DNA from: Kineococcus aurantiacus
GTDB lineage: Bacteria; Actinomycetota; Actinomycetes; Actinomycetales; Kineococcaceae
DNA: 64,000 bases
Reading direction: 5' to 3'
NCBI RefSeq assembly: GCF_013409345.1
Contig: NZ_JACCBB010000001.1
Span: forward strand, 806,001 to 870,000
Positions within the stretch are counted from its first letter, which is position 1. Each line of letters starts with the position of its first letter. Position numbers and translations under genes: made by a program. The notes beneath the pieces were generated by a model. That model saw only the letters and a program-made list of their open reading frames with translations. It was not told the DNA's origin and searched no databases. This document shows, piece by piece, positions 1-64,000 of the stretch.

Positions 1-1
1 G

Positions 2-436
2 ACCGCGTCGGACGCCGCCCCGCCCCGGCCGCCCGCCGCGTCCCCCCGGCGCCCCGCGGTCCCCCGCGACGAGCTGAGCGCCCGCCGGGAGGTGAGGGCG
101 GCCCGCGACGCCGAGCGGCAGCGGGTCGAGACCGAGCGCCGCGAACGGGAGCGGGCCGAGCTGCACGAGGCCGTCCGCGCGGCGCGCACCGAGCTCGACG
201 ACGCCCGCGGGGAGTCGTCCTCGGCGGCCGCGGAGCTGTCCTCGGCGCGCCGGCGCTACGACGACCTGGTGCGCCGCCGCGACGACCTGCAGGCGCGGCT
301 CGACGCCGTCGCCGCCCAGCTCGCCCCGGCCGCGGGCGCGCTGCGCGCGGCCGAGCGGGCCGCCCACGCGGCGCAGGAGCGGGTCGCGGCCGCCGAGCGG
401 GAGCTGGAGCGCCTGCGCGCCCGCCTCCCCGACTGA
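2..436 (+). CDS. C-terminal fragment of a coiled-coil protein (5' end outside window)
   Basis: The reading frame is open from the left edge to the TGA at 434-436, so the true start lies upstream. The visible 144 residues begin with a Pro/Ala-rich stretch and then become almost entirely Arg/Glu/Ala/Leu-rich with heptad-like spacing, which indicates a long charged coiled coil from about residue 30 to the end. No catalytic motif or membrane segment is visible. The family cannot be named from this fragment. It converges on the glycosylase gene, and an inverted repeat array separates the two stops. Confidence 0.6.
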   Translation, partial: TASDAAPPRPPAASPRRPAVPRDELSARREVRAARDAERQRVETERRERERAELHEAVRAARTELDDARGESSSAAAELSSARRRYDDLVRRRDDLQARLDAVAAQLAPAAGALRAAERAAHAAQERVAAAERELERLRARLPD

Positions 437-444
437 CCGCGGGG

Positions 445-583
445 AGTGCTCGATCAGGGAAGTGCTCGATCAGGAGAGTGCTTGATCACGACAGTGCTTG
501 ATCACCGCCGGGGGGGTGGGGCGCACCACCACCTCGCCGTGATCAAGCACTTCGGTGATCAAGCACTTCGGTGATCAAGCACT
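445..583. repeat. Inverted array of 16-bp repeat units (4 + 3 copies of AGTGCTTGATCA)
   Basis: Four units AGTGCTYGATCA start at 445, 461, 477 and 493, and three units in the opposite orientation (TGATCAAGCACT) start at 540, 556 and 572. All have an exact 16-bp period with 4-bp spacers (GGGA, GGAG, CGAC on the left; TCGG twice on the right). The 35-bp centre is G/C-rich. The innermost left and right units are perfectly complementary, so the array could fold as a long interrupted hairpin. It lies between two convergent genes, so a bidirectional terminator or protein-binding array is more likely than a promoter. Confidence 0.9.
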
Positions 584-609
584 TTGTGGTCGGGCGCAGC
601 GGGAGCGGG

Positions 610-1353
610 TCAGCGCTGGTCGCGGGGGCAGACGTAGGCGGTGCGGCCGGCGACGGTGCGGGTCTGCACCGTCGTCCCGCAGCGGCGGCACGTGTCGCGC
701 TTGTACACCCAGCGCTCGTCGGGGGCGGTGGGGTCGGACACGACCTGCCCGGCGTCGACGCCCAGGCGCAGGAGCTCCACCGCCAGGTCCCACAGCAACC
801 CGGCCTCCTCCTCGCCGACGCGGCGGGCCGGGTCGAGGCCGGCCAGGAACAGCAGCTCGGCGCGCCAGGCGTTGCCGATGCCCGCCCACACCGACTGGTC
901 CAGCAGCGCGGCGCCCACCGCGGTCCCGGCGGCCGCCAGCCGCCGGGCGGCGTCCTCGCGGCCGGCCTCCCCCACCCGCAGCGGGTCCGGCCCCAGGGAG
1001 GCCAGCAGTGCGTCGCGGGCCTGCGGCACCAGCGCCTCGCACCGGCTGGGGGCGATGAGGGAGAACGCCTCCCGCTCCCCCGCCAGCCGCATCCGCGTCC
1101 CGCCGCGCGGGGGCAGCGCCAGGTCGGCGGTGCGCAGGTAGATCCCCTTCAGGCCCAGGTGGACGTGCACGTCGGGGGCCTCGTCGAAGGAGTACAGCAG
1201 GTGCTTGCCGTACGCCTGGACGTCGTCGAGGCGGTGGCCGTCGAACGGTGCCGCGTCGAACCTGCCCTGCGGGCTGGACACCGCCAGGACCTGACCGGCC
1301 AGCGCCTCGCGCTGGTCGCGGGCGTGGCGGTGCAGGCTGTGCGCCTCGGGCAC
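610..1353 (-). CDS. Fpg/Nei-family DNA glycosylase/AP lyase
   Basis: This 247-aa protein excises oxidised bases in base-excision repair. From the GTG at 1353 it begins V-P-E, giving the N-terminal Pro2 and Glu3 catalytic residues of the Fpg/Nei family once the initiator Met is removed, which fixes the start. The helix-two-turn-helix region with GIGN-type motif (near residue 160) is present. The C-terminal zinc finger has C222, C225 and C242, but the fourth ligand position is Asp245 (CPRDQR) where CPxC is usual. It lies 8 bp behind ngg and is probably cotranscribed with it. Whether it is Nei- or Fpg-like in substrate choice cannot be settled here. Confidence 0.88.
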   Translation of the reverse strand: MPEAHSLHRHARDQREALAGQVLAVSSPQGRFDAAPFDGHRLDDVQAYGKHLLYSFDEAPDVHVHLGLKGIYLRTADLALPPRGGTRMRLAGEREAFSLIAPSRCEALVPQARDALLASLGPDPLRVGEAGREDAARRLAAAGTAVGAALLDQSVWAGIGNAWRAELLFLAGLDPARRVGEEEAGLLWDLAVELLRLGVDAGQVVSDPTAPDERWVYKRDTCRRCGTTVQTRTVAGRTAYVCPRDQR

Positions 1354-1361
1354 GACGGTCC

Positions 1362-3152
1362 CTAGTCCTGGGACCGGGTCTCGGGGAACAGCAGGTCCAG
1401 GAACCGCTGGGCCGTCGGCCGCGGCGAGTGGTTGGCCAGCCCGGGCCGCTCGTTGGCCTCGATGACCACGTGCTCGGGGCCGGACACGTCGGGGACGAGG
1501 AAGTCCAGGCCCGTCACGGGGATCCCGATGGCGCGGCTGGCGGCCACGGCCGCGTCGACGAGGTCGGGGTGCAGGTCGTCGGTGACGTCGTCGATCGTGC
1601 CGCCCGTGTGCAGGTTCGCGGTGCGCCGCACCTCCAGGCGCTGCCCGCGGGGCAGGACGTCGTCGAGGCTGAAACCGGCGTCGGCGACGACGTGCTCGGT
1701 GGTGGCGTCCAGCGGGATGCTGGACTCCCCGCCCGTCGCGGCCTCCCGGCGGCGGCTGTGCCGGGTGATGAGGGTGCGGACGTCGTCGGTGCCGGTGCCG
1801 ATCACGGCGGCCGGCCGGCGGACCGCGGCCGCGACGACCTCGTGGTCGATGACCACGACGCGCAGGTCCTGCCCGGCGACGAGTTCCTCGACGAGGACGT
1901 CGGGGCAGTGCGCGGCGGCCTCGGCGACCGCGGCCCGCAGCTCCTGCCCGCCCCGGACGCCGACCGTGATGCCCTTGCCCTGCTCCCCCCGCGCGGGTTT
2001 CACCACGACCGGGCCGGTCTCGGCGACGAGCCGCTCGCACGCGGCCAGCCCCTCCTCGTCGCGCAGCGGGTCGGGCGCCAGCTCCACGGCCCGCGGCACC
2101 CGCACCCCGCGCGCGGCCAGCAGGCGGCGCGTCACGCGCTTGTCGTCGCAGCGGCTCATGGCGACGGCGCTGGTGAGCTCGGACAGGGACTCGCGCGTCA
2201 GCAGCGAGCGCCCGCCGAACGTCAGGCGCATCTCCCCGCTGGGGGCGTCGGTGACCTCCACCCGCACCCCGCGGCGCAGCGCCTCGTCGGCGACGATCCG
2301 CGCGTACGGGTTCAGGTCGGACAGCCCCTCGGGCTGGGGGGAGAACAGCGGCCGGTTGATGGGGTTCTTGCGCTTGACGACGACGGGCGCGGCGGGCCGG
2401 AAACCCAGCCGCCGGTACAGGGCGATGGCGCCGTCGTTGTCGTGCAGGACGGACAGGTCCAGGATGGCCCGGCCGCGGGCGACGTAGCGCTCGGCGAGCA
2501 CCCGCACCAGCGCCTCCCCCACCCCGCGCGGAGCGGCCTGCGGGTCCGCGGCCAGGCACCACAGGCTCGCGCCCTGGTCGGGGTCGCCGAAGGCGAGGAC
2601 GTGGTCGACGCCGGTGACGGTGCCGACGACCTCGTGGGTCCGGGTGTCCTCGGCCACGAGGTACGTGAACGTCCGGGTGCGGTGGTTGGCCCACATGACG
2701 TCGACGTCGGAGGTGACCATGCCGCACGCGGCGTAGATGCGGTTCACCTCGTCCAGCTCACCGCGCTCGCGGACCATGCGCACGAACACGTCGGGGTTGC
2801 GGTCGCGCGCCGCCCGGTAGCGGGCCAGGTCCAGCCGGAACGTGATGGAGGGGTCCAGGAACAGCTCGTGCGGGGCCAGGCCGACGAGCACCTGCGGTTC
2901 GCGGACGTACATGGCGATGTCGCGCTCGCCGGTCTCCTCGGCGCGCAGGGCGTCGACGACGGCGCGCTGGTCGGTGAAGGTCTGCCCGAACACCAGCCGG
3001 CCCCACCCCATGTCGAGGACGACGTCGCTGGACATGTCGTCGGTGAACCACTGGGGTGGTCGCTGCCAGGTCCGGCCGGAGATCGTCGGGACGTCGACGA
3101 CCCGGTGCCGCAGGCCGGCGACCGTGCTGCGGCGTTTCGCGCTGACGTTCAT
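1362..3152 (-). CDS. ngg: N-acetylglutaminylglutamine synthetase (GNAT + ATP-grasp)
   Basis: This 596-aa protein matches the two-domain NAGGN synthetase. A GNAT acetyltransferase domain lies at roughly 115-270, with acetyl-CoA loop APRGVGEAL and a following IALYRRLGF motif. An ATP-grasp ligase occupies roughly 330-590, with the lysine loop VVVKPARGEQGKG and the C-terminal metal-binding IEANERPG. In characterised systems it acetylates glutamine and joins it to a second glutamine, making the osmolyte N-acetylglutaminylglutamine before amidation. The start ATG has an excellent Shine-Dalgarno (GGAGGAGG) and sits 14 bp after asnO, so the two form an operon. Confidence 0.9.
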   Translation of the reverse strand: MNVSAKRRSTVAGLRHRVVDVPTISGRTWQRPPQWFTDDMSSDVVLDMGWGRLVFGQTFTDQRAVVDALRAEETGERDIAMYVREPQVLVGLAPHELFLDPSITFRLDLARYRAARDRNPDVFVRMVRERGELDEVNRIYAACGMVTSDVDVMWANHRTRTFTYLVAEDTRTHEVVGTVTGVDHVLAFGDPDQGASLWCLAADPQAAPRGVGEALVRVLAERYVARGRAILDLSVLHDNDGAIALYRRLGFRPAAPVVVKRKNPINRPLFSPQPEGLSDLNPYARIVADEALRRGVRVEVTDAPSGEMRLTFGGRSLLTRESLSELTSAVAMSRCDDKRVTRRLLAARGVRVPRAVELAPDPLRDEEGLAACERLVAETGPVVVKPARGEQGKGITVGVRGGQELRAAVAEAAAHCPDVLVEELVAGQDLRVVVIDHEVVAAAVRRPAAVIGTGTDDVRTLITRHSRRREAATGGESSIPLDATTEHVVADAGFSLDDVLPRGQRLEVRRTANLHTGGTIDDVTDDLHPDLVDAAVAASRAIGIPVTGLDFLVPDVSGPEHVVIEANERPGLANHSPRPTAQRFLDLLFPETRSQD

Positions 3153-3166
3153 CCCGCCTCCTCCGC

Positions 3167-4951
3167 TCAGCCGATCCCGTGCTGCTGCAGCCACATCTCG
3201 AGCAGCCCGAGCTGCCACAGCTTGTTCCCGTGCAACGGTGTCAGTTCCCCGTTGGGGTCGGCGAGCAGCCCGGCGACGTACTCGGGGCGGAACAGGGCGC
3301 GGTCCTGCGCGGCGCGGCTGGTCAGGGCGTCGCGGACGGTGCTGAGGACCTTGCCCTCCAGGTGGGTGATGGCCGGGACGGGGAAGTAGCCCTTGGGCCG
3401 GTCGATGACCTCGCGCGGGATGACGCGGTACCCGACCTGCTTCAGGACGCCCTTGCCGCCGTGGGCGAGCTGGAGCTCGGGGGGGATCGCGGCGGCCAGC
3501 TCGACGAGCTCGTGGTCGAGGAACGGCACGCGCGCCTCCAGTCCCCACGCCATCGTCGTGTTGTCGACGCGCTTGACCGGGTCGTCGACGAGCATGACCT
3601 CGGTGTCCAGCCGCAGCGCCGCGTCGACGGCCGTGTCGGCGCCCGGGCGGGTGAAGTGCTCGGTGAGGAACTCCCGGGAGACGTCGGTGGCCGTCAGCCA
3701 CTGCGGGTTCAGCACCTCGGCCATCTGCGCGTGGTCGCGGTCGAAGAACACGCGCGCGTAGGCGTCGACGCCCTGCTGCGGGGTGAGGCCGGTCAGCGGC
3801 GGGTACCAGTGGTAGCCGCCGAACACCTCGTCGGCGCCCTGCCCGGACTGCACGACCTTGATGGTCTGCGACACCTGCTGGGACAGCAGGTCGAAGGCGA
3901 CGACGTCGTGGCTGACCATGGGTTCGCTCATGGCCCCCACGGCGTGCCCCAGCGCCCCGACGAGCTCGTCGCCCGTGACGCGGATGCGGTGGTGGTTCGT
4001 GGCGAACCGCTCGGCGATGACGTCGGAGTAGGCGAACTCGTCGCCCTCGTGGCCGCCGACGGACTCGAACCCGATGGAGTACGTCGCCAGGTCGGTCTGG
4101 CCCTGCTCGGCCAGCAGCGCGGTGATGAGGCTGGAGTCCAGCCCGCCGGACAGCAGCACCCCGACGGGGACGTCGGCGACGGTGCGGCGCTTGACGGCGG
4201 TCCGCAGGGACTCCAGGACCGCGTCCTCCCAGTCGCGGGCGGTGAACCCGGCGAACTGCTCGCGGCGCACGTGGTCGGGCGCCCAGTAGCGGCGCTCGGT
4301 CGAGCGGCCGTCGGCCTCGATCGTGCGGACCGTGGCGGGCGGCAGCTTCCGCACGCCCTTGAGCACGGTGTGCGGGGCGGGGACGACGGCGTGCCAGCTG
4401 AGGTAGTGGTGCAGGGCGACGGGGTCGATGGTGGTGTCGACGTCACCGGCGGCGACCAGCGCGGGCAGGCTGGAGGCGAACCGCAGCCGGCCGGGCGTCT
4501 CGGCCAGGTAGAGGGGTTTGATGCCGAGCCGGTCGCGCATGAGGACCACGCGGCCGGTGTCGCGCTCGTGGACGACGACGGCGAACATGCCCACGAGGTG
4601 GTCGACGACGTCGGCGCCCCAGCGGTGGTAGCCCTTGACGATGACCTCGGTGTCGGAGGTGGAGACGAACCGGTAGCCGTACCCGGTGAGCTCCTCGCGC
4701 AGCTGCGGGTAGTTGTAGATGCAGCCGTTGAAGACGGCGGTCAGCCCCAGCTCGGGGTCCTGCATGGGCTGGGCGCCGCACGCCGACAGGTCGATGATCG
4801 ACAGCCGGCGGTGCCCGAAGGCGACCCGGCCCTGCGCCCAGACGCCCTCGCCGTCCGGCCCGCGTGGGGCGAGGGTCTGCGACATCGCCTGGACGGCGGC
4901 GACGTCCGCCGCGCGCCCGTCGAACCTGACTTCACCGCAGAGACCGCACAT
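3167..4951 (-). CDS. asnO: Asparagine synthase-family N-acetylglutaminylglutamine amidotransferase
   Basis: This 594-aa protein has an N-terminal class II glutamine amidotransferase domain with Cys2 as nucleophile (MCGLCG) and a C-terminal asparagine-synthase domain with pyrophosphate loop SGGLDSS near residue 265. Its place directly before the GNAT/ATP-grasp ngg gene identifies it as the amidotransferase of the NAGGN osmoprotectant system rather than housekeeping AsnB; it should amidate the dipeptide terminus. The M42-type peptidase that often forms the third member of this cluster is not adjacent. The start is fixed by the need for Cys2. Confidence 0.9.
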   Translation of the reverse strand: MCGLCGEVRFDGRAADVAAVQAMSQTLAPRGPDGEGVWAQGRVAFGHRRLSIIDLSACGAQPMQDPELGLTAVFNGCIYNYPQLREELTGYGYRFVSTSDTEVIVKGYHRWGADVVDHLVGMFAVVVHERDTGRVVLMRDRLGIKPLYLAETPGRLRFASSLPALVAAGDVDTTIDPVALHHYLSWHAVVPAPHTVLKGVRKLPPATVRTIEADGRSTERRYWAPDHVRREQFAGFTARDWEDAVLESLRTAVKRRTVADVPVGVLLSGGLDSSLITALLAEQGQTDLATYSIGFESVGGHEGDEFAYSDVIAERFATNHHRIRVTGDELVGALGHAVGAMSEPMVSHDVVAFDLLSQQVSQTIKVVQSGQGADEVFGGYHWYPPLTGLTPQQGVDAYARVFFDRDHAQMAEVLNPQWLTATDVSREFLTEHFTRPGADTAVDAALRLDTEVMLVDDPVKRVDNTTMAWGLEARVPFLDHELVELAAAIPPELQLAHGGKGVLKQVGYRVIPREVIDRPKGYFPVPAITHLEGKVLSTVRDALTSRAAQDRALFRPEYVAGLLADPNGELTPLHGNKLWQLGLLEMWLQQHGIG

Positions 4952-4973
4952 GGCGGTACATGCAACCGCAGGA

Positions 4974-5339
4974 TCAGCCCGGGGGCCAGGTGAAGTCCCG
5001 GCCGCCCAGGACGTGCCCGTGCACGTGGAAGACCGACTGCCCCACGGCCGTGCCGGTGTTGAAGACGAGGCGGTACTCCCCGCCGCAGCGCTCGTCGGCG
5101 ATGCGCTGGGCCACCTCGACGAGGCGCGCGAGGACCTGCGGGGCCTTCGCGGCGAGCTCGGCGACGTTCTCGTACCGCTCGCGCGGGACGACCAGGACGT
5201 GGGTGGGGGCCTGGGGGGCGATGTCCTCGAAGGCGACGACCTGGTCGTCGGAGTGGACGATCGTGGCGGGCACGTCGCCCGCGACGATCCGCAGGAACAG
5301 GTCGTCGGGGGCGCGTTCGACGCGGGAGACCTCGGCCAT
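4974..5339 (-). CDS. HIT-family nucleotide-binding hydrolase
   Basis: This 121-aa protein carries the histidine-triad motif HVHGH at residues 105-109 near the C-terminus and the typical N-terminal CxFC-less actinobacterial HIT pattern. HIT proteins hydrolyse nucleoside phosphoramidates or dinucleotides; the physiological substrate is unknown. The chosen ATG lies 7 bp after a TAGCGT -10 hexamer (5347-5352), so the mRNA is probably leaderless. An upstream extension to 5384 would run through that promoter. In many actinobacteria this gene sits just after dnaJ, as it does here apart from the inserted sigma factor pair. It is 22 bp upstream of asnO. Confidence 0.9.
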   Translation of the reverse strand: MAEVSRVERAPDDLFLRIVAGDVPATIVHSDDQVVAFEDIAPQAPTHVLVVPRERYENVAELAAKAPQVLARLVEVAQRIADERCGGEYRLVFNTGTAVGQSVFHVHGHVLGGRDFTWPPG

Positions 5340-5360
5340 GGGTCCGACGCTACCGGGCCG

Positions 5361-5429
5361 CGGGGGTGGCGATCGTTGTGACAACGCTCGCGGTGATCGC
5401 GAGCGTTGTCACAACGATCGCCACCCCCG
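5361..5429. repeat. Perfect 32-bp inverted repeat, 5-nt loop
   Basis: Positions 5361-5392 and 5398-5429 are exact reverse complements, separated by GTGAT. Each arm contains the short palindrome GTTGTGACAAC. The element lies between the divergent HIT and sigma-factor genes, 8 bp upstream of the HIT -10 hexamer, where it would cover the HIT -35 region. It could be an extended operator, a cruciform-forming repeat family or a terminator for leftward-opposing transcripts. Confidence 0.92.
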
Positions 5430-5486
5430 GCCCACCCCCGCCCGGCGCGTCCCACGGGCCCCTCGCGAAACATCTCCGCTTGGATG

Positions 5487-5514
5487 TCAACCGTGACCCT
5501 GCGTGACTCGTCTA
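5487..5514 (+). promoter_or_regulatory. Candidate ECF-type promoter of the sigma factor gene
   Basis: TCAACC at 5487-5492 and CGTCTA at 5509-5514 are separated by 16 bp, an arrangement resembling promoters read by SigE-family ECF sigma factors in actinomycetes. Transcription would start near 5521, leaving a leader that contains the GGAGGAG ribosome site at 5532-5538. This suggests that the sigma factor drives its own gene. The match is by eye only. Confidence 0.4.
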
Positions 5515-5547
5515 CACGGTGTGATGGTGATGGAGGAGCGTGGGGTC

Positions 5548-6066
5548 GTGTCTGACGACCCGCGCTCGTGGTCGGCCGACGAGGCCGTCAGCGCGCTGTA
5601 CGCGGCGCACTGGCGGCGTCTGGTCGCGCTCGTGACCTCGCTCATGGGCGAGTCCGCGAGCGCCGAGGAGGTCGTCGCCGACGCCTTCGTCGCCCTGCAC
5701 CGGCGGTGGGACCGCCTGGCGGACAAGGGGTCCGCCGTGGCGTACCTGCGCACGAGCGTGGTCAACGGGGCCCGGGACGCGCTGCGGCACCGGGTGGTGG
5801 CCGACCGCGGGCGGCCGCTGCCGGACCCGGCCCCGGACGGCCCCGAGGAGCACGCCGTGCGGGCCAGCGAGCACCGGACGGTGCTCGCGGCGCTGGACGG
5901 GCTGCCCGCCCGGCAGCGCGAGGTCCTGGTGCTGCGGTACCAGGGCGAGATGTCCGAGCAGGACATCGCCGACACCCTCGGCATCAGCCGGGGTGCGGTC
6001 AAGACGCACGCGCACCGCGGGCTGTCCGCGTTGCGCGAGGTGATGAGCCGGGAGGAGCGGCAGTGA
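5548..6066 (+). CDS. SigE-family ECF RNA polymerase sigma factor
   Basis: This 172-aa protein has a sigma-70 region 2 (about residues 10-80, with LVTSLMGESASAEEVVADAF-type helix) and a region 4 helix-turn-helix (about 115-165, LPARQREVLVLRY through GISRGAVKTHAHRGL). It directs RNA polymerase to a specific promoter set. I chose the GTG at 5548 because GGAGGAG lies 9 bp upstream; an in-frame start at 5503 would place the start inside the candidate promoter. Its stop overlaps the next gene's start by 4 bp (GTGA), implying tight translational coupling to the membrane protein. Confidence 0.9.
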   Translation: MSDDPRSWSADEAVSALYAAHWRRLVALVTSLMGESASAEEVVADAFVALHRRWDRLADKGSAVAYLRTSVVNGARDALRHRVVADRGRPLPDPAPDGPEEHAVRASEHRTVLAALDGLPARQREVLVLRYQGEMSEQDIADTLGISRGAVKTHAHRGLSALREVMSREERQ

Positions 6067-7220
6067 CCGAGGACACCCCGTTGGGTCCGCTGCCGGACCC
6101 CGACGGCGACGACGAGCTCAGCCCCACCGCGCGGCAGCTGCGCGACGCGCTGGCCGCACGCGCGGCCGGGGCCCGACCTGCCGACCGTCTCGAGGAGATC
6201 CGCATGACCAGCCGTTCCAACCGTCGTCGCTCGCGCGCCTGGGTCGCGGTCGCGGGGGCCGCCGCCGTCGTCGTCGTGGGGGGCGGGGGCTACGCCCTGA
6301 CCCAGCGCGACGGGGGCGACGTGACGACGGTCGCGGCGTCCACCTCGCCGTCCCCCAGCGCGTCGGCGTCCTCGGCGTCCCCGGCGTCCCCGGCGACGTC
6401 GGCCGCCTCCTCGGCGCCGGAGGAGACCCCGGCTCCGGACGGCACCTCGCCGGCGCCGCGGGGGACCCCGCGGTCCACCCCGGCGGGGTCGGTCGCGACG
6501 TCGGCGCCGGCCGGTGCGGCGCTGCCCTCGGGGTCGGCCACCGTCCCGGTGTACTGGCTGGGCGGGTCCTCCCCGAAGCTGTTCCGCGAGTACGTGCGGG
6601 CCGGGGACGCGGGCGCGGACGACGCCACGCGGGCGCTGCGGGCCATGCTGGCCGGCGGGCCGGGCGACCCGGACTACACGAGCCCCTGGTCGGCGGACCC
6701 GACCGCCACGGTCACCTCCACCGGGGGTCGGCTGGTCGTGGACCTGGCGGCGTCGGCCGCCGCCGGCCGGGCCGCGGACGCCACCGCGGCGGTGCAGCAG
6801 CTCGTCTACACGGTGACGGCGGCGGCGGGGTCGAGCGACCCGGTGGAGATCCGCGTCGACGGGCGGCCGGAGCCCACGCTGTTCGGGGAGGCCGTGGCGC
6901 GCACGGTGGCGCGGGCCCCGCAGGCCGACGTGCAGGCCCCGGCGTGGATCACGGGTGTCACGCCCGGGTCGGGCTCGGTGACCGTCACCGGGGTCGGGAC
7001 GGCGTTCGAGGGCACGCTGCTGTACACGATCACCGACGCCTCGGGGGCCGAGGTGGCGCGGGAGGCGGTGCAGGCGGGGGCGAACGGGACGTTCGACGAC
7101 TTCTCGTTCACCGCGCAGGTCGGGCCGGGCACGTACACCGTCGCGGTGGTCGCGCCGGACGAGTCCGGCGGCGAGGGCGCGACCCCGCTGGCCGACACCA
7201 AGGGGTTCACCGTCTCCTGA
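6063..7220 (+). CDS. Single-pass membrane protein with GerMN and Gmad2-like domains; possible sigma regulator
   Basis: This 385-aa protein has about 55 cytoplasmic residues, one membrane helix (near residues 58-80, Ala/Val/Gly-rich), a long Ser/Pro/Ala linker (to about 160), a GerMN-like domain (about 160-285, beginning VPVYWLGG) and an Ig-like Gmad2-type domain (about 290-385). GerMN domains are known from spore germination and lipoprotein contexts. Because it is translationally coupled to an ECF sigma factor and has a cytoplasmic N-terminus, it may act as, or replace, an anti-sigma factor that senses envelope signals. That role is inferred; no ZAS zinc motif is visible. Confidence 0.75.
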   Translation: MTEDTPLGPLPDPDGDDELSPTARQLRDALAARAAGARPADRLEEIRMTSRSNRRRSRAWVAVAGAAAVVVVGGGGYALTQRDGGDVTTVAASTSPSPSASASSASPASPATSAASSAPEETPAPDGTSPAPRGTPRSTPAGSVATSAPAGAALPSGSATVPVYWLGGSSPKLFREYVRAGDAGADDATRALRAMLAGGPGDPDYTSPWSADPTATVTSTGGRLVVDLAASAAAGRAADATAAVQQLVYTVTAAAGSSDPVEIRVDGRPEPTLFGEAVARTVARAPQADVQAPAWITGVTPGSGSVTVTGVGTAFEGTLLYTITDASGAEVAREAVQAGANGTFDDFSFTAQVGPGTYTVAVVAPDESGGEGATPLADTKGFTVS

Positions 7221-7226
7221 GCGGTT

Positions 7227-7284
7227 CGCGCGCGCGGTCACCGCGGGCGCCCCGGTGGGGCGCGCGGTGACCGCGCGCCCCACC
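7227..7284. terminator. Bidirectional hairpin between convergent genes
   Basis: GGTGGGGCGCGC (7254-7265) pairs perfectly with GCGCGCCCCACC (7273-7284) around a 7-nt loop. An overlapping alternative pairs the GCGCGCGGTCACCGC arm from about 7228 with GCGGTGACCGCGCGC downstream. The two folds are mutually exclusive. They lie between the convergent stops of the GerMN gene and dnaJ. There is no T-tract, as is common for actinobacterial terminators. Confidence 0.6.
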
Positions 7285-7298
7285 GCGCGCAGTGGGCC

Positions 7299-8420
7299 TC
7301 AGCGGCCGGAGAGCCGGTCGCGCAGCTTGGAGAACACGCCCTGGTGGGCGGGGGCGAGCTTGCCGGCGGGGCGCACCTCGCCGCGCAGCTCGGCCAGCCG
7401 CCGCAGGAGCTCCTCCTGCTCGTCGTCGAGCTCGCGCGGGGTGACGACGTCGAGGGTGACGACGAGGTCGCCGCGGCCCTGGGCGCGCAGGTGCTCGGCG
7501 CCCTTCTGCTTCAGGACCACCGTCTCCCCCGCCTGGGTGCCGGGGCGCACGTCGACGTCCTCGCTGCCGTCGAGGGTCTCCAGCGGGACCGTGGCGCCCA
7601 GGGCCGCCGCGGTCATCGGCACCTGCAGCGTGCAGTGCAGGTCGTCGCCGGAGCGGGAGAACACCGGGTGCGGGCGTTCGTGGATCTCGACGTAGAGGTC
7701 GCCGGGCGGGCCGCCGGCGGTGCCGACCTCGCCCTGGGAGGCGAGCTGGATGCGGGTGCCGGTGTCGACGCCGGCGGGGATGCGGATCGTCAGGGGACGA
7801 CGGGCGCGGACGCGGCCCTCCCCGGAGCACTCCAGGCACGGGGAGGGCAGGACGGTCCCGAAGCCGCGGCAGGTGGGGCAGGCCTGGGTGGTCATGACCT
7901 GGCCGAGCAGCGAGCGGACGACCCGCTGGACCGACCCCTGGCCGTGGCAGATGTCGCACGTCTGCGGGCTGGTGCCGGGCTGGCAGCACGAGCCCTTGCA
8001 CGTGGGGCACAGGATCGCGGTGTCGACCTGGATGGAGCGCTCGCCCCCGAACGCGGCCTCGGCGAGGTCGACGTCGACGCGGATGAGGGCGTCCTGGCCG
8101 CGCTGGGTGCGGCTGGCGGGCCCGGCGCCGCGCCCACCGGCGCCGCCCTGCCCGAAGAAGGCGTCCATGATGTCGGAGAACCCGAACCCGGCGCCGAAGC
8201 CGCCGGCGGCGCCGCCGGGCATCGAGCCGCCGCGGTCGTAGGCGGACCGCTTGTCCGGGTTGGACAGCGTCTCGTAGGCCTGGGAGACCTCCTTGAACTG
8301 CTCCCCCGCGTCGGGGTTCACGTCCGGGTGGAGCTTGCGCGCCAGCTTGCGGTAGGCGCGCTTGATCTCCTCCGTCGAGGCGTCCTTCGAGACGCCGAGG
8401 ACGTCGTAGTAGTCGCTCAC
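7299..8420 (-). CDS. dnaJ: Chaperone protein DnaJ
   Basis: This 373-aa co-chaperone stimulates the DnaK ATPase and delivers unfolded clients. The order is an N-terminal J domain with HPD (LHPDVNPD, near residue 33), a short Gly/Phe region (about 70-110), four Cys-rich zinc motifs ([31 protein letters not shown], about 140-205), then the C-terminal substrate-binding domains. It starts with GTG. It follows hrcA by 28 bp, the usual hrcA-dnaJ operon of actinobacteria, and is expected to be heat-induced through the CIRCE element upstream of hrcA. Confidence 0.97.
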
Positions 8421-8448
8421 GAGGTCGGGGTTCTCCTGTCGGTTCCGG

Positions 8449-9489
8449 TCACTGGGCCAGGATGCGCGAGACGTAGCGGGACACCGCGCGCACCGCGGCC
8501 ATCGTCGTCGGGTAGTCCATCCGGGTGGGGCCGAGGACGCCGAGGCGGGCCAGCTCGCCGTCGGAGCCGTAGCCGCTGGTCACCACGGACGTGCCGTCGA
8601 GGCCGAGGTGCAGGTTCTCGGCGCCGATGCGCACGGTCAGGGCACCGCGCTCGCGCGCGGGGTCCTCGGTCATCTCCTGGACCAGCCGGAGCAGCACGAC
8701 GTGCTCCTCGAGGGCTTCCAGGACGCTGCCGAGGGAGGTCGCCAGGTCGGGCCCGGACTTGACCAGGTTGGAGGTCCCGGCGAGGACGACGCGCTCCTCC
8801 AGGGAGGCGGTCAGGCAGTCCCCCAGGGCCGCGGCGACCTCGGCGGCGATGGCGAGGTCGGTGGCGGGGGTCTGCTGGACGAGGTCGGTGAGGGCGTCGC
8901 GGGCCTCGCGCAGCCGCTTGCCGGCGACGGAGGCGTTGACGCGGGTGCGCAGCGCCGCCAGGGAGACCCCCAGGGACTCCACGTCGACGGCGGAGCGGAC
9001 GTCCAGGACGCGCTGCTCGACGCGGCCGGAGTCGGTGATGAGCACCAGCAGCGCGCTGCGGCCGCCGACGCCGACGAGCTCGACGTGCCGGACGGTGGCG
9101 CGCGTCAGCGACGGGTACTGCACGACGGCGGCCTGGCGGGTGATCTGCGCGAGCAGCCGGACGGTGCGGTCGACGACGTCGTCGAGGTCGTCGGCGCCGT
9201 GCAGGAAGGCCTCGATGGCCCGCTTCTCGGCCGGGCTCATGGGTTTGACGTTGGCGAGCCGGTCGACGAACAGCCGGTAGCCCTTGTCGGTGGGGATGCG
9301 GCCGGCGCTGGTGTGGGGCTGGGTGATGTACCCCTCCTCCTCCAGCACGGCCATGTCGTTGCGGATGGTGGCGGGTGAGACGCCGAGCTGGTGGCGCTCG
9401 ACGAGGGTCTTGGAGCCGACGGGCTCGTGGCTGGAGACGTAGTCCTCGACGATGGCGCGCAGCACGGCGAGCCGGCGGTCGTCGCTCAT
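8449..9489 (-). CDS. hrcA: Heat-inducible transcription repressor HrcA
   Basis: This 346-aa repressor has an N-terminal winged helix ([20 protein letters not shown], about residues 35-55) and the HrcA GAF-like body. It binds CIRCE operators and represses dnaJ and groE-type genes until heat or GroEL limitation relieves it. The ATG at 9489 has an AAGGGGG Shine-Dalgarno and follows a CIRCE element by 14 bp, so the gene represses itself and dnaJ. Confidence 0.97.
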
Positions 9490-9503
9490 CGGTCCCCCTT
9501 CTG

Positions 9504-9530
9504 CTGGCACTCCTCACCGGTGAGTGCCAA
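9504..9530 (-). promoter_or_regulatory. CIRCE operator
   Basis: CTGGCACTC, 9 bp, GAGTGCCAA matches the CIRCE consensus (TTAGCACTC-N9-GAGTGCTAA) at all core positions. It lies just upstream of hrcA and is the binding site of HrcA itself. Confidence 0.95.
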
Positions 9531-9596
9531 GTCTAAGTGCTGCCGCGCCCGCCGCGCCTCCCCCGCCGGGCCCGCGCGCGTCGTTAGCGTGCCCCG

Positions 9597-10463
9597 GTGA
9601 CCCGCTACGACGACCGCTACGGCGCCGACGTGCTCTCGGCCGACCCCCACGCCCGCTCCCACCCCAAGCCGGTGCACCGGGACGAGCCGGCGGTGCGGGG
9701 CCTGGTCGTGGAGGACGTCGACACGGGCTGGGTCGGGGCCGTGGTGCGCGTGGAGAAGAGCGGCGGGGTGCACGTCGTCGTCCTGGAGGACGCGAAGGGG
9801 AGGACCCGCACCTTCCCGCTGGGGTCGGGCTTCTGGGTCGAGGGGCAGCCCGTGCGGCTGGTCGCCCCGAAGGCCGCGGGGCCGGTCCAGCCGACGCGGA
9901 CCGCGTCGGGGTCGGTCGCGGTGGCCGGCGCGGGCGCCCGCACGGCCCGCGCCTCGCGCATCCTCGTCGAGGGCCGGCACGACGCCGAGCTGGTCGAGAA
10001 GGTCTGGGGCGACGACCTGCGCGTCGAGGGGATCGTCGTGGAGATGCTCGACGGCGTCGACGACCTCGACGCCGCGATCCGGTCCCACGCGCCGCGGCCG
10101 GGCCGCCGGATCGGCGTGCTCGTGGACCACCTGGTGCCGGGGTCGAAGGAGTCGCGGATCGTCGCGAAGGTCGGCGCGAACCCGCACGTGCTCGTCGTGG
10201 GGCACCCGTTCATCGACGTCTGGCAGTCGGTGCGGCCGCAGCGGCTGGGCTGGACGCGGTGGCCGACGGTCCCGCGCGGGCAGGACTGGAAGCACGGCGT
10301 CCTCGCCGAGCTCGGCTGGCCGCACGCCACCCAGGCCGACGTCGCCCACGGCTGGAAGCGGATCCTGGGGACGGTGCGCACCTACGCCGACCTCGAACCG
10401 GCGCTGCTGGGCCGGGTGGAGGAACTCGTCGACTTCGTGACCGCCGACCTGGCCGACCGCTGA
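9597..10463 (+). CDS. DUF3097 family protein
   Basis: This 288-aa protein matches the actinobacterial DUF3097 family, recognised by the N-terminal RYDDRYGADVLS segment and the central SRILVEGRHDAELVEKVWGDDLR, which resembles a TOPRIM-like beginning (xVEGxxD). It has no signal peptide or membrane helix. Function is unknown; members are commonly found near hrcA and hemW. The GTG start follows TAGCGT (9585-9590) by 6 bp, so the transcript is probably leaderless. It diverges from hrcA. Confidence 0.85.
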   Translation: MTRYDDRYGADVLSADPHARSHPKPVHRDEPAVRGLVVEDVDTGWVGAVVRVEKSGGVHVVVLEDAKGRTRTFPLGSGFWVEGQPVRLVAPKAAGPVQPTRTASGSVAVAGAGARTARASRILVEGRHDAELVEKVWGDDLRVEGIVVEMLDGVDDLDAAIRSHAPRPGRRIGVLVDHLVPGSKESRIVAKVGANPHVLVVGHPFIDVWQSVRPQRLGWTRWPTVPRGQDWKHGVLAELGWPHATQADVAHGWKRILGTVRTYADLEPALLGRVEELVDFVTADLADR

Positions 10464-10524
10464 GGGGTCCGGCGGAGCGCCGGGGAACCTGGCGGATCGC
10501 GGCGGGAAGGGTCAGGATCGAGCC

Positions 10525-10935
10525 GTGAGCCAGCCCCCGCAACCGCCCCCGCACCGCGCACCGGTGCCCCTGTCGCCGTCGGACGAGCGGATGTGGGGGA
10601 TGTTCGGGCACCTGTCCGCGATCGCGGCGAGCTTCGTGACGCTGCCGTTCCTGGGCCCGCTGGTCGTCTTCCTGGTCTTCAAGGACCGCAGCCCGTTCGT
10701 GCGCGGCCACAGCGCCGAGGCGCTGAACATGACGATCTCGCTGGTGCTCTACGAGATCGTGCTGAGCGTCGTCCTGGCGGTCCTGACCCTGGTGACGTTC
10801 GGGCTGGGGTCGCCGCTGTTCGCCCTGCTGGGCGTGCCGGCGCTGGTGGCGCTGGTCCTGGCGGTCGTCGCCGCGGTCACGGCCAACCAGGGTCGCGTCT
10901 ACCGGTACCCGCTGATCATCCGCCTGGTGCGCTGA
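10525..10935 (+). CDS. DUF4870 (Tic20-like) small membrane protein
   Basis: This 136-aa protein starts with a Pro-rich tail, then DERMWGMFGHLSAIAA, a typical DUF4870 opening, followed by three hydrophobic helices (about 30-55, 75-95 and 98-118) and a basic C-terminus. Function is unknown. The GTG start lies 6 bp after CAGGAT (10513-10518), a leaderless-type promoter. Its last 20 bp overlap the convergent LLM oxidoreductase gene. Confidence 0.85.
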   Translation: MSQPPQPPPHRAPVPLSPSDERMWGMFGHLSAIAASFVTLPFLGPLVVFLVFKDRSPFVRGHSAEALNMTISLVLYEIVLSVVLAVLTLVTFGLGSPLFALLGVPALVALVLAVVAAVTANQGRVYRYPLIIRLVR

Positions 10936-11959
10936 CCGCGCGCAGGTCCGCGACCGGGTCGGCCCCCACCGGCGCCAGCGCGACCGTGGTGACCCCCGCG
11001 CGCTCGTAGTCGTCCAGCCGGGCGCGCACGGAGGCCGCCGACCCGACGAGGGTCGTCGCGGCCAGCAGGTCCTGCGGGACCCGCTGGGCCGCCTCGGCCC
11101 GGCGGCCGGCGAGGTAGAGGTCCTGGACCTCGTCGACGGCGGCGCCGAAGCCGAGCCGGCGGCCGAGGTCGGCGTAGAAGTTCTGCTCCCGCGAGCCCAT
11201 CCCGCCCAGGTACAGCGCGAGGAGGTCGCGGACGGGCCGCTCGGCCTCGGCGCGGGCCGGGCCGCTCGCGCCGGTCACGACGAGCGGGACGGTCGCGGTC
11301 ACCTCGAACCCCTCCACCGGCCGGTCCCGCCGGGCGAACCCGGCCCGCAACCGGTCGAAGGACCCGGTGGAGTCCTCCGGGACGAGGAAGGACGGCAGCC
11401 AGCCGTCGGCGACCTCCCCGGCGAGCTCGACGTTGCGCGGTCCCACCGCGGCCAGGTGGACGGGCAGGTCCGGCCGCGGGGTGGGCTGCATGAGCCGCAG
11501 CGGGATCCCCGGGCCATCGGGCAGCGGCAGCTGCAGGTGCCGGCCGTCGAACCGGGACTCCCCGCGCGCCAGCAACTGCCGCACGACGGCCACGTACTCG
11601 CGGGTGCGGGCCAGCGGCCGGGAGAACGACTGCCCGTACCAGCCCTCGGCGACCTGCGGCCCGGAGACGCCCAGGCCCAGCCGGAACCGGCCGCCGGAGA
11701 GCCCGTCGAGCGTCGCGGCCGTCATGGCGGTCGAGGCCGCGGCGCGCGCGGGGACCTGCAGGACGGCCGAGCCCAGGCCGATGCGGGTGGTCTGGGCGGC
11801 CAGCCAGCCCAGGACGCTGACGGCGTCGGTGCCGTAGGCCTCGGCGACCCAGACGGAGGCGAACCCGGCGTCCTCGGCGGCCCGGGTCAGTTCCAGCGCC
11901 CGCCGGGCGGCGGGCCCGACGGGGCCGGTGAGGTAGCCGAGGCTCAGGCCGAGGTCCAT
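10916..11959 (-). CDS. LLM class F420-dependent oxidoreductase
   Basis: This 347-aa TIM-barrel protein belongs to the luciferase-like monooxygenase family. It starts MDLGLSLGYLTG, contains the AEDAGFASVWVAEAYGTDA strand-helix and the LGLGVSGPQVAEGWYG region typical of F420-using members that oxidise or reduce unknown small molecules. The ATG follows TAGCGT (11966-11971 on the minus strand) by 6 bp, indicating its own leaderless promoter in the 55-bp gap after hemW. The substrate is unknown. Confidence 0.85.
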   Translation of the reverse strand: MDLGLSLGYLTGPVGPAARRALELTRAAEDAGFASVWVAEAYGTDAVSVLGWLAAQTTRIGLGSAVLQVPARAAASTAMTAATLDGLSGGRFRLGLGVSGPQVAEGWYGQSFSRPLARTREYVAVVRQLLARGESRFDGRHLQLPLPDGPGIPLRLMQPTPRPDLPVHLAAVGPRNVELAGEVADGWLPSFLVPEDSTGSFDRLRAGFARRDRPVEGFEVTATVPLVVTGASGPARAEAERPVRDLLALYLGGMGSREQNFYADLGRRLGFGAAVDEVQDLYLAGRRAEAAQRVPQDLLAATTLVGSAASVRARLDDYERAGVTTVALAPVGADPVADLRAVSAPGG

Positions 11960-12014
11960 GCCGGCACGCTACCGGCGGCCGTCCGCGCCGCAGGAGCCTC
12001 ACGCCCCGCCGGGT

Positions 12015-13220
12015 TCAGTCGAGCAGCCGCCGCACCACCGCGTCGGCCAGCAGCCGGCCCCGGCGGGTCAGCGCGACCCGCCCGCCCGCGGCCGGTTCCA
12101 GCAACCCGTCGATGAGCAGTTGCGCGGCCTGCGTCCGCACGCCCCACCACGCGGGGTCGAAACCCTCGGCCAGCCGCGAGCGCAGCAGGACGTCCTCGAC
12201 GCGGCGGTCGTCGTCGCTGAGCAGTTCGCGCGCGTGGGCCGGGGAGTTCCCCGCCGCGATGCGCCCGGCGTAGGCCGTGGGGTGCTTGACGTTCCACCAC
12301 CGGACCCCGCCGACGTGGCTGTGCGCCCCGGGCCCGATCCCCCACCAGTCCCCGCCGCGCCAGTAGGCGAGGTTGTGCCGGCAGGCGTGCTCGGGGCCGC
12401 GCGCCCAGTTGCTCACCTCGTACCAGCCGTACCCGGCGGCGGTGAGGGTGTCGTCGACGATCTCGTACTTGTCGGCCTCGTCGTCGTCGGAGGGTTCGGG
12501 GACCTCCCCGCGCTTCATCTGCCCGGCGAGCTTCGTGCCCTGCTCGACGATGAGGGCGTAGGCCGAGACGTGGTCGGGTTCGCAGGCCAGGGCCGCGTCG
12601 AGGCTGCGCCGCAGGTCGTCGTGGGACTCCCCGGGCGTGCCGTAGATGAGGTCGAGGCTGACGTCGAGCCCGGCCTCGCGGGCCCAGCGGACGGCCTGCG
12701 GAACGCGGGCGGGGTCGTGGGTGCGTTCGAGGACGGCCAGGACGTGCGGCACGGCGGACTGCATGCCGTAGGAGACGCGGGTGAACCCGGCGGCCTTCAG
12801 CGCGGCCAGCGACTGCGGCGTCACCGAGTCGGGGTTGGCCTCGGTGGTGACCTCGGCGCCGGGGGTGGTCCCGAACTGCTCGCGCACGGCGGCGAGCATG
12901 AGGGCGAGGTCGGCCGCCGGCAGCAGCGTGGGGGTGCCGCCGCCGAAGAAGACCGTCCCGGCGGGCCGGACGGCGTCGCCCAGGACACCCGCGGCGAAGC
13001 GCACCTCGGCCGCGGCCGTCTGCGCGTAGGCGGCCTGCGAGCCCCCGCCGCCGAGTTCGGTGGCCGTGTAGGTGTTGAAGTCGCAGTACCCGCAGCGGAC
13101 CGAGCAGAAGGGGACGTGCAGGTAGACGCCGAAGGTGCGCTCGGTCGCGCCGGTCAGGGCGCGCTCGGGCAGGGATCCGTCGGCGGGGACGGTCTCACCG
13201 TCGGGCAGGGTGCTCGGCAC
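12015..13220 (-). CDS. hemW: Heme chaperone / radical SAM protein HemW
   Basis: This 401-aa radical SAM protein has the HemW-type cluster motif CSVRCGYCDF (CxxxCxxC, about residues 37-44), the GGGTPTLL segment that binds SAM, and a C-terminal HemW domain. HemW binds heme and is thought to insert it into respiratory enzymes; older names call it oxygen-independent coproporphyrinogen oxidase. GTG start; a GACACT hexamer 6 bp upstream suggests a leaderless transcript. It diverges from csoR. The lepA-hemW-hrcA-dnaJ order is conserved, although here lepA is 13 kb away. Confidence 0.95.
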   Translation of the reverse strand: MPSTLPDGETVPADGSLPERALTGATERTFGVYLHVPFCSVRCGYCDFNTYTATELGGGGSQAAYAQTAAAEVRFAAGVLGDAVRPAGTVFFGGGTPTLLPAADLALMLAAVREQFGTTPGAEVTTEANPDSVTPQSLAALKAAGFTRVSYGMQSAVPHVLAVLERTHDPARVPQAVRWAREAGLDVSLDLIYGTPGESHDDLRRSLDAALACEPDHVSAYALIVEQGTKLAGQMKRGEVPEPSDDDEADKYEIVDDTLTAAGYGWYEVSNWARGPEHACRHNLAYWRGGDWWGIGPGAHSHVGGVRWWNVKHPTAYAGRIAAGNSPAHARELLSDDDRRVEDVLLRSRLAEGFDPAWWGVRTQAAQLLIDGLLEPAAGGRVALTRRGRLLADAVVRRLLD

Positions 13221-13260
13221 CCCTCCAGTGTCCCCCCTGCCCGGGGGTGCTCCCGGCAGG

Positions 13261-13305
13261 TACCCGTGGGGGGTAGGGGTTGCGGTGGGGACCCCCGGGG
13301 GGTAT
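13261..13305. promoter_or_regulatory. Two candidate CsoR operators
   Basis: TACCCGTGGGGGGTA (13261-13275) and ACCCCCGGGGGGTAT (13291-13305) are imperfect palindromes with the C-tract/G-tract pattern bound by CsoR repressors. They lie upstream of csoR and would cover the csoR-copZ-copA promoter, releasing it when CsoR binds Cu(I). Confidence 0.7.
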
Positions 13306-13314
13306 CAAGGAGGA

Positions 13315-13605
13315 ATGGAGAACGGGCCCGGCTACGCCGGCGAGAAGGACGAGGTCCTCAAGCGGTTGCGGCGCGTCGAGGGCCAGGTGCGCGGACTGCA
13401 CCGGATGGTCGAGGAGGACGCGTACTGCATCGACGTCCTGACCCAGGTGTCCGCGGCCACCAAGGCCCTGCAGGCCGTCGCGCTGTCGCTGCTCGACGAC
13501 CACCTCGGGCACTGCGTGGCCCACGCGGCCGCCGAGGGCGGCACCGTGGCCGACGAGAAGATCAAGGAAGCGAGCGCGGCGATCGCGCGGTTGGTGAGGT
13601 CCTGA
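13315..13605 (+). CDS. csoR: Copper-sensing transcriptional repressor CsoR
   Basis: This 96-aa all-helical DUF156/CsoR protein carries the Cu(I)-binding C-H-C set at Cys38, His63 and Cys67, with the spacing of characterised CsoR (25 and 4 residues). It opens with the family helix EVLKRLRRVEGQVRG. Apo-CsoR represses the operon and Cu(I) releases it. The AAGGAGG at 13307-13313 leaves only 1 base before the ATG, an unusually short spacing. Its stop shares one base with the copZ start (TGATG). Confidence 0.93.
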   Translation: MENGPGYAGEKDEVLKRLRRVEGQVRGLHRMVEEDAYCIDVLTQVSAATKALQAVALSLLDDHLGHCVAHAAAEGGTVADEKIKEASAAIARLVRS

Positions 13606-13838
13606 TGAGCGAGCACGAGGCGAAGTACGTGGCCGGGTACGAGGTCGCGGGCATGACCTGCGCGCACTGCGTCGGCGCCGTCACCGAGGAGGTCTCGGCC
13701 CTGCCCGGCGTGGAGTCGGTGCGCGTCGACCTCGTCGCCGGCGGCACCTCCACCGTGGACGTCACGAGCACCACGCCCCTCGAGCGCTCGGCCGTCGCGG
13801 CCGCCGTCGAGGAGGCGGGGTACGAGCTGGTCGAGTGA
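13605..13838 (+). CDS. copZ: Copper chaperone CopZ (HMA domain)
   Basis: This 77-aa protein is a single heavy-metal-associated domain with the GMTCAHCV motif near residue 17, giving the CxxC Cu(I) site. It should carry copper to CopA or to CsoR in the cytoplasm. It lies between csoR and copA with one-base stop/start overlaps on both sides. Confidence 0.93.
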   Translation: MSEHEAKYVAGYEVAGMTCAHCVGAVTEEVSALPGVESVRVDLVAGGTSTVDVTSTTPLERSAVAAAVEEAGYELVE

Positions 13839-16021
13839 TGGAGCCCGTCGAACTGACCATCGGCGGGATGACCTGCGCGTCCTGCGCGAACCGCGTCGAG
13901 AAGAAGCTCAACCGGATGCCCGGCGTCGAGGCCACGGTGAACTACGCCACCGAGAAGGCCACCGTGCGCCTGCCCGAGGGCACCGACGTCGCCGAGGCGA
14001 TCTCGGTCGTGGAGAGGACCGGCTACACGGCGACCCTGCCGCAGCCCGGACCGGCGCCCGTCGCCGCGCCGCAGGACCCGGTCACCTCCGCGCTCGGCCG
14101 GCGGGTCGCGGTGACGGCCGCGCTGGGCCTTCCCGTCCTGCTGCTGTCGATGGTCCCCGCGCTGCAGTTCACGAACTGGCAGTGGCTGGCCTTCGCGCTC
14201 GCCTCCCCCGTCGCGGTGTGGGGGGCGTGGCCCTTCCACCGGGCCGCGCTCGTCAACGCCCGGCACGGCGCGGCCACCATGGACACCCTCGTGAGCCTCG
14301 GGGTGGTCGCGGCGTACCTGACGTCGTGCGCCTCGCTGTTCCTCGGCGACGCCGGGATGCCCGGCACGCACATGGGGTTCTCCCTCCTGGGCTCCTCCGG
14401 CGACGAGCTGTACCTCGAGGTCGCCGCCGTCGTCACGGTGTTCGTCCTCACCGGCCGGTACCTGGAGGCCCGCGCCCGCCGCCGGTCCGGGGCCGCGCTG
14501 GAGGCGCTGCTCGCCCTGGGCGCCAAGGACGTCGGCGTCCTGCGCGACGGCGCCGAGGTCCGGGTCCCGGTCGCGGACCTGCGCGTCGGGGACCGCTTCG
14601 TCGTCCGCCCCGGGGAGACCGTCGCCACCGACGGCACCGTCGTCGAGGGCACCTCCGCCCTCGACCTCAGCCTCCTGACGGGCGAGTCCGTCCCCGTCGA
14701 GGTCGGCACGGGCGACGACGTCGTGGGCGGGACCGTCAACGCGGGGGGGCGGCTCGTCGTGCGGGCCACCCGCGTCGGGGCCGACACCCAGCTCGCCCGC
14801 ATCGGCCGGACCGTCGAGCAGGCGCAGTCCGGCAAGGCCGCGGCGCAACGGCTCGCCGACCGCGTCTCGGGCGTCTTCGTGCCCGTCGTGCTCGCCGGCG
14901 CCCTGGCCACCTCCGTCGGCTGGCTGCTGGCCGGGGCCCCGGTCGGCGAGGCGCTGACGATCGCGGTCGCCGTCCTGGTCATCGCCTGCCCGTGCGCGCT
15001 GGGCCTCGCCACGCCGACCGCGCTGCTCGTCGGCACCGGCCGCGGCGCCCAGCTCGGCGTCCTCGTCAAGGGCCCCGAGGCGCTGGAGTCCACCCGGCGC
15101 GTGGACACCGTCGTGCTCGACAAGACCGGCACGGTGACGACGGGCCGGATGTCCCTGGTCGCCGTGGTCCCCGCCCCCGGCGTGGCCGAGGAGGACCTGC
15201 TGCGGTGGGCGGGGTCCCTGGAGGACGCCTCCGAGCACCCCGTGGGCCGCGCGATCGCCGCCGGGGCCCGGGAGCGGGTCACCCTTGTGCCCGTCACCGA
15301 CGTCACCGCCAGCGCGGGCGCCGGGATCACCGGGACGGTCGAGGGCGTGCGCGTGCGGGCCGGGCGCCCGGACTGGACCGGCCCGGACGTGCCCGCGCCG
15401 CTGGCGGGGGCGCTGGCCGAGCACGAGGCCGCCGGGCGCACCACCGTCCTCGTCGCGAGCGACCGGCCGCTGGGCGTCCTGGCCGTCGCCGACACCGTGC
15501 GGCCGTCCAGCCGCGACGCCGTGGCCGGGTTCCGCGCCCTCGGCCTGCGGCCGGTGCTGCTGACCGGCGACAACGAGCGCACCGCCCGCGCCGTCGCGGC
15601 CTCCGTCGGGATCGAGGACGTGGTGGCCGGGGCCCGCCCCGAGGACAAGGTCGCCCACGTCCGCGCGCTGCAGGCGCGGGGACGGGTCGTCGCCGTCGTC
15701 GGCGACGGCGTCAACGACGCCGCGGCCCTGGCCACGGCCGACCTCGGCATCGCCATGGGCTCGGGGACCGACGCCGCGATCGAGGCCGGGGACCTGACCC
15801 TCGTGCGGGCCGACCTGCAGGCCGCCGTCGACGCCGTCCGGCTCTCCCGCCGGACCCTGTCGACGATCCGCGGGAACCTGTTCTGGGCCTTCGCCTACAA
15901 CGTCGCCGCCCTGCCCGTGGCGGCGGCGGGGCTGCTCAACCCCGTCGTGGCGTCCGCGGCGATGGCGTTCTCCTCGGTGTTCGTCGTGACCAACTCGCTG
16001 CGCCTGCGCCGCTTCCGCTGA
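13838..16021 (+). CDS. copA: Cu(I)-exporting P1B-type ATPase CopA
   Basis: This 727-aa protein has one N-terminal HMA domain (GMTCASC, Cys13 and Cys16), the P1B membrane helices, the CPC ion-binding motif at 384-386, the phosphorylated Asp428 in DKTGT, and the hinge motif GDGVNDAAAL near residue 626. It exports cytoplasmic Cu(I) at the cost of ATP. I chose the ATG at 13838; a GTG one codon upstream is also possible. It is the last gene of the csoR-copZ-copA operon and is regulated by CsoR. Confidence 0.96.
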   Translation: MEPVELTIGGMTCASCANRVEKKLNRMPGVEATVNYATEKATVRLPEGTDVAEAISVVERTGYTATLPQPGPAPVAAPQDPVTSALGRRVAVTAALGLPVLLLSMVPALQFTNWQWLAFALASPVAVWGAWPFHRAALVNARHGAATMDTLVSLGVVAAYLTSCASLFLGDAGMPGTHMGFSLLGSSGDELYLEVAAVVTVFVLTGRYLEARARRRSGAALEALLALGAKDVGVLRDGAEVRVPVADLRVGDRFVVRPGETVATDGTVVEGTSALDLSLLTGESVPVEVGTGDDVVGGTVNAGGRLVVRATRVGADTQLARIGRTVEQAQSGKAAAQRLADRVSGVFVPVVLAGALATSVGWLLAGAPVGEALTIAVAVLVIACPCALGLATPTALLVGTGRGAQLGVLVKGPEALESTRRVDTVVLDKTGTVTTGRMSLVAVVPAPGVAEEDLLRWAGSLEDASEHPVGRAIAAGARERVTLVPVTDVTASAGAGITGTVEGVRVRAGRPDWTGPDVPAPLAGALAEHEAAGRTTVLVASDRPLGVLAVADTVRPSSRDAVAGFRALGLRPVLLTGDNERTARAVAASVGIEDVVAGARPEDKVAHVRALQARGRVVAVVGDGVNDAAALATADLGIAMGSGTDAAIEAGDLTLVRADLQAAVDAVRLSRRTLSTIRGNLFWAFAYNVAALPVAAAGLLNPVVASAAMAFSSVFVVTNSLRLRRFR

Positions 16022-16071
16022 CCGACGCGGTTGCGGTTGCGGCCCGGCCCGCCGCGCAGTTCCCTTCTCGC

Positions 16072-16866
16072 ATGTCGGGTTCGCTGGAGTCCCAGGTCCG
16101 GCGCGGGGAGTCCTTCGCGCAAGCCCACGAGGACGGGGTGCGCCGGGCCGGGCGCGCGGGTGTCGCGGCCGACGGGGTCGTCCACCTCGTCGTGGCCTGG
16201 CTGGCGGCGCAGGTGGCGCTGGGCGGCGGGGGCGGGTCGGCCGACTCCAGCGGGGCGCTGCGGCAGATCGCGGAGAAGCCCTTCGGGGTGGTGCTCCTCG
16301 TGGCGCTGGCGGTCGGCTTCGCGGCGCTGACGGCGTGGCAGGTCCTGACGGTCCTCACCGGCACCAAGACCTCGCACCGCGTCAGCGCGGCGGCCAAGGG
16401 GGTCGTGGCGGCGGTCCTGGCGGTCTCCTGCGTCCGCTTCGCCGTCGGCGCGGGGGCCTCCGCCGGGACGCAGCAGCAGACGCTCACGCAGCGGGTGCTG
16501 GAGGCGCCCGGCGGTCCCGTGCTCGTGGTGCTCGCCGGGCTCGTCGTGGCCGGTGTCGGCGTCGCGCTCGTCGTGCGGGGCGTGCGCAAGGACTTCGAGG
16601 ACAAGGTCGAGGGGACGCTGTCGCGGCCGCTGCGCGCGCTGGGCGTCGCCGGCTGGGTGGCCCGGGGCGTGGCCCTGGCCGTGCTGGGGGCCCTCGTCGT
16701 CGTCTCGGCCACGGGCGACACCGCCAAGTCGCGCGGCCTGGACGCGGCCTTCCACGAGATCGCCGCGCAGCCCTACGGCGTGGTCCTGCTCCTGCTGGTC
16801 GCCCTGGGGTTCGCCGCCTACGCGGTGTTCACGCTGCTCACCGCGCACCGGCGCGTGCGGGCCTGA
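16072..16866 (+). CDS. DUF1206 integral membrane protein
   Basis: This 264-aa protein has six hydrophobic segments arranged as three repeated pairs (about 35-50 and 70-90; 105-122 and 145-165; 190-210 and 225-250), each pair opening with an A/G-R-x-G-x-x-A/V-x-G-type stretch, as in DUF1206. Function is unknown. It is 50 bp downstream of copA on the same strand and may be read through, but nothing links it to copper. Confidence 0.8.
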   Translation: MSGSLESQVRRGESFAQAHEDGVRRAGRAGVAADGVVHLVVAWLAAQVALGGGGGSADSSGALRQIAEKPFGVVLLVALAVGFAALTAWQVLTVLTGTKTSHRVSAAAKGVVAAVLAVSCVRFAVGAGASAGTQQQTLTQRVLEAPGGPVLVVLAGLVVAGVGVALVVRGVRKDFEDKVEGTLSRPLRALGVAGWVARGVALAVLGALVVVSATGDTAKSRGLDAAFHEIAAQPYGVVLLLLVALGFAAYAVFTLLTAHRRVRA

Positions 16867-17027
16867 GGCGGGACCGCCGGGTGTGGCCCACGCCACGTCC
16901 GGCGGGTGGAACCCATCCGCGCGGCCGCCGGTTGCGAACTGAGGACACCCTCACGGGCAGGGCGCCCCAGGGGGCACACTGTCCGGGGGGCGTTCGCACC
17001 GGTCGGCCCAGGAAGCAGGAGAAGCAC

Positions 17028-17903
17028 GTGGCGCGCAAGCTCATCACCCCCGGGGACATCCGCGACCACGTCCTGCGCCTGGGCGAGAAGCACCCGCCCA
17101 TCCCCCTGGAGTCGGTCGACCGCACCGTGAAGGACCCCCGCGGCGTGCGGCAGCGCTTCGGCCACGTCATCGACTACCTGGCCCGGGTGGAGCTGGAGGT
17201 CGACCGCAACGTCCTGGAGCTGCTGACCCTGCTGCCGGACGTCTCCGAGACCGACCGCCTCTTCTACGCCGACGTGTGGCAGCCGCAGGAGATCCAGCAC
17301 GGGCTCATCCTGGACCGGCTGCAGCAGGACCTCGACCTGCCGCCGGCGGACCCGGACACCGACACCGTCAGCGCGAAGATCCGCCTCCTGGGGGCGCTGG
17401 CCCACCTGCGCCCGGTGCAGGAGGTCGCCCGCCTGCTCTACTACCTGACCGGCGCCGCCACCGAGAAGGCCGCCGTGGTCGCGTACAACAAGCTCGTCGA
17501 GGGTCTGGACGAGATGGGTGAGGACGCCGTCTCCAGGACCATCGTCCAGCCGATCCGGCGGCAGGAACCCGGGCACTTCGCCTTCTACCGCCTCTCGGCC
17601 ACCGAGATGGTCCAGCAGGGCGTGCTGGCGCCCTGGCAGCTGCGGCTGGCGCGGGTGCTGCGCCGCAAGTCCTTCAGCCCCGTGGGCGCGCACACCCCCC
17701 AGCACCGCGCGCAGTTCGGCAGCGTGCTGACGACGCTGGGCCTGCAGGACACGGTGGAGGACTTCGGCGCCCAGATCGGGCTGGTCGAGCGCGAGCTGCT
17801 GTGGTCGCGGGAGCAGGGCATGCGGGTCCCCGACTACGTGCTGGCGGCCCTGCGCGACACCCTGGAGCAGTTCCGGACCCAGGCTCACCCCGCCGCGGTG
17901 TGA
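17028..17903 (+). CDS. Ferritin-like helical protein with two ExxH motifs
   Basis: This 291-aa protein is mostly helical. It contains EIQH (about residue 88) and EPGH (about residue 183), preceded by suitably spaced acidic residues, the pattern of a diiron ferritin-like fold. Close relatives in actinobacteria are annotated only as hypothetical. It could be a diiron oxygenase or desaturase-like enzyme. The GTG start has an AGCAGGAGAAG Shine-Dalgarno at 17014-17024. The 161-bp gap upstream should hold its promoter, but I see no clear hexamers. Confidence 0.6.
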   Translation: MARKLITPGDIRDHVLRLGEKHPPIPLESVDRTVKDPRGVRQRFGHVIDYLARVELEVDRNVLELLTLLPDVSETDRLFYADVWQPQEIQHGLILDRLQQDLDLPPADPDTDTVSAKIRLLGALAHLRPVQEVARLLYYLTGAATEKAAVVAYNKLVEGLDEMGEDAVSRTIVQPIRRQEPGHFAFYRLSATEMVQQGVLAPWQLRLARVLRRKSFSPVGAHTPQHRAQFGSVLTTLGLQDTVEDFGAQIGLVERELLWSREQGMRVPDYVLAALRDTLEQFRTQAHPAAV

Positions 17904-17921
17904 GCCAGTAGCGTCGAGCAC

Positions 17922-18908
17922 GTGCCGCTGACCGACCTGCCGCTGGACGTGCTGCGCGACTACCGCGGGGACGTCCCCGAGCCCGCCGACCTCGACGCCT
18001 TCTGGGCCGGGAGCCTGGCCCTGGCCCGCGGGCACGACCTCGCGGTCGAGCTGACCGAGGCCCCCGGCCCGGCGCTGCCGGCGCTGACCGTCCACGACGT
18101 GCGGTTCTCCGGCTGGGCCGGTGACCGGGTCGCCGCCTGGCTGCTGCGCCCGGCGCACCTGCCCGGGCCGCTGCCGGTCGTCGTGGAGTTCATCGGCTAC
18201 TCCGGCGGCCGGGGCCTGCCGCTGGACCGGACCACCTGGGCCGCCGCGGGCTTCGCGCACCTCGTCGTCGACACCCGCGGGCAGGGCACCGACACCCCCG
18301 ACCCCGACCCGCACGTCAGCGGCGGGCAGTGGGCCCGCGGGTTCATGACCAAGGGCGTCGGGGACCCGGCCACCTACTACTACCGCCGCGCCTACGTCGA
18401 CTGCGCGCGCGCCGTCGACGTCGCGCACGCGCTGCCCGCCCTGGGCGTGGAGGTCGACACCTCCCGCGTCGTCGTGCGCGGCGCCAGCCAGGGCGGGGCG
18501 TTCACCATCGCCGCGGCGGCCCTGTCCGGGGACCGGGTGGCGGCCGCGCTGGTCGACGTGCCGTTCCTGTGCCACGTCCGGCGCGGCGCGCAGGTCGCCG
18601 GCGACGGGCCGTACCTGGAGGTCGTCGACTACCTGCGCCGGCACTCCCCCGAGCAGGTGGACCGCACGTTCACGACGATGTCCTACGTCGACGGGGCGAA
18701 CCTCGCCTCCCGCGCCCGGGTCCCGGCGCTGTTCTCCGCCGCGCTCATGGACCCCGTGTGCCCGCCGTCGACGGTGTTCGCGGCCTTCAACCGCTGGGGG
18801 CACGAGGACCGGCACGTCGACGTCTGGGAGTTCTCCGACCACGCCGGCGGGCTGGGCTGGCAGGTCCAGCGGCAGCTGCGCTTCCTCGACCGGCTCGGCC
18901 TGCGGTGA
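17922..18908 (+). CDS. Acetylxylan esterase (AXE1 / carbohydrate esterase 7 family)
   Basis: This 328-aa alpha/beta-hydrolase has the CE7 signature: an RGQG turn near residue 120, the nucleophile elbow GASQGG near residue 190, and a C-terminal DHAGG holding the catalytic His. It removes acetyl groups from xylan oligosaccharides or related esters. No signal peptide is present, so it acts in the cytoplasm on imported oligomers. Its GTG follows TAGCGT (17909-17914) by 7 bp (leaderless type). The stop overlaps the next gene's start (GTGA). Confidence 0.9.
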   Translation: MPLTDLPLDVLRDYRGDVPEPADLDAFWAGSLALARGHDLAVELTEAPGPALPALTVHDVRFSGWAGDRVAAWLLRPAHLPGPLPVVVEFIGYSGGRGLPLDRTTWAAAGFAHLVVDTRGQGTDTPDPDPHVSGGQWARGFMTKGVGDPATYYYRRAYVDCARAVDVAHALPALGVEVDTSRVVVRGASQGGAFTIAAAALSGDRVAAALVDVPFLCHVRRGAQVAGDGPYLEVVDYLRRHSPEQVDRTFTTMSYVDGANLASRARVPALFSAALMDPVCPPSTVFAAFNRWGHEDRHVDVWEFSDHAGGLGWQVQRQLRFLDRLGLR

Positions 18909-19573
18909 CCGACCTGGCCGAGACCGACCCGTGGTCGCTCTCGCTCGTCGCCCGGGTCGAGAAGGACGCCGCGGGGAACCCCGCGCCCACGCACACCGAC
19001 ACCCTGGTCGCCGCGGCCCGCGCCGTCGTCCTGCTGCTGTCCGACCCGCGCGTCACCTCCCCCGACGGTGAGCTGCGCGCCGCCGTGCAGGCCTGGCGGG
19101 ACCGGCGGATCCGCAAGATCTGCCGCCGCGCGCGCGGGGTGAAGTGGGAGCGGACCGCCGCCCTCCCGCACGCCGAGGCCGCCAGCGGCGAGGCGGTGGT
19201 CCGGGTCTTCGCCCCGCACCCGCGCGAGCAGGTGCCCGAGCTCCTGCGGCCGCTGCAGGTCGGCGGCCTGGACCTGGCCGACCCGGAGGACCTGGCCGTC
19301 CCCGGCCCCGACGGGCTGCTGACGATCCGGCTGACGCCGGGGGTGGCGATGACGACGGGCAAGGCCGCGGCGCAGGTCGGGCACGCCGCCCAGCTCGCCT
19401 ACGAGCAGCTGCCGCAGGCCCGCCGCTGGCAGGAGACCGGCTTCGGGGTCCGCGTGCTCACCGGCGCGCCGGTCCTGCCCCCGTCCGGGCGCGTCGACGT
19501 GCGCGACGGCGGTTTCACCGAGGTCCCCCCGGGGACGACCACCGCGAGCGCGGGTTTCGAAGGGACGGTCTGA
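18905..19573 (+). CDS. Pth2-type peptidyl-tRNA hydrolase domain protein
   Basis: This 222-aa protein has an N-terminal region of about 130 residues of unknown fold and a C-terminal Pth2-like domain with MTTGKAAAQVGHAAQ (the catalytic Lys and His of Pth2) followed by the GAPVLPP segment. Pth2 enzymes cleave peptidyl-tRNA. The bacterial housekeeping Pth is an unrelated fold, so this is likely an accessory activity. It is coupled by a 4-bp overlap to the esterase gene, an odd functional pairing. Confidence 0.75.
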   Translation: MTDLAETDPWSLSLVARVEKDAAGNPAPTHTDTLVAAARAVVLLLSDPRVTSPDGELRAAVQAWRDRRIRKICRRARGVKWERTAALPHAEAASGEAVVRVFAPHPREQVPELLRPLQVGGLDLADPEDLAVPGPDGLLTIRLTPGVAMTTGKAAAQVGHAAQLAYEQLPQARRWQETGFGVRVLTGAPVLPPSGRVDVRDGGFTEVPPGTTTASAGFEGTV

Positions 19574-19574
19574 C

Positions 19575-20591
19575 GTGCCGGTCGAGGGTGTGGCGCTGCG
19601 GCGCATGGGGTTCCTGACCATCGGGTCGTTCGACCCGGCCGACCCGGGCCCCGGGCACGAGACGACGCTGCAGGTCGTCGAGCTCGGGGAGCGGCTGGGT
19701 CTCGACAGCGCCTGGCTGCGGCACCGGCACCTGCAGCCGGGGATCTCCTCCCCCGTCGCGGTGCTGGCCGCCCTGACGCAGCGCACCAGCCGCATCCACC
19801 TGGGCACGGCGGTCACGCCGCTGGGCTGGGAGAACCCGTTGCGGCTGGCCGAGGACCTCGCGACGGTCGACGTCCTGGCCCACGGCCGGCTCAACCCCGG
19901 CGTCAGCGTGGGCCCGCCCATGCAGTGGGAGCACGTCAAGGGCTCGCTGTACCCCGACACCGCCGACGTGGAGGACTTCAGCTACGAGCGGGTCCTGCGG
20001 CTGCACCGGTTCCTGCGCGGGGACCGGGCCAGCGACTTCGCCGGGACGCAGGGCATCGAGGTGTTCTCCGACCGCGTCGAACCGCACTCCCCCGGCCTGG
20101 CCGACCGGCTCTGGTACGGCGGGGCGAGCCTGCGCTCGGCGCAGTGGGCGGGGTCGCAGGGGCTGAACCTGCTGGCCTCCAGCGTCGTGCGCGCCGAGGG
20201 CGGGTCGACCGACTTCGCGCAGGTGCAGGCCTCGCACCTGCGCGGGTTCGCCGAGCTGAACCCCACCGGCCGCACCTCGCAGGGTCTGGTGGTCATCCCC
20301 ACCGACTCCGCGACGCCGGAGCAGGTGGGCAAGTACCGCGCCTACGTGGACTCCCGCTCGGCCCGCGTCGGGGTGCCGCAGGGGCCCGGGCAGCTGCTCT
20401 TCGCCCAGGACCTGCTCGGGTCCTCGGCCGAGCTCGCGGAACGGCTGTGGGCCGACGCGGGGTTCCAGCTCGTCGACGAGGTGGTGTTCGCGCTGCCCTT
20501 CGGGTTCGAGCACGAGGACTACGTGCAGATCCTCACCGACATGGCCACCCACCTCGGCCCGCGCCTGGGCTGGGCCCCCGCCACCGCCTGA
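19575..20591 (+). CDS. LLM class flavin-dependent oxidoreductase
   Basis: This 338-aa luciferase-like TIM-barrel protein has the family opening RMGFLTIGSF, the TSRIHLGTAVTPLGWENPLRLAEDLATVD-like region and a Gly-rich LWYGGAS motif. It is close in pattern to the protein encoded at 56145-57170. The GTG at 19575 has AAGGGA 9 bp upstream; a GTG at 19590 would also fit. The substrate is unknown. A strong hairpin follows it. Confidence 0.85.
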   Translation: MPVEGVALRRMGFLTIGSFDPADPGPGHETTLQVVELGERLGLDSAWLRHRHLQPGISSPVAVLAALTQRTSRIHLGTAVTPLGWENPLRLAEDLATVDVLAHGRLNPGVSVGPPMQWEHVKGSLYPDTADVEDFSYERVLRLHRFLRGDRASDFAGTQGIEVFSDRVEPHSPGLADRLWYGGASLRSAQWAGSQGLNLLASSVVRAEGGSTDFAQVQASHLRGFAELNPTGRTSQGLVVIPTDSATPEQVGKYRAYVDSRSARVGVPQGPGQLLFAQDLLGSSAELAERLWADAGFQLVDEVVFALPFGFEHEDYVQILTDMATHLGPRLGWAPATA

Positions 20592-20607
20592 CGCCGTCCC
20601 CACGTCG

Positions 20608-20660
20608 GAGGCACACCTCCCGCCCCCCGGGCGCGCTCCCCGGGGCGGGAGGTGTGCCTC
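20608..20660 (+). terminator. Hairpin terminator with 19-bp perfect stem
   Basis: GAGGCACACCTCCCGCCCC (20608-20626) pairs exactly with 20642-20660 around a 15-nt G/C-rich loop, 17 bp after the LLM stop. No T-tract follows. It separates the LLM transcript from the sugar operon promoter. Confidence 0.75.
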
Positions 20661-20686
20661 TCGCCGTTGTGGGTGCACCCGGAGGC

Positions 20687-20729
20687 TTGACACGTGTGAG
20701 GCGCACCTGCTCTCATGCCTCACACGTGT
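20687..20729 (+). promoter_or_regulatory. Promoter with paired operators of the sugar/GH32 operon
   Basis: TTGACA at 20687-20692 is a consensus -35; a weak -10 (TCTCAT) lies near 20711-20716. Two ACACGTGT palindromes with central CG, typical of LacI-family sites, lie at 20690-20697 and 20722-20729. They form a 13-bp inverted repeat (20690-20702 with 20717-20729) with centres 32 bp apart, about three helical turns. One covers the -35 and the other follows the -10, so a repressor bound to both would block transcription. The LacI protein encoded at the far end of the operon is the likely ligand. Confidence 0.75.
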
Positions 20730-20755
20730 TAGGCCATCCCGCGAAGGAGCATCCG

Positions 20756-22153
20756 ATGGCAGATCTCACCCGCCGGACCGTCCTCGGCGCCACGGGCCTC
20801 GCCGCCCTGGGGACCGGGCTGTCCTGGCGCCGCCTCACCGCACGGGACGTGCCCGGTCGCGGTGAGGACGCCCTGAACGTCGCGATCCTCGGCACGGCCG
20901 CCGACGCGGCCGCCCGGCAGAGCCTCCTCGACGCCTTCCGCGAGGAGCACCCGGACATCCCCGTCCGGATCCAGGCCGTGCAGGGCCAGGACTGGAGCCA
21001 GTTCTTCACCAAGATCCTCACGATGGTGGCCGCCGGCACTCCCCCGGACGTCTGCCTCATCGCCACCGAGGGCGCACAGCTCTTCGCCGAGCGCCTGGCC
21101 CAGCCGCTCGACGAGTTCGTCGTCCGTGACGCGGCCGAGGTGCAGGACTACTTCGACGACGTCCACCCCTCCCTCATCGAGTCGTTCATGTACCAGGGGT
21201 CGCTGTTCATGCTGCCCGGGGACTTCAACGCCGCGAACATCTACTACAACTCCAGCGCCCTCGAACGCGCCGGGGTGCAGCGCCCCGCCGACGACTGGTC
21301 GGTCGACGACTTCGTCACCGTGGCCCGCGCCATGCGGGACGGGGCGTCCACAGGCGGCTTCCGGCCCTACTTCTGGACCAACCGCCTCTGGGGCGGCGTC
21401 GTCCCGTGGCTGTACGTCCACGGGACGAGCTTCCTGCGCGAGAGCAGGGCCGGCGGTGGGCGGTGGTTCTGGGACCGCTTCTACGCCGGCGACCCCACCG
21501 CCGCCACCCGTTCCGGCGGCTACCAGTGGCTCGAGGCCGGCGCCGACGACCCCGCGGTCCTGGACACGTTCGAGGTCCTGCGCGAGATCACCGCGGAGGG
21601 CCTGGGCTCCTCACCCGCCCAGGGCGGCGGCAACGAGCTGGTCTCGCGCTTCGCCGAAGGCGTCATCGGCATGACACCGGCCGGTGGGTTCTGGGCCCAG
21701 GGCCTGTCCGAGGGCGGCATGGGGCCCGACGACTACGACGTCACCTTCTTCCCCCGCGCCACGACCCAACGCCACCAGTTCGGCTCCGCCGGGTACGCCG
21801 TCATGAAGACCTCCCGGCGCAAGGACGAGGCGTGGGAGTGGATCAAGTTCTGCTCCTCCCGCCGCGGCATGGAACTGTCGTTCCCCCAGCCCACCACGAC
21901 CCCGGTCCGCCGTTCGCTGGTGGACGCCGCGTTCTACGCCGGGACCGGGCCGAAGCACTGGCAGGTCTTCTACGACACGCTCGACCGCTTCCCCGACACC
22001 GGGCCCATCCCGGCCCCGCCGCAGCAGGCGGCCGTCGAGACCGCCCTCATCAAGAACGTGCTGGCCGCGGTCACCGCCCCCGCCGGTGGGGTGCGCGCCG
22101 CGCTCGGCACGATGCAACGCGACCTCGAACTCGCCCTGAAGAACGGGAAGTGA
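20756..22153 (+). CDS. Sugar ABC transporter substrate-binding protein (CUT1 type)
   Basis: This 465-aa protein has a family 1 solute-binding fold (NVAILGTAADAAARQSLLDAF, PPDVCLIATEGAQLFAERL, a MLPGDFNAANIYYN substrate loop). The N-terminus LTRRTVLGATGLAALG looks like a twin-arginine signal, but no lipobox cysteine is present, unlike most actinobacterial binding proteins, so it may be released or held by an uncleaved helix. GAAGGAG precedes the ATG. It is the first gene of an operon with two permeases and a GH32 enzyme, so the ligand is probably a fructoside such as sucrose or a fructan oligomer. Confidence 0.9.
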   Translation: MADLTRRTVLGATGLAALGTGLSWRRLTARDVPGRGEDALNVAILGTAADAAARQSLLDAFREEHPDIPVRIQAVQGQDWSQFFTKILTMVAAGTPPDVCLIATEGAQLFAERLAQPLDEFVVRDAAEVQDYFDDVHPSLIESFMYQGSLFMLPGDFNAANIYYNSSALERAGVQRPADDWSVDDFVTVARAMRDGASTGGFRPYFWTNRLWGGVVPWLYVHGTSFLRESRAGGGRWFWDRFYAGDPTAATRSGGYQWLEAGADDPAVLDTFEVLREITAEGLGSSPAQGGGNELVSRFAEGVIGMTPAGGFWAQGLSEGGMGPDDYDVTFFPRATTQRHQFGSAGYAVMKTSRRKDEAWEWIKFCSSRRGMELSFPQPTTTPVRRSLVDAAFYAGTGPKHWQVFYDTLDRFPDTGPIPAPPQQAAVETALIKNVLAAVTAPAGGVRAALGTMQRDLELALKNGK

Positions 22154-22157
22154 GCTG

Positions 22158-23099
22158 ATGGCCACCACGCTGCCCACGCAGGCCCCGGCACCGGTCGTCG
22201 TCCGACGCCCCGAGGCCCGGCCGCAACGACGCGCCCGCCGGTTGCTCGTCGTGCTGTTCCTGGCCCCGACCGTCCTCGGCATCGCGCTCTTCACGCTCGT
22301 GCCGATCGTCGCGTCGGTGCTGCTGGCGTTCTTCCGCTGGGACATCATCACGCCCCCGCAGTTCGTCGGGGTCGACAACTTCGTCGACATCGCCGCCGAC
22401 CCCACCGTGCGGGTGGCGTTCCTCAACACCCTCCTGTTCGTCGTCGTCTCGGTCGTGCTGCAGCTGGCGGTCGCCCTCGGGCTCGCCGTCCTCGTCCAGT
22501 CGAAGATGCCCGGCTGGGTGCGCTCGTTCTTCCGCTCGACCCTGTTCTTCCCGCTCATCCTGTCCGCCGCGTCGGTCTCCCTCGTCATGGCGTACCTGTT
22601 CAACGAGGACTTCGGGGTGGTCAACGCCGTCCTGTCCAGGGTGGGTCTGCCGGACGTGCCCTGGTTGACCTCACCGGCCGGCGCCGCGGTCGTCGTCGTC
22701 CTGGTCTACGTGTGGCAGAACTTCGGCTTCTCCTTCCTGCTCTTCGTCGGCGGCCTGGCCGCCATCCCGCACGACGTCTACGAAGCCAGTTCCCTCGACG
22801 GGATCGAGGGCTGGTCCAGGTTCCGGTGGATCACGGTGCCGCTGCTGAGCCCGACGATCCTCGTGGCCAGCGTCATGGCCGTCATCGGGGCCCTGCAGAT
22901 CTTCGACCAGCCGTACGTCCTGACCCGCGGCGGACCGGGCGACTCGACCCGCACGGCCGTCATGGTCATCTTCGAGTCGGCGTTCCAGCAGCTGCAGTTC
23001 GGCCGGGCCTCGGCCATCGGCATCGTCCTGACGCTGCTCATCATGGCGGTCACCGCCGTCCAGTTCCGGCTCAGCCGCCGCTTCGTCTTCTACCAGTGA
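22158..23099 (+). CDS. Sugar ABC transporter permease (MalF-like)
   Basis: This 313-aa protein has six membrane helices starting near residue 28 and the permease EAA loop YEASSLDGIEGWSRFRWITVP (about 213-233), which contacts the ATPase. It pairs with the next gene to form the membrane channel of a CUT1 sugar importer. No ATPase gene is present in the operon, so a shared MsiK-type ATPase elsewhere must drive it. Confidence 0.93.
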   Translation: MATTLPTQAPAPVVVRRPEARPQRRARRLLVVLFLAPTVLGIALFTLVPIVASVLLAFFRWDIITPPQFVGVDNFVDIAADPTVRVAFLNTLLFVVVSVVLQLAVALGLAVLVQSKMPGWVRSFFRSTLFFPLILSAASVSLVMAYLFNEDFGVVNAVLSRVGLPDVPWLTSPAGAAVVVVLVYVWQNFGFSFLLFVGGLAAIPHDVYEASSLDGIEGWSRFRWITVPLLSPTILVASVMAVIGALQIFDQPYVLTRGGPGDSTRTAVMVIFESAFQQLQFGRASAIGIVLTLLIMAVTAVQFRLSRRFVFYQ

Positions 23100-23110
23100 T
23101 GGGAACACCG

Positions 23111-23974
23111 ATGGCCACGACCACTCCTCCCCGTGCCACCGCTGCGCAGCTCCGACGCCCGGCGCGGAACCGTCCCGTCCCCCGCCCCTCGACCGTCGGG
23201 AAGTTCGTCGTCCTCGGCGTCGCGGCGTTCCTCACGCTCGGCCCCGTCGCCTGGACGGTGTGGACCTCGTTCCGGCCCCAGGTCGCGGGGGCGGGTGTGC
23301 AGCCGGGCTTCAGCGCCTACGTCGACGTGTTCGCCCAGACCGACGTGCTCCTGCTCGTCTGGAACAGCGTGCTGGTCACCGCGCTGTGCGCCCTCGGCCA
23401 GATGGTGACCGCGGCCCTGGCCGGGTACGTCTTCGCGCGGGTCGAGTTCCGCGGCTCCGGAGCGCTGTTCGCCGTCGTGCTCGCGACGATGATGGTGCCG
23501 CTGCAGGTGACCATCGTCCCGGTGTTCATGCTGATCCGCGGCATGGGCCTGTCGGACACGCTGCTGGCGCTGATCCTGCCCGCGATCCCCACGGCCTTCG
23601 GGACGTTCCTCATGCGGCAGTACTTCCTCGGGTTGCCCGACGACCTCGCCGAGGCTGCCGCGATCGACGGCGCCGGGCCGCTGCGGACCTTCACGTCGGT
23701 GTACGCCCCGTTGGCGCTGCCGGGCCTGGCGATCGTCGGGATCCTGGCGTTCAACTACCACTGGAACGAGTTCTTCCGTCCCCTCATCCTCACGGTGTCC
23801 GAACGGAACTTCACGATGCCGCTGGGCCTGGTGTCGTTGCAGGGCAACCTCGGGACCGGGAGCGTGGCGACGGTGCTGGCAGGCGTGGTGCTCTCGATGG
23901 TGCCCGCTCTGCTGGTGTTCGTGTTCGGGCAGCGACCGCTGCGCGAAGGTCTGACCGCAGGAGTGGGCAAGTGA
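23111..23974 (+). CDS. Sugar ABC transporter permease (MalG-like)
   Basis: This 287-aa protein has six membrane helices and an EAA loop AEAAAIDGAGPLRTFTSVYAP. It is the MalG-type partner of the upstream permease. I chose the ATG at 23111, preceded by GGGA at 6 bp; an ATG at 23099 overlapping the previous stop (TGATG) is the alternative and would add four residues. Its stop overlaps the GH32 start by 4 bp. Confidence 0.92.
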   Translation: MATTTPPRATAAQLRRPARNRPVPRPSTVGKFVVLGVAAFLTLGPVAWTVWTSFRPQVAGAGVQPGFSAYVDVFAQTDVLLLVWNSVLVTALCALGQMVTAALAGYVFARVEFRGSGALFAVVLATMMVPLQVTIVPVFMLIRGMGLSDTLLALILPAIPTAFGTFLMRQYFLGLPDDLAEAAAIDGAGPLRTFTSVYAPLALPGLAIVGILAFNYHWNEFFRPLILTVSERNFTMPLGLVSLQGNLGTGSVATVLAGVVLSMVPALLVFVFGQRPLREGLTAGVGK

Positions 23975-25275
23975 GCATCGACATCCCGACGACCGGCGTG
24001 CCGACGGGCCGGGACGACCCCGCGTTCCCCGTGCTGCACGGCCGCCCCGAGTCCGGCTGGCTGAACGACCCCAACGGACTGGCGCACGTCGACGGGGTCT
24101 GGCACGTGTTCTTCCAGCACAACCCCGACGGCCCGCAGCACGGTGACATCCGCTGGGGTCACGTGAGTTCGGCCGACCTCGTGACGTGGCGGGCCGAACC
24201 GGTCGCACTGGCTCCCGTCCCCGGCGGCCCGGACTCCGCGGGGTGCTGGACGGGGTGCGTGGTCCTCGACGGACCGGACGCCGTCCCCACGGCCGTCTAC
24301 ACCGGCGTGGGTGCCGGGGGGCCGGGCCGGGCCGTGACGCTGGTCGCGACGAGCGACCGGACGCTGCGCCGGTGGCAGCAGGAACCGGAGGCCGTCACGC
24401 TCCCGCCGACCGACCCCGCCGTCTCCGAGGTGCGCGACCCGTTCGTGTTCGAGCACGACGGGCACCGGTACGCCGTCCTCGGCGCGGGACACCCCGACGG
24501 TTCCCCGCAGCTGCTCCTCCACGGGTGCGACGACCTGCGCGCGTGGACCCCGCTCGGTCCCCTGCTGACGCACGAGGACCCCGTCGCGGCACGGGTGGCC
24601 GGGGCGAACATCTGGGAGTGCCCGAACCTGGTCCGCGTCGGCGACGACTGGTTGCTCGTCTTCTCCCTGTGGCACCGGGACGGTGACACCCACCGGCTGG
24701 ACGGTGTCGTGCACCTGGTCGGCGATCTCGTCGCGGAGGGACCCGGCCTGCGGTTCGTCGCGCGCAGCGGCGGACCCGTCGACGGGGGCCGGACGTTCTA
24801 CGCCCCCCAGGTGCTGGCCGCCGACGGCCGCGCGCTGCTGTGGGCCTGGTCGCGCGAGGACGACCGCGACCCCGCCGAGGTGGAGGCCAGCGGCTGGTCC
24901 GGCGTCCTCACCTTCCCGCGCGAGCTGTCCCTCGCCGGCGGGACGCTCCGGGTGGAACCCGCGGCGGAACTCCTCGCCCTGCGCCGGGAGGAACTGGGGA
25001 CCGGGGAGACGAGGGAGACCCGGGAACGCAGCTTCGAGGTCGTCGCCGACGGTCCCGCGGCCCTCCTGCTGGCGCAGGACGGGGGCGAACCCCGGCTGGT
25101 GGCGACGTTCGGGAGCTCCGGTCACGCGCGCGCCCTCGTCGACGGCAGCATCGTCGAGGTGTTCGAGGACGGGGCCGCCCGGACGCTGCGCGCCTACCCG
25201 CGCCGGGGCGCCGTGTGGCACGTGCGCGGCGCGGGTCGCACCCACCGGCTGGGGGAACCCGCTCAGGAGGGGTGA
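23971..25275 (+). CDS. Glycoside hydrolase family 32 (sucrose/fructan hydrolase)
   Basis: This 434-aa enzyme has the GH32 catalytic set: WLNDPNG near residue 30 (nucleophile Asp), RDPF near 155 (transition-state Asp) and WECPNL near 216 (acid/base Glu), then a C-terminal beta-sandwich. It has no signal peptide, so it cleaves sucrose or small fructans after import. It is coupled to the permease gene and its last 13 bp overlap the convergent LacI gene. Invertase versus fructanase cannot be told from motifs alone. Confidence 0.92.
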   Translation: MSIDIPTTGVPTGRDDPAFPVLHGRPESGWLNDPNGLAHVDGVWHVFFQHNPDGPQHGDIRWGHVSSADLVTWRAEPVALAPVPGGPDSAGCWTGCVVLDGPDAVPTAVYTGVGAGGPGRAVTLVATSDRTLRRWQQEPEAVTLPPTDPAVSEVRDPFVFEHDGHRYAVLGAGHPDGSPQLLLHGCDDLRAWTPLGPLLTHEDPVAARVAGANIWECPNLVRVGDDWLLVFSLWHRDGDTHRLDGVVHLVGDLVAEGPGLRFVARSGGPVDGGRTFYAPQVLAADGRALLWAWSREDDRDPAEVEASGWSGVLTFPRELSLAGGTLRVEPAAELLALRREELGTGETRETRERSFEVVADGPAALLLAQDGGEPRLVATFGSSGHARALVDGSIVEVFEDGAARTLRAYPRRGAVWHVRGAGRTHRLGEPAQEG

Positions 25276-26291
25276 GGAGCGGCGACGGAGTCGCGCACGA
25301 CGACCGGGCACGGGACCAGCACCGTGCCCGGTCCGCGCCGCCCACCGGGGTCCTGCTCCAGGTCGCCCAGGACGCGCCGCACGGCCGCCTCCCCGATCGC
25401 CCGGTGCGGCAGCCCGATCGTCGTGAGCGCGGGCACCATCGGCGCGGCGAGGTTCTCGTCGTCGTCGTAGCCGACCACCGACACGTCCGCGGGCACGGAC
25501 AGGCCGAGCCGGTTCGCCGCGAGCACCGCACCGACCGCCACCCGGTCGTTCGCGCACAACAGCCCCGTCGGCCGGCACGGACCGGTCAGGACGGCCGTGG
25601 CCGCGCGGACCCCCCCGGAGATCTCCCAGCCGGTCTCGACCGTCCGCAACGCCGGCAGCCCGGCCGCCTCGAGCGCGGCACGAGCACCCTGCTCGCGCAG
25701 CGTGCTCGCGATGTCCGCGCGGTTCCCCGCCAGCAGCACGACGTCCCGGTGCCCGGCCTCGAGGAGCAGGCGCGCCGCGTCCCGGCCCCCCTGCACCTCG
25801 TCGGCGACGAAACCCGGAACCGCCCCGCGCGGGTCGAGGCAGTTCGCCAGCACGAACGGGATGCCCTGCGGGGCGGCGGGGGCGTCGTACTCCCGCAGGC
25901 TCATGGCGGCGAACAGCAGACCGTCGACGCGGCGTTCGCGCAGCGTCCGGTAGGCCTCGGCCTCGCGCCGCTCGTCGTAGTGGGTGTCGACCAGGACGAG
26001 GAGGTGACCGGACCGGGAGGCGAGTTCGGAGGCCCCCTGGAGCAGGCCCCCGCCGTAGGCCGTCGAGGCGATGGCGTCGGTCACCACGCCCAGCGTCCGG
26101 GTCCGCCTGCTGCGCAACGACACCGCGGACGGGTTCGGCGTGTACTCCAGGCGGGCGGCGGCCTCCCGGATGGCGGCCTGCTTCTCGGGCGCGATGTTGC
26201 CGTCCCCCCGGCCGTTGAGGACCAGGGAGACGGCGCTGCGCGAGACCCCGGCCAGGTCGGCGACGTCCTGCGAGGTGGCCTTCCGGGACAT
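25263..26291 (-). CDS. LacI-family transcriptional regulator
   Basis: This 342-aa protein has the LacI DNA-binding head (SQDVADLAGVSRSAVSLVLNG, residues 7-27), the hinge YTPNPSAVSLRSRRT and a periplasmic-binding-protein-like effector domain. It is convergent with the GH32 operon and probably represses it through the ACACGTGT pair at 20690-20729, with a fructose-containing sugar as inducer; this is inferred from position. The ATG follows TAGCCT (26298-26303 on the minus strand) by 6 bp, so its mRNA looks leaderless. Confidence 0.9.
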   Translation of the reverse strand: MSRKATSQDVADLAGVSRSAVSLVLNGRGDGNIAPEKQAAIREAAARLEYTPNPSAVSLRSRRTRTLGVVTDAIASTAYGGGLLQGASELASRSGHLLVLVDTHYDERREAEAYRTLRERRVDGLLFAAMSLREYDAPAAPQGIPFVLANCLDPRGAVPGFVADEVQGGRDAARLLLEAGHRDVVLLAGNRADIASTLREQGARAALEAAGLPALRTVETGWEISGGVRAATAVLTGPCRPTGLLCANDRVAVGAVLAANRLGLSVPADVSVVGYDDDENLAAPMVPALTTIGLPHRAIGEAAVRRVLGDLEQDPGGRRGPGTVLVPCPVVVRDSVAAPHPS

Positions 26292-26315
26292 GGCGCCAGG
26301 CTACCCGCGCCCCGT

Positions 26316-28184
26316 CTACTTCTTGGCGTTCTTGTCCTTGGCCTTGTCCCCGGCGGCGTCGGAGGACAGCGCGGCGATGAAGGCCTCCTGCGGGACCTCG
26401 ACCCGGCCGACCATCTTCATGCGCTTCTTCCCCTCCTTCTGCTTCTCCAGCAGCTTGCGCTTGCGGGTGATGTCACCGCCGTAGCACTTGGCCAGGACGT
26501 CCTTGCGGATGGCGCGCACGTTCTCGCGGGCGATGACCCGGGCCCCGATGGCGGCCTGGATCGGGACCTCGAACTGCTGGCGCGGGATGAGATCCTTGAG
26601 CTTGCCGGCCATCATCACGCCGTAGCCGTACGCCTTCTCGCGGTGCACGATCTGGCTGAACGCGTCGACCTGCTCACCCTGCAGCAGCACGTCGACCTTC
26701 ACCAGGTCGGCGGCCTGCTCGCCGTCCACGTCGTAGTCCAGGGAGGCGTACCCGCGGGTGCGGGACTTCAGCTGGTCGAAGAAGTCGAAGACGATCTCGG
26801 CCAGCGGCAGCCGGTAGCGCATCTCGACGCGGTCCTCGGACAGGTAGTCCATGCCCTGCAGGTCACCGCGGCGCTGCTGGCACAGCTCCATGATGGCGCC
26901 GATGAAGTCCGAGGGGGCCAGGATCGTGGCGCGCACGACCGGTTCGCGGACCTCGGCGATCTTGCCCTCGGGGAACTCCGAGGGGTTCGTCACCTCCACG
27001 ACCCGCTTGTCCTCCAGCGTCACCTCGTACGGCACGCTCGGCGCGGTGGAGATGAGGTCGAGGTTGAACTCGCGCTCCAGGCGCTCGCGGACGATCTCCA
27101 GGTGCAGCAGGCCGAGGAACCCGATGCGGAACCCGAACCCCAGCGCCACCGACGTCTCCGGCTCGTACGTCAGGGCGGCGTCGTTGAGCTTGAGCTTGTC
27201 GAGGGCGTCGCGCAGCAGCGGGTAGTCCGACCCGTCGATCGGGTACAGCCCCGAGAACACCATCGGCTTGGGGTCGCGGTACCCGCCGAGCGCCTGCGTG
27301 GAGGGTTTGGCCGCGTTGGTGACGGTGTCACCGACCTTGGACTGGCGGACGTCCTTGACCCCGGTGATGAGGTAGCCGACCTCGCCGACGCCCAGCCCCG
27401 CCGACGGGGTCGGCTCGGGGGAGCTGACGCCGATCTCCAGCAGCTCGTGCGTCGCCTTCGTCGACATCATCGCGATGCGCTCGCGCGGGGACAGCTTGCC
27501 GTCGACGACGCGGACGTACGTCACGACCCCGCGGTAGGTGTCGTAGACGGAGTCGAAGATCATCGCGCGGGCGGGCGCGTCCGCGTCCCCGACCGGCGCG
27601 GGGACCTGCTGGACGATCTGGTCGAGCAGCGCGTCGACGCCGACGCCGGTCTTGCCCGAGACCCGCAGGCAGTCCTCCGGCTCGCAGCCGATGAGCTTGG
27701 CCAGCTCCTCGGCGAACTTCTCCGGCTGCGCGGCGGGCAGGTCGATCTTGTTCAGGACCGGGATGATCGTGAGGTCGTTCTCCATGGCGAGGTAGAGGTT
27801 CGCCAGGGTCTGCGCCTCGATGCCCTGCGCCGCGTCGACGAGCAGCACCGCGCCCTCGCAGGCGGCCAGCGAGCGGGACACCTCGTAGGTGAAGTCGACG
27901 TGCCCGGGGGTGTCGATCATGTTCAGCGCGTACGCCGTGCCGCCGACGTCCCAGGGCATCCGGACGGCCTGCGACTTGATGGTGATGCCGCGCTCGCGCT
28001 CGATGTCCATGCGGTCGAGGTACTGCGCGCGCATGGCCCGCTCGTCGACGACGCCGGTCAGCTGCAGCATGCGGTCGGCCAGCGTCGACTTGCCGTGGTC
28101 GATGTGGGCGATGATGCAGAAGTTGCGCAGCAGCTCCGGCGCGGTCGCGGCGGGTGCCGGTGCGTCGGCGGCTCTCGGGGACAC
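26316..28184 (-). CDS. lepA: Elongation factor 4 (LepA)
   Basis: This 622-aa translational GTPase has the P-loop [13 protein letters not shown] near residue 24, [14 protein letters not shown], the EF-G-like domains and the LepA-specific C-terminal domain ending in a Lys-rich tail. It back-translocates stalled ribosomes and aids ribosome biogenesis. I chose the GTG at 28184; an ATG at 28226 would add 14 residues and has no better ribosome site. It belongs to the conserved holA-rpsT-lepA-hemW string, split here by inserted genes. Confidence 0.96.
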
Positions 28185-28330
28185 GGGCGGGAAGCACCTC
28201 TCGGTCGGTCGGGTGGGCGACCCCATCGTCGCACGTCCGCGCCCCGCGGCGTCCGGCGCGCGGGAACCGCGCACCCCCTGCCCGCGTCACAGCGGCACGG
28301 TCACGGCGACCGCACCGACGGAGGTGTCCG

Positions 28331-29290
28331 ATGCGCTCCCCCGACCCCGCCCCCCGGCGCACCCGGCACCGCCGCGCCGCGGCGGCCACCCTCGCGCTGA
28401 CCCTGCTGCTGGGGGTCCCGGCCCTCGCCGCGTGCAGCGGCGCGGGCGCGGGGTCCTCGGAGTCCTCGGGCTCGGGGTCCTCGGGGTCGGGATCGGCCGC
28501 CGATGCCGGGAGCGTGGCGGCCCCGGCCGAGGGTCCGGCCGGCCCCGCCGACCCGGCGACGGGCACCGGCGCCGCGGCCGGGACGGGGACGGCGGACGCC
28601 GCCGCCCCGGACCGGGCCGTCGTGAGCACCGCCACGATCGCCGTGCGCGTGCGGGACCTGCCCGCGGCCGTCGCGGACGTCGAGGCCCGCACCACCGCCG
28701 CGGGCGGGCTGGTCAGCGCCAGCCGCAGCGGCGGGACGGACGGGGCGCAGAGCGCCCACTTGACCCTGCGGGTCCCCTCCCCCGCCTTCGAGGACCTCCT
28801 CGACGGCGTCGCCGGCCTCGGCCAGCAGACCGACCGCACCACGGCCTCGACCGACGTCACGGCCGAGGTCGCCGACGTCGGCAGCCGGGTCACCTCGGCG
28901 CGGGCCGTCCTGGACACCTTCCGCCAGCGCCTGCCGCAAGCCACGACCGTCCCCGACGTGCTGGCCATCGAGGGCGAGATCGCCCGCCGCCAGGCCGACC
29001 TGGAGGCGCTGGAGGCCCGTCAGCGCGTCCTCGCCGACCAGGTCTCGCTGGCCACGGTCGACGTGGACCTCACCCGCGGGGCGCCGCTGGCCGCGACGGC
29101 CGCAGCCCAGCCGGGGTTCCGCGGCGGCCTGGCGGCGGGCTGGCACGCGCTCGGGGAGGCCGGGCGGGTCCTGGCGCTCGTCGCCGGCGCCGTCCTGCCG
29201 TTCCTGGTCCCGGTGGCGCTCGTCGCGGTCCCGGCGTGGCTGCTGGTGCGCCGCCGCCGCACCCGGCAGGCCACCCCCGCCGCGGAGTGA
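28331..29290 (+). CDS. DUF4349 lipoprotein with C-terminal membrane helix
   Basis: This 319-aa protein has a lipoprotein signal with lipobox LAAC near residue 35, a low-complexity Ser/Gly/Ala linker, a DUF4349 domain (about 95-270) with a central coiled coil (IEGEIARRQADLEALEARQ) and a terminal membrane helix followed by an Arg-rich tail. DUF4349 proteins are envelope proteins of unknown role. GAGGTG precedes the ATG. It diverges from lepA. Confidence 0.85.
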   Translation: MRSPDPAPRRTRHRRAAAATLALTLLLGVPALAACSGAGAGSSESSGSGSSGSGSAADAGSVAAPAEGPAGPADPATGTGAAAGTGTADAAAPDRAVVSTATIAVRVRDLPAAVADVEARTTAAGGLVSASRSGGTDGAQSAHLTLRVPSPAFEDLLDGVAGLGQQTDRTTASTDVTAEVADVGSRVTSARAVLDTFRQRLPQATTVPDVLAIEGEIARRQADLEALEARQRVLADQVSLATVDVDLTRGAPLAATAAAQPGFRGGLAAGWHALGEAGRVLALVAGAVLPFLVPVALVAVPAWLLVRRRRTRQATPAAE

Positions 29291-29398
29291 GACCCCGGGC
29301 GGAACCACGGGCGGAACCCCGGGGGCGCCGCGGGTGATCCGCCGGGCGGTGACGGGCGACCCTTGACCGGGGCGTTCGCCATCACGGAGTGTGTCAAC

Positions 29399-29932
29399 GT
29401 GATCGCCGCGCAGTTGCCGTTCCTCGTGGGCACGGTGCTGCTGCTCGTCGCCGGCGTCGGCAAGCTGCGGCACCCGGCCGGGACCGGCCGGGCCCTGCGC
29501 ACCCAGGGACTGCCGTCGGCCACCGCGCTGGTGCGGGGGCTCGGCGTCGCCGAACTGGCCGTCGCGGCGGGTTCGGCGGCCGGGCTGGCCGTCGCGGCCT
29601 GGGCCAACGCCGTCGCGTACGCGGGGTTCACCGGTTTCGTCCTGCTCGCCCTCCTGCGGCGCCGGCCGCTGAGCTCGTGCGGGTGCTTCGGCGAACCCGA
29701 CCTGCCCCCCACCGGCGCCCACGTCGTGCTCACCGCGGTCCTGGCCGGGGCCGCCGCGCTCGCCGCCGCCGGGCCTTCCCGGGGCCTGCCGGCCCTGCTC
29801 GCGCTGCCGGCCGGCGCGACGGTGGCGGCGCTCGTCCTCACCGGCCTGCTCTGCGCCCTGTGCCTGCTCGTCCTGACCGGGCTGCCGCGCCTGGTCGCGG
29901 CCCGCCCCCCCACCCGGAGGACCACGTCGTGA
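29399..29932 (+). CDS. MauE/DoxX-like membrane protein
   Basis: This 177-aa protein has four to five membrane helices and the MauE signature SSCGCFGEP (Cys94, Cys96). MauE proteins assist disulfide formation in the methylamine dehydrogenase light chain. The GTG at 29399 has GGAG 9 bp upstream and gives a start directly before the first helix; a TTG at 29363 is less likely. Its stop overlaps the MauD-like start by 4 bp, and both lie upstream of a Cys-rich Tat substrate, which fits an oxidative folding module. Confidence 0.85.
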   Translation: MIAAQLPFLVGTVLLLVAGVGKLRHPAGTGRALRTQGLPSATALVRGLGVAELAVAAGSAAGLAVAAWANAVAYAGFTGFVLLALLRRRPLSSCGCFGEPDLPPTGAHVVLTAVLAGAAALAAAGPSRGLPALLALPAGATVAALVLTGLLCALCLLVLTGLPRLVAARPPTRRTTS

Positions 29933-30744
29933 ACACCGTCGTCACGATCCTGCTGGCCGGCCTCGTGCTGGCCGTCGCGCTGCTGGCCGTGCTCGTCGCG
30001 GGGCTGCTGCGCTCGCACGCCGAGATCCTGCGCTCGCTGCACGAGCTGGGCGCCGGCCGCGAGGACACCGCCCCCCGCACCGGCAGGGACCTGCCGTTCG
30101 AGGTCGGGCGCGGCGTCGTCGAGGGAGCCGGGCCGGTGGGCCGGCGCGGCACGGCGATCTCCGGCACGACCCCCGACGGGGACGCCGTGCAGGTCGCCGT
30201 CGGGGCCGGCGGCACGAGCACCCTCGTCGCGTTCCTGTCCAGCGGCTGCCTGACCTGCCAGCGCCTGTGGGCCCGGCTGGCCGACCCCGCGCCGCTGTCG
30301 CTGCCGCCGGCGACGCGGCTGGTCGTGGTGACCCGCGGCGCCGACGCCGAGTCCCCCAGCACCGTCGCCGCCCTCGCGGCGGGCCCGGCCGCGCGCGGGA
30401 TCGACGTCGTGATGTCGACGGGCGCGTGGGAGGGGTACGAGGTGCCCGGCTCGCCGTACTTCGCCCACGTCGACGGGGCCAGCGGGCGGGTGACCGGTGA
30501 GGGCAGCGCCACGGACTGGGAGCAGGTCGAACGGCTCGTCGGGGAGGCGGTGGGCGACCGGGCCGGCGCGGCCCGGCACGGCTCCCCCGGGCACCGGCAC
30601 GACGGCGACCACCGGCACGACGCCGACCACGGGGACGGCGCCCACCGGGAGGCCCGCGCGAACCGGGAGCTGCTCGCCGCCGGCATCACCCCCGACCACC
30701 CCAGCCTGCGGCTCACGGCGGCCGACCAGACCCCGGACCGCTGA
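29929..30744 (+). CDS. MauD-like membrane-anchored thioredoxin-fold protein
   Basis: This 271-aa protein has an N-terminal membrane anchor (residues 4-27) and an extracytoplasmic redoxin domain with a C-x-x-C site, GCLTC (Cys107, Cys110), in the place where MauD has its thioredoxin motif. A His/Asp-rich segment (encoded at about 30584-30652, repeated H-x-H/D units) follows, which could bind metal. It should form or shuffle disulfides in the Cys-rich protein encoded downstream. It is coupled to the MauE-like gene by GTGA. Confidence 0.8.
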   Translation: MNTVVTILLAGLVLAVALLAVLVAGLLRSHAEILRSLHELGAGREDTAPRTGRDLPFEVGRGVVEGAGPVGRRGTAISGTTPDGDAVQVAVGAGGTSTLVAFLSSGCLTCQRLWARLADPAPLSLPPATRLVVVTRGADAESPSTVAALAAGPAARGIDVVMSTGAWEGYEVPGSPYFAHVDGASGRVTGEGSATDWEQVERLVGEAVGDRAGAARHGSPGHRHDGDHRHDADHGDGAHREARANRELLAAGITPDHPSLRLTAADQTPDR

Positions 30745-30824
30745 TGGACCTCACGACCGCCGCCCTCGTCCTGGGGGCGCCGACCGCGGTCGTCGCGGCC
30801 CTGCGCAGCCTCTGGTCCCCTTGA
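30744..30824 (+). CDS. Possible 26-aa membrane micropeptide
   Basis: A short ORF starts at the ATG sharing a base with the previous stop (TGATG) and ends 9 bp before the next start. The peptide MDLTTAALVLGAPTAVVAAL plus a short LRSLWSP tail could form one membrane helix. It might be a real subunit or only a translational-coupling relic; no homologue is known to me. Confidence 0.4.
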   Translation: MDLTTAALVLGAPTAVVAALRSLWSP

Positions 30825-30833
30825 GGGGAGTCG

Positions 30834-31427
30834 ATGCTCTCGAGCATCACCCCGCTCGGTGAGCGGGGTCGCGCCAGCCGGTGGTCGGTCACGGTCACCG
30901 CCCACCTCCTGGGCTCCGCCGCCGGCGGGGCCGCCCTGGGGACCGTCCTGGGCACGCTCGGGGCGCTGCTGCCGCGACCGGTGCCGCTCGTGGTCGCGGT
31001 GCTGGTGCTGCTGGCCGCGGCGACGATCGCCGCCGAGACCGGCCGGCTGCGCCGGTTCCCCAGCTGGCACCGGCAGGTCGACGAGGACTGGCTGCACCGC
31101 TACCGCGGCTGGGTCTACGGCCTGGGGTACGGCGCCCAGCTCGGCGTCGGGGTCGTCACGATCGTCACCTCCCCGGTCCTGCACCTGGCACTGGCGCTCG
31201 TGGTCGCCACCGGCGGCCCCGGGCCCGGCGCCCTGCTCGGGCTGGTCTTCGGGACCGCCCGGGCGCTGCCGCTGCTGAGCACCCGCTCGGTGACGACGCC
31301 GCAACGGCTGGCCGCGAGCCACCGGCGGCTGGAACGGCTGGCCCCCGCGGGCCGGCGGGCGACCGGCGCCTGGGCCGGGCTGGTCGCGCTGACCTCGCTG
31401 GCCCTGTCGGTGGGAGGAGTCCTGTGA
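30834..31427 (+). CDS. Polytopic membrane protein of the MADH-like cluster (possible MauF/CcdA analogue)
   Basis: This 197-aa protein has about five hydrophobic helices (25-50, 51-68, 98-124, 130-146, 178-196) and a FGTARALPLL segment that recalls DsbD/CcdA-type transporters, to which MauF is related. However, it contains no cysteine at all, so it cannot itself relay disulfides. AGGGGAG precedes the ATG. The cluster position suggests a role in maturation of the exported Cys-rich protein; the family assignment is tentative. Confidence 0.5.
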   Translation: MLSSITPLGERGRASRWSVTVTAHLLGSAAGGAALGTVLGTLGALLPRPVPLVVAVLVLLAAATIAAETGRLRRFPSWHRQVDEDWLHRYRGWVYGLGYGAQLGVGVVTIVTSPVLHLALALVVATGGPGPGALLGLVFGTARALPLLSTRSVTTPQRLAASHRRLERLAPAGRRATGAWAGLVALTSLALSVGGVL

Positions 31428-31888
31428 AGCTCGACGCGCACGGCATCTCGGTCGAGGCCCCGGACGGCTGGGAGGTGCGGATCACCCGGCGCGCCGCGCA
31501 GGGGCACGAACCGGGCTCGGACCGCCGCCCCGTCCTGCACGCCGCGACGGTCCCGCTGCCCGCGGTGCGCGGGGACTTCGGCGGCGGCGTCACCGGGACC
31601 CTCGGCAGCGACGACGTGTTCGTCAGCCTCTTCGAGCACGACCCGGCCTCGGCCGGCACGGCGCTGTTCGCCGACGAGGGCTTCCCCGTCCCGTCGCTGT
31701 CCGACTTCTCCCCCCGGCGGCTGCAGCGCAGCATCCCCGGCCAGTGCGGCGGGCAGTGGTTCTTCCACGTCGACGGGCGCGCCTTCAGCCTGTACGTGGT
31801 CCTGGGGTCGTACGCGCAGCGGGCGCGGCTGTTCGGCGCGGTCACGCAGCTGCTGGAGTCGGTGCGGGTGTCGGGGGGGCTGCGGTGA
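31424..31888 (+). CDS. Conserved hypothetical protein of the MADH-like cluster
   Basis: This 154-aa protein is soluble with no signal peptide or membrane segment. It opens KLDAHGISVEAPDGWEV, a pattern seen in several small actinobacterial proteins with an N-terminal beta-rich start, and has one Cys. It is translationally coupled on both sides by GTGA overlaps, so it is made with the membrane protein before it and the MADH-like protein after it. A chaperone role for the Tat substrate is possible but unproven. Confidence 0.6.
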   Translation: MKLDAHGISVEAPDGWEVRITRRAAQGHEPGSDRRPVLHAATVPLPAVRGDFGGGVTGTLGSDDVFVSLFEHDPASAGTALFADEGFPVPSLSDFSPRRLQRSIPGQCGGQWFFHVDGRAFSLYVVLGSYAQRARLFGAVTQLLESVRVSGGLR

Positions 31889-33633
31889 ACGTCGCGGACC
31901 GGGTGCTCGGCACCGTCACGACCTTCCTGGCCGCCCGCACCAGCCGCCGCGGCTTCCTGACCCGCACGGCCCTGGTGGGGTCGGCCCTGTCCGTGGGCCC
32001 GTGGGGTTTCCTGACGCGCCCGCAGTCGGCGTACGCCGCGGTCTGCGGCATCGACTCGACCTGCTCGTCGGGGTACACGGTGTTCTGCGCGACCGTGAAC
32101 AACGGCGTGAACCGCTGCCCCCCGGGCAGCCTCGTCGGCGGCTGGTGGAAGTCGGACGGGTCGGGGTTCTGCTGCGGCGGGGCCCGCTACTACATCGACT
32201 GCCACAGCTACTGCTCCTGCGGGTGCGGGGGGCGCAGCAAGTTCTGCGGCGAGGGCTGCCGGAACTGCTCGTGCGGGTGCGGGCCGGCCGGTCAGTGCGA
32301 CCAGCGCAAGGAGTGCTGCAACGAGTTCCGCTACGGGCAGTGCAACCAGGACACCGGCTGCACCGGCCCGGTGTGGTGCCGGGTCGTGACCTGCACCCCG
32401 CCGTGGCGCATCCCGGCGTGGAACTGCACGACGACGTCGGCGACCGACCAGCGGACCAACCAGCACACCGCGCCCGCGCTGGAGGACTGCACCCCCATCG
32501 GCCGGGAGTACACCGCGATCGGCGGGCCGGGCAGCGTGCTGGGCGAGCAGCGCACCCCCGAGCTCGGCACCCCCGGCCCCGGCGGCCGGTACCAGCTGTT
32601 CGACTTCGGCGCGATCCACCACTCCCCCGGCACCGGCGCGCACGAGGTGCACGGGGCGATCGCGGAGAAGTTCGCCGCCCTCGGCTGGGAGGCCGGGGCG
32701 CTGGGCTACCCCACGACCGACGAGCTGCGCACCCCCGACGGCCGCGGCCGGTTCAACCACTTCGAGCGCGGGTCGGTCTACTGGACGCGCGAGACGGGCG
32801 CGTGCGCCGTCGTCGGCGCGATCCGGGAGAGCTGGCGGGCCCTGGGCTGGGAGGCCGGGGCGCTGGGCTACCCCACGACCGACGAGCTGGGCACCCCCGA
32901 CGGGCGCGGCCGGTTCACCCACTTCGAGCACGGCTCGGTCTACTGGACGGCGGCGACGGGGGCGCGGGCGGTGCGCGGGGCGATCCGCGAGGAGTGGGAG
33001 GCGTGGGGCTGGGAGGCCGGGCCGCTGGGCTACCCCACGACCGACGAGCTGCCCACCCCCGACGGGCGCGGCCGGTTCACCCACTTCACCGGCACCCCCG
33101 CCGCGCCGGGCGGGTCGGTGCACTGGAGCCCGCGGACCGGGGCGCGGGCCGTGCTGGGCGCCGTCCGCGACGCGTGGGCGTACCTGGGCTGGGAGGGCGG
33201 CCGGCTCGGCTACCCCGTCACCAGCCAGGCGCGGACACCGGACGGGCGGGCCGTCTACAACCACTTCGAGCACGGCTCGGTGTACGCCTCCGCGGACACG
33301 GGCGCGCACGCCGTCACCGGCGCCGTCCTGGACCGGTGGCGGGCCACGGGCTGGGAGGCCGGCCCGCTGGGGCTGCCGACGACGGACGAGACCGCCGTGG
33401 CCGGGGGCAGCTTCGAGAACTTCGAGAACGGGTCGATCTACGTCTCGGCCGCCACGGGCGCGCACACCGTCTCGGGGCCGGTCCGGCAGGCCTTCCGCGA
33501 CGCCGGCGGGCCCGCGCGGTGGGGGTTTCCCACCGGCGAGCCCGAGCCCGTCAGCGCCGGGCAGGTGCGGCAGGCGTTCGAGCGCGGGACGGCGGTCCTC
33601 ACCGTCGCCACGGGGGCGGTCCGCTTCGGCTGA
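31885..33633 (+). CDS. Tat-exported MADH light chain-like (TTQ-type) protein fused to LGFP repeats
   Basis: This 582-aa protein has a Tat signal (SRRGFLTRT, residues 20-28), a Cys-rich domain (residues 54-202, 24 Cys) and seven LGFP repeats of about 54 residues (about 206-582) that bind cell wall. The Cys-rich part resembles methylamine dehydrogenase light chain MauA: CGID (Asp57) matches the CSID region, CPPGS then W87/W88 matches the Trp57 region, ECC (Glu143) matches the RDCC Asp, VWC (Trp164) matches IIWC with Trp108, and NCT (Thr182) matches HCT. Upstream MauE- and MauD-like genes support this. No heavy chain or MauG is in the window. Whether TTQ forms is unknown. Confidence 0.75.
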   Translation: MNVADRVLGTVTTFLAARTSRRGFLTRTALVGSALSVGPWGFLTRPQSAYAAVCGIDSTCSSGYTVFCATVNNGVNRCPPGSLVGGWWKSDGSGFCCGGARYYIDCHSYCSCGCGGRSKFCGEGCRNCSCGCGPAGQCDQRKECCNEFRYGQCNQDTGCTGPVWCRVVTCTPPWRIPAWNCTTTSATDQRTNQHTAPALEDCTPIGREYTAIGGPGSVLGEQRTPELGTPGPGGRYQLFDFGAIHHSPGTGAHEVHGAIAEKFAALGWEAGALGYPTTDELRTPDGRGRFNHFERGSVYWTRETGACAVVGAIRESWRALGWEAGALGYPTTDELGTPDGRGRFTHFEHGSVYWTAATGARAVRGAIREEWEAWGWEAGPLGYPTTDELPTPDGRGRFTHFTGTPAAPGGSVHWSPRTGARAVLGAVRDAWAYLGWEGGRLGYPVTSQARTPDGRAVYNHFEHGSVYASADTGAHAVTGAVLDRWRATGWEAGPLGLPTTDETAVAGGSFENFENGSIYVSAATGAHTVSGPVRQAFRDAGGPARWGFPTGEPEPVSAGQVRQAFERGTAVLTVATGAVRFG

Positions 33634-33646
33634 GGCGGCTCAGGGC

Positions 33647-34438
33647 TCAGACGTCGAGGTCGCCGCCACCGTCGAAGCCGCCGTCGTCGAAACCACCGCC
33701 GTCGAAGCCGCCGCCGTCGTAGCCACCGCTGTCGTAGCCCTCGTCGTACCCGGCGTCGGCGACCCCCTGCTGGTCCGCCGCGCCGCCGTCGTCCCCGCCG
33801 TTCCCGGCGTCGTAGCCCTGGTCGTACCCCTCGTCGTAGCCCTGCTGCTCACCAGCCTCGTACGCCTGGTCGTCGCCCCAGTGCTCGTTGCCGAAGTCGT
33901 CGGGGATGAGGGCGTCGGCGATGGCCGTCCCGACGAAGGCGCCCGCGACGCTGGTCAGCAGCGTCCCGCCCAGGCCCATGCCGCCGCCGAAGCCGCCGCC
34001 GAACCCCCCACCGCCGAAGCCACCGCCGCCGAAGCCGCCACCGCGGCCGTACCCGCCGCCGTACCCGCTGCCGTAGCCGCCCGGGCCGTTGTTGAAGACC
34101 TGCACCAGCGTCCCCGGCTGGCGGATCTCGGCGCGGGTCGCGGTCCGGGCCAGCGAGCGCGCGTCGTCACCGCCCCGCTCGGCGGCGGGCACGACCGCCG
34201 ACAGCTGCTCGAGCACCTGCCGGCGCTGCTCGGGGGTGAGCTTGGCGAAGGCCTCGGCGTGCGCCTGCTCCACCTGGTCCGGCGGCGCGGTGCGCAGCAT
34301 GTAGCGGTAGCGCTCCACGGCGGCGCGGTCGGCGTCGGCGGGGTTCGCAGCGGCCGGCGTCGCGGGGTCGCGGCGCGGCGGCGGCGCGGGCTCCTGCGCC
34401 CGCCGTCCCCGCCCCAGCAGTCGGTCCAGCAGTCCCAT
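33647..34438 (-). CDS. Gly-rich protein with acidic tyrosine repeats
   Basis: This 263-aa protein has a basic N-terminus (MGLLDRLLGRGRR), a helical part with LTPEQRRQVLEQLS (about 65-95), a Gly-rich tract of GGGF/GGYG units (about 120-155), one hydrophobic segment (TLLTSVAGAFVGTAIADAL, about 157-175), then an acidic tail of GYDEGYDxG and GGFDDGG repeats. A strong GGAGGAGGA precedes the ATG. Function is unknown; the low-complexity tail suggests a disordered or phase-separating protein. It is convergent with the LGFP gene and divergent from rpsT. Confidence 0.7.
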   Translation of the reverse strand: MGLLDRLLGRGRRAQEPAPPPRRDPATPAAANPADADRAAVERYRYMLRTAPPDQVEQAHAEAFAKLTPEQRRQVLEQLSAVVPAAERGGDDARSLARTATRAEIRQPGTLVQVFNNGPGGYGSGYGGGYGRGGGFGGGGFGGGGFGGGFGGGMGLGGTLLTSVAGAFVGTAIADALIPDDFGNEHWGDDQAYEAGEQQGYDEGYDQGYDAGNGGDDGGAADQQGVADAGYDEGYDSGGYDGGGFDGGGFDDGGFDGGGDLDV

Positions 34439-34681
34439 CGCGTCCTCCTCCTGCTCGCTCCCGCTCGCGCGGGGAACGACACCACGGCGAGGGCCGCGGC
34501 GCACCTCGAACCGCTGCGTGTCGTGGGAGGGGCGCTCGCGCTGGTAGCCTTGACGACGCCTTCGCTCCGTGCGGAGGTCACGGTCTCCCACCGTCACCTC
34601 CCGGTGTTCCCCACGCCGGAAGTCCCCGGTGGAGCGACCGCCCTCTGACACCGATCAGCGATCGACAGGAAGACGGAACAC

Positions 34682-34942
34682 GTGGCGAACATCAAGTCGC
34701 AGAAGAAGCGCATCCTCACCAACGAGAAGGCGCGCCTGCGCAACAAGGCCGTCAAGTCCGAGCTCCGCACCGCGGTGCGCGGCTTCCGCGAGGCCCTCGC
34801 CTCCGGTGACGCCGAGAAGACCTCGGCCGCGCTGGCCCTGGCCAGCAAGAAGCTCGACAAGGCCGTGAGCAAGGGCGTCATCCACAAGAACCAGGCCGCC
34901 AACCGCAAGTCGGCCATCGCCAAGGCTGCCGCCAAGGCCTGA
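34682..34942 (+). CDS. rpsT: 30S ribosomal protein S20
   Basis: This 86-aa basic helical protein starts [22 protein letters not shown] and has the standard S20 length. It binds 16S rRNA in the body of the small subunit. The GTG start follows AGGAAG at 34669-34674. TAGCCT at 34545-34550 is a plausible -10 about 130 bp upstream. A strong terminator follows. Confidence 0.97.
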
Positions 34943-34958
34943 TCCTCGGATCCTCGCT

Positions 34959-34990
34959 GGAGGGCCGGTCCCGTTCGGGGCCGGCCCTCC
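34959..34990 (+). terminator. rpsT terminator hairpin
   Basis: GGAGGGCCGGTCCC and GGGGCCGGCCCTCC form a 14-bp stem with one G-U pair and a GTTC tetraloop, 16 bp after the rpsT stop. It may also stop holA transcripts arriving from the right. Confidence 0.85.
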
Positions 34991-35041
34991 GTGCGTCCAC
35001 CCCTCCGCGCATCTACCTCCGGGCGACTACCTCCCGGGCGA

Positions 35042-36073
35042 CTACCGCCGGGCGGCGGCCACGACCCGCACGGCCCGCTCCAGGGCGTGCTCGGGCGGGG
35101 TACCGCCGCCCTTGACGGCGTGGTCGGCGGCCGCGACGGCGAGGATCGCCTCGGCCAGGCGCTCGGGGTCCAGGGCGCGGACCTCGCGCTGGGCCTTCTC
35201 CACCAGCCACGGCGCCATCCCCAGGTCCCGCGCGAGGTCGGCCGCGCGCCCGCGGCCCGCGGCGGCGACCTTGGCCAGCTGCCGCAGCCGGGAGGCGAGC
35301 GCCGCGACCACCAGGACCGGCGGCACGCCCGTCGCCGCGGCGTGCCGGACGAGCACCAGCGCCCGCCCCTCGTCCCCGGCGACGGCGGCGTCGGCGACCT
35401 CGAAGCCCGTCGCCTCCCGCCGCCCCCCGTGGTAGCGGTGGACGGCGTCCTCGGTGACGGTGCCGTCGGTGTCGCCGAGCAGCTGGTCGACGGCCGCGGC
35501 CAGCTCCCCCAGGTCGCTGCCGAGGGCCGCGACGAGCGCCCGGGCCGCCTCGAGGTCGATCTTGCGCCGCGCGCGGCGCACGTCGCCGAGCACGAAGTCG
35601 ACCTTCTCCTGGTCGCGCTTGAGGGGCTGGCAGGACACCTCGGCCACGCCCGGGACCGCGCGGGCCTCGTCCAGCACCTTCTTCGCCCGGTTCCCGCCCC
35701 GGTGCCGCAGGACCAGGACGACCGTCTCGACCGGGGCCCGCAGGTAGTCCAGGACGTCCTCGACGAAGGCGTCGCCGGCCGCGTCGACGCCGTCGACCAC
35801 GACGAGGGACCGCTCGTCGAACAGCGACGGCGACGTCCAGGTGGCCAGCTGCCCCTTCTGGTAGCCCGCCGCGCTGGTGTCGGTGCGCTCGAAGGCGGGG
35901 TCGGCCTCGCGCATGCGGGCCAGCAGCGCCCCGAACGCGCGGTCGGCCAGGGCCTCCTCGGACCCGGCGAGCAGCACGACGGGCGCGGGGGCCAGGTCGA
36001 ACGGGGGGACGGTGGTCGCCGCCCCCGCGGTGGGCTTCCTGGCGGCCGTCTTACCGGCGGACTTCACGGGCAC
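35042..36073 (-). CDS. holA: DNA polymerase III delta subunit
   Basis: This 343-aa clamp-loader subunit opens the beta sliding clamp. It has the HolA pattern: VVLLAGSEEALADRA near the N-terminus (degenerate P-loop), SLFDERSLVVVD, and the C-terminal helical domain with WLVEKAQREVRALDPERLAEA. An Ala/Lys-rich N-terminal tail of about 20 residues precedes the domain. The GTG at 36073 has GACAGT 6 bp upstream (leaderless type); a GTG two codons later is also possible. It normally sits between comEC and rpsT, as here apart from inserted genes. Confidence 0.94.
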   Translation of the reverse strand: MPVKSAGKTAARKPTAGAATTVPPFDLAPAPVVLLAGSEEALADRAFGALLARMREADPAFERTDTSAAGYQKGQLATWTSPSLFDERSLVVVDGVDAAGDAFVEDVLDYLRAPVETVVLVLRHRGGNRAKKVLDEARAVPGVAEVSCQPLKRDQEKVDFVLGDVRRARRKIDLEAARALVAALGSDLGELAAAVDQLLGDTDGTVTEDAVHRYHGGRREATGFEVADAAVAGDEGRALVLVRHAAATGVPPVLVVAALASRLRQLAKVAAAGRGRAADLARDLGMAPWLVEKAQREVRALDPERLAEAILAVAAADHAVKGGGTPPEHALERAVRVVAAARR

Positions 36074-36145
36074 GGCGCCACTGTCGCACGCGGCACCGAC
36101 GCACCCGGTGCGCCCGGCCGGGACGGCGGCGGGCACCGTGGTGGG

Positions 36146-37024
36146 GTGAGCACCGACCGCATCGGCCTGCTGGGGGCCGGCCGCATGGGCCGCCCGATCC
36201 TCCAGCGGTGGCGCACCGCCGGCTTCGAGGTGCTGGTCCACGACCCGTGCCCGGCTGCCGACCTGCCCGGCCCCGTGCTGCCCGCCGGGCGGGTGCTGGC
36301 CGCGGCCGACGTCCTGGTCACGGCGCTGCCGGGGGCCGCGGAGGTCGCCGCGCTGGCGCCGGAGCTCACGGCCCGGCTGCGGCCGGGGTCGGTGTGGCTG
36401 GACCTCACCAGCGGTGACCCCCGCACGACCGACCGCCTGGCCGCCGAGCTGGCCGGGCGCGGGGTCGGGACGGTCGCGGCCGCGATGGGCGGCGGCCCCG
36501 CCGACGCCGCCGCCGGGACGCTGGAGCTGTTCGTGGGCGGTGCGGCCGCCGACGTCGAGCGCGTGAGCCCGCTGCTGGGCGCGGTCTCGCGCCGCGTCCG
36601 GCGGGTGGGTGAACGCGCCGGGGCGGGGCAGACGGCGAAGCTCGTCGCGAACCTGCTGTGGTTCGCCGAGTCGGTGGCGGTCACCGAGGCGCTGCTGCTG
36701 GGCCGCGCCGCCGGGCTCGACCCGCACGTCCTGCGCGAGGCGCTGGCCGGGTCGGCCGGCGACAGCGCCTTCCTGCAGCGGCACGCCGGCGCCCTGCTGG
36801 CCGGGGACCACCTGACCGGCTTCGGCCTGGACCGGTGCGTGGAGGAGCTGGAGGTGCTGGCCGGGCTGGCCGGGGACGCCGGGACGCCCTACGCGCTGCA
36901 CCGGGGCGTCCTGGAGCTGCACCGCGAGGCGCTGGCCGAGTTCGGCCCGGTGCCCGGTGAGCTGCTGGCCGCGCACCTGCTCCAGCTGCGCGCGGGCGCC
37001 CCGTTCAGATCGTCCGGTGGGTGA
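36146..37024 (+). CDS. NAD(P)-binding beta-hydroxyacid dehydrogenase family protein
   Basis: This 292-aa protein has an N-terminal Rossmann fold (IGLLGAGRMGRPI, residues 6-18), the catalytic-type lysine in AGQTAKLVANLL near residue 169, and an all-helical C-terminal domain. This is the 6-phosphogluconate dehydrogenase-like/3-hydroxyisobutyrate dehydrogenase family. The substrate cannot be named. It diverges from holA by 72 bp and overlaps the convergent amidohydrolase by 20 bp. Confidence 0.85.
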   Translation: MSTDRIGLLGAGRMGRPILQRWRTAGFEVLVHDPCPAADLPGPVLPAGRVLAAADVLVTALPGAAEVAALAPELTARLRPGSVWLDLTSGDPRTTDRLAAELAGRGVGTVAAAMGGGPADAAAGTLELFVGGAAADVERVSPLLGAVSRRVRRVGERAGAGQTAKLVANLLWFAESVAVTEALLLGRAAGLDPHVLREALAGSAGDSAFLQRHAGALLAGDHLTGFGLDRCVEELEVLAGLAGDAGTPYALHRGVLELHREALAEFGPVPGELLAAHLLQLRAGAPFRSSGG

Positions 37025-38456
37025 ACTCCCCACCGACGACGGTGGCGAGGACCTCGGTGCGCCGCAGCGCGTCCGCGCCGCCGGAGGCGAACACCGCGGC
37101 CGGGTCCGCCGCGACCAGCACCAGGTCGGCGACGTCGCCCACGAACACGCCGGACCGGCCGCCGCAGCTCGCGGTGAGCGCCACGTCGAACGGCAGGTGC
37201 TGGTCCGGCCGCCAGGGTTCACGGTCGTCGACCGTGCGGTGCACGGCGCTGGCCAGGGCGTCCCAGGGGTCCAGCGCGGCGACGGGGGCGTCGGAGCCCA
37301 GCCGCAGCTCGGCGCCCGCGGCGTGCAGCGCCGCGTACGGGTAGGCGCGCTCGGCGCCGTGCGCCCAGTGGACCGCGACGGCGTCGCGGTCGTCGACGGC
37401 GTGCCGCGGCTGGACGCTGGCCACGACGCCCAGCGCCGCGAACCGCGGCACGTCCCGCGGGTGGACCTGCTGGGCGTGCTCCACGCTCCCCCGGCACCCG
37501 GTCCGCTCGAAGGCGTCGAGGGCGACCCGGACGGCCTCGTCGCCGATCGCGTGGACGGCGGCGCCCAGCCCGTGCGCGGCGGCCCGCCGCAGCGCCGGTT
37601 CGAGGTCGGCCAGCGGCAGGCGCAGGACCCCGTGGCCGCCGGAGGGGTACTCGTCGTGGCAGAACGCCGTGCGGGTCCCCAGCGAGCCGTCGACGACGAA
37701 CTTCACCGGCCCCACGCTCACGCGGTCCCCCGCGAGGGCGTCCCCCGTGCGCAGCCCGGCCGCGACCGCGTCCTCGAGCCAGTCCGCCCAGACCCCGGCG
37801 GCGACCCGCACCGCCGGGCGCGCCCGGCGCTCCCAGGACGCGACGGGGGCGTACTCCAGGTCGACGATCCCCGTGACGCCCCGGGCGGCCGCCGCGCGGG
37901 TGGCCTCGGCGATCCACCGGTCCAGCGCCGGCGCGCCGACGTCCCCGGCCCGGGTGATGAGCTCCATGGCCGGCCCCTCGCGCAGGACCCCCGCGGGGTC
38001 GTCCACCCCGAAGCGCCGGGCGGCCGCGGAGTTCACCCACACCGCGTGCAGGTCGGCGCTGACGACCACCACGGGCCGGTCGGGGACGTGGGCGTCGAGG
38101 ACGTCGCGGTGCGCGGGCTCGATCCACAGCGCGTCGCGGTAGCCGTGCCCCAGGAGGAGGTCCTCGCCCGCTCCTCCGCCCGCTCCCCCGCCCGGCCCGG
38201 CGCTCGCGGCCAGCGTGCGCGCGACCTCCTGCGGTGAGCGGGCGGCGAGCACGTCGACGCGGCGGCGGGCGGCGGCCCACTGGGTGAGGTGGACGTGGGA
38301 GTCGACCAGGCCCGGCAGCAGCACGGCCCCCTGGGCGTCGAGCACCTCCCCATCGGGGTCCTGGGCGCGCAACCCCTCGCCGACGGCCCGCACCCGGCCC
38401 CCGGCGACCTCGACGTCGACGAGCCGGCCCGCGCGGTGGACGTTCCTCAGCAGCAC
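37005..38456 (-). CDS. YtcJ-like metal-dependent amidohydrolase
   Basis: This 483-aa protein has the amidohydrolase pattern: DSHVHLTQW near residue 53 (first metal His pair), a VKFVVDGSLGTRTA segment, HAIGDEAV, and the C-terminal SDAPV with the catalytic Asp. YtcJ-like enzymes hydrolyse exocyclic C-N bonds of unknown substrates. The GTG start follows CAGGAT (38463-38468 on the minus strand) by 6 bp, so the transcript is probably leaderless. Confidence 0.88.
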   Translation of the reverse strand: MLLRNVHRAGRLVDVEVAGGRVRAVGEGLRAQDPDGEVLDAQGAVLLPGLVDSHVHLTQWAAARRRVDVLAARSPQEVARTLAASAGPGGGAGGGAGEDLLLGHGYRDALWIEPAHRDVLDAHVPDRPVVVVSADLHAVWVNSAAARRFGVDDPAGVLREGPAMELITRAGDVGAPALDRWIAEATRAAAARGVTGIVDLEYAPVASWERRARPAVRVAAGVWADWLEDAVAAGLRTGDALAGDRVSVGPVKFVVDGSLGTRTAFCHDEYPSGGHGVLRLPLADLEPALRRAAAHGLGAAVHAIGDEAVRVALDAFERTGCRGSVEHAQQVHPRDVPRFAALGVVASVQPRHAVDDRDAVAVHWAHGAERAYPYAALHAAGAELRLGSDAPVAALDPWDALASAVHRTVDDREPWRPDQHLPFDVALTASCGGRSGVFVGDVADLVLVAADPAAVFASGGADALRRTEVLATVVGGEFTHRTI

Positions 38457-38515
38457 GGCACGATCCTGCCGCGCGGGCCGGGGACGGACCCGGCCGGGTC
38501 GGTCCGGGCGGTCGC

Positions 38516-39409
38516 TCAGACCGCGGACGGGGCGTCGGCGGGGGTCGCCGCCAGGGAGGCCAGCAGCCGCAGCTTCTCGGCGCCCTCGCCACCGGCCTCG
38601 GGGTAGTACAGGACGAGCAGGAGCCCCTCGACGGGGAGCTTGTCGCGGTGCAGCCTCAGCTCACCGACGACGGGGTGGTCGACCACGGTCGTGCCGCCCC
38701 GCAGCCGGCGCACGTCGTGGCGGTTCCACAGCGCGCGGAAGCGCCCGCTGGCCAGCGACAGCTCCCCGACCAGTTCCACGACGCGCGCGTCGCCGGCGAG
38801 GTCCCGGGACAGGTCGGGGGGGACGTCACCGCCGCCGTCGGCCCCGGTGCCGCCCACCCCGACCGACCGGCGGAAGGCCCCGACGAACTCGGCGGTCGCG
38901 GCCTCCCAGTCCCGGTGGAAGTCCCGTTCGGCGGGGTCGAGGAACAGCGACCGCAACCGGTTCTCCCCCGGCGCCAGCCGCGGGGAGAGGGCCAGGGCCA
39001 GCGGGTTGGAGGCCAGCACGTCGAAGGCCCGGCCCTCCACGAAGGCGGGGACCCCCACCGCCGCCAGCAGGTGGTGCAGCCGGGCCGGCACGCGTTCGGC
39101 GGGCCGGGGCCGGGAGGTGCGCGCGCGGGGGCGCGGTCGCGCCAGGTCGTGCAGGTACTGCGTCTCGACGTCGTCCAGCTGCAGGACCCGCGCCAGCGCC
39201 TCCAGCACCTGCGCCGAGGGGTTGCGGTCCCGGCCCCGTTCGAGCCGCAGGTAGTAGTCCGCGCTCACCCCGGCCAGCAGCGCGACCTCCTCGCGGCGCA
39301 GGCCCGGGACCCGGCGCCGGGACCCGGTGGGCAGACCCGACCGCTCGGGGGTGACCAGCGCCCGGCGGGCGCGCAGGTACTCCCCCAGCGGGTTCGTCGG
39401 CTCGGCCAC
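38516..39409 (-). CDS. XRE-family regulator with MmyB-like ligand domain
   Basis: This 297-aa protein has an N-terminal helix-turn-helix (LRREEVALLAGVSADYYLRLERG, about 38-60) and a C-terminal MmyB-like domain (about 105-285) thought to bind a small hydrophobic ligand. Such regulators commonly control a divergent short-chain dehydrogenase, exactly as found here with the SDR gene at 39553. The GTG start follows TAGCGT (39416-39421 on the minus strand) by 6 bp. It most likely represses the 143-bp shared promoter region. Confidence 0.92.
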   Translation of the reverse strand: MAEPTNPLGEYLRARRALVTPERSGLPTGSRRRVPGLRREEVALLAGVSADYYLRLERGRDRNPSAQVLEALARVLQLDDVETQYLHDLARPRPRARTSRPRPAERVPARLHHLLAAVGVPAFVEGRAFDVLASNPLALALSPRLAPGENRLRSLFLDPAERDFHRDWEAATAEFVGAFRRSVGVGGTGADGGGDVPPDLSRDLAGDARVVELVGELSLASGRFRALWNRHDVRRLRGGTTVVDHPVVGELRLHRDKLPVEGLLLVLYYPEAGGEGAEKLRLLASLAATPADAPSAV

Positions 39410-39552
39410 CCGGCCACGCTAACCCCGCCGCGGCACCCGCCGGGCCCCGCAGAGGGGGTCCTGCCGCTCCCCGGATCCGCGGGGACCTGCCCGCCCCCCG
39501 CCACCGGCGCCGAACCTGGGCGGGCACCACTGGACGCACCCGAGGAGAAGAC

Positions 39553-40311
39553 ATGGACATCAGCGGACGCACCGTCCTCGTCGTCGGCGGCACCTCCGGC
39601 ATCGGCCGCGGGCTGGCCCGCCGCTTCGCCGCCGCCGGCAGCACCGTCGTCGTCGCCGGCCGCGACACCGGCAAGGTCGCCGACCTCGTCGGCGCCGGGA
39701 CGGTCGAGGCGGTCCCCGTCGACGTCACCGACCCCGCGAGCGTCCTGCGAGCCCGCGACGAGGTGCTGGCCGCCCACCCCGACCTCGACGTGGTGGTGAC
39801 CATGTCGGGGGTCATGCTCTTCGAGGACCTGCGCGACCCCGCCCACTTCGAGGCCGCGCAGACCACCGTCGCGGTGAACCTGCTGGGGACCATCCGCGTC
39901 CTCGACGCCTTCACCCCCCACCTCCTGGCCCTCGGCCGCGGGGACATCGTCACCGTCACCTCCGGCATCGCCTTCCTGCCCTTCCCCCTCATGCCCACCT
40001 ACGGGGCGTCCAAGGCCGGGGTGCACGCCTACACCGAGGCGCTGCGCGCACAGCTGGCCGGGACCGGCGTGCGGGTCACCGAACTCGTGCCGCCCGCGGT
40101 CGCCACCGCCGGGCAGGAGAAGGTCAACCCCGCCGCCCTGCCCCTGGACGACTACCTCGACGAGGCCCTCGACCTCCTGACGGCCGACCCCACCCCCGAG
40201 GAGGTGGTGGTCCAGGCCGCCCGGCGGCTGCGGTGGGCCGAGCGCGACGGCACCTACGCCGACCTCCTGCGGCAGCGTTCGCAGGCGCTCGCCACCCTGC
40301 CGGGGCGCTGA
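39553..40311 (+). CDS. Short-chain dehydrogenase/reductase
   Basis: This 252-aa SDR has the cofactor motif GGTSGIGRG (residues 11-19), a catalytic Ser in VTVTSGIAF, and the YGASK active site near residue 154. It resembles DltE-type oxidoreductases. The ATG is preceded by GAGGAG. It is divergent from the MmyB-like regulator, which likely controls it. Substrate unknown. Confidence 0.92.
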   Translation: MDISGRTVLVVGGTSGIGRGLARRFAAAGSTVVVAGRDTGKVADLVGAGTVEAVPVDVTDPASVLRARDEVLAAHPDLDVVVTMSGVMLFEDLRDPAHFEAAQTTVAVNLLGTIRVLDAFTPHLLALGRGDIVTVTSGIAFLPFPLMPTYGASKAGVHAYTEALRAQLAGTGVRVTELVPPAVATAGQEKVNPAALPLDDYLDEALDLLTADPTPEEVVVQAARRLRWAERDGTYADLLRQRSQALATLPGR

Positions 40312-40375
40312 GCCACCCACCGGCGCCCGGCGCCCGCTGCGGCTGACCTCGGCCGGCATCGGGGGACGGCCCGGT

Positions 40376-42778
40376 TCACCCGCTGGAGTACCGCGCGCGC
40401 CGATCCGCCTCGCGCGGGTCCGGTCCCCGCACCACCGTCCGCAGGTCCTGCGCCGACCCGGTCACCGCCACGTCCCCGTCGGTGTCGGTCCGCAGGACCC
40501 GCGCGCCGGTCGCCGCCAGCAGGTCCAGGGTCGCCGCGGCCGGGTGGCCGTAGTCGTTGACGGCCCCGACCTCCACGACCGCCACCCGCGGGCGGAGGCG
40601 GGCGTAGAACCGCCGGTCCTGGGTGGCCGACCCGTGGTGGGCGACCTTGACGACGTCGACGGCGGTGCCCCCGGGCAGGCGGGCCAGCACCTGCCGCTGC
40701 CCCTCCCGCTCCAGGTCCCCGGCCAGCAGGACGCCGACACCCCGGACCCGGGCCAGCAGCACCACGCTGGAGTCGTTGACCTGCGAGGAGTCGGGGGCCG
40801 CGGCATCCGCCAGCGACGGCCCGGGGCCCAGGACGGTCCAGGTGACCTCACCGGCCGAGCCCGTGCTCCCCGCGACGGCCCCGGTGACCGGCGCGTCCCC
40901 GGCCTCGCGGGCCAGGGTGCGGTGGACGGTGCGGGCGGCGGGTTCCACCGCGAGCGGGGAGAGGAGCACCCGCCCCACCTCCCGCCCGCGCAGGGCCCCG
41001 GCGAGGCCGCCGACGTGGTCGGCGTGGAAGTGGGTCAGGACGACCGCGTCGAGGCGCCGCACGCCCAGCCGGTCCAGGCAGCCGTCGACGAGGAGGTCGT
41101 CGGGGCCGGCGTCGACGAGGACGGCCGACCGCTGCCCCGAGCGCAGCACGACCGCGTCGCCCTGCCCGACGTCGCAGCCCACGACGAGCCAGTCCGGCGG
41201 CGGCCACGGGCCGGCCGGGCCGCCCCAGCGCGGGGCGCAGCGCACGAGCAGGGCCGCCACCAGCAGCAAGGCCACGGCGAACCCCAGCCACCGGCGACCG
41301 GAGCGCCGGAACCGGGCGGCGGCGGCGGCCGCGCCCAGCACCAGCACGGTCAGCGCGCCCACGACGAGGGCACCGGCGGCCCCCGCGGGCACCGGCAGGG
41401 ACGTGGGCAGCCGGGCGCCGGTGCGGGCGACCAGCCCGATCCACTGCGCGCACAGCCCCGCCGGCCAGGCCAGCACCACCGCCCCCGCCGGCCACAGCGG
41501 GGACAGCAGCGTCGCGGCGAGCCCGATCACCGTGGCCGGGGCCACCGCCGGGGCGACCAGGACGTTGGCCGGGATCGTCACCGGGTTCACCGACGGTTGC
41601 AGCAGCACCACGACCGGGCCGCAGACGGCCTGCGCCGCGACGGGGACGGCGAGGGCGTGGGCCAGGACCCGGGGGACGCCCGCGGCGGTGAGCCGGTCGG
41701 CCCAGGGCCGGGCGAACAGCACGAGCGCCGTCGTGGCCAGGACCGACAGCACGAACCCGTGCTCGCGCGCCAGCCACGGGTCGGCGACCAGCAGACCCAC
41801 CACGGCGGCGGCCACGACGGGGACCCCCCGCGTGGGCCGGCCCGCCGCCAGGCCCACCAGCGCGACTCCGCCCATGACGGCCGCCCGCAGGACGCTGGGG
41901 TCCGGCCGGGCCAGCCCCACGAAACCCACCAGCCCGACCCCGGCGACCAGCAACCGCGCCCGGCGGCCGCACCCCAGCCACGACGCCACCAGGACGCAGA
42001 ACCCCACGACGAGGGTCGTGTTGGAGCCGCTCACCGCGGTCAGGTGCGTCAGCCCGACCTGCTTCATCGCCGCCTCGAGGTCGTCGGGCAGGCCGCTGGT
42101 GTCCCCCACGACCAGGCCCGGCAGCAGACCGCGCGCGTCGCGTGGCTGGGGCGCGACGGCGTCCCGCAGCCCGGCGCGCAACCGCTCGGCGGCGCGCAGC
42201 GGCCCGCGGGGGCGGTGGGTCGCGCGCAGGGGGCCGGCCGAGACCACCGCGACCGACCGCCGCCCCGGGTCGGCCGGGCCCAGCCGGCCCCCGAGCTCCA
42301 CCCGGTCCCCCCAGCGCACGTCGCGCCACCCGTCGGCCGCGGCGAACACCGTCACCGGCGCCGCGAGCGCCGAGGTGCGGCCGCGGGCGGTGACGCGGGT
42401 GAGCCGGGCGTCCAGCACGACCCGCGCCGGGCCGCCGTCGTGGAGCGCGGGCAGGGCGCGGGGGTCGGACGTGACGGTCGCGGAGAAGGTGCCCGAGGCC
42501 CTCGCGGCGGCGAGGTCCTCGACGCCCCCGGCCGTGGACCGGCTGTGCTGCAGGGCGACGGAGAGGAGCACGAGGAGGCAGCCGGTCAGGACGAGCACGA
42601 CCCGCGCGCCGCGGCGCACGAGGAGCAGGACCGCGAGCGCCCCCACCAGGAGCACCGCGCCGACCGCGACGGGGAACCACCCCGGGGCGGTGACGGCGCC
42701 GAACGCGGTGAGCCAGGCGCCGAGGGCCACGGCCGCCAGCCGCAGGTCGAGCGGGACGGCCGCCCCCTCACCGCTCAC
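40376..42778 (-). CDS. comEC: ComEC/Rec2 DNA internalisation protein
   Basis: This 800-aa protein has an N-terminal DUF4131-type region, a competence membrane domain with the MKQVGLTHLTAVSGSNTTLV motif and about ten helices, and a C-terminal metallo-beta-lactamase domain (THFHADHVGG) that may be a nuclease. It forms the inner-membrane DNA uptake channel in natural transformation. The GTG at 42778 overlaps the comEA stop (GTGA). The same frame stays open far upstream without coding meaning. Confidence 0.93.
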   Translation of the reverse strand: MSGEGAAVPLDLRLAAVALGAWLTAFGAVTAPGWFPVAVGAVLLVGALAVLLLVRRGARVVLVLTGCLLVLLSVALQHSRSTAGGVEDLAAARASGTFSATVTSDPRALPALHDGGPARVVLDARLTRVTARGRTSALAAPVTVFAAADGWRDVRWGDRVELGGRLGPADPGRRSVAVVSAGPLRATHRPRGPLRAAERLRAGLRDAVAPQPRDARGLLPGLVVGDTSGLPDDLEAAMKQVGLTHLTAVSGSNTTLVVGFCVLVASWLGCGRRARLLVAGVGLVGFVGLARPDPSVLRAAVMGGVALVGLAAGRPTRGVPVVAAAVVGLLVADPWLAREHGFVLSVLATTALVLFARPWADRLTAAGVPRVLAHALAVPVAAQAVCGPVVVLLQPSVNPVTIPANVLVAPAVAPATVIGLAATLLSPLWPAGAVVLAWPAGLCAQWIGLVARTGARLPTSLPVPAGAAGALVVGALTVLVLGAAAAAARFRRSGRRWLGFAVALLLVAALLVRCAPRWGGPAGPWPPPDWLVVGCDVGQGDAVVLRSGQRSAVLVDAGPDDLLVDGCLDRLGVRRLDAVVLTHFHADHVGGLAGALRGREVGRVLLSPLAVEPAARTVHRTLAREAGDAPVTGAVAGSTGSAGEVTWTVLGPGPSLADAAAPDSSQVNDSSVVLLARVRGVGVLLAGDLEREGQRQVLARLPGGTAVDVVKVAHHGSATQDRRFYARLRPRVAVVEVGAVNDYGHPAAATLDLLAATGARVLRTDTDGDVAVTGSAQDLRTVVRGPDPREADRRARYSSG

Positions 42779-43647
42779 ACCCTCACCCGGTCCCGCAGGT
42801 CCTCCAGGACCTTCGGGCCGATGCCCTGCACCTCGCCGAGGTCGTCGACGCTGGTGAACGGGCCGTTCTCCTCGCGCCAGGCGACGATCCGCCCGGCGAG
42901 GACCTCCCCGACGCCGGGCAGGGCGTCGAGGTCGGCGGCCGAGGCGGTGTTCAGGTCGACCGGTCCCACGGCCGCCCCGGCTCCGGCACCGGGGACCGGC
43001 TGGGGGGCGACGGCCTGCCCCGGTTCCGGCACGAGCACCTGCTGGCCGTCGAGGAGGACCTGGGCGAGGTTCACGGCGTCCAGGTCGGCGCCGGGCGCGG
43101 GTCCGCCGGCGGCGGTGAGGGCGTCGGCGACCCGGCTGCCCGCGGCGAGCGTGACGACCCCGGCGGAGGCGACCCGGCCCGCGACGTGGACGACGACCTG
43201 CGCGGGAGGCGCGGTCGGTGCGGGGGGTGAGGTCGGTGCGGGGGGCGGGGTGAGTGCCGCGCTCGCGCTCGTCACGGCGCTCACCGACCGCGCCGGGACC
43301 GGCTCGGCCCGGGGTGCGGCCGGCCGCGGCCAGGTGCGCCAGACCAGCAGGCTGAGGGCGCCGGCCACCAGGAGGGCGACGAGGACGACGCCCACCGCGG
43401 CCCGGGGGCCGACCCGCAGCCGGGCCGAGCGGACGGCCGGCGGGGTGCGGTCGGCGAGCCGGCGGCGCCACTCCGGGCGCTCGTCCCGGTCGGTCCCTCC
43501 CGCGCCCTCGTCCTCGTCCGTGCCCTCGCCCCCGGTCTCCCCCGGCGGGTCGTCGAACCCGTGGACCTCCGGGAACTGCCGGAACTGCCGGGCGGCGAGG
43601 TCCCGGACCGGGGACACCCCGGGGCGGGGGCGGTAGGAGGAGGGCAC
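42775..43647 (-). CDS. comEA: ComEA DNA-binding receptor
   Basis: This 290-aa protein has a cytoplasmic N-terminus of about 75 residues, one membrane helix (about 83-104), a Pro/Ala linker, an SLBB domain (about 150-208) and a C-terminal helix-hairpin-helix pair (DLNTASAADLDALPGVGEVLAGRI, about 229-290) that binds double-stranded DNA outside the membrane. The GTG start follows TAGCGT (43654-43659 on the minus strand) by 6 bp; the TAG of that hexamer is also the stop codon of the TetR gene. Confidence 0.93.
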   Translation of the reverse strand: MPSSYRPRPGVSPVRDLAARQFRQFPEVHGFDDPPGETGGEGTDEDEGAGGTDRDERPEWRRRLADRTPPAVRSARLRVGPRAAVGVVLVALLVAGALSLLVWRTWPRPAAPRAEPVPARSVSAVTSASAALTPPPAPTSPPAPTAPPAQVVVHVAGRVASAGVVTLAAGSRVADALTAAGGPAPGADLDAVNLAQVLLDGQQVLVPEPGQAVAPQPVPGAGAGAAVGPVDLNTASAADLDALPGVGEVLAGRIVAWREENGPFTSVDDLGEVQGIGPKVLEDLRDRVRV

Positions 43648-43656
43648 CGGGGAACG

Positions 43657-44331
43657 CTAGGTCGGTGCGGGCAGGTCCCCCGTGGCGCCGGCGCTGCCCT
43701 GTGGAGGGCGCGGGGGTGTGGACACCGCGGCGAGCTCGGCGTCGACCTGGGCCCGCACCTCGGCGACCATGTCGACGTCGTCGGGGTGCAGCAGCCACTG
43801 CACCTGCAGCCCGTCCATGACGGCGACCAGCCGGCGCGCCGCGGACTCCGGGCGCGGGTGCCCGCAGTCGGCGAAGGCCGCCGCGAGCGCGGCGACGACG
43901 CGCCGGTAGCGCTCGTCGAAGAAGGCGTGCGCGGGGTGGGCCGGTGAGGTCGCCTCGGCCGACAGGACGCTGAAGAGCTCGACGACACCGCGGCGGGAGG
44001 TGTTGCGGTGCACCACCTCCAGCAGGGCCTCCAGCCGCTCGCGCCCCGGGGCGGGCGGCTGGTCGGGGCCCGCCCCGGTCGACGCCGCGCCGATCGACGC
44101 CGCGCCGATCGACGCGGCGTCCTCGACGTCGCGCTGCTCCAGCACCGCCAGCAGCAGCGCCTCCTTGCTGCCGACGTGGTGCAGGAGACCGGCCAGCGAC
44201 AGCCCGCAGCGGGTGGCGAGCTCGCGCAGCGAGGCGGCCCGGTAGCCGGACCCGGCGAACAGGGCCACGGCCTCGCGCAGGATCTGCTCGCGCCGCACCC
44301 GCCCCTTCGCGTACTCGCCCCGGCTGCCCAC
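43657..44331 (-). CDS. TetR-family transcriptional regulator
   Basis: This 224-aa protein has a TetR DNA-binding domain (REQILREAVALFAGSGYRAAS, then LRELATRCGLSLAGLLHHVGSKEALL, residues 14-60). A linker at about 73-88 contains a threefold SIGAA-type repeat encoded by a 15-bp tandem repeat (near 44088-44120). The GTG start follows TAGGTA (44338-44343 on the minus strand) by 6 bp. It is divergent from the GH3 gene and the palindrome ACCTATCAGGT overlaps its -10, so it probably represses itself and the beta-glucosidase. Confidence 0.9.
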   Translation of the reverse strand: MGSRGEYAKGRVRREQILREAVALFAGSGYRAASLRELATRCGLSLAGLLHHVGSKEALLLAVLEQRDVEDAASIGAASIGAASTGAGPDQPPAPGRERLEALLEVVHRNTSRRGVVELFSVLSAEATSPAHPAHAFFDERYRRVVAALAAAFADCGHPRPESAARRLVAVMDGLQVQWLLHPDDVDMVAEVRAQVDAELAAVSTPPRPPQGSAGATGDLPAPT

Positions 44332-44337
44332 CCCGAA

Positions 44338-44371
44338 TACCTATCAGGTGAACGGTGTTGGCGGGTAGCCT
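44338..44371. promoter_or_regulatory. Divergent leaderless promoters and TetR operator
   Basis: TAGGTA on the minus strand (44338-44343) ends 6 bp before the TetR GTG, and TAGCCT on the plus strand (44366-44371) ends 6 bp before the GH3 ATG. The palindrome ACCTATCAGGT (44339-44349) overlaps the TetR -10 and lies where the GH3 -35 would be, a suitable place for TetR control of both genes. Confidence 0.6.
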
Positions 44372-44377
44372 CGCCCC

Positions 44378-46630
44378 ATGACCGACACCGACGTCCCGCG
44401 CTCCCCCGCGCAGCTGCTCGCCGAGCTCACGCTGGAGGAGAAGGCCGCCCTGCTCGACGGCTCCGACTTCTGGCACACCGAGCCCGTCGAACGCCTCGGC
44501 GTCCCGGCCCTGATGCTCACCGACGGCCCGCACGGCCTGCGCAAGCAGGCCGAGGGGGGCGACCACCTCGGCCTGAACGCCTCCGTCCCGGCCACCTGCT
44601 TCCCGCCCGCCGCGGGCCTGGCCTCGTCCTGGGACACCGACCTGCTGCGCCGCGTCGGGCAGGCCCTGGGCCGCGAGGCGCGCGCCGAACGCGTGTCGGT
44701 CCTGCTGGGCCCCGGCGTCAACATGAAGCGCTCCCCCCTGTGCGGGCGCAACTTCGAGTACTTCTCCGAGGACCCCGTCCTGGCCGGTGACCTCGCGGCC
44801 GCCCTCGTCGAGGGCGTCCAGAGCCAGGGCGTCGGGACGTCGCTGAAGCACTTCGCGGCGAACAACCAGGAGACGCAGCGGATGACGGTCTCCGCCGACG
44901 TCGACGAGCGCACCCTGCGCGAGATCTACCTCACCGCCTTCGAGCGCGTCGTCACCAGGGCCCAGCCGTGGACCGTCATGTGCTCCTACAACCGGATCAA
45001 CGGCGTCTACGCCTCCGAGGACCCCTGGCTGCTGACCCGCGTGCTGCGCGAGGAGTGGGGTTTCGAGGGTCTGGTCGTCTCCGACTGGGGCGCGGTCAAC
45101 GTCCGCGAGGACGGCGTGCGCGCCGGCCTGGACCTGGAGATGCCGTCCTCCTCCGGCGCCGGCGCGCGCCGCGTCCTGGAGGCCGTCGCCACCGGGCGGC
45201 TGTCGACCGCCGACGTCGACCGCTCCGTCCTGCGCGTCCTCGAACTCGTCGGGAAGTCGCGCGCCGCGCTGGCCGAACCGGGCGGCTTCGACGTCGAGGC
45301 CCACCACGCCCTGGCCCGCGAGGCCGCGACCCGCAGCGCCGTCCTGCTGAAGAACGAGGGGGGTGTCCTGCCGCTGGCCGCGACCGGCGGCACCGTCGCC
45401 GTCGTCGGCGAGTTCGCCCGCACCCCCCGCTACCAGGGCGCCGGCAGTTCCCAGGTGAACCCCACGAGGGTCGACGACGCGCTCACCGCCCTGCGCGCCC
45501 AGCTCACCGGCCGCGAGGTCACCTTCGCCGCCGGGTACGTCCCGGAGTCCGAGGACACCGACCCCGCGCTCGTCGCCGAGGCCGTGGCGAACGCCGCCGC
45601 GGCCGAGGTCGTCGTCCTGTTCCTCGGCCTGCCCGACTCCTACGAGTCCGAGGGGTACGACCGCGAGCACACGAACCTGCCGCCGGCGCAGACCGCGCTG
45701 CTGGAGCAGGTCGTCGCCGCGAACCCGGACGTCGTCGTCGTGCTGGCCAACGGGTCCGTCGTGAACCTCGAACCCTGGCAGGGTTCCGTGCGGGCCGTGC
45801 TGGAGGGCTGGCTCGGCGGGCAGGCCGGCGGCGGCGCCGTCGCGGACCTGCTGTCCGGGGCCGTGAACCCTTCCGGGAAGCTGGCCGAGACCATCCCCCT
45901 GCGCTACCGCGACAACCCGACCATCGGGAACTTCCCCGGCGAGCACGGTCACGTCCGCTACGGCGAGGGCCTGCTCATCGGCTACCGGTGGTACGACGCG
46001 CACTCCCTGCCCGTCGCCGCCGCCTTCGGGCACGGCCTGTCGTACACCACGTTCGACTACTCCGGGCTGCGCCTGGCGGCCGGCGAGGGCGGCCTCGACG
46101 TCCACGTCACGATCACCAACTCCGGTCCGGTCACCGGCAGCGAGGTCGTCCAGGTGTACGTCGCCGACACCGAGGCGACCGTCTCCCGCCCCGACCAGGA
46201 GCTGAAGGGTTTCGCCCGCGTCACCCTCGAACCCGGCCAGAGCCGCGAGGTCGTCGTCACCCTCGACGAGCGCGCGTTCTCCTTCTGGCACAGCACCGCC
46301 GGCCGGTGGGTCGTCGAGGGCGGCGAGTTCGGCATCCGCGTCGGCGCCTCCTCGCGCGACATCCGGCTGGCCACCACCGTCGAACTGCCCGGCGACGGCG
46401 TCCACGTCCCGCTGGCCGCCGACTCCGAGCTGGGGACCTGGCTGGCCCACCCCGGCGCCGGGGACGTCGTGCGGCGCGCGCTCGACGGGACGCCCTGGCA
46501 CGACATGGTCTTCGACGAGCGCAACGGCGAGATGATGCGCGCGATCCCGCTGCTGCGCCTCACCCGCTTCCCCGAGTTCCCGGTCTCCGAGGACGACCTG
46601 CCCGCCCTGGTCGCCGACGCGAACGCCTGA
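44378..46630 (+). CDS. GH3 beta-glucosidase
   Basis: This 750-aa enzyme has a GH3 N-terminal TIM barrel (DGPHGLR, KHFAANNQE and the nucleophile in VVSDWGAVN near residue 237), a C-terminal alpha/beta sandwich, and a fibronectin-like type III end domain. It has no signal peptide, so it probably hydrolyses imported cello- or laminari-oligosaccharides. No Shine-Dalgarno is visible; TAGCCT lies 6 bp upstream. The neighbouring GH16 glucanase could supply its substrate. Confidence 0.93.
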   Translation: MTDTDVPRSPAQLLAELTLEEKAALLDGSDFWHTEPVERLGVPALMLTDGPHGLRKQAEGGDHLGLNASVPATCFPPAAGLASSWDTDLLRRVGQALGREARAERVSVLLGPGVNMKRSPLCGRNFEYFSEDPVLAGDLAAALVEGVQSQGVGTSLKHFAANNQETQRMTVSADVDERTLREIYLTAFERVVTRAQPWTVMCSYNRINGVYASEDPWLLTRVLREEWGFEGLVVSDWGAVNVREDGVRAGLDLEMPSSSGAGARRVLEAVATGRLSTADVDRSVLRVLELVGKSRAALAEPGGFDVEAHHALAREAATRSAVLLKNEGGVLPLAATGGTVAVVGEFARTPRYQGAGSSQVNPTRVDDALTALRAQLTGREVTFAAGYVPESEDTDPALVAEAVANAAAAEVVVLFLGLPDSYESEGYDREHTNLPPAQTALLEQVVAANPDVVVVLANGSVVNLEPWQGSVRAVLEGWLGGQAGGGAVADLLSGAVNPSGKLAETIPLRYRDNPTIGNFPGEHGHVRYGEGLLIGYRWYDAHSLPVAAAFGHGLSYTTFDYSGLRLAAGEGGLDVHVTITNSGPVTGSEVVQVYVADTEATVSRPDQELKGFARVTLEPGQSREVVVTLDERAFSFWHSTAGRWVVEGGEFGIRVGASSRDIRLATTVELPGDGVHVPLAADSELGTWLAHPGAGDVVRRALDGTPWHDMVFDERNGEMMRAIPLLRLTRFPEFPVSEDDLPALVADANA

Positions 46631-46639
46631 GGTGCGGCG

Positions 46640-46669
46640 GCCCAGGCGGGACCGGCGTCCCGCCCGGGC
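46640..46669. terminator. Bidirectional hairpin terminator
   Basis: GCCCAGGCGGGA (46640-46651) pairs with TCCCGCCCGGGC (46658-46669) with one mismatch around a 6-nt loop, between the convergent stops of the GH3 gene and the DUF2690-like gene. Confidence 0.7.
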
Positions 46670-46675
46670 ACCTGC

Positions 46676-47140
46676 TCAGTACCAGCCGGTGCAGGTGACC
46701 TGCGAGTAGTCGCGCAGCTTGAAGCAGGCCCGCATGAGGTACCCGGCGTCGTCGATGGCGCTCGTCCAGTCCTGGCCCCCGTTGACCAGGTAGCCACCGG
46801 GCCGGTTCACCTGGCACATCTGCCCGTCGGTCGTCGTCCCCGACCTCCGGTCGGTCCAGAGGTGGTACGCCTTGGCGGTCGTCCCGGCCGGTGCCGTCTT
46901 GGTCACCCTGCCCCACGCGAACCGGGTGCTCGGGGAGTACCTCAGTTCCACCCGGAAGCTCTGACCGCCGACCGCCACGGACTGCGAGGCGGGGGTGGTG
47001 GCGGTCCCGAGGGTCGAGGGGTTCCGCGAGGACGGGCACGTCAGCGACGCGGCCTGGGCCCCGCCGGCACCGGCGGTCAGCAGGCCGACCACCAGGGGGA
47101 CGGCAGCCAGGGCGGACAGGGAGCGGTGGGAGATCTTCAT
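46676..47140 (-). CDS. Secreted DUF2690-like protein
   Basis: This 154-aa protein has a Sec signal peptide (MKISHRSLSALAAVPLVVGL, cleavage near AQA-A at about 31), then a DUF2690-type domain with ELRYSPSTRFAWGRVT and four Cys that could form two disulfides. Function unknown. GGAAGGAAGAACG precedes the ATG. It lies 31 bp downstream of the secreted GH16 gene on the same strand and may be cotranscribed at low level or from its own start. Confidence 0.8.
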   Translation of the reverse strand: MKISHRSLSALAAVPLVVGLLTAGAGGAQAASLTCPSSRNPSTLGTATTPASQSVAVGGQSFRVELRYSPSTRFAWGRVTKTAPAGTTAKAYHLWTDRRSGTTTDGQMCQVNRPGGYLVNGGQDWTSAIDDAGYLMRACFKLRDYSQVTCTGWY

Positions 47141-47171
47141 CGTTCTTCCTTCCGGTGAGCGGTCGATTTCC

Positions 47172-48632
47172 TCAGGCCTGGGCGTACTGGACGACCCAGT
47201 CGATCTGGATGTGCCCCGCCGTCGTGGGCTTCTCGCCGTAGGCGGTCTCGGACTGCAGGACCCAGTGCATGGGGCCGGTGGGCACCTGCCGGGTGGCCGT
47301 CCCCACGAGCCGGCCGTCGAGGAGGAACTTCACCTGCCCCGCGGTCCACTCCGTCGTCGCCGTGTGCCAGCCCGGGCTGAAGGCGACGCCGGAGTGGAAC
47401 TCGTCCTGACCGCCCGCCGGGTTCGCGTAGTGCAGGAACCCCTTGACCTCGCCGTCGAGTTCACCCTCGGGCCAGTCGATCTCGCCCTTGTCCGGCCACT
47501 CGCGGGTGGCCGGGTCGCCGTCGTCCAGCGGCCACAGCAGCCAGGCGCTGGACCACCCGGCCATCCCCGGGTCCACCTTGAAGCGCACCGAGTACCGCCC
47601 GAACACCTGGTCGGCGTTCCTGCCGCCCACCTTCGGGATCAGCGCCGCCGACTGCGGGACACCGTTCTCGCTGTGCAGGTAGTAGTCACCGACGCCACCC
47701 TTGGCGGAGAACACCTTCGAGGTCTTCCAGACACCCTGCTTCCCGGTGTCGGGGGTTCCCCAGTCGTAGGGCTCGAAGCGCCCCGAGTACGCGCCCGGCC
47801 ACCCGCCCAGGGGCAGGTCGGCGGTGAAGTCCTCGGCGAAGACCTGCTTCCAGCCGGTCAGGCCCCCCACGGGCATCGCCTGCCCGGACGGCGACGGGCT
47901 CGGGACGACGGCCTTGACCGCGGCGGGCGTCCCGGTGCCCAGCGACGTGATCGCCGCGACCGTGAAGGTGTACGTCCGGCCCGCGACGAGGTTCCCGAAG
48001 ACCTGCTGCCGCGCCGTGGCCGCCACCGTCGTGCTCCACGCCCCCGCCCCCGTGCTGTCGGTCCCGTCGCGGGCGACCCGGTACCCCGTCACGGCGGCGC
48101 CGCCGGAGGCCTTCGGCGGCGCCCAGGCCAGCGTCGCGGTGCCGCCGCTCGCCGCGGGGGTCACCGTCACGGAGGTGGGTGCGGTCGCGAGCGCCGTCGT
48201 GGAGGTCATCGTCACCGCGACCGTGGTGGTCGTGCCGGCCCCGGCGGAGTTCACGGCCCGCACGGACAGCCGGTAGGTGGCGCCGGGGACGAGCTGCCCG
48301 AAGGTCGCCGATCGCGCGGTGGCGGCGACCGTGCCGCTCCAGGCGCCGTACCCGGTGGAGTCCCGGCCGTCGCGGGACACGACGTACCCGGTGACTGCGG
48401 CACCCCCGGTGCTGGTCGGTGCGCCCCAGGACAGCGTCGCCGACGTCCCGGAGGTCGTCACCCGCACCGAGGTGGGCGCGGACGGGGCGGCGACGGCGCT
48501 GAAGGCCGGCGGTGGCGGCCCGGCGGCGACCGTGACGGGCGCCAGGGCCGCGACGAGGGCGAGCGTGAGCCGCGGCAGGCCGCGGCGGTGGCGACGGTGC
48601 TGCGGACCGCCGGGGCGGGGTCGTGCGCGCAT
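47172..48632 (-). CDS. Secreted GH16 endo-beta-glucanase with two FN3 domains
   Basis: This 486-aa protein has a signal sequence (Arg-rich start, hydrophobic core about 22-38), two fibronectin type III domains (about 50-145 and 150-247) and a C-terminal GH16 domain (about 262-486) with the catalytic motif GEIDWPEGE (ExDxxE). It should cleave beta-1,3 or mixed-link glucans outside the cell. It is oriented so that the DUF2690-like gene follows it. The upstream region holds its promoter, not clearly visible. Confidence 0.92.
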   Translation of the reverse strand: MRARPRPGGPQHRRHRRGLPRLTLALVAALAPVTVAAGPPPPAFSAVAAPSAPTSVRVTTSGTSATLSWGAPTSTGGAAVTGYVVSRDGRDSTGYGAWSGTVAATARSATFGQLVPGATYRLSVRAVNSAGAGTTTTVAVTMTSTTALATAPTSVTVTPAASGGTATLAWAPPKASGGAAVTGYRVARDGTDSTGAGAWSTTVAATARQQVFGNLVAGRTYTFTVAAITSLGTGTPAAVKAVVPSPSPSGQAMPVGGLTGWKQVFAEDFTADLPLGGWPGAYSGRFEPYDWGTPDTGKQGVWKTSKVFSAKGGVGDYYLHSENGVPQSAALIPKVGGRNADQVFGRYSVRFKVDPGMAGWSSAWLLWPLDDGDPATREWPDKGEIDWPEGELDGEVKGFLHYANPAGGQDEFHSGVAFSPGWHTATTEWTAGQVKFLLDGRLVGTATRQVPTGPMHWVLQSETAYGEKPTTAGHIQIDWVVQYAQA

Positions 48633-48759
48633 GGAGTCCTCCACGGACCGGTGGGGTGGCCACGACGGGAACCGGCGCAGGTGACCCCCCTCGTGACCAC
48701 CTGCACCGGGTGACCGGCGCGCTCATCCAAACGGGTGACGGCCCGGGCCCTCACCGGCA

Positions 48760-48778
48760 GCCCTGCCCTTGACAGGGC
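48760..48778 (-). terminator. Candidate terminator after the kinase gene
   Basis: GCCCTG and CAGGGC pair around a 7-nt loop immediately downstream of the kinase stop. The stem is short and there is no T-tract. Confidence 0.4.
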
Positions 48779-48784
48779 CGGAGT

Positions 48785-50191
48785 TCAGAGCACCTCGAAC
48801 GGCCCGGAGTCCACGACGAACGTGCTGAGCGGCTCGACGTCGGCCGGCAGGGTCCGCCACCCGTCGGCGGAGTTCTCCGCCAGCCACGCCGCGGCCTCCT
48901 GCTGCCGCTGGGGGCTCAGCCGGGCCAGGGCCACGTCGAAGACGATGCCCTGCGCCGCGTCGTAGGAGCTCAGCTGGAGCGGGTCGGTCTGGAAGCAGCC
49001 GTCCCCGTCGGGTCGCACCACGCCCAGCGGGTACCACGTCAGGCTCCCGGGGCGGCCGTCGCGGCCGACGGGCAGGCGCCGGGGGAAGGAGACGATCCAC
49101 AGCGGGCCCGGGGTCGATCCGGCCAGCTCCGGCGCGACCCGGCCCGACACCTCCAGGGAGATGTGGCCGTGGACGGTGTAGCCGAGGTGGCTGACCTCCG
49201 CCAGACCGGGCCCGCGGCCGGGGACCACCGCGTCGACCGTCGTCGCGACCGGGCACCCCGCCGGGGACGCGGTGGGGTCGGTGGCCGTCGTGGGCGCGGC
49301 CGCGCTGCCCCCCAGCACGAGGCAGACGGCGAGGGCGGCTCCCAGCCCGCTCAGCCGGGCCTCGCGCCGCACCCGGCTCACCGTCCCGGCGGGCGCGGTG
49401 GGGACGGGAGCAGCGGTGACGGCGGCGGGGGCCGGGACGTGCCCCGCCGCAGCCGCCACGAGCCGGCGGTGCAGGTCCTGGGCGTCGGCGGGCCGGTCGG
49501 CCGGGTGCACCGAGGCGGCCCGGGTCAGGACCTGTTCGACCGCCGGGGGCAGGCCGCCGGGATCGGCGAGGCGGTCGTGCACCAGGAGCAGGGTCAGCGC
49601 GGCCGAGTACACGTCGCTGCGCGGTCCGGGCATGATGCCGGGGCGTCCCAGCTCGGGGGCGAGGTAGTACGGCGTGCCCGCCGGCGGGTTGCGGGTCGTG
49701 CCGTCGACGGGCATCACCAGCCCGAGGTCGGTCAGCGACCAGCGGCCCGCCCGCAGCAGGACGTTGGCGGGTTTCACGTCGCGGTGGACGTGCCCGACGG
49801 CGTGGACGGCCCCCAGTCCGGACAGCAGGTCCGCGACGAGGACGTGCCACTGCGCCGCCGTCGGGCGGTGGGCGGTCAGCCAGTCCTGCAGCGACGTCTC
49901 GTGCAGCTCGGTCGTGATCCAGGGTCGTTCCCCGGGCCCGGGCCGGGCGTGCCCGACGAGCCGGACCACGTGCGGGTGCCCGGACAGGGCGGTGTGCAGG
50001 GCGCACTCGGCCTCGAAGCGCCGGTGGTCCTGCTCGCCGAGCGGCTCGTGCCACACCTTCCAGGCCAGCAGCGCGCCGGACGCGGTGTCCCGCACGCGGT
50101 GGACGGTGCCCACCCCTCCGGTGCCCAGGACCCCCAGGACCTCGAGGTCGGGGTGCGCGGCCAGCGGGGCCGCGGCGCCGGACGCGCTCAC
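48785..50191 (-). CDS. Membrane Ser/Thr protein kinase
   Basis: This 468-aa protein has an N-terminal kinase domain (about 15-240) with Gly loop LGTGGVGTV, Lys in LLAWKVW, catalytic loop HRDVKPANVLL and DLG in place of DFG. A membrane helix follows (about 280-302), then an extracytoplasmic domain of about 165 residues with two Cys (SPAGCP and DGCF) and no PASTA repeats. It likely senses an external cue and phosphorylates the FHA protein encoded just upstream, with which it overlaps by 4 bp. Confidence 0.9.
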   Translation of the reverse strand: MSASGAAAPLAAHPDLEVLGVLGTGGVGTVHRVRDTASGALLAWKVWHEPLGEQDHRRFEAECALHTALSGHPHVVRLVGHARPGPGERPWITTELHETSLQDWLTAHRPTAAQWHVLVADLLSGLGAVHAVGHVHRDVKPANVLLRAGRWSLTDLGLVMPVDGTTRNPPAGTPYYLAPELGRPGIMPGPRSDVYSAALTLLLVHDRLADPGGLPPAVEQVLTRAASVHPADRPADAQDLHRRLVAAAAGHVPAPAAVTAAPVPTAPAGTVSRVRREARLSGLGAALAVCLVLGGSAAAPTTATDPTASPAGCPVATTVDAVVPGRGPGLAEVSHLGYTVHGHISLEVSGRVAPELAGSTPGPLWIVSFPRRLPVGRDGRPGSLTWYPLGVVRPDGDGCFQTDPLQLSSYDAAQGIVFDVALARLSPQRQQEAAAWLAENSADGWRTLPADVEPLSTFVVDSGPFEVL

Positions 50192-50988
50192 GGGCGGACC
50201 GTCCCGCCCGCGGACGGCAGCAGGCGCAGGTCGCCGGCGTCGATGCGGTGGTGGCCGACGAGGACGTGCGCCAGGTCGTGGTAGACCGGCAGCCTCAGGG
50301 TCCGGCAGTCACCGGGTGGGCGTTCGCCGGGGCCGGGGTGGGCGGCGGTGTAGCCGGCGCACAGCTCGTCGACCAGCCGCCGGGCCGTGCGCGCGCTGCG
50401 CAGCCGCAGCGTCGCGGCCACCTCGCTGTAGGAGGCCGGGAACCGTTCCCCGCGCAGCAGGGGCGCGCACACGGCCACCGCGACCAGCCGCAGGTGGTCC
50501 GGGACGGCGGGGACCTCGAACCGGGTGGGCGCGCCCGGGGAGGCCGCCGGCCGGACCGGGTCGGGCCGGGGGTGCGGTTCCTGACGCACCAGCAGTTCGC
50601 AGCCGTCGGGGCCCACGACGGTGCACACCGGTCCGGGCAGCGAGCGGGCCGGGCCCCGGTCGGCCTCCGAGCGGCGCGGCGGCAGGTCCGGTTCGGGCGG
50701 CCGGCCGGGCACCTGCACGCGCAGCGAGTGGCTCACGGCGAGGTTGCGCAGCCACAGCTCCCCGTCCATGCGGAAGACCACCCCGGCCACCCGGGCCAGG
50801 TCCGAGCCGTTGAGGGCGGACCACACGACGATGTCGCAGCGTTCGTCGTCGCGGCCGAAGGTGCGCCGGCAGCCCTCGACGGGGAAGTCGTAGACCTCGT
50901 CCTGCTCCCCCGTGTAGACGACGGTCAGCGACGGGCCGGGAGCCCGCCCGTCCGCCACCGGGTCCGTGGCCTCGCGCTCGCGTCGCAC
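50188..50988 (-). CDS. FHA domain protein coupled to a Ser/Thr kinase
   Basis: This 266-aa protein has an N-terminal FHA phosphothreonine-binding domain (about 20-95; CRRTFGRDDERCDIVV and AVSHSLRVQV match the GR and SxxH/N motifs) and a C-terminal helical region with an AATLRLRSARTARRLVDEL helix-turn-helix-like part. It starts with GTG. It should bind the autophosphorylated kinase encoded next and may regulate transcription, as in EmbR-like proteins; the DNA-binding part is inferred. Confidence 0.8.
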   Translation of the reverse strand: MRREREATDPVADGRAPGPSLTVVYTGEQDEVYDFPVEGCRRTFGRDDERCDIVVWSALNGSDLARVAGVVFRMDGELWLRNLAVSHSLRVQVPGRPPEPDLPPRRSEADRGPARSLPGPVCTVVGPDGCELLVRQEPHPRPDPVRPAASPGAPTRFEVPAVPDHLRLVAVAVCAPLLRGERFPASYSEVAATLRLRSARTARRLVDELCAGYTAAHPGPGERPPGDCRTLRLPVYHDLAHVLVGHHRIDAGDLRLLPSAGGTVRP

Positions 50989-51064
50989 AGGCTGGTTCTA
51001 GCGCCTCCGGTGCCCGCGCGCAGCCGGTCGTGGAACGTGCGACGACCTCGCGGTCGCGCCGGCG

Positions 51065-51589
51065 TCACAGCTGCAGGACCGTCACGACGTGCGGGCGCCC
51101 CTCCGCCTCGGCGCGCCAGCCCTCGACCATGCCGAGCTTGCGGGTGACGGCCAGGCTCGCCGCGTTGTCCGGGTCGACGATCGAGATGAGCCGCGGCAGG
51201 CCCAGCGCCCGGGCGCGCCCGACCCACGCGCGGGCCGCCTCGGTCGCGTACCCCCGGCCCCAGGCGTGCCGGGCCAGCCGCCAGCCGATCTCGACGTCCT
51301 CGGGGTACCAGCGCATGCGGTGCAGGCCGGTGAAGCCCAGGAACGCCCCGTCCTCCCGGCGTTGCACCGCCGAGAGGCCGAACGGCTCCCCGTCCACCGA
51401 CAGCTCCTCGAACCGGCTGTCGGCGTAGTGCGCCAGCCGGTCCGAGGCCTCCCGGTCCAGGACGGAGGGGAAGAACCGCATGACCTCCGGGTCGGCGTTG
51501 AGCGCCGCGAAGGGTTCGCGGTCGGCCGCCGTCCACCGCCGCAGCAGCAGCCGCGGGGTGGACAGCTCGACCTCCGCCACCGGGTTCAC
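51065..51589 (-). CDS. GNAT-family N-acetyltransferase (RimJ-like)
   Basis: This 174-aa protein begins ELSTPRLLLRRWTAADREPF, a RimJ/RimL-type GNAT opening, and has the acetyl-CoA loop HAWGRGYATEAA near residue 108 and NAASLAVTRKLGM near 145. It probably acetylates an amino terminus or a small amine. GTG start, 10 bp after the leuS stop, so it is cotranscribed with leuS. Confidence 0.9.
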   Translation of the reverse strand: MNPVAEVELSTPRLLLRRWTAADREPFAALNADPEVMRFFPSVLDREASDRLAHYADSRFEELSVDGEPFGLSAVQRREDGAFLGFTGLHRMRWYPEDVEIGWRLARHAWGRGYATEAARAWVGRARALGLPRLISIVDPDNAASLAVTRKLGMVEGWRAEAEGRPHVVTVLQL

Positions 51590-51599
51590 GCCGGGCCCC

Positions 51600-54143
51600 T
51601 CACGCCGGGACGATGTTGACCAGCTTCGGCGCGCGGACGACGACGGTCCGCAGGTCCCGCCCGGCCAGCGCCGCCTGCACCTTCTCCGAGGCCAGCGCCA
51701 GCTCCCGCAGCGCGTCCTGGGCGATGTCCGGGGACACCTCCAGCCGGTCGCGGACCTTGCCCTGCACCTGCACGACGCAGGTCACGGTGTCCTGCACCAG
51801 CAGCGACTCGTCGACCACCGGCCAGCCCGCGCGCGCCACGGCGGGTTCGTGCCCCAGCAGCGACCACATGTCCTCGGCGGCGTAGGGCGCGAACAGCGAC
51901 AGGACGACCGCGACGGCCTCGGTGGCCTCGCGCACGGCGGGGTCGGCCGCGCCGGGGCCGGAGTCGACGGCCTTGCGGGTCGCGTTGACCAGTTCCATCA
52001 GGCGCGCCACGGCCACGTTGAACCGGTACGCCTCGACGTGCCCGGAGACCTCGTGCAGCGTCCGGTGCGTCACCCGGCGCAGGGCCGGGTCACCGGTCGA
52101 GGGGTCGGTGCCCGGCGCGGAGGTCACGTCCCGGGCCAGCCGCCAGGCGCGGCCCAGGAACTTCGCCGACCCCGACGGGGACACGTCGGCCCAGTCGATG
52201 TCGTCCTCGGGCGGGCCCGCGAAGGCCATCGTCAGCCGGACGGCGTCGACGCCGTGCTCCTCCAGCTGGTCCGACAGCCGGACCAGGTTCCCCTTGGACT
52301 TGCTCATGGCCGAACCGTCCATCTGGACCATGCCCTGGTTCAGCAGCCGCGTGAACGGCTCGTCGAACGGCACGTACCCCAGGTCGTGCAGCACCTTGGT
52401 GATGAACCGCGCGTACAGCAGGTGCAGGATCGCGTGGGTCACCCCGCCGACGTACTGGTCGATGGGACCCCACTGCGCGACCAGGTCGGTGTCGAAGGGC
52501 TTGGTGTCGTCGTCCGGGGAGACGAAGCGCAGGTAGTACCAGGAGGAGTCGACGAACGTGTCCATCGTGTCCGGGTCGCGCCGGGCGGGGGTGCCGTCGA
52601 CGGGGCTGGGCACGTTGACCCACTCCTCGGCGGCCCCCAGCGGCGAGGTGCCCTTGGGGGTCAGGTTCAGGCCCTCGCTCGGCGGCAGCAGGACCGGCAG
52701 CTGGTCCTCGGGGACGGGCACCTCACCGGTGGCGGTGTGCACGATCGGGATGGGCGTGCCCCAGTAGCGCTGACGGGAGATCAGCCAGTCGCGCAGCCGG
52801 TAGTTCTTCGCCGCGCGGCCCCTGCCCTCGGCGGTCAGCAGCTCGATGGCCTTCGCGATGCCGGCGGCCTTGTCCAGCCCGTCCAGCGGACCGGAGTTCA
52901 CCAGGACCCCGTCGCCCGCGGTGGCCTCGCCGGACTCGGCGGGGTCCGGCAGCGGGTTGCCGTCGGCGTCGCGGACGTCGACGACGACCCGCACCGGCAG
53001 GCCGAAGGCGCGCGCGAAGTCCAGGTCGCGCTGGTCGTGGGCGGGGACGGCCATGATGGCGCCCGTGCCGTAGTCGGCCAGCACGTAGTCGGCGGCCCAG
53101 ATGGGCAGGCGCTCGCCGTTGACGGGGTTGACGGCGAAGCGGCCCAGGTCGACGCCGGTCTTCTCGCGCTCGGAGGACAGCCGGTCGATCTCAGAGGTCT
53201 CCTGCACCTGCGTGCGGTAGGCCTCGAACGCCTCCCGGACCTGCTCGGAGGCGCCGGCGGCCAGTTCCTCGGCCAGGTCGGAGTCGGCGGCCACGACCAT
53301 GAACGTCGCGCCGTGCAGGGTGTCGGGGCGGGTCGTGTAGACCGTCACCGGTTCGTCGCGGCCCTCGATGGCGAACTCGACCTCAGCGCCGGTGGAACGC
53401 CCGATCCAGTTGCGCTGCATGGAGATCACCTTGGCGGGCCACTGGCCCTCCAGGGTGTCCAGGTCGTCCAGCAGCCGGTCGGCGTACTCGGTGATCCGGA
53501 AGTACCACTGCGTCAGCTTCTTCTTGACGACCTTGGCGCCCGAGCGCTCGGAGGTGCCGTCGGGCAGCACCTGCTCGTTCGCCAGCACCGTCTGGTCGAC
53601 CGGGTCCCAGTTGACCAGGGAGTCCTTGCGGTACGCCAGGCCCTTCTCGTACAGCTTCAGGAACAGCCACTGGTTCCACTTGTAGTACTCGGGGTCGGAG
53701 GTGTGCAGGACGCGGTCCCAGTCGAAGGAGCACGCGTACCGGCGCATCGAGGCCCGCTGCTGGGCGATGTTGTCGTACGTCCACCGCCGCGGGTCCAGGC
53801 CGCGCTTGATGGCGGCGTTCTCGGCGGGCAGGCCGAAGGCGTCCCAGCCGATGGGGTGCATGACGTCGAACCCGCGCTGCACCCAGTACCGGGCGATGAC
53901 GTCGCCCAGCGCGTAGGCCTCGGCGTGACCCATGTGCAGGTCCCCCGAGGGGTACGGGAACATGTCCAGCACGTACTTCTTCGGGCGCTCGTCGCCCGGC
54001 GCCCCGCTGCGGAACGGCTTCAGCTCGTCCCACACGGGCAGCCACTTGTCCTGCAGCGCGAACGCGTCGTAGCGCTGCTCGTCCTGCTCCTGGACCTGCT
54101 CGTGGGCCCGGTCGTGGGCCTGGTCCGTCGACACGTCAGTCAT
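51600..54143 (-). CDS. leuS: Leucyl-tRNA synthetase
   Basis: This 847-aa class I synthetase charges tRNA-Leu. It has the HIGH-type motif [13 protein letters not shown] near residue 60, the CP1 editing domain (about 230-430, [12 protein letters not shown]), and KMSKS-type AMSKSKGN near 610. An N-terminal acidic tail of about 28 residues precedes the family core. The ATG follows GGGAGGACGAG. Usual actinobacterial place upstream of the com genes, although a kinase, GH16 and GH3 block now separates them. Confidence 0.97.
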
Positions 54144-54201
54144 CTCGTCCTCCCGGTGCGCTCGTGCGTCCCGCACCTGCGAACTCGCCTGGACAGCGGA
54201 A

Positions 54202-54223
54202 GACCCCTCGCGCAGGAGGGGTC
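54202..54223 (-). ncRNA. Hairpin in the leuS leader
   Basis: GACCCCTC and GAGGGGTC (8-bp perfect stem, 6-nt loop) lie 58 bp upstream of leuS in the transcribed leader direction. No T-box consensus (AGGGTGGNACCGCG) is present. It could be an attenuator stem or a processing site, but no leader peptide rich in Leu codons is evident. Confidence 0.35.
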
Positions 54224-54304
54224 ACGGTGCGAGCACCTGCGGGGCCGCAGCAGCTCAGCACCGGCCGGGAAGTCGGCGGGAAGACACGGGGGAAGCCTAC
54301 TCGC

Positions 54305-55240
54305 TCACGCCTGCGGACGTTCCGGTCGGGCGGCGCGGTCGTTGCGGCGGCGCCCCCAGCCGTGCGAGGGGGTGCTGCGGCGCAGGGCGCGGCGCTGGGC
54401 CAGGGCCTGCTCGGCGCGCACCAGCAGGTCGCTGAGACCGCCCTCGTCCCAGGGGGCCAGGACCGCGGCACCGGCCTCGACGGACAGCCGGGCGGCGCGC
54501 TGGCCGCCGCCGGTCAGCCGGCCCTGCGCCAGGCCCACCCGGATGCGGCGCTCGAGCTCCTGGGCGTGCAGCCCGGACCCGGGCCCCAGGACGACGAAGC
54601 GGCCCCCACCCTCGTGCGCGACGACGTCGGAGGTGCGGGTGGCCCCGCGCAGCGCGGACGCCGCCGCGGTCCACTCCGCCTCCCGCCGGACCCGCTCCTG
54701 GGTGGCGGTCCGCGGCGGGCCGCCGAGCTGGACGGCCGAGGAGACCTCGACGACGCAGGCGTGCACCGCGCCGCTGGAGCGGCGGGCCGACTCCAGGACC
54801 TGCCGGCCCACGAGCACCAGCCCGCGCCGGTTGAGCAGGCCCGTGACGGCGTCGTCGACCTTCTCGTCGCGGGCGGCCTCGAGCGCCGACAGGAGCTGGC
54901 CGGCGGCCTGCTCGGCCGCGCGGTGGGCCCGCGCCGTCAGGGCCAGCGCCACGCCGAGGACGACGGCCAGCAGGGCGAGCGCGCCCAGGGCGACGACCAG
55001 CGCGGTGACCGTCGGGGTGAGCGCCGCCGCGAGCACCACCGCGACCGCGCCGGCGGTGGGCACCAGCAGCAGGGCGGCCCGCAGACCCCGGCCCCCGGGC
55101 GCGCCGCCGGTGCGCCGCGGGCGCACGACGGACCCGGTGGGCGCGTCCGGCCCGGCGGTCCCGGGGGCGGCGGGCGCGCCGGTCACCTCCCCGGCGGTGG
55201 CTGCCGGGGGCGTCGGGGGGCGGGAGGGCGAGGAGGGCAC
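54305..55240 (-). CDS. Membrane protein with degenerate GGDEF domain
   Basis: This 311-aa protein has a Pro-rich N-terminus, two adjacent membrane helices (about 53-75 and 80-105) and a GGDEF-like domain (about 128-285) recognised by DDAVTGLLNRRGL. The signature loop reads GGGRF instead of GGDEF, so cyclase activity is unlikely. It may bind GTP or c-di-GMP or signal by contact. I chose the GTG at 55240 with GGGAGG upstream. It lies between aroE-like and leuS genes. Confidence 0.75.
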   Translation of the reverse strand: MPSSPSRPPTPPAATAGEVTGAPAAPGTAGPDAPTGSVVRPRRTGGAPGGRGLRAALLLVPTAGAVAVVLAAALTPTVTALVVALGALALLAVVLGVALALTARAHRAAEQAAGQLLSALEAARDEKVDDAVTGLLNRRGLVLVGRQVLESARRSSGAVHACVVEVSSAVQLGGPPRTATQERVRREAEWTAAASALRGATRTSDVVAHEGGGRFVVLGPGSGLHAQELERRIRVGLAQGRLTGGGQRAARLSVEAGAAVLAPWDEGGLSDLLVRAEQALAQRRALRRSTPSHGWGRRRNDRAARPERPQA

Positions 55241-55281
55241 CCCTCGATCCTCCCGCGCGCGGGCCCGCTCCGGGGCCCCTC

Positions 55282-56097
55282 TCACCCCTCCTGGCGGGAG
55301 AACTCACCCGCTCGGCGGACCTGGTCGGGGGTGGGGCGCACCCCGGTGTAGAGGGCGAACTGCTCGGCGGCCTGCAGCGCGGCCACCTCGGTGCCCGTGA
55401 CGACGGTGCGGCCCAGCTCGCGGGCCAGGCGCACCAGCGAGGTGTCCTCGGGGACGGCGACGACCTCGAAGACGGCGCGGGCGGCCTCGACGACCTCGCG
55501 GGCGACGGGCAGGTCGTGCTCGGCGGGGCCGCCGGCCATGCCGACGGGGGTGGCGTTCAGGACGAGCGCGGGCCGTTCGGCGCCGAGCACGGGCAGCCAC
55601 CGGGCGCCGTACTGCGCGGCCAGGGGCGCGCCGGTGGCCTCGTTGCGGGCCACGACGAGCAGGTCGTCGAAGCCGTTGTCGCGCAGGGCGGCGAGCGAGG
55701 CCTTGGCCATGCCGCCGCTGCCGAGGACGGCGGCGGCGCCCTGCGGGGTGATGCCGTGCTCGGCGAGCAGGGTCGCCACGGCGACGTAGTCGGTGTTGTG
55801 CGCGACGAGCCGGCCGCCGGTGTTGACGATCGTGTTCACCGAGTCGATGGCCGCGGCGGAGGCCTCCAGCTCGTCGACGAGCGGGATCACGGCCTCCTTG
55901 TAGGGCATGGAGATCCCGGCGCCGCGGACGCCCAGGGCCCGGATGCCCCCGATCGCGGCGGGCAGGTCGTCGGTGGTGAACGCCTTGTAGACGAAGTCGA
56001 GGCCGAGCTCGGCGTAGAGGAAGTTGTGGAAGCGGGTGCCGAGGTTGCTGGGGCGGCCCGACAGCGACAGGCAGAGCTGGGTGTCCTTGGAGATCAC
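55282..56097 (-). CDS. Shikimate/quinate dehydrogenase-like protein
   Basis: This 271-aa protein has an AroE-type substrate domain with SMPYKEAV (catalytic Lys near residue 67) and HNTDYVA (catalytic Asp near 102), a Rossmann motif GSGGMAKAS near 126, and NATPVGM. It reduces 3-dehydroshikimate or a related compound. Location away from the aro operon and the altered N-terminus (LCLSLSGRPSNLGTRFHN) suggest a specialised SDH-like (YdiB/RifI class) enzyme rather than housekeeping AroE. GTG start; CACACT lies 6 bp upstream. Confidence 0.82.
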   Translation of the reverse strand: MISKDTQLCLSLSGRPSNLGTRFHNFLYAELGLDFVYKAFTTDDLPAAIGGIRALGVRGAGISMPYKEAVIPLVDELEASAAAIDSVNTIVNTGGRLVAHNTDYVAVATLLAEHGITPQGAAAVLGSGGMAKASLAALRDNGFDDLLVVARNEATGAPLAAQYGARWLPVLGAERPALVLNATPVGMAGGPAEHDLPVAREVVEAARAVFEVVAVPEDTSLVRLARELGRTVVTGTEVAALQAAEQFALYTGVRPTPDQVRRAGEFSRQEG

Positions 56098-56144
56098 CGC
56101 CCCAGTGTGGAACAGGATCGACTTGTTGATGGTTCAATGACGAT

Positions 56145-57170
56145 GTGAAGCGCATCGGGTTCCTGTCCTTCGGGCACTACCAGCCGGTCCCGGGCTCGGC
56201 CGCCCGGACCGCGCGCGAGGCCCTCGTCCAGACCGTCGAGCTCGCGGTGGCCGCCGAGGAGCTCGGCTTCGACGGCGCCTACGTGCGGGTGCACCACTTC
56301 GCCCGCCAGCAGGCCGCGCCCTTCCCGGTCCTCGCCGCCATGGCCGCCCGCACGAGCCGCATCGAGCTCGGCACGGGCGTCATCGACATGCGGTACGAGA
56401 ACCCGCTCTACATGGCCGAGGAGGCGGCGATGACGGACCTGCTCTCCGACGGCCGGCTCCAGCTCGGCGTGAGCCGGGGATCACCCGAGCCCGCCCTGCA
56501 CGGCCCGGCCACCTTCGGGTACGTACCGGCCGAGGGCGAGACCGAGGCCGACATGGCCCGCCGGCACACCGACGTCTTCCGCCGCGCCATCGCCGGCGCC
56601 GGCGTCGCGGAGTCGAACCCGCGGATGACCGGCCGCAGCGTGCACCTGCCGGTCCTGCCCCAGTCCCCCGGTCTGTCCGACCGGATCTGGTGGGGTTCGG
56701 GCAGCCGCGAGACCGCCCGCTGGACCGCCGAGCAGGGCATGAACCTCATGAGCTCCACCCTGCTCACCGAGGACACCGGCATCCCCTTCGACGAGCTGCA
56801 GGCCGAGCAGATCGCCCTGTTCCGGCAGGTGTGGAAGGAGTCCGGCTGGGAGCGCGAACCGCGCGTCTCGGTCTCCCGCAGCGTCATGCCCATCGTCGAC
56901 GACCTCGACGAGGCGTACTTCGGCCGCGACCGCGGCTCCACCGACCAGGTGGGCTCCCTCGGCGAACCCGGCCTGGCGCGGTTCGGCAAGACCTACGCGG
57001 GCGACCCCGACCAGGTCGCCGAGGACCTCGCCAAGGACGCCGCCGTGCGCGAGGCCGACACCCTGCTCGTCACGATCCCCAACGCGCTCGGGGTGGACTA
57101 CAACACCCACCTCATGAGCTCCATCGCCGAGCACGTCGCCCCGGCGCTGGGCTGGCGGCCCGCGCGCTGA
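56145..57170 (+). CDS. LLM class flavin-dependent oxidoreductase
   Basis: This 341-aa luciferase-like enzyme begins MKRIGFLSFGHYQPVPGS and shares that opening and the barrel layout with the protein at 19575-20591. It has SRIELGTGVIDMRYENPLYMAEE and a late Gly/Trp-rich IWWGSGS. Cofactor FMN or F420 is expected; substrate unknown. The GTG follows TTCAAT (56133-56138) by 6 bp. It diverges from the aroE-like gene. Confidence 0.87.
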   Translation: MKRIGFLSFGHYQPVPGSAARTAREALVQTVELAVAAEELGFDGAYVRVHHFARQQAAPFPVLAAMAARTSRIELGTGVIDMRYENPLYMAEEAAMTDLLSDGRLQLGVSRGSPEPALHGPATFGYVPAEGETEADMARRHTDVFRRAIAGAGVAESNPRMTGRSVHLPVLPQSPGLSDRIWWGSGSRETARWTAEQGMNLMSSTLLTEDTGIPFDELQAEQIALFRQVWKESGWEREPRVSVSRSVMPIVDDLDEAYFGRDRGSTDQVGSLGEPGLARFGKTYAGDPDQVAEDLAKDAAVREADTLLVTIPNALGVDYNTHLMSSIAEHVAPALGWRPAR

Positions 57171-57189
57171 GGCCCCACCACCCGGGCCT

Positions 57190-57215
57190 GGTGCTCCCGT
57201 CCCCGCGGGAGCACC
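57190..57215 (+). terminator. Hairpin terminator after LLM gene
   Basis: GGTGCTCCCG and CGGGAGCACC form a perfect 10-bp stem with a 6-nt loop, 19 bp after the LLM stop; flanking C- and G-rich stretches (57175-57189 and 57216-57233) extend the pairing imperfectly. Confidence 0.75.
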
Positions 57216-57237
57216 CTGGTCCCGGGGGTGGAGGGAC

Positions 57238-58029
57238 GTGGACGTCTCGCGGCGGTCGTTCGTGGCGGCCGGCAGCGGTGCCGGTCTGGCCGCCGTCCTC
57301 GGCCGCCCACCGGACGAGGTGACGTTCTGGGCCGCCGACCTGCTCACCGGGCGCGGCGCGCGCCACCACGCCGACGAGCCCCGCCCCGTCCTGACGCTGT
57401 CGGCCGGGGCCGCCCTGGGTCTGCTCGTGGCCCGGCACGGACCCGGTGTCCTGGCCCGGCGCGTGCGCTACGGCGCCGACCGGCTCGTGGCCCCCTCCCC
57501 CGTGTGCGCCTGGCACGTCCCCGGCGGCCTGTCCGTCGGGCGGCTCGGCGACGCGGCCCTGCGCCGGGCCGACGCGACCGCCACGAACCTCCTGCTGACC
57601 CGGGCGGGCGGCCCGGCGGCCGTGACGGGCTTCTGCCGCCGCCTCGGCGACCGCCGGACCCGCGTCGACCGCCTGGCCCCCGGTTCCTGCGCGGGGGCGC
57701 CGTGGGATCCGCAGGACACCACCACGACGTCGGCGCTGGCGCTGACGCACGGCACGCTGCTGCTCGGCACCGCCCTGCCCCCGCCGGCGCGGGCCCGGTT
57801 CGCCGGGTTGTTCCCGACGACCGGGCTGCGCGGCGGGTGGCGGCTGACCGGCACCCACTCCACCGGCCGCTACGGCACGGCCGCGCTCGTGGGCACCGCC
57901 GCCCGCGGGCGGCGGCGGGTGCTGGTGGCCGCGACGGTGCGCGCGGGGCAACCGGCCGTCCCCGGGTCCCGCGCGGCGGTGACCGGGGTGGTGGAGGCGC
58001 TGCTGGAGGGGCTGGACCGCTGGTGGTGA
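57238..58029 (+). CDS. Tat-exported class A beta-lactamase fold, catalytically inactive
   Basis: This 263-aa protein has a Tat-like signal (SRRSF at residues 4-8) followed by a class A serine beta-lactamase fold, seen from ADATATNLLLTRAGG (SDNTAANLLL region), DRLAP (DRWEP) and QDTTTTSALA (RDTTTP). The active site is lost: SxxK reads SAGA (55-58), SDN reads ADA (111-113), the Glu166 position is Ala147, and KTG reads STG (208-210). It should not hydrolyse beta-lactams; it may bind cell-wall peptides or be a structural relic. The GGAGGG lies only 2 bp before the GTG. Confidence 0.78.
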   Translation: MDVSRRSFVAAGSGAGLAAVLGRPPDEVTFWAADLLTGRGARHHADEPRPVLTLSAGAALGLLVARHGPGVLARRVRYGADRLVAPSPVCAWHVPGGLSVGRLGDAALRRADATATNLLLTRAGGPAAVTGFCRRLGDRRTRVDRLAPGSCAGAPWDPQDTTTTSALALTHGTLLLGTALPPPARARFAGLFPTTGLRGGWRLTGTHSTGRYGTAALVGTAARGRRRVLVAATVRAGQPAVPGSRAAVTGVVEALLEGLDRWW

Positions 58030-58050
58030 GCGCAGCACCCCGGGGACGAC

Positions 58051-58080
58051 GAAGGGCCCGGACTCTCGTCCGGGCCCTTC
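58051..58080. terminator. Bidirectional terminator shared by beta-lactamase-like gene and tRNA-Ala
   Basis: GAAGGGCCCGGAC and GTCCGGGCCCTTC form a perfect 13-bp stem with a TCTC loop. It lies 21 bp after the beta-lactamase-like stop and immediately beyond the 3' end of the minus-strand tRNA. Confidence 0.9.
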
Positions 58081-58085
58081 TGGGG

Positions 58086-58158
58086 TGGAGCTGAGGGGAC
58101 TCGAACCCCTGACCCCCTCCATGCCATGGAGGTGCGCTACCAGCTGCGCCACAGCCCC
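58086..58158 (-). tRNA. tRNA-Ala (GGC anticodon)
   Basis: The minus strand folds as a complete 73-nt tRNA: acceptor GGGGCTG/CAGCTCC with A73, D arm GCGC...GCGC, anticodon stem CCTCC/GGAGG with loop ATGGCAT (anticodon GGC), and T arm AGGGG-TTCGAGT-CCCCT. The genome follows A73 with CCCC, so CCA is not encoded and must be added. It keeps its usual actinobacterial place near rsfS and leuS. Confidence 0.96.
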
Positions 58159-58239
58159 TTGCTCTCGTTCATCACCCCGGGTTTCCCCCTGGCGACAGAG
58201 AGAACACTACCTCACGGGCGGGGGTGCTGGTGACCACCC

Positions 58240-58866
58240 TCAGCCTTCGGCGCCCACGGAGGCACCCGCCGACCCCGCGTTCCACTCCTCGAGGACCCAG
58301 CCGTGACCCCGGCGGGTCAGCACGGCCCAGTGGCCGTTGCGGAAGCCGGCCAGCGCTCTCGTGGCCACCGGGGGCAGGCCGACGAGCCGCAGGACGCCGG
58401 CCTTCAGCGCGGCCCCGTGCGCGACGACCAGGAGCGTGCCCTCGACGGTGGACGCGTGCCGTTCCACGGCACCGGCGACGCGGGTCCCCAGCTCCAGGCG
58501 GTTCTCCCCGCCGCCCACCCGGACGTCGTCGCCGCGGCGCCAGGCGGCGTGCTCCTCGGGCCAGCGCGCCTCGATCTCGGCGCCCAGCAGCCCCTCCCAG
58601 GCTCCGGCGTGGACCTCCCGCAGGTCCGGGTCGGTGCGCAGCGCGTGGCCCGTGCGGGAGGTCAGCGCCCGCGCCGTCTCCACGGCGCGGGACAGGTCCG
58701 AGGCGACGACGGCGTCGATCGGCTGCCCGGCGAGGTGCGCGGCCGCCGCGGCGGCCTGGGCCCGCCCGACGTCGTCCAGCGGGACGTCGAGCTGGCCCTG
58801 GAAGCGGTTCTCGGCGTTGAAGGTGGTGCGACCGTGCCGCCAGAGGACGACACGACGCGCGCTCAC
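58240..58866 (-). CDS. Histidine phosphatase (phosphoglycerate mutase-like)
   Basis: This 208-aa protein has the RHG motif LWRHGRTTFNAENRFQG (His11 nucleophile), a second His in VVAHGAALKAG near 149, and a Glu in EVHAGAWEG near 84. It is a broad-specificity phosphatase-like member commonly placed after rsfS in actinobacteria. Substrate unknown. GTG start, 10 bp after rsfS. Confidence 0.9.
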   Translation of the reverse strand: MSARRVVLWRHGRTTFNAENRFQGQLDVPLDDVGRAQAAAAAAHLAGQPIDAVVASDLSRAVETARALTSRTGHALRTDPDLREVHAGAWEGLLGAEIEARWPEEHAAWRRGDDVRVGGGENRLELGTRVAGAVERHASTVEGTLLVVAHGAALKAGVLRLVGLPPVATRALAGFRNGHWAVLTRRGHGWVLEEWNAGSAGASVGAEG

Positions 58867-58876
58867 GACGCCGGGC

Positions 58877-59257
58877 TCAGGCGGAGGCGTCGCTCGCGGC
58901 GTGCTCGGGCAGCTCGATGAGGGGGCAGTCCTTCCAGAGGCGCTCGAGGGCGTAGTACTCGCGCTCCTCGGTGTGCTGGACGTGCACGACGACGTCGACG
59001 AAGTCCAGCAGCACCCAACGGCCCTCGCGCTCGCCCTCGCGGCGGACGGGCTTGGAGCCCAGCGGCAGGAGCGTCTCCTCGATGGCCTCGGCGATCGCGC
59101 GCACCTGGCGCTCGTTCGGGGCCGAGGCCAGCAGGAAGGCGTCGGTGATGAACAGCTGGTCGGAGACGTCCAGCGCGATCACGTCGGTCGCGAGCTTGTC
59201 CGAAGCTGCTGCCGCAGCTGCGGTCACGAGCTCGAGAGAACGGTCGGAGGCGGGCAC
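58877..59257 (-). CDS. rsfS: Ribosomal silencing factor RsfS
   Basis: This 126-aa protein has the RsfS pattern DVIALDVSDQLFITDAFLLAS, the ERQVRAIAEAIEETL helix, and WVLLDFVDVVVHV near the C-terminus. It binds L14 and blocks subunit joining when nutrients run short. GTG start with AGGAG 4 bp upstream. Operon with nadD and the phosphatase, as is usual. Confidence 0.95.
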   Translation of the reverse strand: MPASDRSLELVTAAAAAASDKLATDVIALDVSDQLFITDAFLLASAPNERQVRAIAEAIEETLLPLGSKPVRREGEREGRWVLLDFVDVVVHVQHTEEREYYALERLWKDCPLIELPEHAASDASA

Positions 59258-59288
59258 GGTACTCCTAGGAGGGGTGTTCGGAACGGCT

Positions 59289-59936
59289 TCAGCCGTTCGA
59301 TTCTCCCACGGCCGCCGGCGCGGGCTCGTCCGCGCGCGCGTAGAGCCGGTGCTTGGAGATGTGCTGGACGACGCCGTCCGGCACGAGGTACCAGACCGGC
59401 AGGCCGTCGGCGACGCGCCGGCGGCAGTCGGTGGAGGAGATCGACAGGGCCGGCACCTCCATCAGGCTCACCCCGTCCAGCGGCAGGCCGTCGTCGGTCA
59501 GCGCGTGCCCGGGACGGCTCACCCCGACGAAGTGGGCCAGCGACCACAGCTCGGCGACGTCCTTCCACTGCAGGATCTGCGCCAGCGCGTCAGCCCCGGT
59601 GATGAAGAAGAGGTCGGCCTCGGGGCGCAGGTCGTGCAGCTCCCGCAGCGTGTCGATCGTGTACGTGAACCCGCCGCGGTCGATGTCCACCCGGGACACC
59701 GTGAAGCGCGGGTTCGACGCGGTCGCGATGACCGTCATGAGGTAGCGGTGCTCGGCGGGGGCGATGTCCCCGCGCGACTTCTGCCACGGCCGGCCGGTCG
59801 GCACGAAGACGACCTCGTCGAGGTCGAAGCGGGCCGCGACCTCGCTGGCGGCCACGAGGTGGCCGTGGTGGATCGGGTCGAAGGTGCCGCCCATCACGCC
59901 CAGGCGCGGGCGGCGACCGTCCGCCGGGGACGTCAG
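59289..59936 (-). CDS. nadD: Nicotinate-nucleotide adenylyltransferase NadD
   Basis: This 215-aa enzyme adenylates nicotinate mononucleotide in NAD synthesis. It has [14 protein letters not shown] (GxFxPxHxGH) and the C-terminal [21 protein letters not shown] (ISSTxIR). No ATG or GTG gives the usual N-terminal extension; a CTG at 59936 overlaps the stop of the upstream 52-aa gene as CTGA, matching the ATGA/GTGA couplings elsewhere here, and yields [19 protein letters not shown]. The only alternative is GTG at 59897, with no ribosome site. Confidence 0.93.
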
Positions 59937-60091
59937 TGACGGGTCCCGACGCTCTTGAAGCCCATCGTGACGATGAGCAGCGCGGCGAGCACGCAGAAGG
60001 CGATGGTCGCGAACACGTACGGCGAGGGCAGACCCGCGCCGTGGGTCTCCTCGGTCGTCTGGACGGCTTCGGCGACGAGCGCGTGCAGCAT
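59933..60091 (-). CDS. 52-aa single-pass membrane protein upstream of nadD
   Basis: A short ORF encodes [20 protein letters not shown], then one membrane helix (about residues 24-44, [20 protein letters not shown]) and a basic end. The ATG has GGAGG 6 bp upstream. It is the first gene of the nadD-rsfS operon and is coupled to nadD by CTGA. Function unknown; small membrane ORFs in this position occur in related actinobacteria. It is easily missed because of its length. Confidence 0.8.
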
Positions 60092-60197
60092 GGGGGTCCT
60101 CCGTAGAGCGTGCCTGGAGCGTCAGGTGGAGCGTCTGGTCGTACGTCGGGCCCAGTCTCGCACGCCGCCCCCGCGGCGGCTGCGGCAGGATCACCGT

Positions 60198-61163
60198 GTG
60201 TCCCCCGACGTCCCCCCGGCCCTGTCGGTGGTGGTCCCCGCCTTCGACGAGGCCGAGGTGCTGCCCGAGTTCGCCCGCCGGCTGCGGCCCGTGCTGGACG
60301 AGCTGACCGGGCAGGGCCTGGACGGCTACGAGGTGCTCGTCGTCGACGACGGCAGCACCGACGCGACCCCCGTCGTCCTGGCCCGGCTGCGGCGGGACTG
60401 GCCGCAGCTGCGGGTCGTGCGGTTGCGGGCCAACGCCGGGCACCAGGCCGCGCTGTCGGCCGGGCTCGCGCGGGCCCGCGGCCGCGACGGCGTCGTGACG
60501 ATGGACGCCGACCTGCAGGACCCCCCCGAGGTGCTCCCCCGGCTGCTGGCCGCCGGCGCCGCCCACGACGTCGTGTACGCCGTGCGGGAGGACCGGTCCG
60601 TCGACAGCGCGCTCAAGCGGGTGACCGCGGCCGCGTTCTACCGCCTGGTCCGGGCCCTCGGCGGCCGGGCCCCCGAGCAGGCCGGCGACTACCGGTACAC
60701 CGGCCGCGTCGTCGTCGACACCGTCCTGCAGCTGCCCGAGGCCCACCGGGTGCTGCGGCTGGTGATCCCCGACCTCGGCTTCACCTCGACCACGGTCGGG
60801 TACGTGCGCGGGGCCCGCGGCGCCGGGCGCACGAAGTACCCCCTGACCCGGATGCTGCGGCTGTCGCTGGACGCCATCACGGGCTCCTCGACCGCGCCGC
60901 TGCGGCTGGCCTCGCTCTTCGGCCTCGGCGGGGCCCTGCTGACGTCCCTGCTGCTGCTGTACGCGCTCGTCTCGTTCGCCGTCGGGAGCACCGTGCCGGG
61001 CTGGACGTCGACGCTGGCCGTCGTCGCGGGCGCGGGCACGCTGCAGCTGCTGTGCCTGGGGGTGCTGGGCGAGTACGTGGGCCGGCTCTACGTGCAGCTG
61101 CAGAACCGGCCCACCTACCTGGTGGCGGCGGACTCCCTGGAGGACGGTCAGACGCGGACGTGA
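60198..61163 (+). CDS. Family 2 glycosyltransferase (DPM1/ArnC-like) with two membrane helices
   Basis: This 321-aa protein has a GT2 catalytic domain (about 1-225): [23 protein letters not shown] (DxD-like), [11 protein letters not shown], then two membrane helices (about 241-268 and 275-300). It resembles polyprenyl-phosphate sugar transferases that make lipid-linked sugars. The GTG follows CAGGAT (60186-60191) by 6 bp. Its last 16 bp overlap the proA stop. Confidence 0.9.
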
Positions 61164-62440
61164 CCGTCGCCGAGGACCTGCCAGGTCGTCGTCGTCAGCT
61201 CCGCCAGACCCATGGGGCCGCGCGCGTGCAGCTTCTGCGTCGAGATCCCCACCTCGGCGCCCAGGCCGAACTCCCCGCCGTCGGTGAACCGCGTCGAGGC
61301 GTTGACCGCGACGACCGCGGAGTCGACGGCGGCGCAGAAGTAGTCGGTGACCCGGACGTCGGTGGCCAGGACCGCCTCGGTGTGGGCCGAGGACCAGCGG
61401 CCGATGTGCTCGACGGCCTCCTGCACCGAGTCGACGACGCCGACGGCGATCTCCAGGCCGTGGAACTCCGCGGCCCAGTCCTCGTCGGTGACGGCCCGGG
61501 CGGGGACGCCCGCCGCCCGCGCGGCCGTCAGCGACCGCTCGTCGGCGTGCAGCACGACCCCCGCCCCGTGCAGCGCCGTGAGCAGGGTGGGCAGGAAGTC
61601 GGCGGCGAGCGCGGAGTGCACCAGGACCGTCTCGGCGGCGTTGCAGACGCTGGGGCGGGACGTCTTGGCGTTCAGGACGACGTCGACGGCCTGCGCCAGG
61701 TCCGCCGAGGCGTCGACGTAGACGTGGCAGTTGCCGACGCCGGTCTCGATGACGGGGACGGTGGCCTCGCGCACGACGCGCTGGATCAGGTCGGCCCCGC
61801 CGCGCGGGACGAGGAGGTCGACCAGGCCGCGGGCGGTGAGCAGGGCGCCGACGCCGTCGCGGCCGTGCTCGTCGATGCTGGTCACGGCGTCGGCGGGCAG
61901 GCCGACCGACTCCAGGGCCCCCCGGACGACCTCGACGAGGACGGTGTTGCTGCTCATGGCGGCCGAGCCGCCGCGCAGGACGACGGCGTTGCCGCTCTTG
62001 AGCGCGAGGACCGCGACGTCGACGGTGACGTTGGGACGGGCCTCGTAGACCACGCCGAGCACGCCCATGGGGACGCGCAGCTGCCGCAGCCGCAGGCCGT
62101 TGGGCAGCGTGGAGCCGCGCACGACCTCCCCGACGGGGTCGGGCAGGGCTGCGACCTCGCGCACGGCGGCGGCGATGGCCGCCACGCGGGCGGGGTCCAG
62201 GGCCAGGCGGTCCAGCAGGTGCTCGCTCGTGCCCTCGGCGCGGCCGCGGGCGAGGTCCTCCCCGTTGGCGGCGACGATGCGCTCGGTGGCGGCCTCGAGC
62301 GCGTCCGCGACGGCCAGCAGGGCGGCGTCCTTCGTCGCGCGCGTCGCGACCCGCAGCGGCCGCGAGGCGACCTTGGCGCGCCGGCAGGTGGCGAGCACGG
62401 CGTCCTGCACGGAGAGGGCGGGGTCGGCGGCGAGAGTCAT
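61148..62440 (-). CDS. proA: Gamma-glutamyl phosphate reductase
   Basis: This 430-aa enzyme makes glutamate semialdehyde in proline synthesis. It is an aldehyde-dehydrogenase-superfamily protein with catalytic Cys in [10 protein letters not shown] near residue 274, [11 protein letters not shown], and [22 protein letters not shown] at the C-terminus. The ATG follows TACGCT (62447-62452 on the minus strand) by 6 bp. A 27-bp palindrome lies 20 bp upstream of the start. Confidence 0.97.
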
Positions 62441-62460
62441 GGCGCCAGCGTACGCCCCGC

Positions 62461-62487
62461 CTCCTGGATCGTTCAACGATCCAGGAG
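62461..62487. promoter_or_regulatory. 27-bp palindrome upstream of proA
   Basis: CTCCTGGATCGTT-C-AACGATCCAGGAG is a perfect 13-bp inverted repeat with a single central base. It lies just upstream of the proA -10 hexamer (about where the -35 would be) and downstream of the stop of the preceding gene, so it may be an operator or a compact terminator stem. Confidence 0.75.
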
Positions 62488-62498
62488 TGCGGTCAGGG

Positions 62499-62885
62499 TC
62501 ACCAGGGCGCGATGTCGCCGATGAGGTCCAGCGTCCGGGAGCGGCGCCCCGGCTGGACGCGGTGGGCCGCCGCGCCCCGGGCCCGGGCGCGGTGCTCCAC
62601 CGTCCCCCGGTCCACGACCTCGATGCCCGCCACCGACCAGTCCGGCAGGCCGGCGCTGACGCGGTGCTCGGGCCACAGGCGCAACGCCATCGCGGCCGCG
62701 TCGTCGACGTCGCGCGCCTCGTCCCAGTAGCGCAGCTCCGCGCGGGTCGCGCTGTAGCGCACGCTGGACAGGAACGGGTGCTGGACCAGCAGCCGGTCCA
62801 GCGCGGCGCGCACCTCGGCGACGTCCGCGGCCTCGCCGGCCACCGTCAGCGTCACCGACCACAGCGACGACGACTCGAACCCCAC
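62499..62885 (-). CDS. Conserved hypothetical protein between proB and proA
   Basis: This 128-aa soluble protein has a small alpha/beta pattern: [67 protein letters not shown], resembling short actinobacterial proteins found beside proA. The GTG at 62885 has GAGGAGG 6 bp upstream, preferred over a longer frame. Function unknown. Confidence 0.75.
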
Positions 62886-62970
62886 GTCAGGCCTCCTCGC
62901 TGCGGTGCCGGGGCGCTCGCCGGCCACGGTGTCGGGGCGCCGGCGGGCGGCATGTCGCGGCGCTGACTGC

Positions 62971-64000
62971 TCAACGCCCCAGGAGGACGAGGTGGTCGCG
63001 GTGGACGACCTCGCGCTCGTACGCCGCGCCCCACTGCCGGGCCAGCTCGCGCGTCGAGCGCCCCAGCATCTCCGGCAGCTCCTCCGAGGAGTAGTTCACC
63101 AGGCCACGGGCCACGGCGTGACCGTTTCCGTCGACCAGGTCGACCGGGTCACCGGCGCGGAAGCGCCCCGCCAGCCCCACCACCCCCGCCGGGAGCAGCG
63201 AGGAGCGGTTGCCGCGCACCGCCTTGACGGCCCCGTCGTCCAGGACCAGCCGCCCGGCCGGGGCCGCGGCGTGGGCCAGCCACAGCTGCCGGGAGCTGCG
63301 CCGCGCCCGCCGGGAGGCCGGGACGGAGAACCACGTCCCCACGTCCTGACCGGCCAGGGCCGGCCCGGCCAGGGCCGCGGACGTCACCAGCGCGGGCACG
63401 CCCGCCGACACCGCGATGCCGGCCGCCTCGACCTTCGTCGTCATGCCCCCGGTGCCCACGCCGGCCGCACCGGCCGACCCGACGGTCACCCCCGCGAGGT
63501 CCTCGGGACCGCGGACGGTGGCGATGCGCCGCGCGCCGGGGGTGGAGGGCGGCGCGGTGTGCAGGGCGTCGACGTCGGACAGCAGGACCAGCGCGTCGGC
63601 GCGCACGAGGTGCGCGACGAGCGCGGCGAGGCGGTCGTTGTCGCCGAAGCGGATCTCGTGGGTCGCCACGGTGTCGTTCTCGTTGACGACGGGCACCACC
63701 CCGAGGCTGAGCAGGCGCTCCAGCGTGCGCTGGGCGTTGCCGTAGTGCGTGCGCCGCACCACGTCCTCGGCGGTCAGCAGCACCTGGCCCACGGTCAGGC
63801 CGGAGCGGGCGAAGGCGCGGGCGTACTCGGCCAGCAGCAGCCCCTGCCCGACGCTGGCCGCGGCCTGCTGGCTGGCCAGGTCCCGGGGCCGCTTGGGCAG
63901 CCCCAGGGGCGCGAGCCCGGCGGCGATGGCCCCGGAGGAGACGAGCACGACGTCCCCCCCGGTGGACCGGCGCGCGGCCAGGACCTCCACCAGCGCGTCC
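62971..64000 (-). CDS. proB: Glutamate 5-kinase (5' end outside window)
   Basis: This enzyme phosphorylates glutamate, the first step of proline synthesis. The visible 342 residues include the amino-acid-kinase core (VVLVSSGAIAAGLAPLG, VPVVNENDTV, FGDNDRLAALVA) and a C-terminal PUA domain (KAVRGNRSSLLPAGVVG). The frame continues past 64000, so about 30 N-terminal residues are missing. It is the upstream member of the proB-(hypothetical)-proA string. Confidence 0.95.
   Translation of the reverse strand, partial: DALVEVLAARRSTGGDVVLVSSGAIAAGLAPLGLPKRPRDLASQQAAASVGQGLLLAEYARAFARSGLTVGQVLLTAEDVVRRTHYGNAQRTLERLLSLGVVPVVNENDTVATHEIRFGDNDRLAALVAHLVRADALVLLSDVDALHTAPPSTPGARRIATVRGPEDLAGVTVGSAGAAGVGTGGMTTKVEAAGIAVSAGVPALVTSAALAGPALAGQDVGTWFSVPASRRARRSSRQLWLAHAAAPAGRLVLDDGAVKAVRGNRSSLLPAGVVGLAGRFRAGDPVDLVDGNGHAVARGLVNYSSEELPEMLGRSTRELARQWGAAYEREVVHRDHLVLLGR

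Follow-up and report, generated by a model that had tools for sequence, protein, structure and literature searches.

A coupled run of genes in Kineococcus aurantiacus probably constitutes a mau-derived maturation operon without an amine dehydrogenase. It would encode MauE and MauD, a MauF that contains selenocysteine, a small protein and an exported Cys-rich client; this degree of confidence applies to the statement as a whole, selenocysteine and folding role together. According to the open reading frame (ORF) calls, all of the genes lie on the + strand, at positions 29399–33633 of the window, the 64-kb stretch of DNA that was analysed. The features are as follows.

29399–29932, + strand: MauE homologue; start at 29399 (GTG) or 29363 (TTG); PF07291, 61.7 bits against a cut-off of 27
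29929–30744, + strand: MauD homologue with hydrophobic N-terminus, thioredoxin-type CLTC and His-rich tail; hhalign 98.1%
30744–31427, + strand: MauF homologue, 227 residues, predicted selenocysteine at residue 27; ATG start, inner TGA, final TGA; read with TGA as U
30822–30824, + strand: in-frame TGA, proposed selenocysteine codon (WSP-U-GES), exactly at the cysteine of MauF WSPCG
30833–30848, + strand: first hairpin, GATGCT/AGCATC, with a core 5-bp complement that recurs in TGA loci
30849–30869, + strand: second hairpin, candidate bSECIS; GGU apical loop 33 nt past the TGA, stem of 9 bp, -16.5 kcal/mol
31424–31888, + strand: small conserved protein that fits no known family; no Pfam match, best NCBIfam E 0.059, below cut-off; in 55/56 loci
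31885–32037, + strand: Tat signal of the exported protein, presumably cleaved after AYA; TIGR01409, 21 bits against a cut-off of 16.7
32038–32502, + strand: Cys-rich domain with GWWK, RYxxDC and FRYGQC motifs; AlphaFold2 pLDDT 87.2, pTM 0.84; predicted fold distantly MauA-like
32503–33633, + strand: linker, then LGFP repeats at the C-terminus that presumably bind the wall; PF08310, E 1.4e-124, seven stretches

Composition and conservation of the operon

The sequence-only reading described six coupled genes, among them a MauE-like gene with CGCFG and a MauD-like gene with CLTC. The coupling on the + strand is confirmed; the genes number five, since the third and fourth, a 26-aa ORF and a 'membrane' ORF, form a single gene with the inner TGA in frame. 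Both homologies hold. The MauE gene, well above the Pfam cut-off, aligns with eight authentic MauE at an hhalign probability of 98.4% (E 7.5e-15), and its CGC is kept in 65/65 relatives. The MauD gene aligns with eight authentic MauD at the probability listed (E 7.5e-14), both cysteines of its CxxC being present in 72/74. The MauF homologue, which the earlier reading overlooked, matches four MauF at 99.4% (E 2.7e-21, 192 columns, WSPCG aligned) and one MauF at 97.6% (E 3.2e-12). Controls for the one-MauF comparison gave 0.2% for reversed MauF and 0.1–0.3% for eight MauE, and the top score among 100 block shuffles was 31.2 against 83.3 for the actual MauF alignment. Judged by these profile alignments, the three proteins are homologues of the Paracoccus-type maturation proteins. 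The mau connection of the locus is upheld; the TTQ part of the claim is not, as described below.

The genes travel together. Neighbours were counted in those relatives whose upstream sequence exceeds 4.5 kb (56 of 80): MauD and the small soluble gene each occur in 55, MauE was found 53 times and the membrane gene 43 times. This recurrence of partners shows that the association exceeds chance. A sixth common gene was not found among the 29 of 80 loci compared at strict settings (at least 140 aa, E 1e-12), at which MauE itself was joined in 15/29 and a small or fast-changing gene could escape; what was left over consisted of frames that overlap the module or run antisense to it, or of clusters of at most seven loci at scattered positions. 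Ten named loci have the Cys-rich protein and no MauF in the stretch examined, so that MauF is perhaps dispensable at times.

The Paracoccus denitrificans mau operon (NC_008688.1, locus L146) shares the MauF, MauE and MauD homologues and the E-D-A order ahead of a Cys-rich exported protein. It differs in several respects. The K. aurantiacus genome has no match to the MauB or MauG profiles, and MauJ and amicyanin genes are not seen in the Kineococcus operon; no resemblance to MauJ was seen in the small gene or the membrane gene, and the small gene is also unlike MauF. The Kineococcus MauF has a proposed selenocysteine in place of cysteine, an extra small protein is encoded, and the exported protein, in which a second Trp is not conserved, ends in LGFP repeats.

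The in-frame TGA of the MauF homologue

The MauF homologue is almost certainly a selenocysteine protein. Support comes from a codon restricted to TGA or Cys, the hairpins downstream, the co-occurrence of SelA, and the selenocysteine machinery and FdhA of the same genome. Of 109 loci taken, 29 could not be read at this codon, either because the contig was short, because MauF was absent or because the pattern failed to catch the motif. In the remaining 80, all different in sequence, the codon for residue 27 is TGA in 67, TGC in 11 and TGT in 2; no other codon occurs, TAA and TAG included. With TGA read as C, residue 27 is the sole alignment position at which 20% or more of the 79 sequences have Cys, and authentic MauF carries Cys at this position. 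It is extremely unlikely that the TGA is an ordinary stop, leaving the gene either broken or split in two, with a membrane peptide of 26 aa followed by a shorter MauF from 30834. Each piece does have a usable start codon; against this reading stand the recurrence of TGA at one codon that is exchanged only with Cys codons, the conservation of protein sequence on both sides of it, and the SECIS-like hairpins and SelA that accompany it.

The core 5-bp complement of the first hairpin is exact in 64/67 TGA loci and 0/13 Cys loci. The second hairpin of the window gene satisfies the bSECIS limits published in PMC13188914, as given in the legend of its Fig 2. A hairpin within these limits at dG <= -7.5, a cut-off of our own choice, is found in 62/67 TGA loci and 2/13 Cys loci, against a background of 207/903 TGA trinucleotides in the window; at dG -5 the corresponding figures are 64/67, 4/13 and 378/903. 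An Rfam search at the hairpins gave no match. As the background counts indicate, bSECIS-like hairpins are common in this GC-rich DNA.

The K. aurantiacus genome encodes SelA, SelB, SelD and tRNA-Sec, together with an FdhA that has an inner TGA (ARI-TGA-HSATV). SelA is present in 28/28 genomes with a TGA-type MauF, 5/12 with the Cys type and 3/10 with no MauF in the stretch examined; 28/28 against 8/22 others gives a one-sided Fisher value of 3.4e-7 when each genome is counted as independent. Counted in the same way, SelA occurs at order level in 16/17 genomes with the module against 78/280 others, and at phylum level in 27/30 against 205/366; all 17 genomes with a TGA locus in the phylum set have it. 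A tRNA-Sec lies about 4–8 kb from the Cys domain in 7/57 scanned loci, from five genomes.

The protein has no match among NCBIfam and Pfam models, and appears to be a selenoprotein not yet catalogued. It shares UGA/Cys exchange, a bSECIS-type hairpin and the selenocysteine machinery with the selenoproteins of PMC13188914 (2026); Table 1 of that catalogue, with 119 prokaryotic families and subfamilies, contains no MauF-like or WSPUG family. A family spread across Actinomycetota has seemingly been overlooked; a UGA so near the N-terminus permits gene callers to choose a start downstream of it. The assignment would place selenium in a membrane maturation pathway of the mau type, accompanying a client without the TTQ residues. 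To our knowledge, MauE-MauD-MauF-type maturation is otherwise known only from amine dehydrogenases, and we know of no established chemistry for MauF. The WSP(C/U)G position thereby gives MauF a single testable residue, for which natural Sec and Cys variants exist.

The Cys-rich exported protein and the TTQ claim

Export of the last gene product through Tat, claimed earlier, is supported by the TIGR01409 score. The same reading likened the Cys-rich domain to a methylamine dehydrogenase (MADH) light chain, matching D57, W87/W88, E143, W164 and T182 to the MauA site. The letters it quoted (CGID, CPPG, WW, ECC, VWC and NCT) are all present; most residues of the site they were said to form are not conserved. 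Over 107 family rows, two of which are the window protein (once under its own name, once as L037), W164 is kept in 8, D57 in 16, E143 in 3 and T182 in 58. Invariant in 107/107 are W87, W88, Y102, D105 and C106, so that the only invariant Trps are adjacent; residue 152 is Q in 103/107.

The predicted fold weakly resembles MauA. The light chains of MADH and aromatic amine dehydrogenase (PF02975) have in common with the domain CPPG, then Trp, then Asp-Cys, whereas they carry 12 Cys against 16–28 and a second TTQ Trp that is not conserved here. The PF02975 search, proposed earlier as a check, found no match in the window protein or 14 relatives. Elsewhere in the genome it gave one chance-level match (E 2.57), and in 396 phylum genomes none over the cut-off and four below it (L165–L168), which look unrelated on reading. 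Structural comparison, likewise proposed, came out divided: PDB chains at Z >= 2 are TTQ light chains only (11/29 and 6/42 chains for two models), at a Z of just 2.1–3.0, and plain Foldseek against the PDB gave no significant match for either model. A distant MauA-type fold is suggested by these models. Profiles of the Cys domain reach a probability of only 1.8–3.8% against MauA in hhalign. In local alignment 3/200 shuffles reached the observed score; in global alignment shuffles did as well as the real sequence (101/150 full, 100/150 Cys-kept), and this candidate was dropped. An alignment of the leader with MauA (93.5%), made without a generic Tat-signal control, was set aside. A residue-by-residue register of Cys spacing was also rejected: the covarying pairs fit only part of what we take to be the MauA disulfide pattern. 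Range end points alone suggest that C165 would lie opposite MauA C121, not C109.

That the protein is a quinoprotein of the TTQ type, with two Trp cross-linked and neither MauG nor a heavy chain as partner, is highly unlikely. The MauE, MauD and MauF homologues, the TTQ light chains among fold matches and the invariance of W87, W88 and D105 speak for it. Neither of the two positions that might supply the second Trp, 164 and 152, has a conserved Trp, W164 being missing in 99/107 rows; PF02975 is absent or under cut-off; and the absence of MauB and MauG from the locus, noted earlier, extends to the genome, where their profiles (PF06433 and PF03150) found no match at E <= 1. For an amine or redox sensor, also put forward, the analysis found no sign.

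Proposed role and alternatives

In the model proposed, the ribosome would insert selenocysteine at 30822–30824, and a thiol/disulfide relay would run through the Sec of MauF, located in the membrane, the CGC of MauE and the CxxC of MauD. The relay may make or shuffle the exported protein's numerous disulfides. LGFP repeats would tether this protein to the envelope, a task that would fall to C-terminal CWB2, FG-GAP or lectin modules in relatives. That the module folds the Cys-rich protein is reasonably likely; the conserved CGC and CxxC, the conservation of the module, paired Cys changes and the C-terminal anchoring modules support it. The disulfide role is proposed by analogy; for MauE acting on MauA it has reportedly been a matter of speculation. 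Tat generally exports proteins that are already folded, which bears on the place where the disulfides would form. For the client domain itself, a structural or protective role in the envelope is our guess.

Other products of the pathway can be imagined. A selenocysteine-driven covalent modification, for example on the invariant GWWK Trps of a MauA-fold envelope protein, with Sec-MauF replacing the haem-dependent MauG route, is doubtful. Still less probable is the reading of the Cys-rich protein as a RiPP-like or bioactive precursor that MauE, MauD and MauF would modify. That idea draws on PMC7794033, the only literature found on the module. The decRiPPter proposal there concerns Streptomyces clusters, three candidate families with mauE, one also with mauD, adjoining genes for Cys-rich precursors (at least 8 Cys); they are read as RiPPs, are likened to the Kineococcus operon by description alone, and are set out in that account with no mention of selenocysteine or MauF. 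Against it, the Kineococcus product has a Tat signal and a domain of some 150 residues that is predicted with confidence, many relatives carry large wall-binding modules, and the comparison of 29 loci at the strict settings given above showed neither an exporter gene nor a protease gene that recurs.

Unlikely, yet less so than these, is a redox device that depends on selenium or a metal. In it Sec-MauF would pass electrons via MauE and MauD to the Cys-rich protein, which would serve as an extracellular thiol store or metal binder instead of being simply a client for folding. Selenocysteine favours repeated redox cycling, MauD has its His-rich tail, and the number of Cys per domain (16–28) is odd in 34/107 rows. 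Several Cys positions instead change pairwise, as structural disulfides do, which argues for the folding client: C60 and C132 are altered on the same branches in 3/3 cases and C69 and C198 in 6/6. A further pair, C110-C159, speaks against it, with discordance in 14 rows out of 106.

Mau homologues and their distribution

The five genes of the operon all lie on the forward strand; their order differs among relatives.

29399-29932, +, MauE (Pfam 61.7 bits, cut-off 27)
29929-30744, +, MauD (profile comparison with mau sets)
30744-31427, +, MauF homologue, a membrane gene with an in-frame TGA
31424-31888, +, small gene
31885-33633, +, Tat-exported Cys-rich protein with LGFP repeats (LGFP over the Pfam cut-off)

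Apart from MauE and LGFP, no Pfam family exceeded its cut-off in these genes. The MauE- and MauD-like assignments of the sequence-only reading were borne out when profiles of relatives were compared with eight plasmid-borne mau sets (98.4%, E 7.5e-15 for MauE; 98.1%, E 7.5e-14 for MauD). The membrane gene matched Paracoccus MauF (97.6%, E 3.2e-12); the controls MauJ, reversed MauF, 100 block-shuffled MauF and eight MauE gave no match. With the read-through N-terminus added, the comparison with four MauF gave 99.4%, E 2.7e-21 over 192 columns, and STWSPCG was aligned. Homologues of the same three proteins flank mauA in the Paracoccus mau cluster, in the order mauF-B-E-D-A. The CGC motif of MauE is kept in 65/65 sequences and the CxxC of MauD in 72/74; residue 27 is the sole conserved Cys/Sec of MauF. 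Residues of about 215-245 in the window's MauD homologue (29929-30744) are His/Asp-rich and could bind metal; this stretch is not conserved in relatives.

Relatives of the Cys domain, the Cys-rich part of the exported protein, occur in 17/297 genomes of the order and 30/396 of the phylum. A species collection provided 96 stretches with such relatives, of which 80 were retained; 78 carry the label Actinomycetota and the other two are MAGs labelled otherwise. More than 4.5 kb of upstream sequence is present in 56 of the 80 loci, and these encode MauD (55/56), the small gene (55/56), MauE (53/56) and the membrane gene (43/56). No MauF was found in the stretch examined at L101, L118, L119, L121-L125, L127 and L138, where MauD, the small gene and the Cys-rich protein are kept. 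A strict comparison of 29/80 loci revealed no additional common gene at a constant position. The MAG contigs L130 and L085, labelled Acidobacteriota and Melainabacteria, carry the actinobacterial module; mis-binning is likely, because the ORFs of L130 equal in length those of the Actinomycetes MAG L140. The Cys-rich gene is present twice in MAG YX2bin23 (L134 and L143), the surroundings of L143 being without other module genes.

An in-frame TGA in the MauF homologue

At the MauF Cys position the window has TGA (30822-30824), taken to be a selenocysteine (Sec) codon, and the frame of relatives reads WSP-stop-GESML or WSPCG. A codon scan with fixed neighbours and a free codon read the site in 80/109 loci (L038-L145 plus the window): TGA in 67, TGC in 11, TGT in two and no other codon. 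These 80 stretches all differ in sequence. Two hairpins lie 3' of the TGA. The exact 5-bp core of the first is present in 64/67 TGA loci versus 0/13 Cys loci; two Cys loci lacking this core nevertheless encode residues occurring among TGA loci. In the window the second hairpin combines a 9-bp stem (-16.5 kcal/mol) with a GGU loop at 33 nt from the TGA, inside the limits of the Fig 2 legend in the excerpted text of PMC13188914. A hairpin within those excerpted limits and with dG <= -7.5, a cut-off of our choosing, occurs in 62/67 TGA loci versus 2/13 Cys loci; the background under the same criteria is 207/903 TGA trinucleotides of the window. Consensus folding of the 48 nt returned the first hairpin plus two base pairs from the second one for the TGA set, and no pair for the Cys set.

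The genome itself encodes SelA (E 6.9e-96), SelB, SelD and a tRNA-Sec with anticodon tca. Its FdhA also has an in-frame TGA (ARI-TGA-HSATV; L176:247-249; G000:C1, about 4304246); with selD, tRNA-Sec, selA and selB nearby, fdhA is apparently another selenoprotein gene, and it serves as a positive control for Sec decoding. Fifty of the 80 named loci were compared for SelA, which is found in 28/28 TGA genomes, 5/12 Cys genomes and 3/10 genomes without MauF in the stretch examined (TGA versus rest, Fisher one-sided 3.4e-7, kinship ignored). Module and SelA draws were treated as the same genomes within each sample, since their handles agree. Kinship again ignored, SelA is present in 16/17 module genomes versus 78/280 others in the order, and in 27/30 versus 205/366 in the phylum. 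In the order, the one module genome lacking a SelA match is G032, a draft assembly in 1060 contigs, where the contig bearing the module stops short of MauF; of the three in the phylum, G668 carries a Cys codon at the site, and G427 and G660 have no readable MauF site. All phylum genomes with a TGA locus have SelA (17/17). Seven of the 57 loci scanned, from five genomes (L029 and L098 share a contig, as do L030 and L089), have a tRNA-Sec at a distance of about 4-8 kb from the Cys domain, and SelA lies 0.8-2.5 kb from that domain in genomes G017, G108, G164 and G245.

PMC13188914 lists 119 prokaryotic selenoprotein families or subfamilies, and no MauF-like family and none with WSPUG appears among them. 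No NCBIfam or Pfam model matched the read-through protein. Literature on selenoproteins with MauF, MauE, methylamine utilization or Actinobacteria contained no description of it among the matches listed; a few of these, medical by title, pair selenoprotein with a word starting in 'mauf' or 'maue'. The coverage extended to excerpts of PMC5029168, PMC1794560 and PMC12013277.

The Cys-rich protein and the TTQ question

The sequence-only reading had suggested a possible TTQ site, the Trp-Trp cross-linked cofactor of the methylamine dehydrogenase light chain MauA, in the exported protein. Its residues were counted in 107 rows (110 loci minus L063, L081, L110 and L129, plus the window, also present as L037). 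W87/W88 are indeed present in all 107 rows, and Y102, D105, C106, C153, C165 and C181 are invariant. The proposed second Trp, W164, fails as a shared feature: it occurs in 8/107 rows, namely the window (counted twice), four other Kineococcus and two nearby MAGs. The alternative position, residue 152, is Q in 103/107. Neither D57 (16/107) nor E143, offered in place of the RDCC Asp (3/107), is generally kept; T182 is present in 58/107 rows and absent from the remainder. All nine authentic light chains retain both Trp and the RDCC/NDCC-type Asp. The light-chain family PF02975 did not match the window protein or 14 A1 relatives; its best match in the genome (E 2.57) lies at another place, and across 396 phylum genomes none exceeded the cut-off and four matched below it. 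The stated lack of MauB and MauG holds genome-wide, profile searches being empty at E 1.

Confident AlphaFold2 models were obtained for the Cys domains of the window (79 sequences; pLDDT 87.2, pTM 0.84) and of the relative L123 (62 sequences; pLDDT 86.0, pTM 0.82). Foldseek alone gave no significant match in the PDB for either. In a second structural comparison 11/29 chains reached Z >=2 with the first model (Z 2.1-2.6) and 6/42 with the second (Z 2.6-3.0), all of them TTQ light chains; Z values this low carry little weight, the two models represent related proteins, and TTQ light chains may have been among the predictor's training data. From the models, a remote MauA-type fold is likely but unproven.

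A putative thiol/disulfide relay

By analogy with MauA, the relay set most likely acts in thiol/disulfide maturation of the Cys-rich client. MauE, MauD and MauF would form a dedicated relay serving this exported protein, with Sec, in MauF, at its membrane step. This reading draws on MauE CGC, MauD CxxC, MauF residue 27 and paired Cys changes in the client. The C60-C132 columns change together in 3/3 branches and C69-C198 in 6/6, as expected of disulfides; C110-C159 are discordant in 14/106 rows. Reports cited in the excerpted text of PMC7794033 state that methylamine metabolism requires MauE and MauD, and speculate that MauE assists disulfide formation. The same excerpts, describing decRiPPter, place mauE/mauD beside Cys-rich products in Streptomyces and interpret these as RiPP clusters.

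Beyond the Cys domain the client varies. The protein terminates <=5 residues past it in loci L074, L079, L090, L092 and L093. Among 36 C-terminal parts scanned, chosen to over-represent members without LGFP, there were LGFP (14), CWB2 (five), FG-GAP (four) and ricin-type lectin (one) domains. In the assembly of Kineococcus rubinsiae (G134; L081 and L027) the Cys domain is split across two frames, by a frame shift or a sequencing error.
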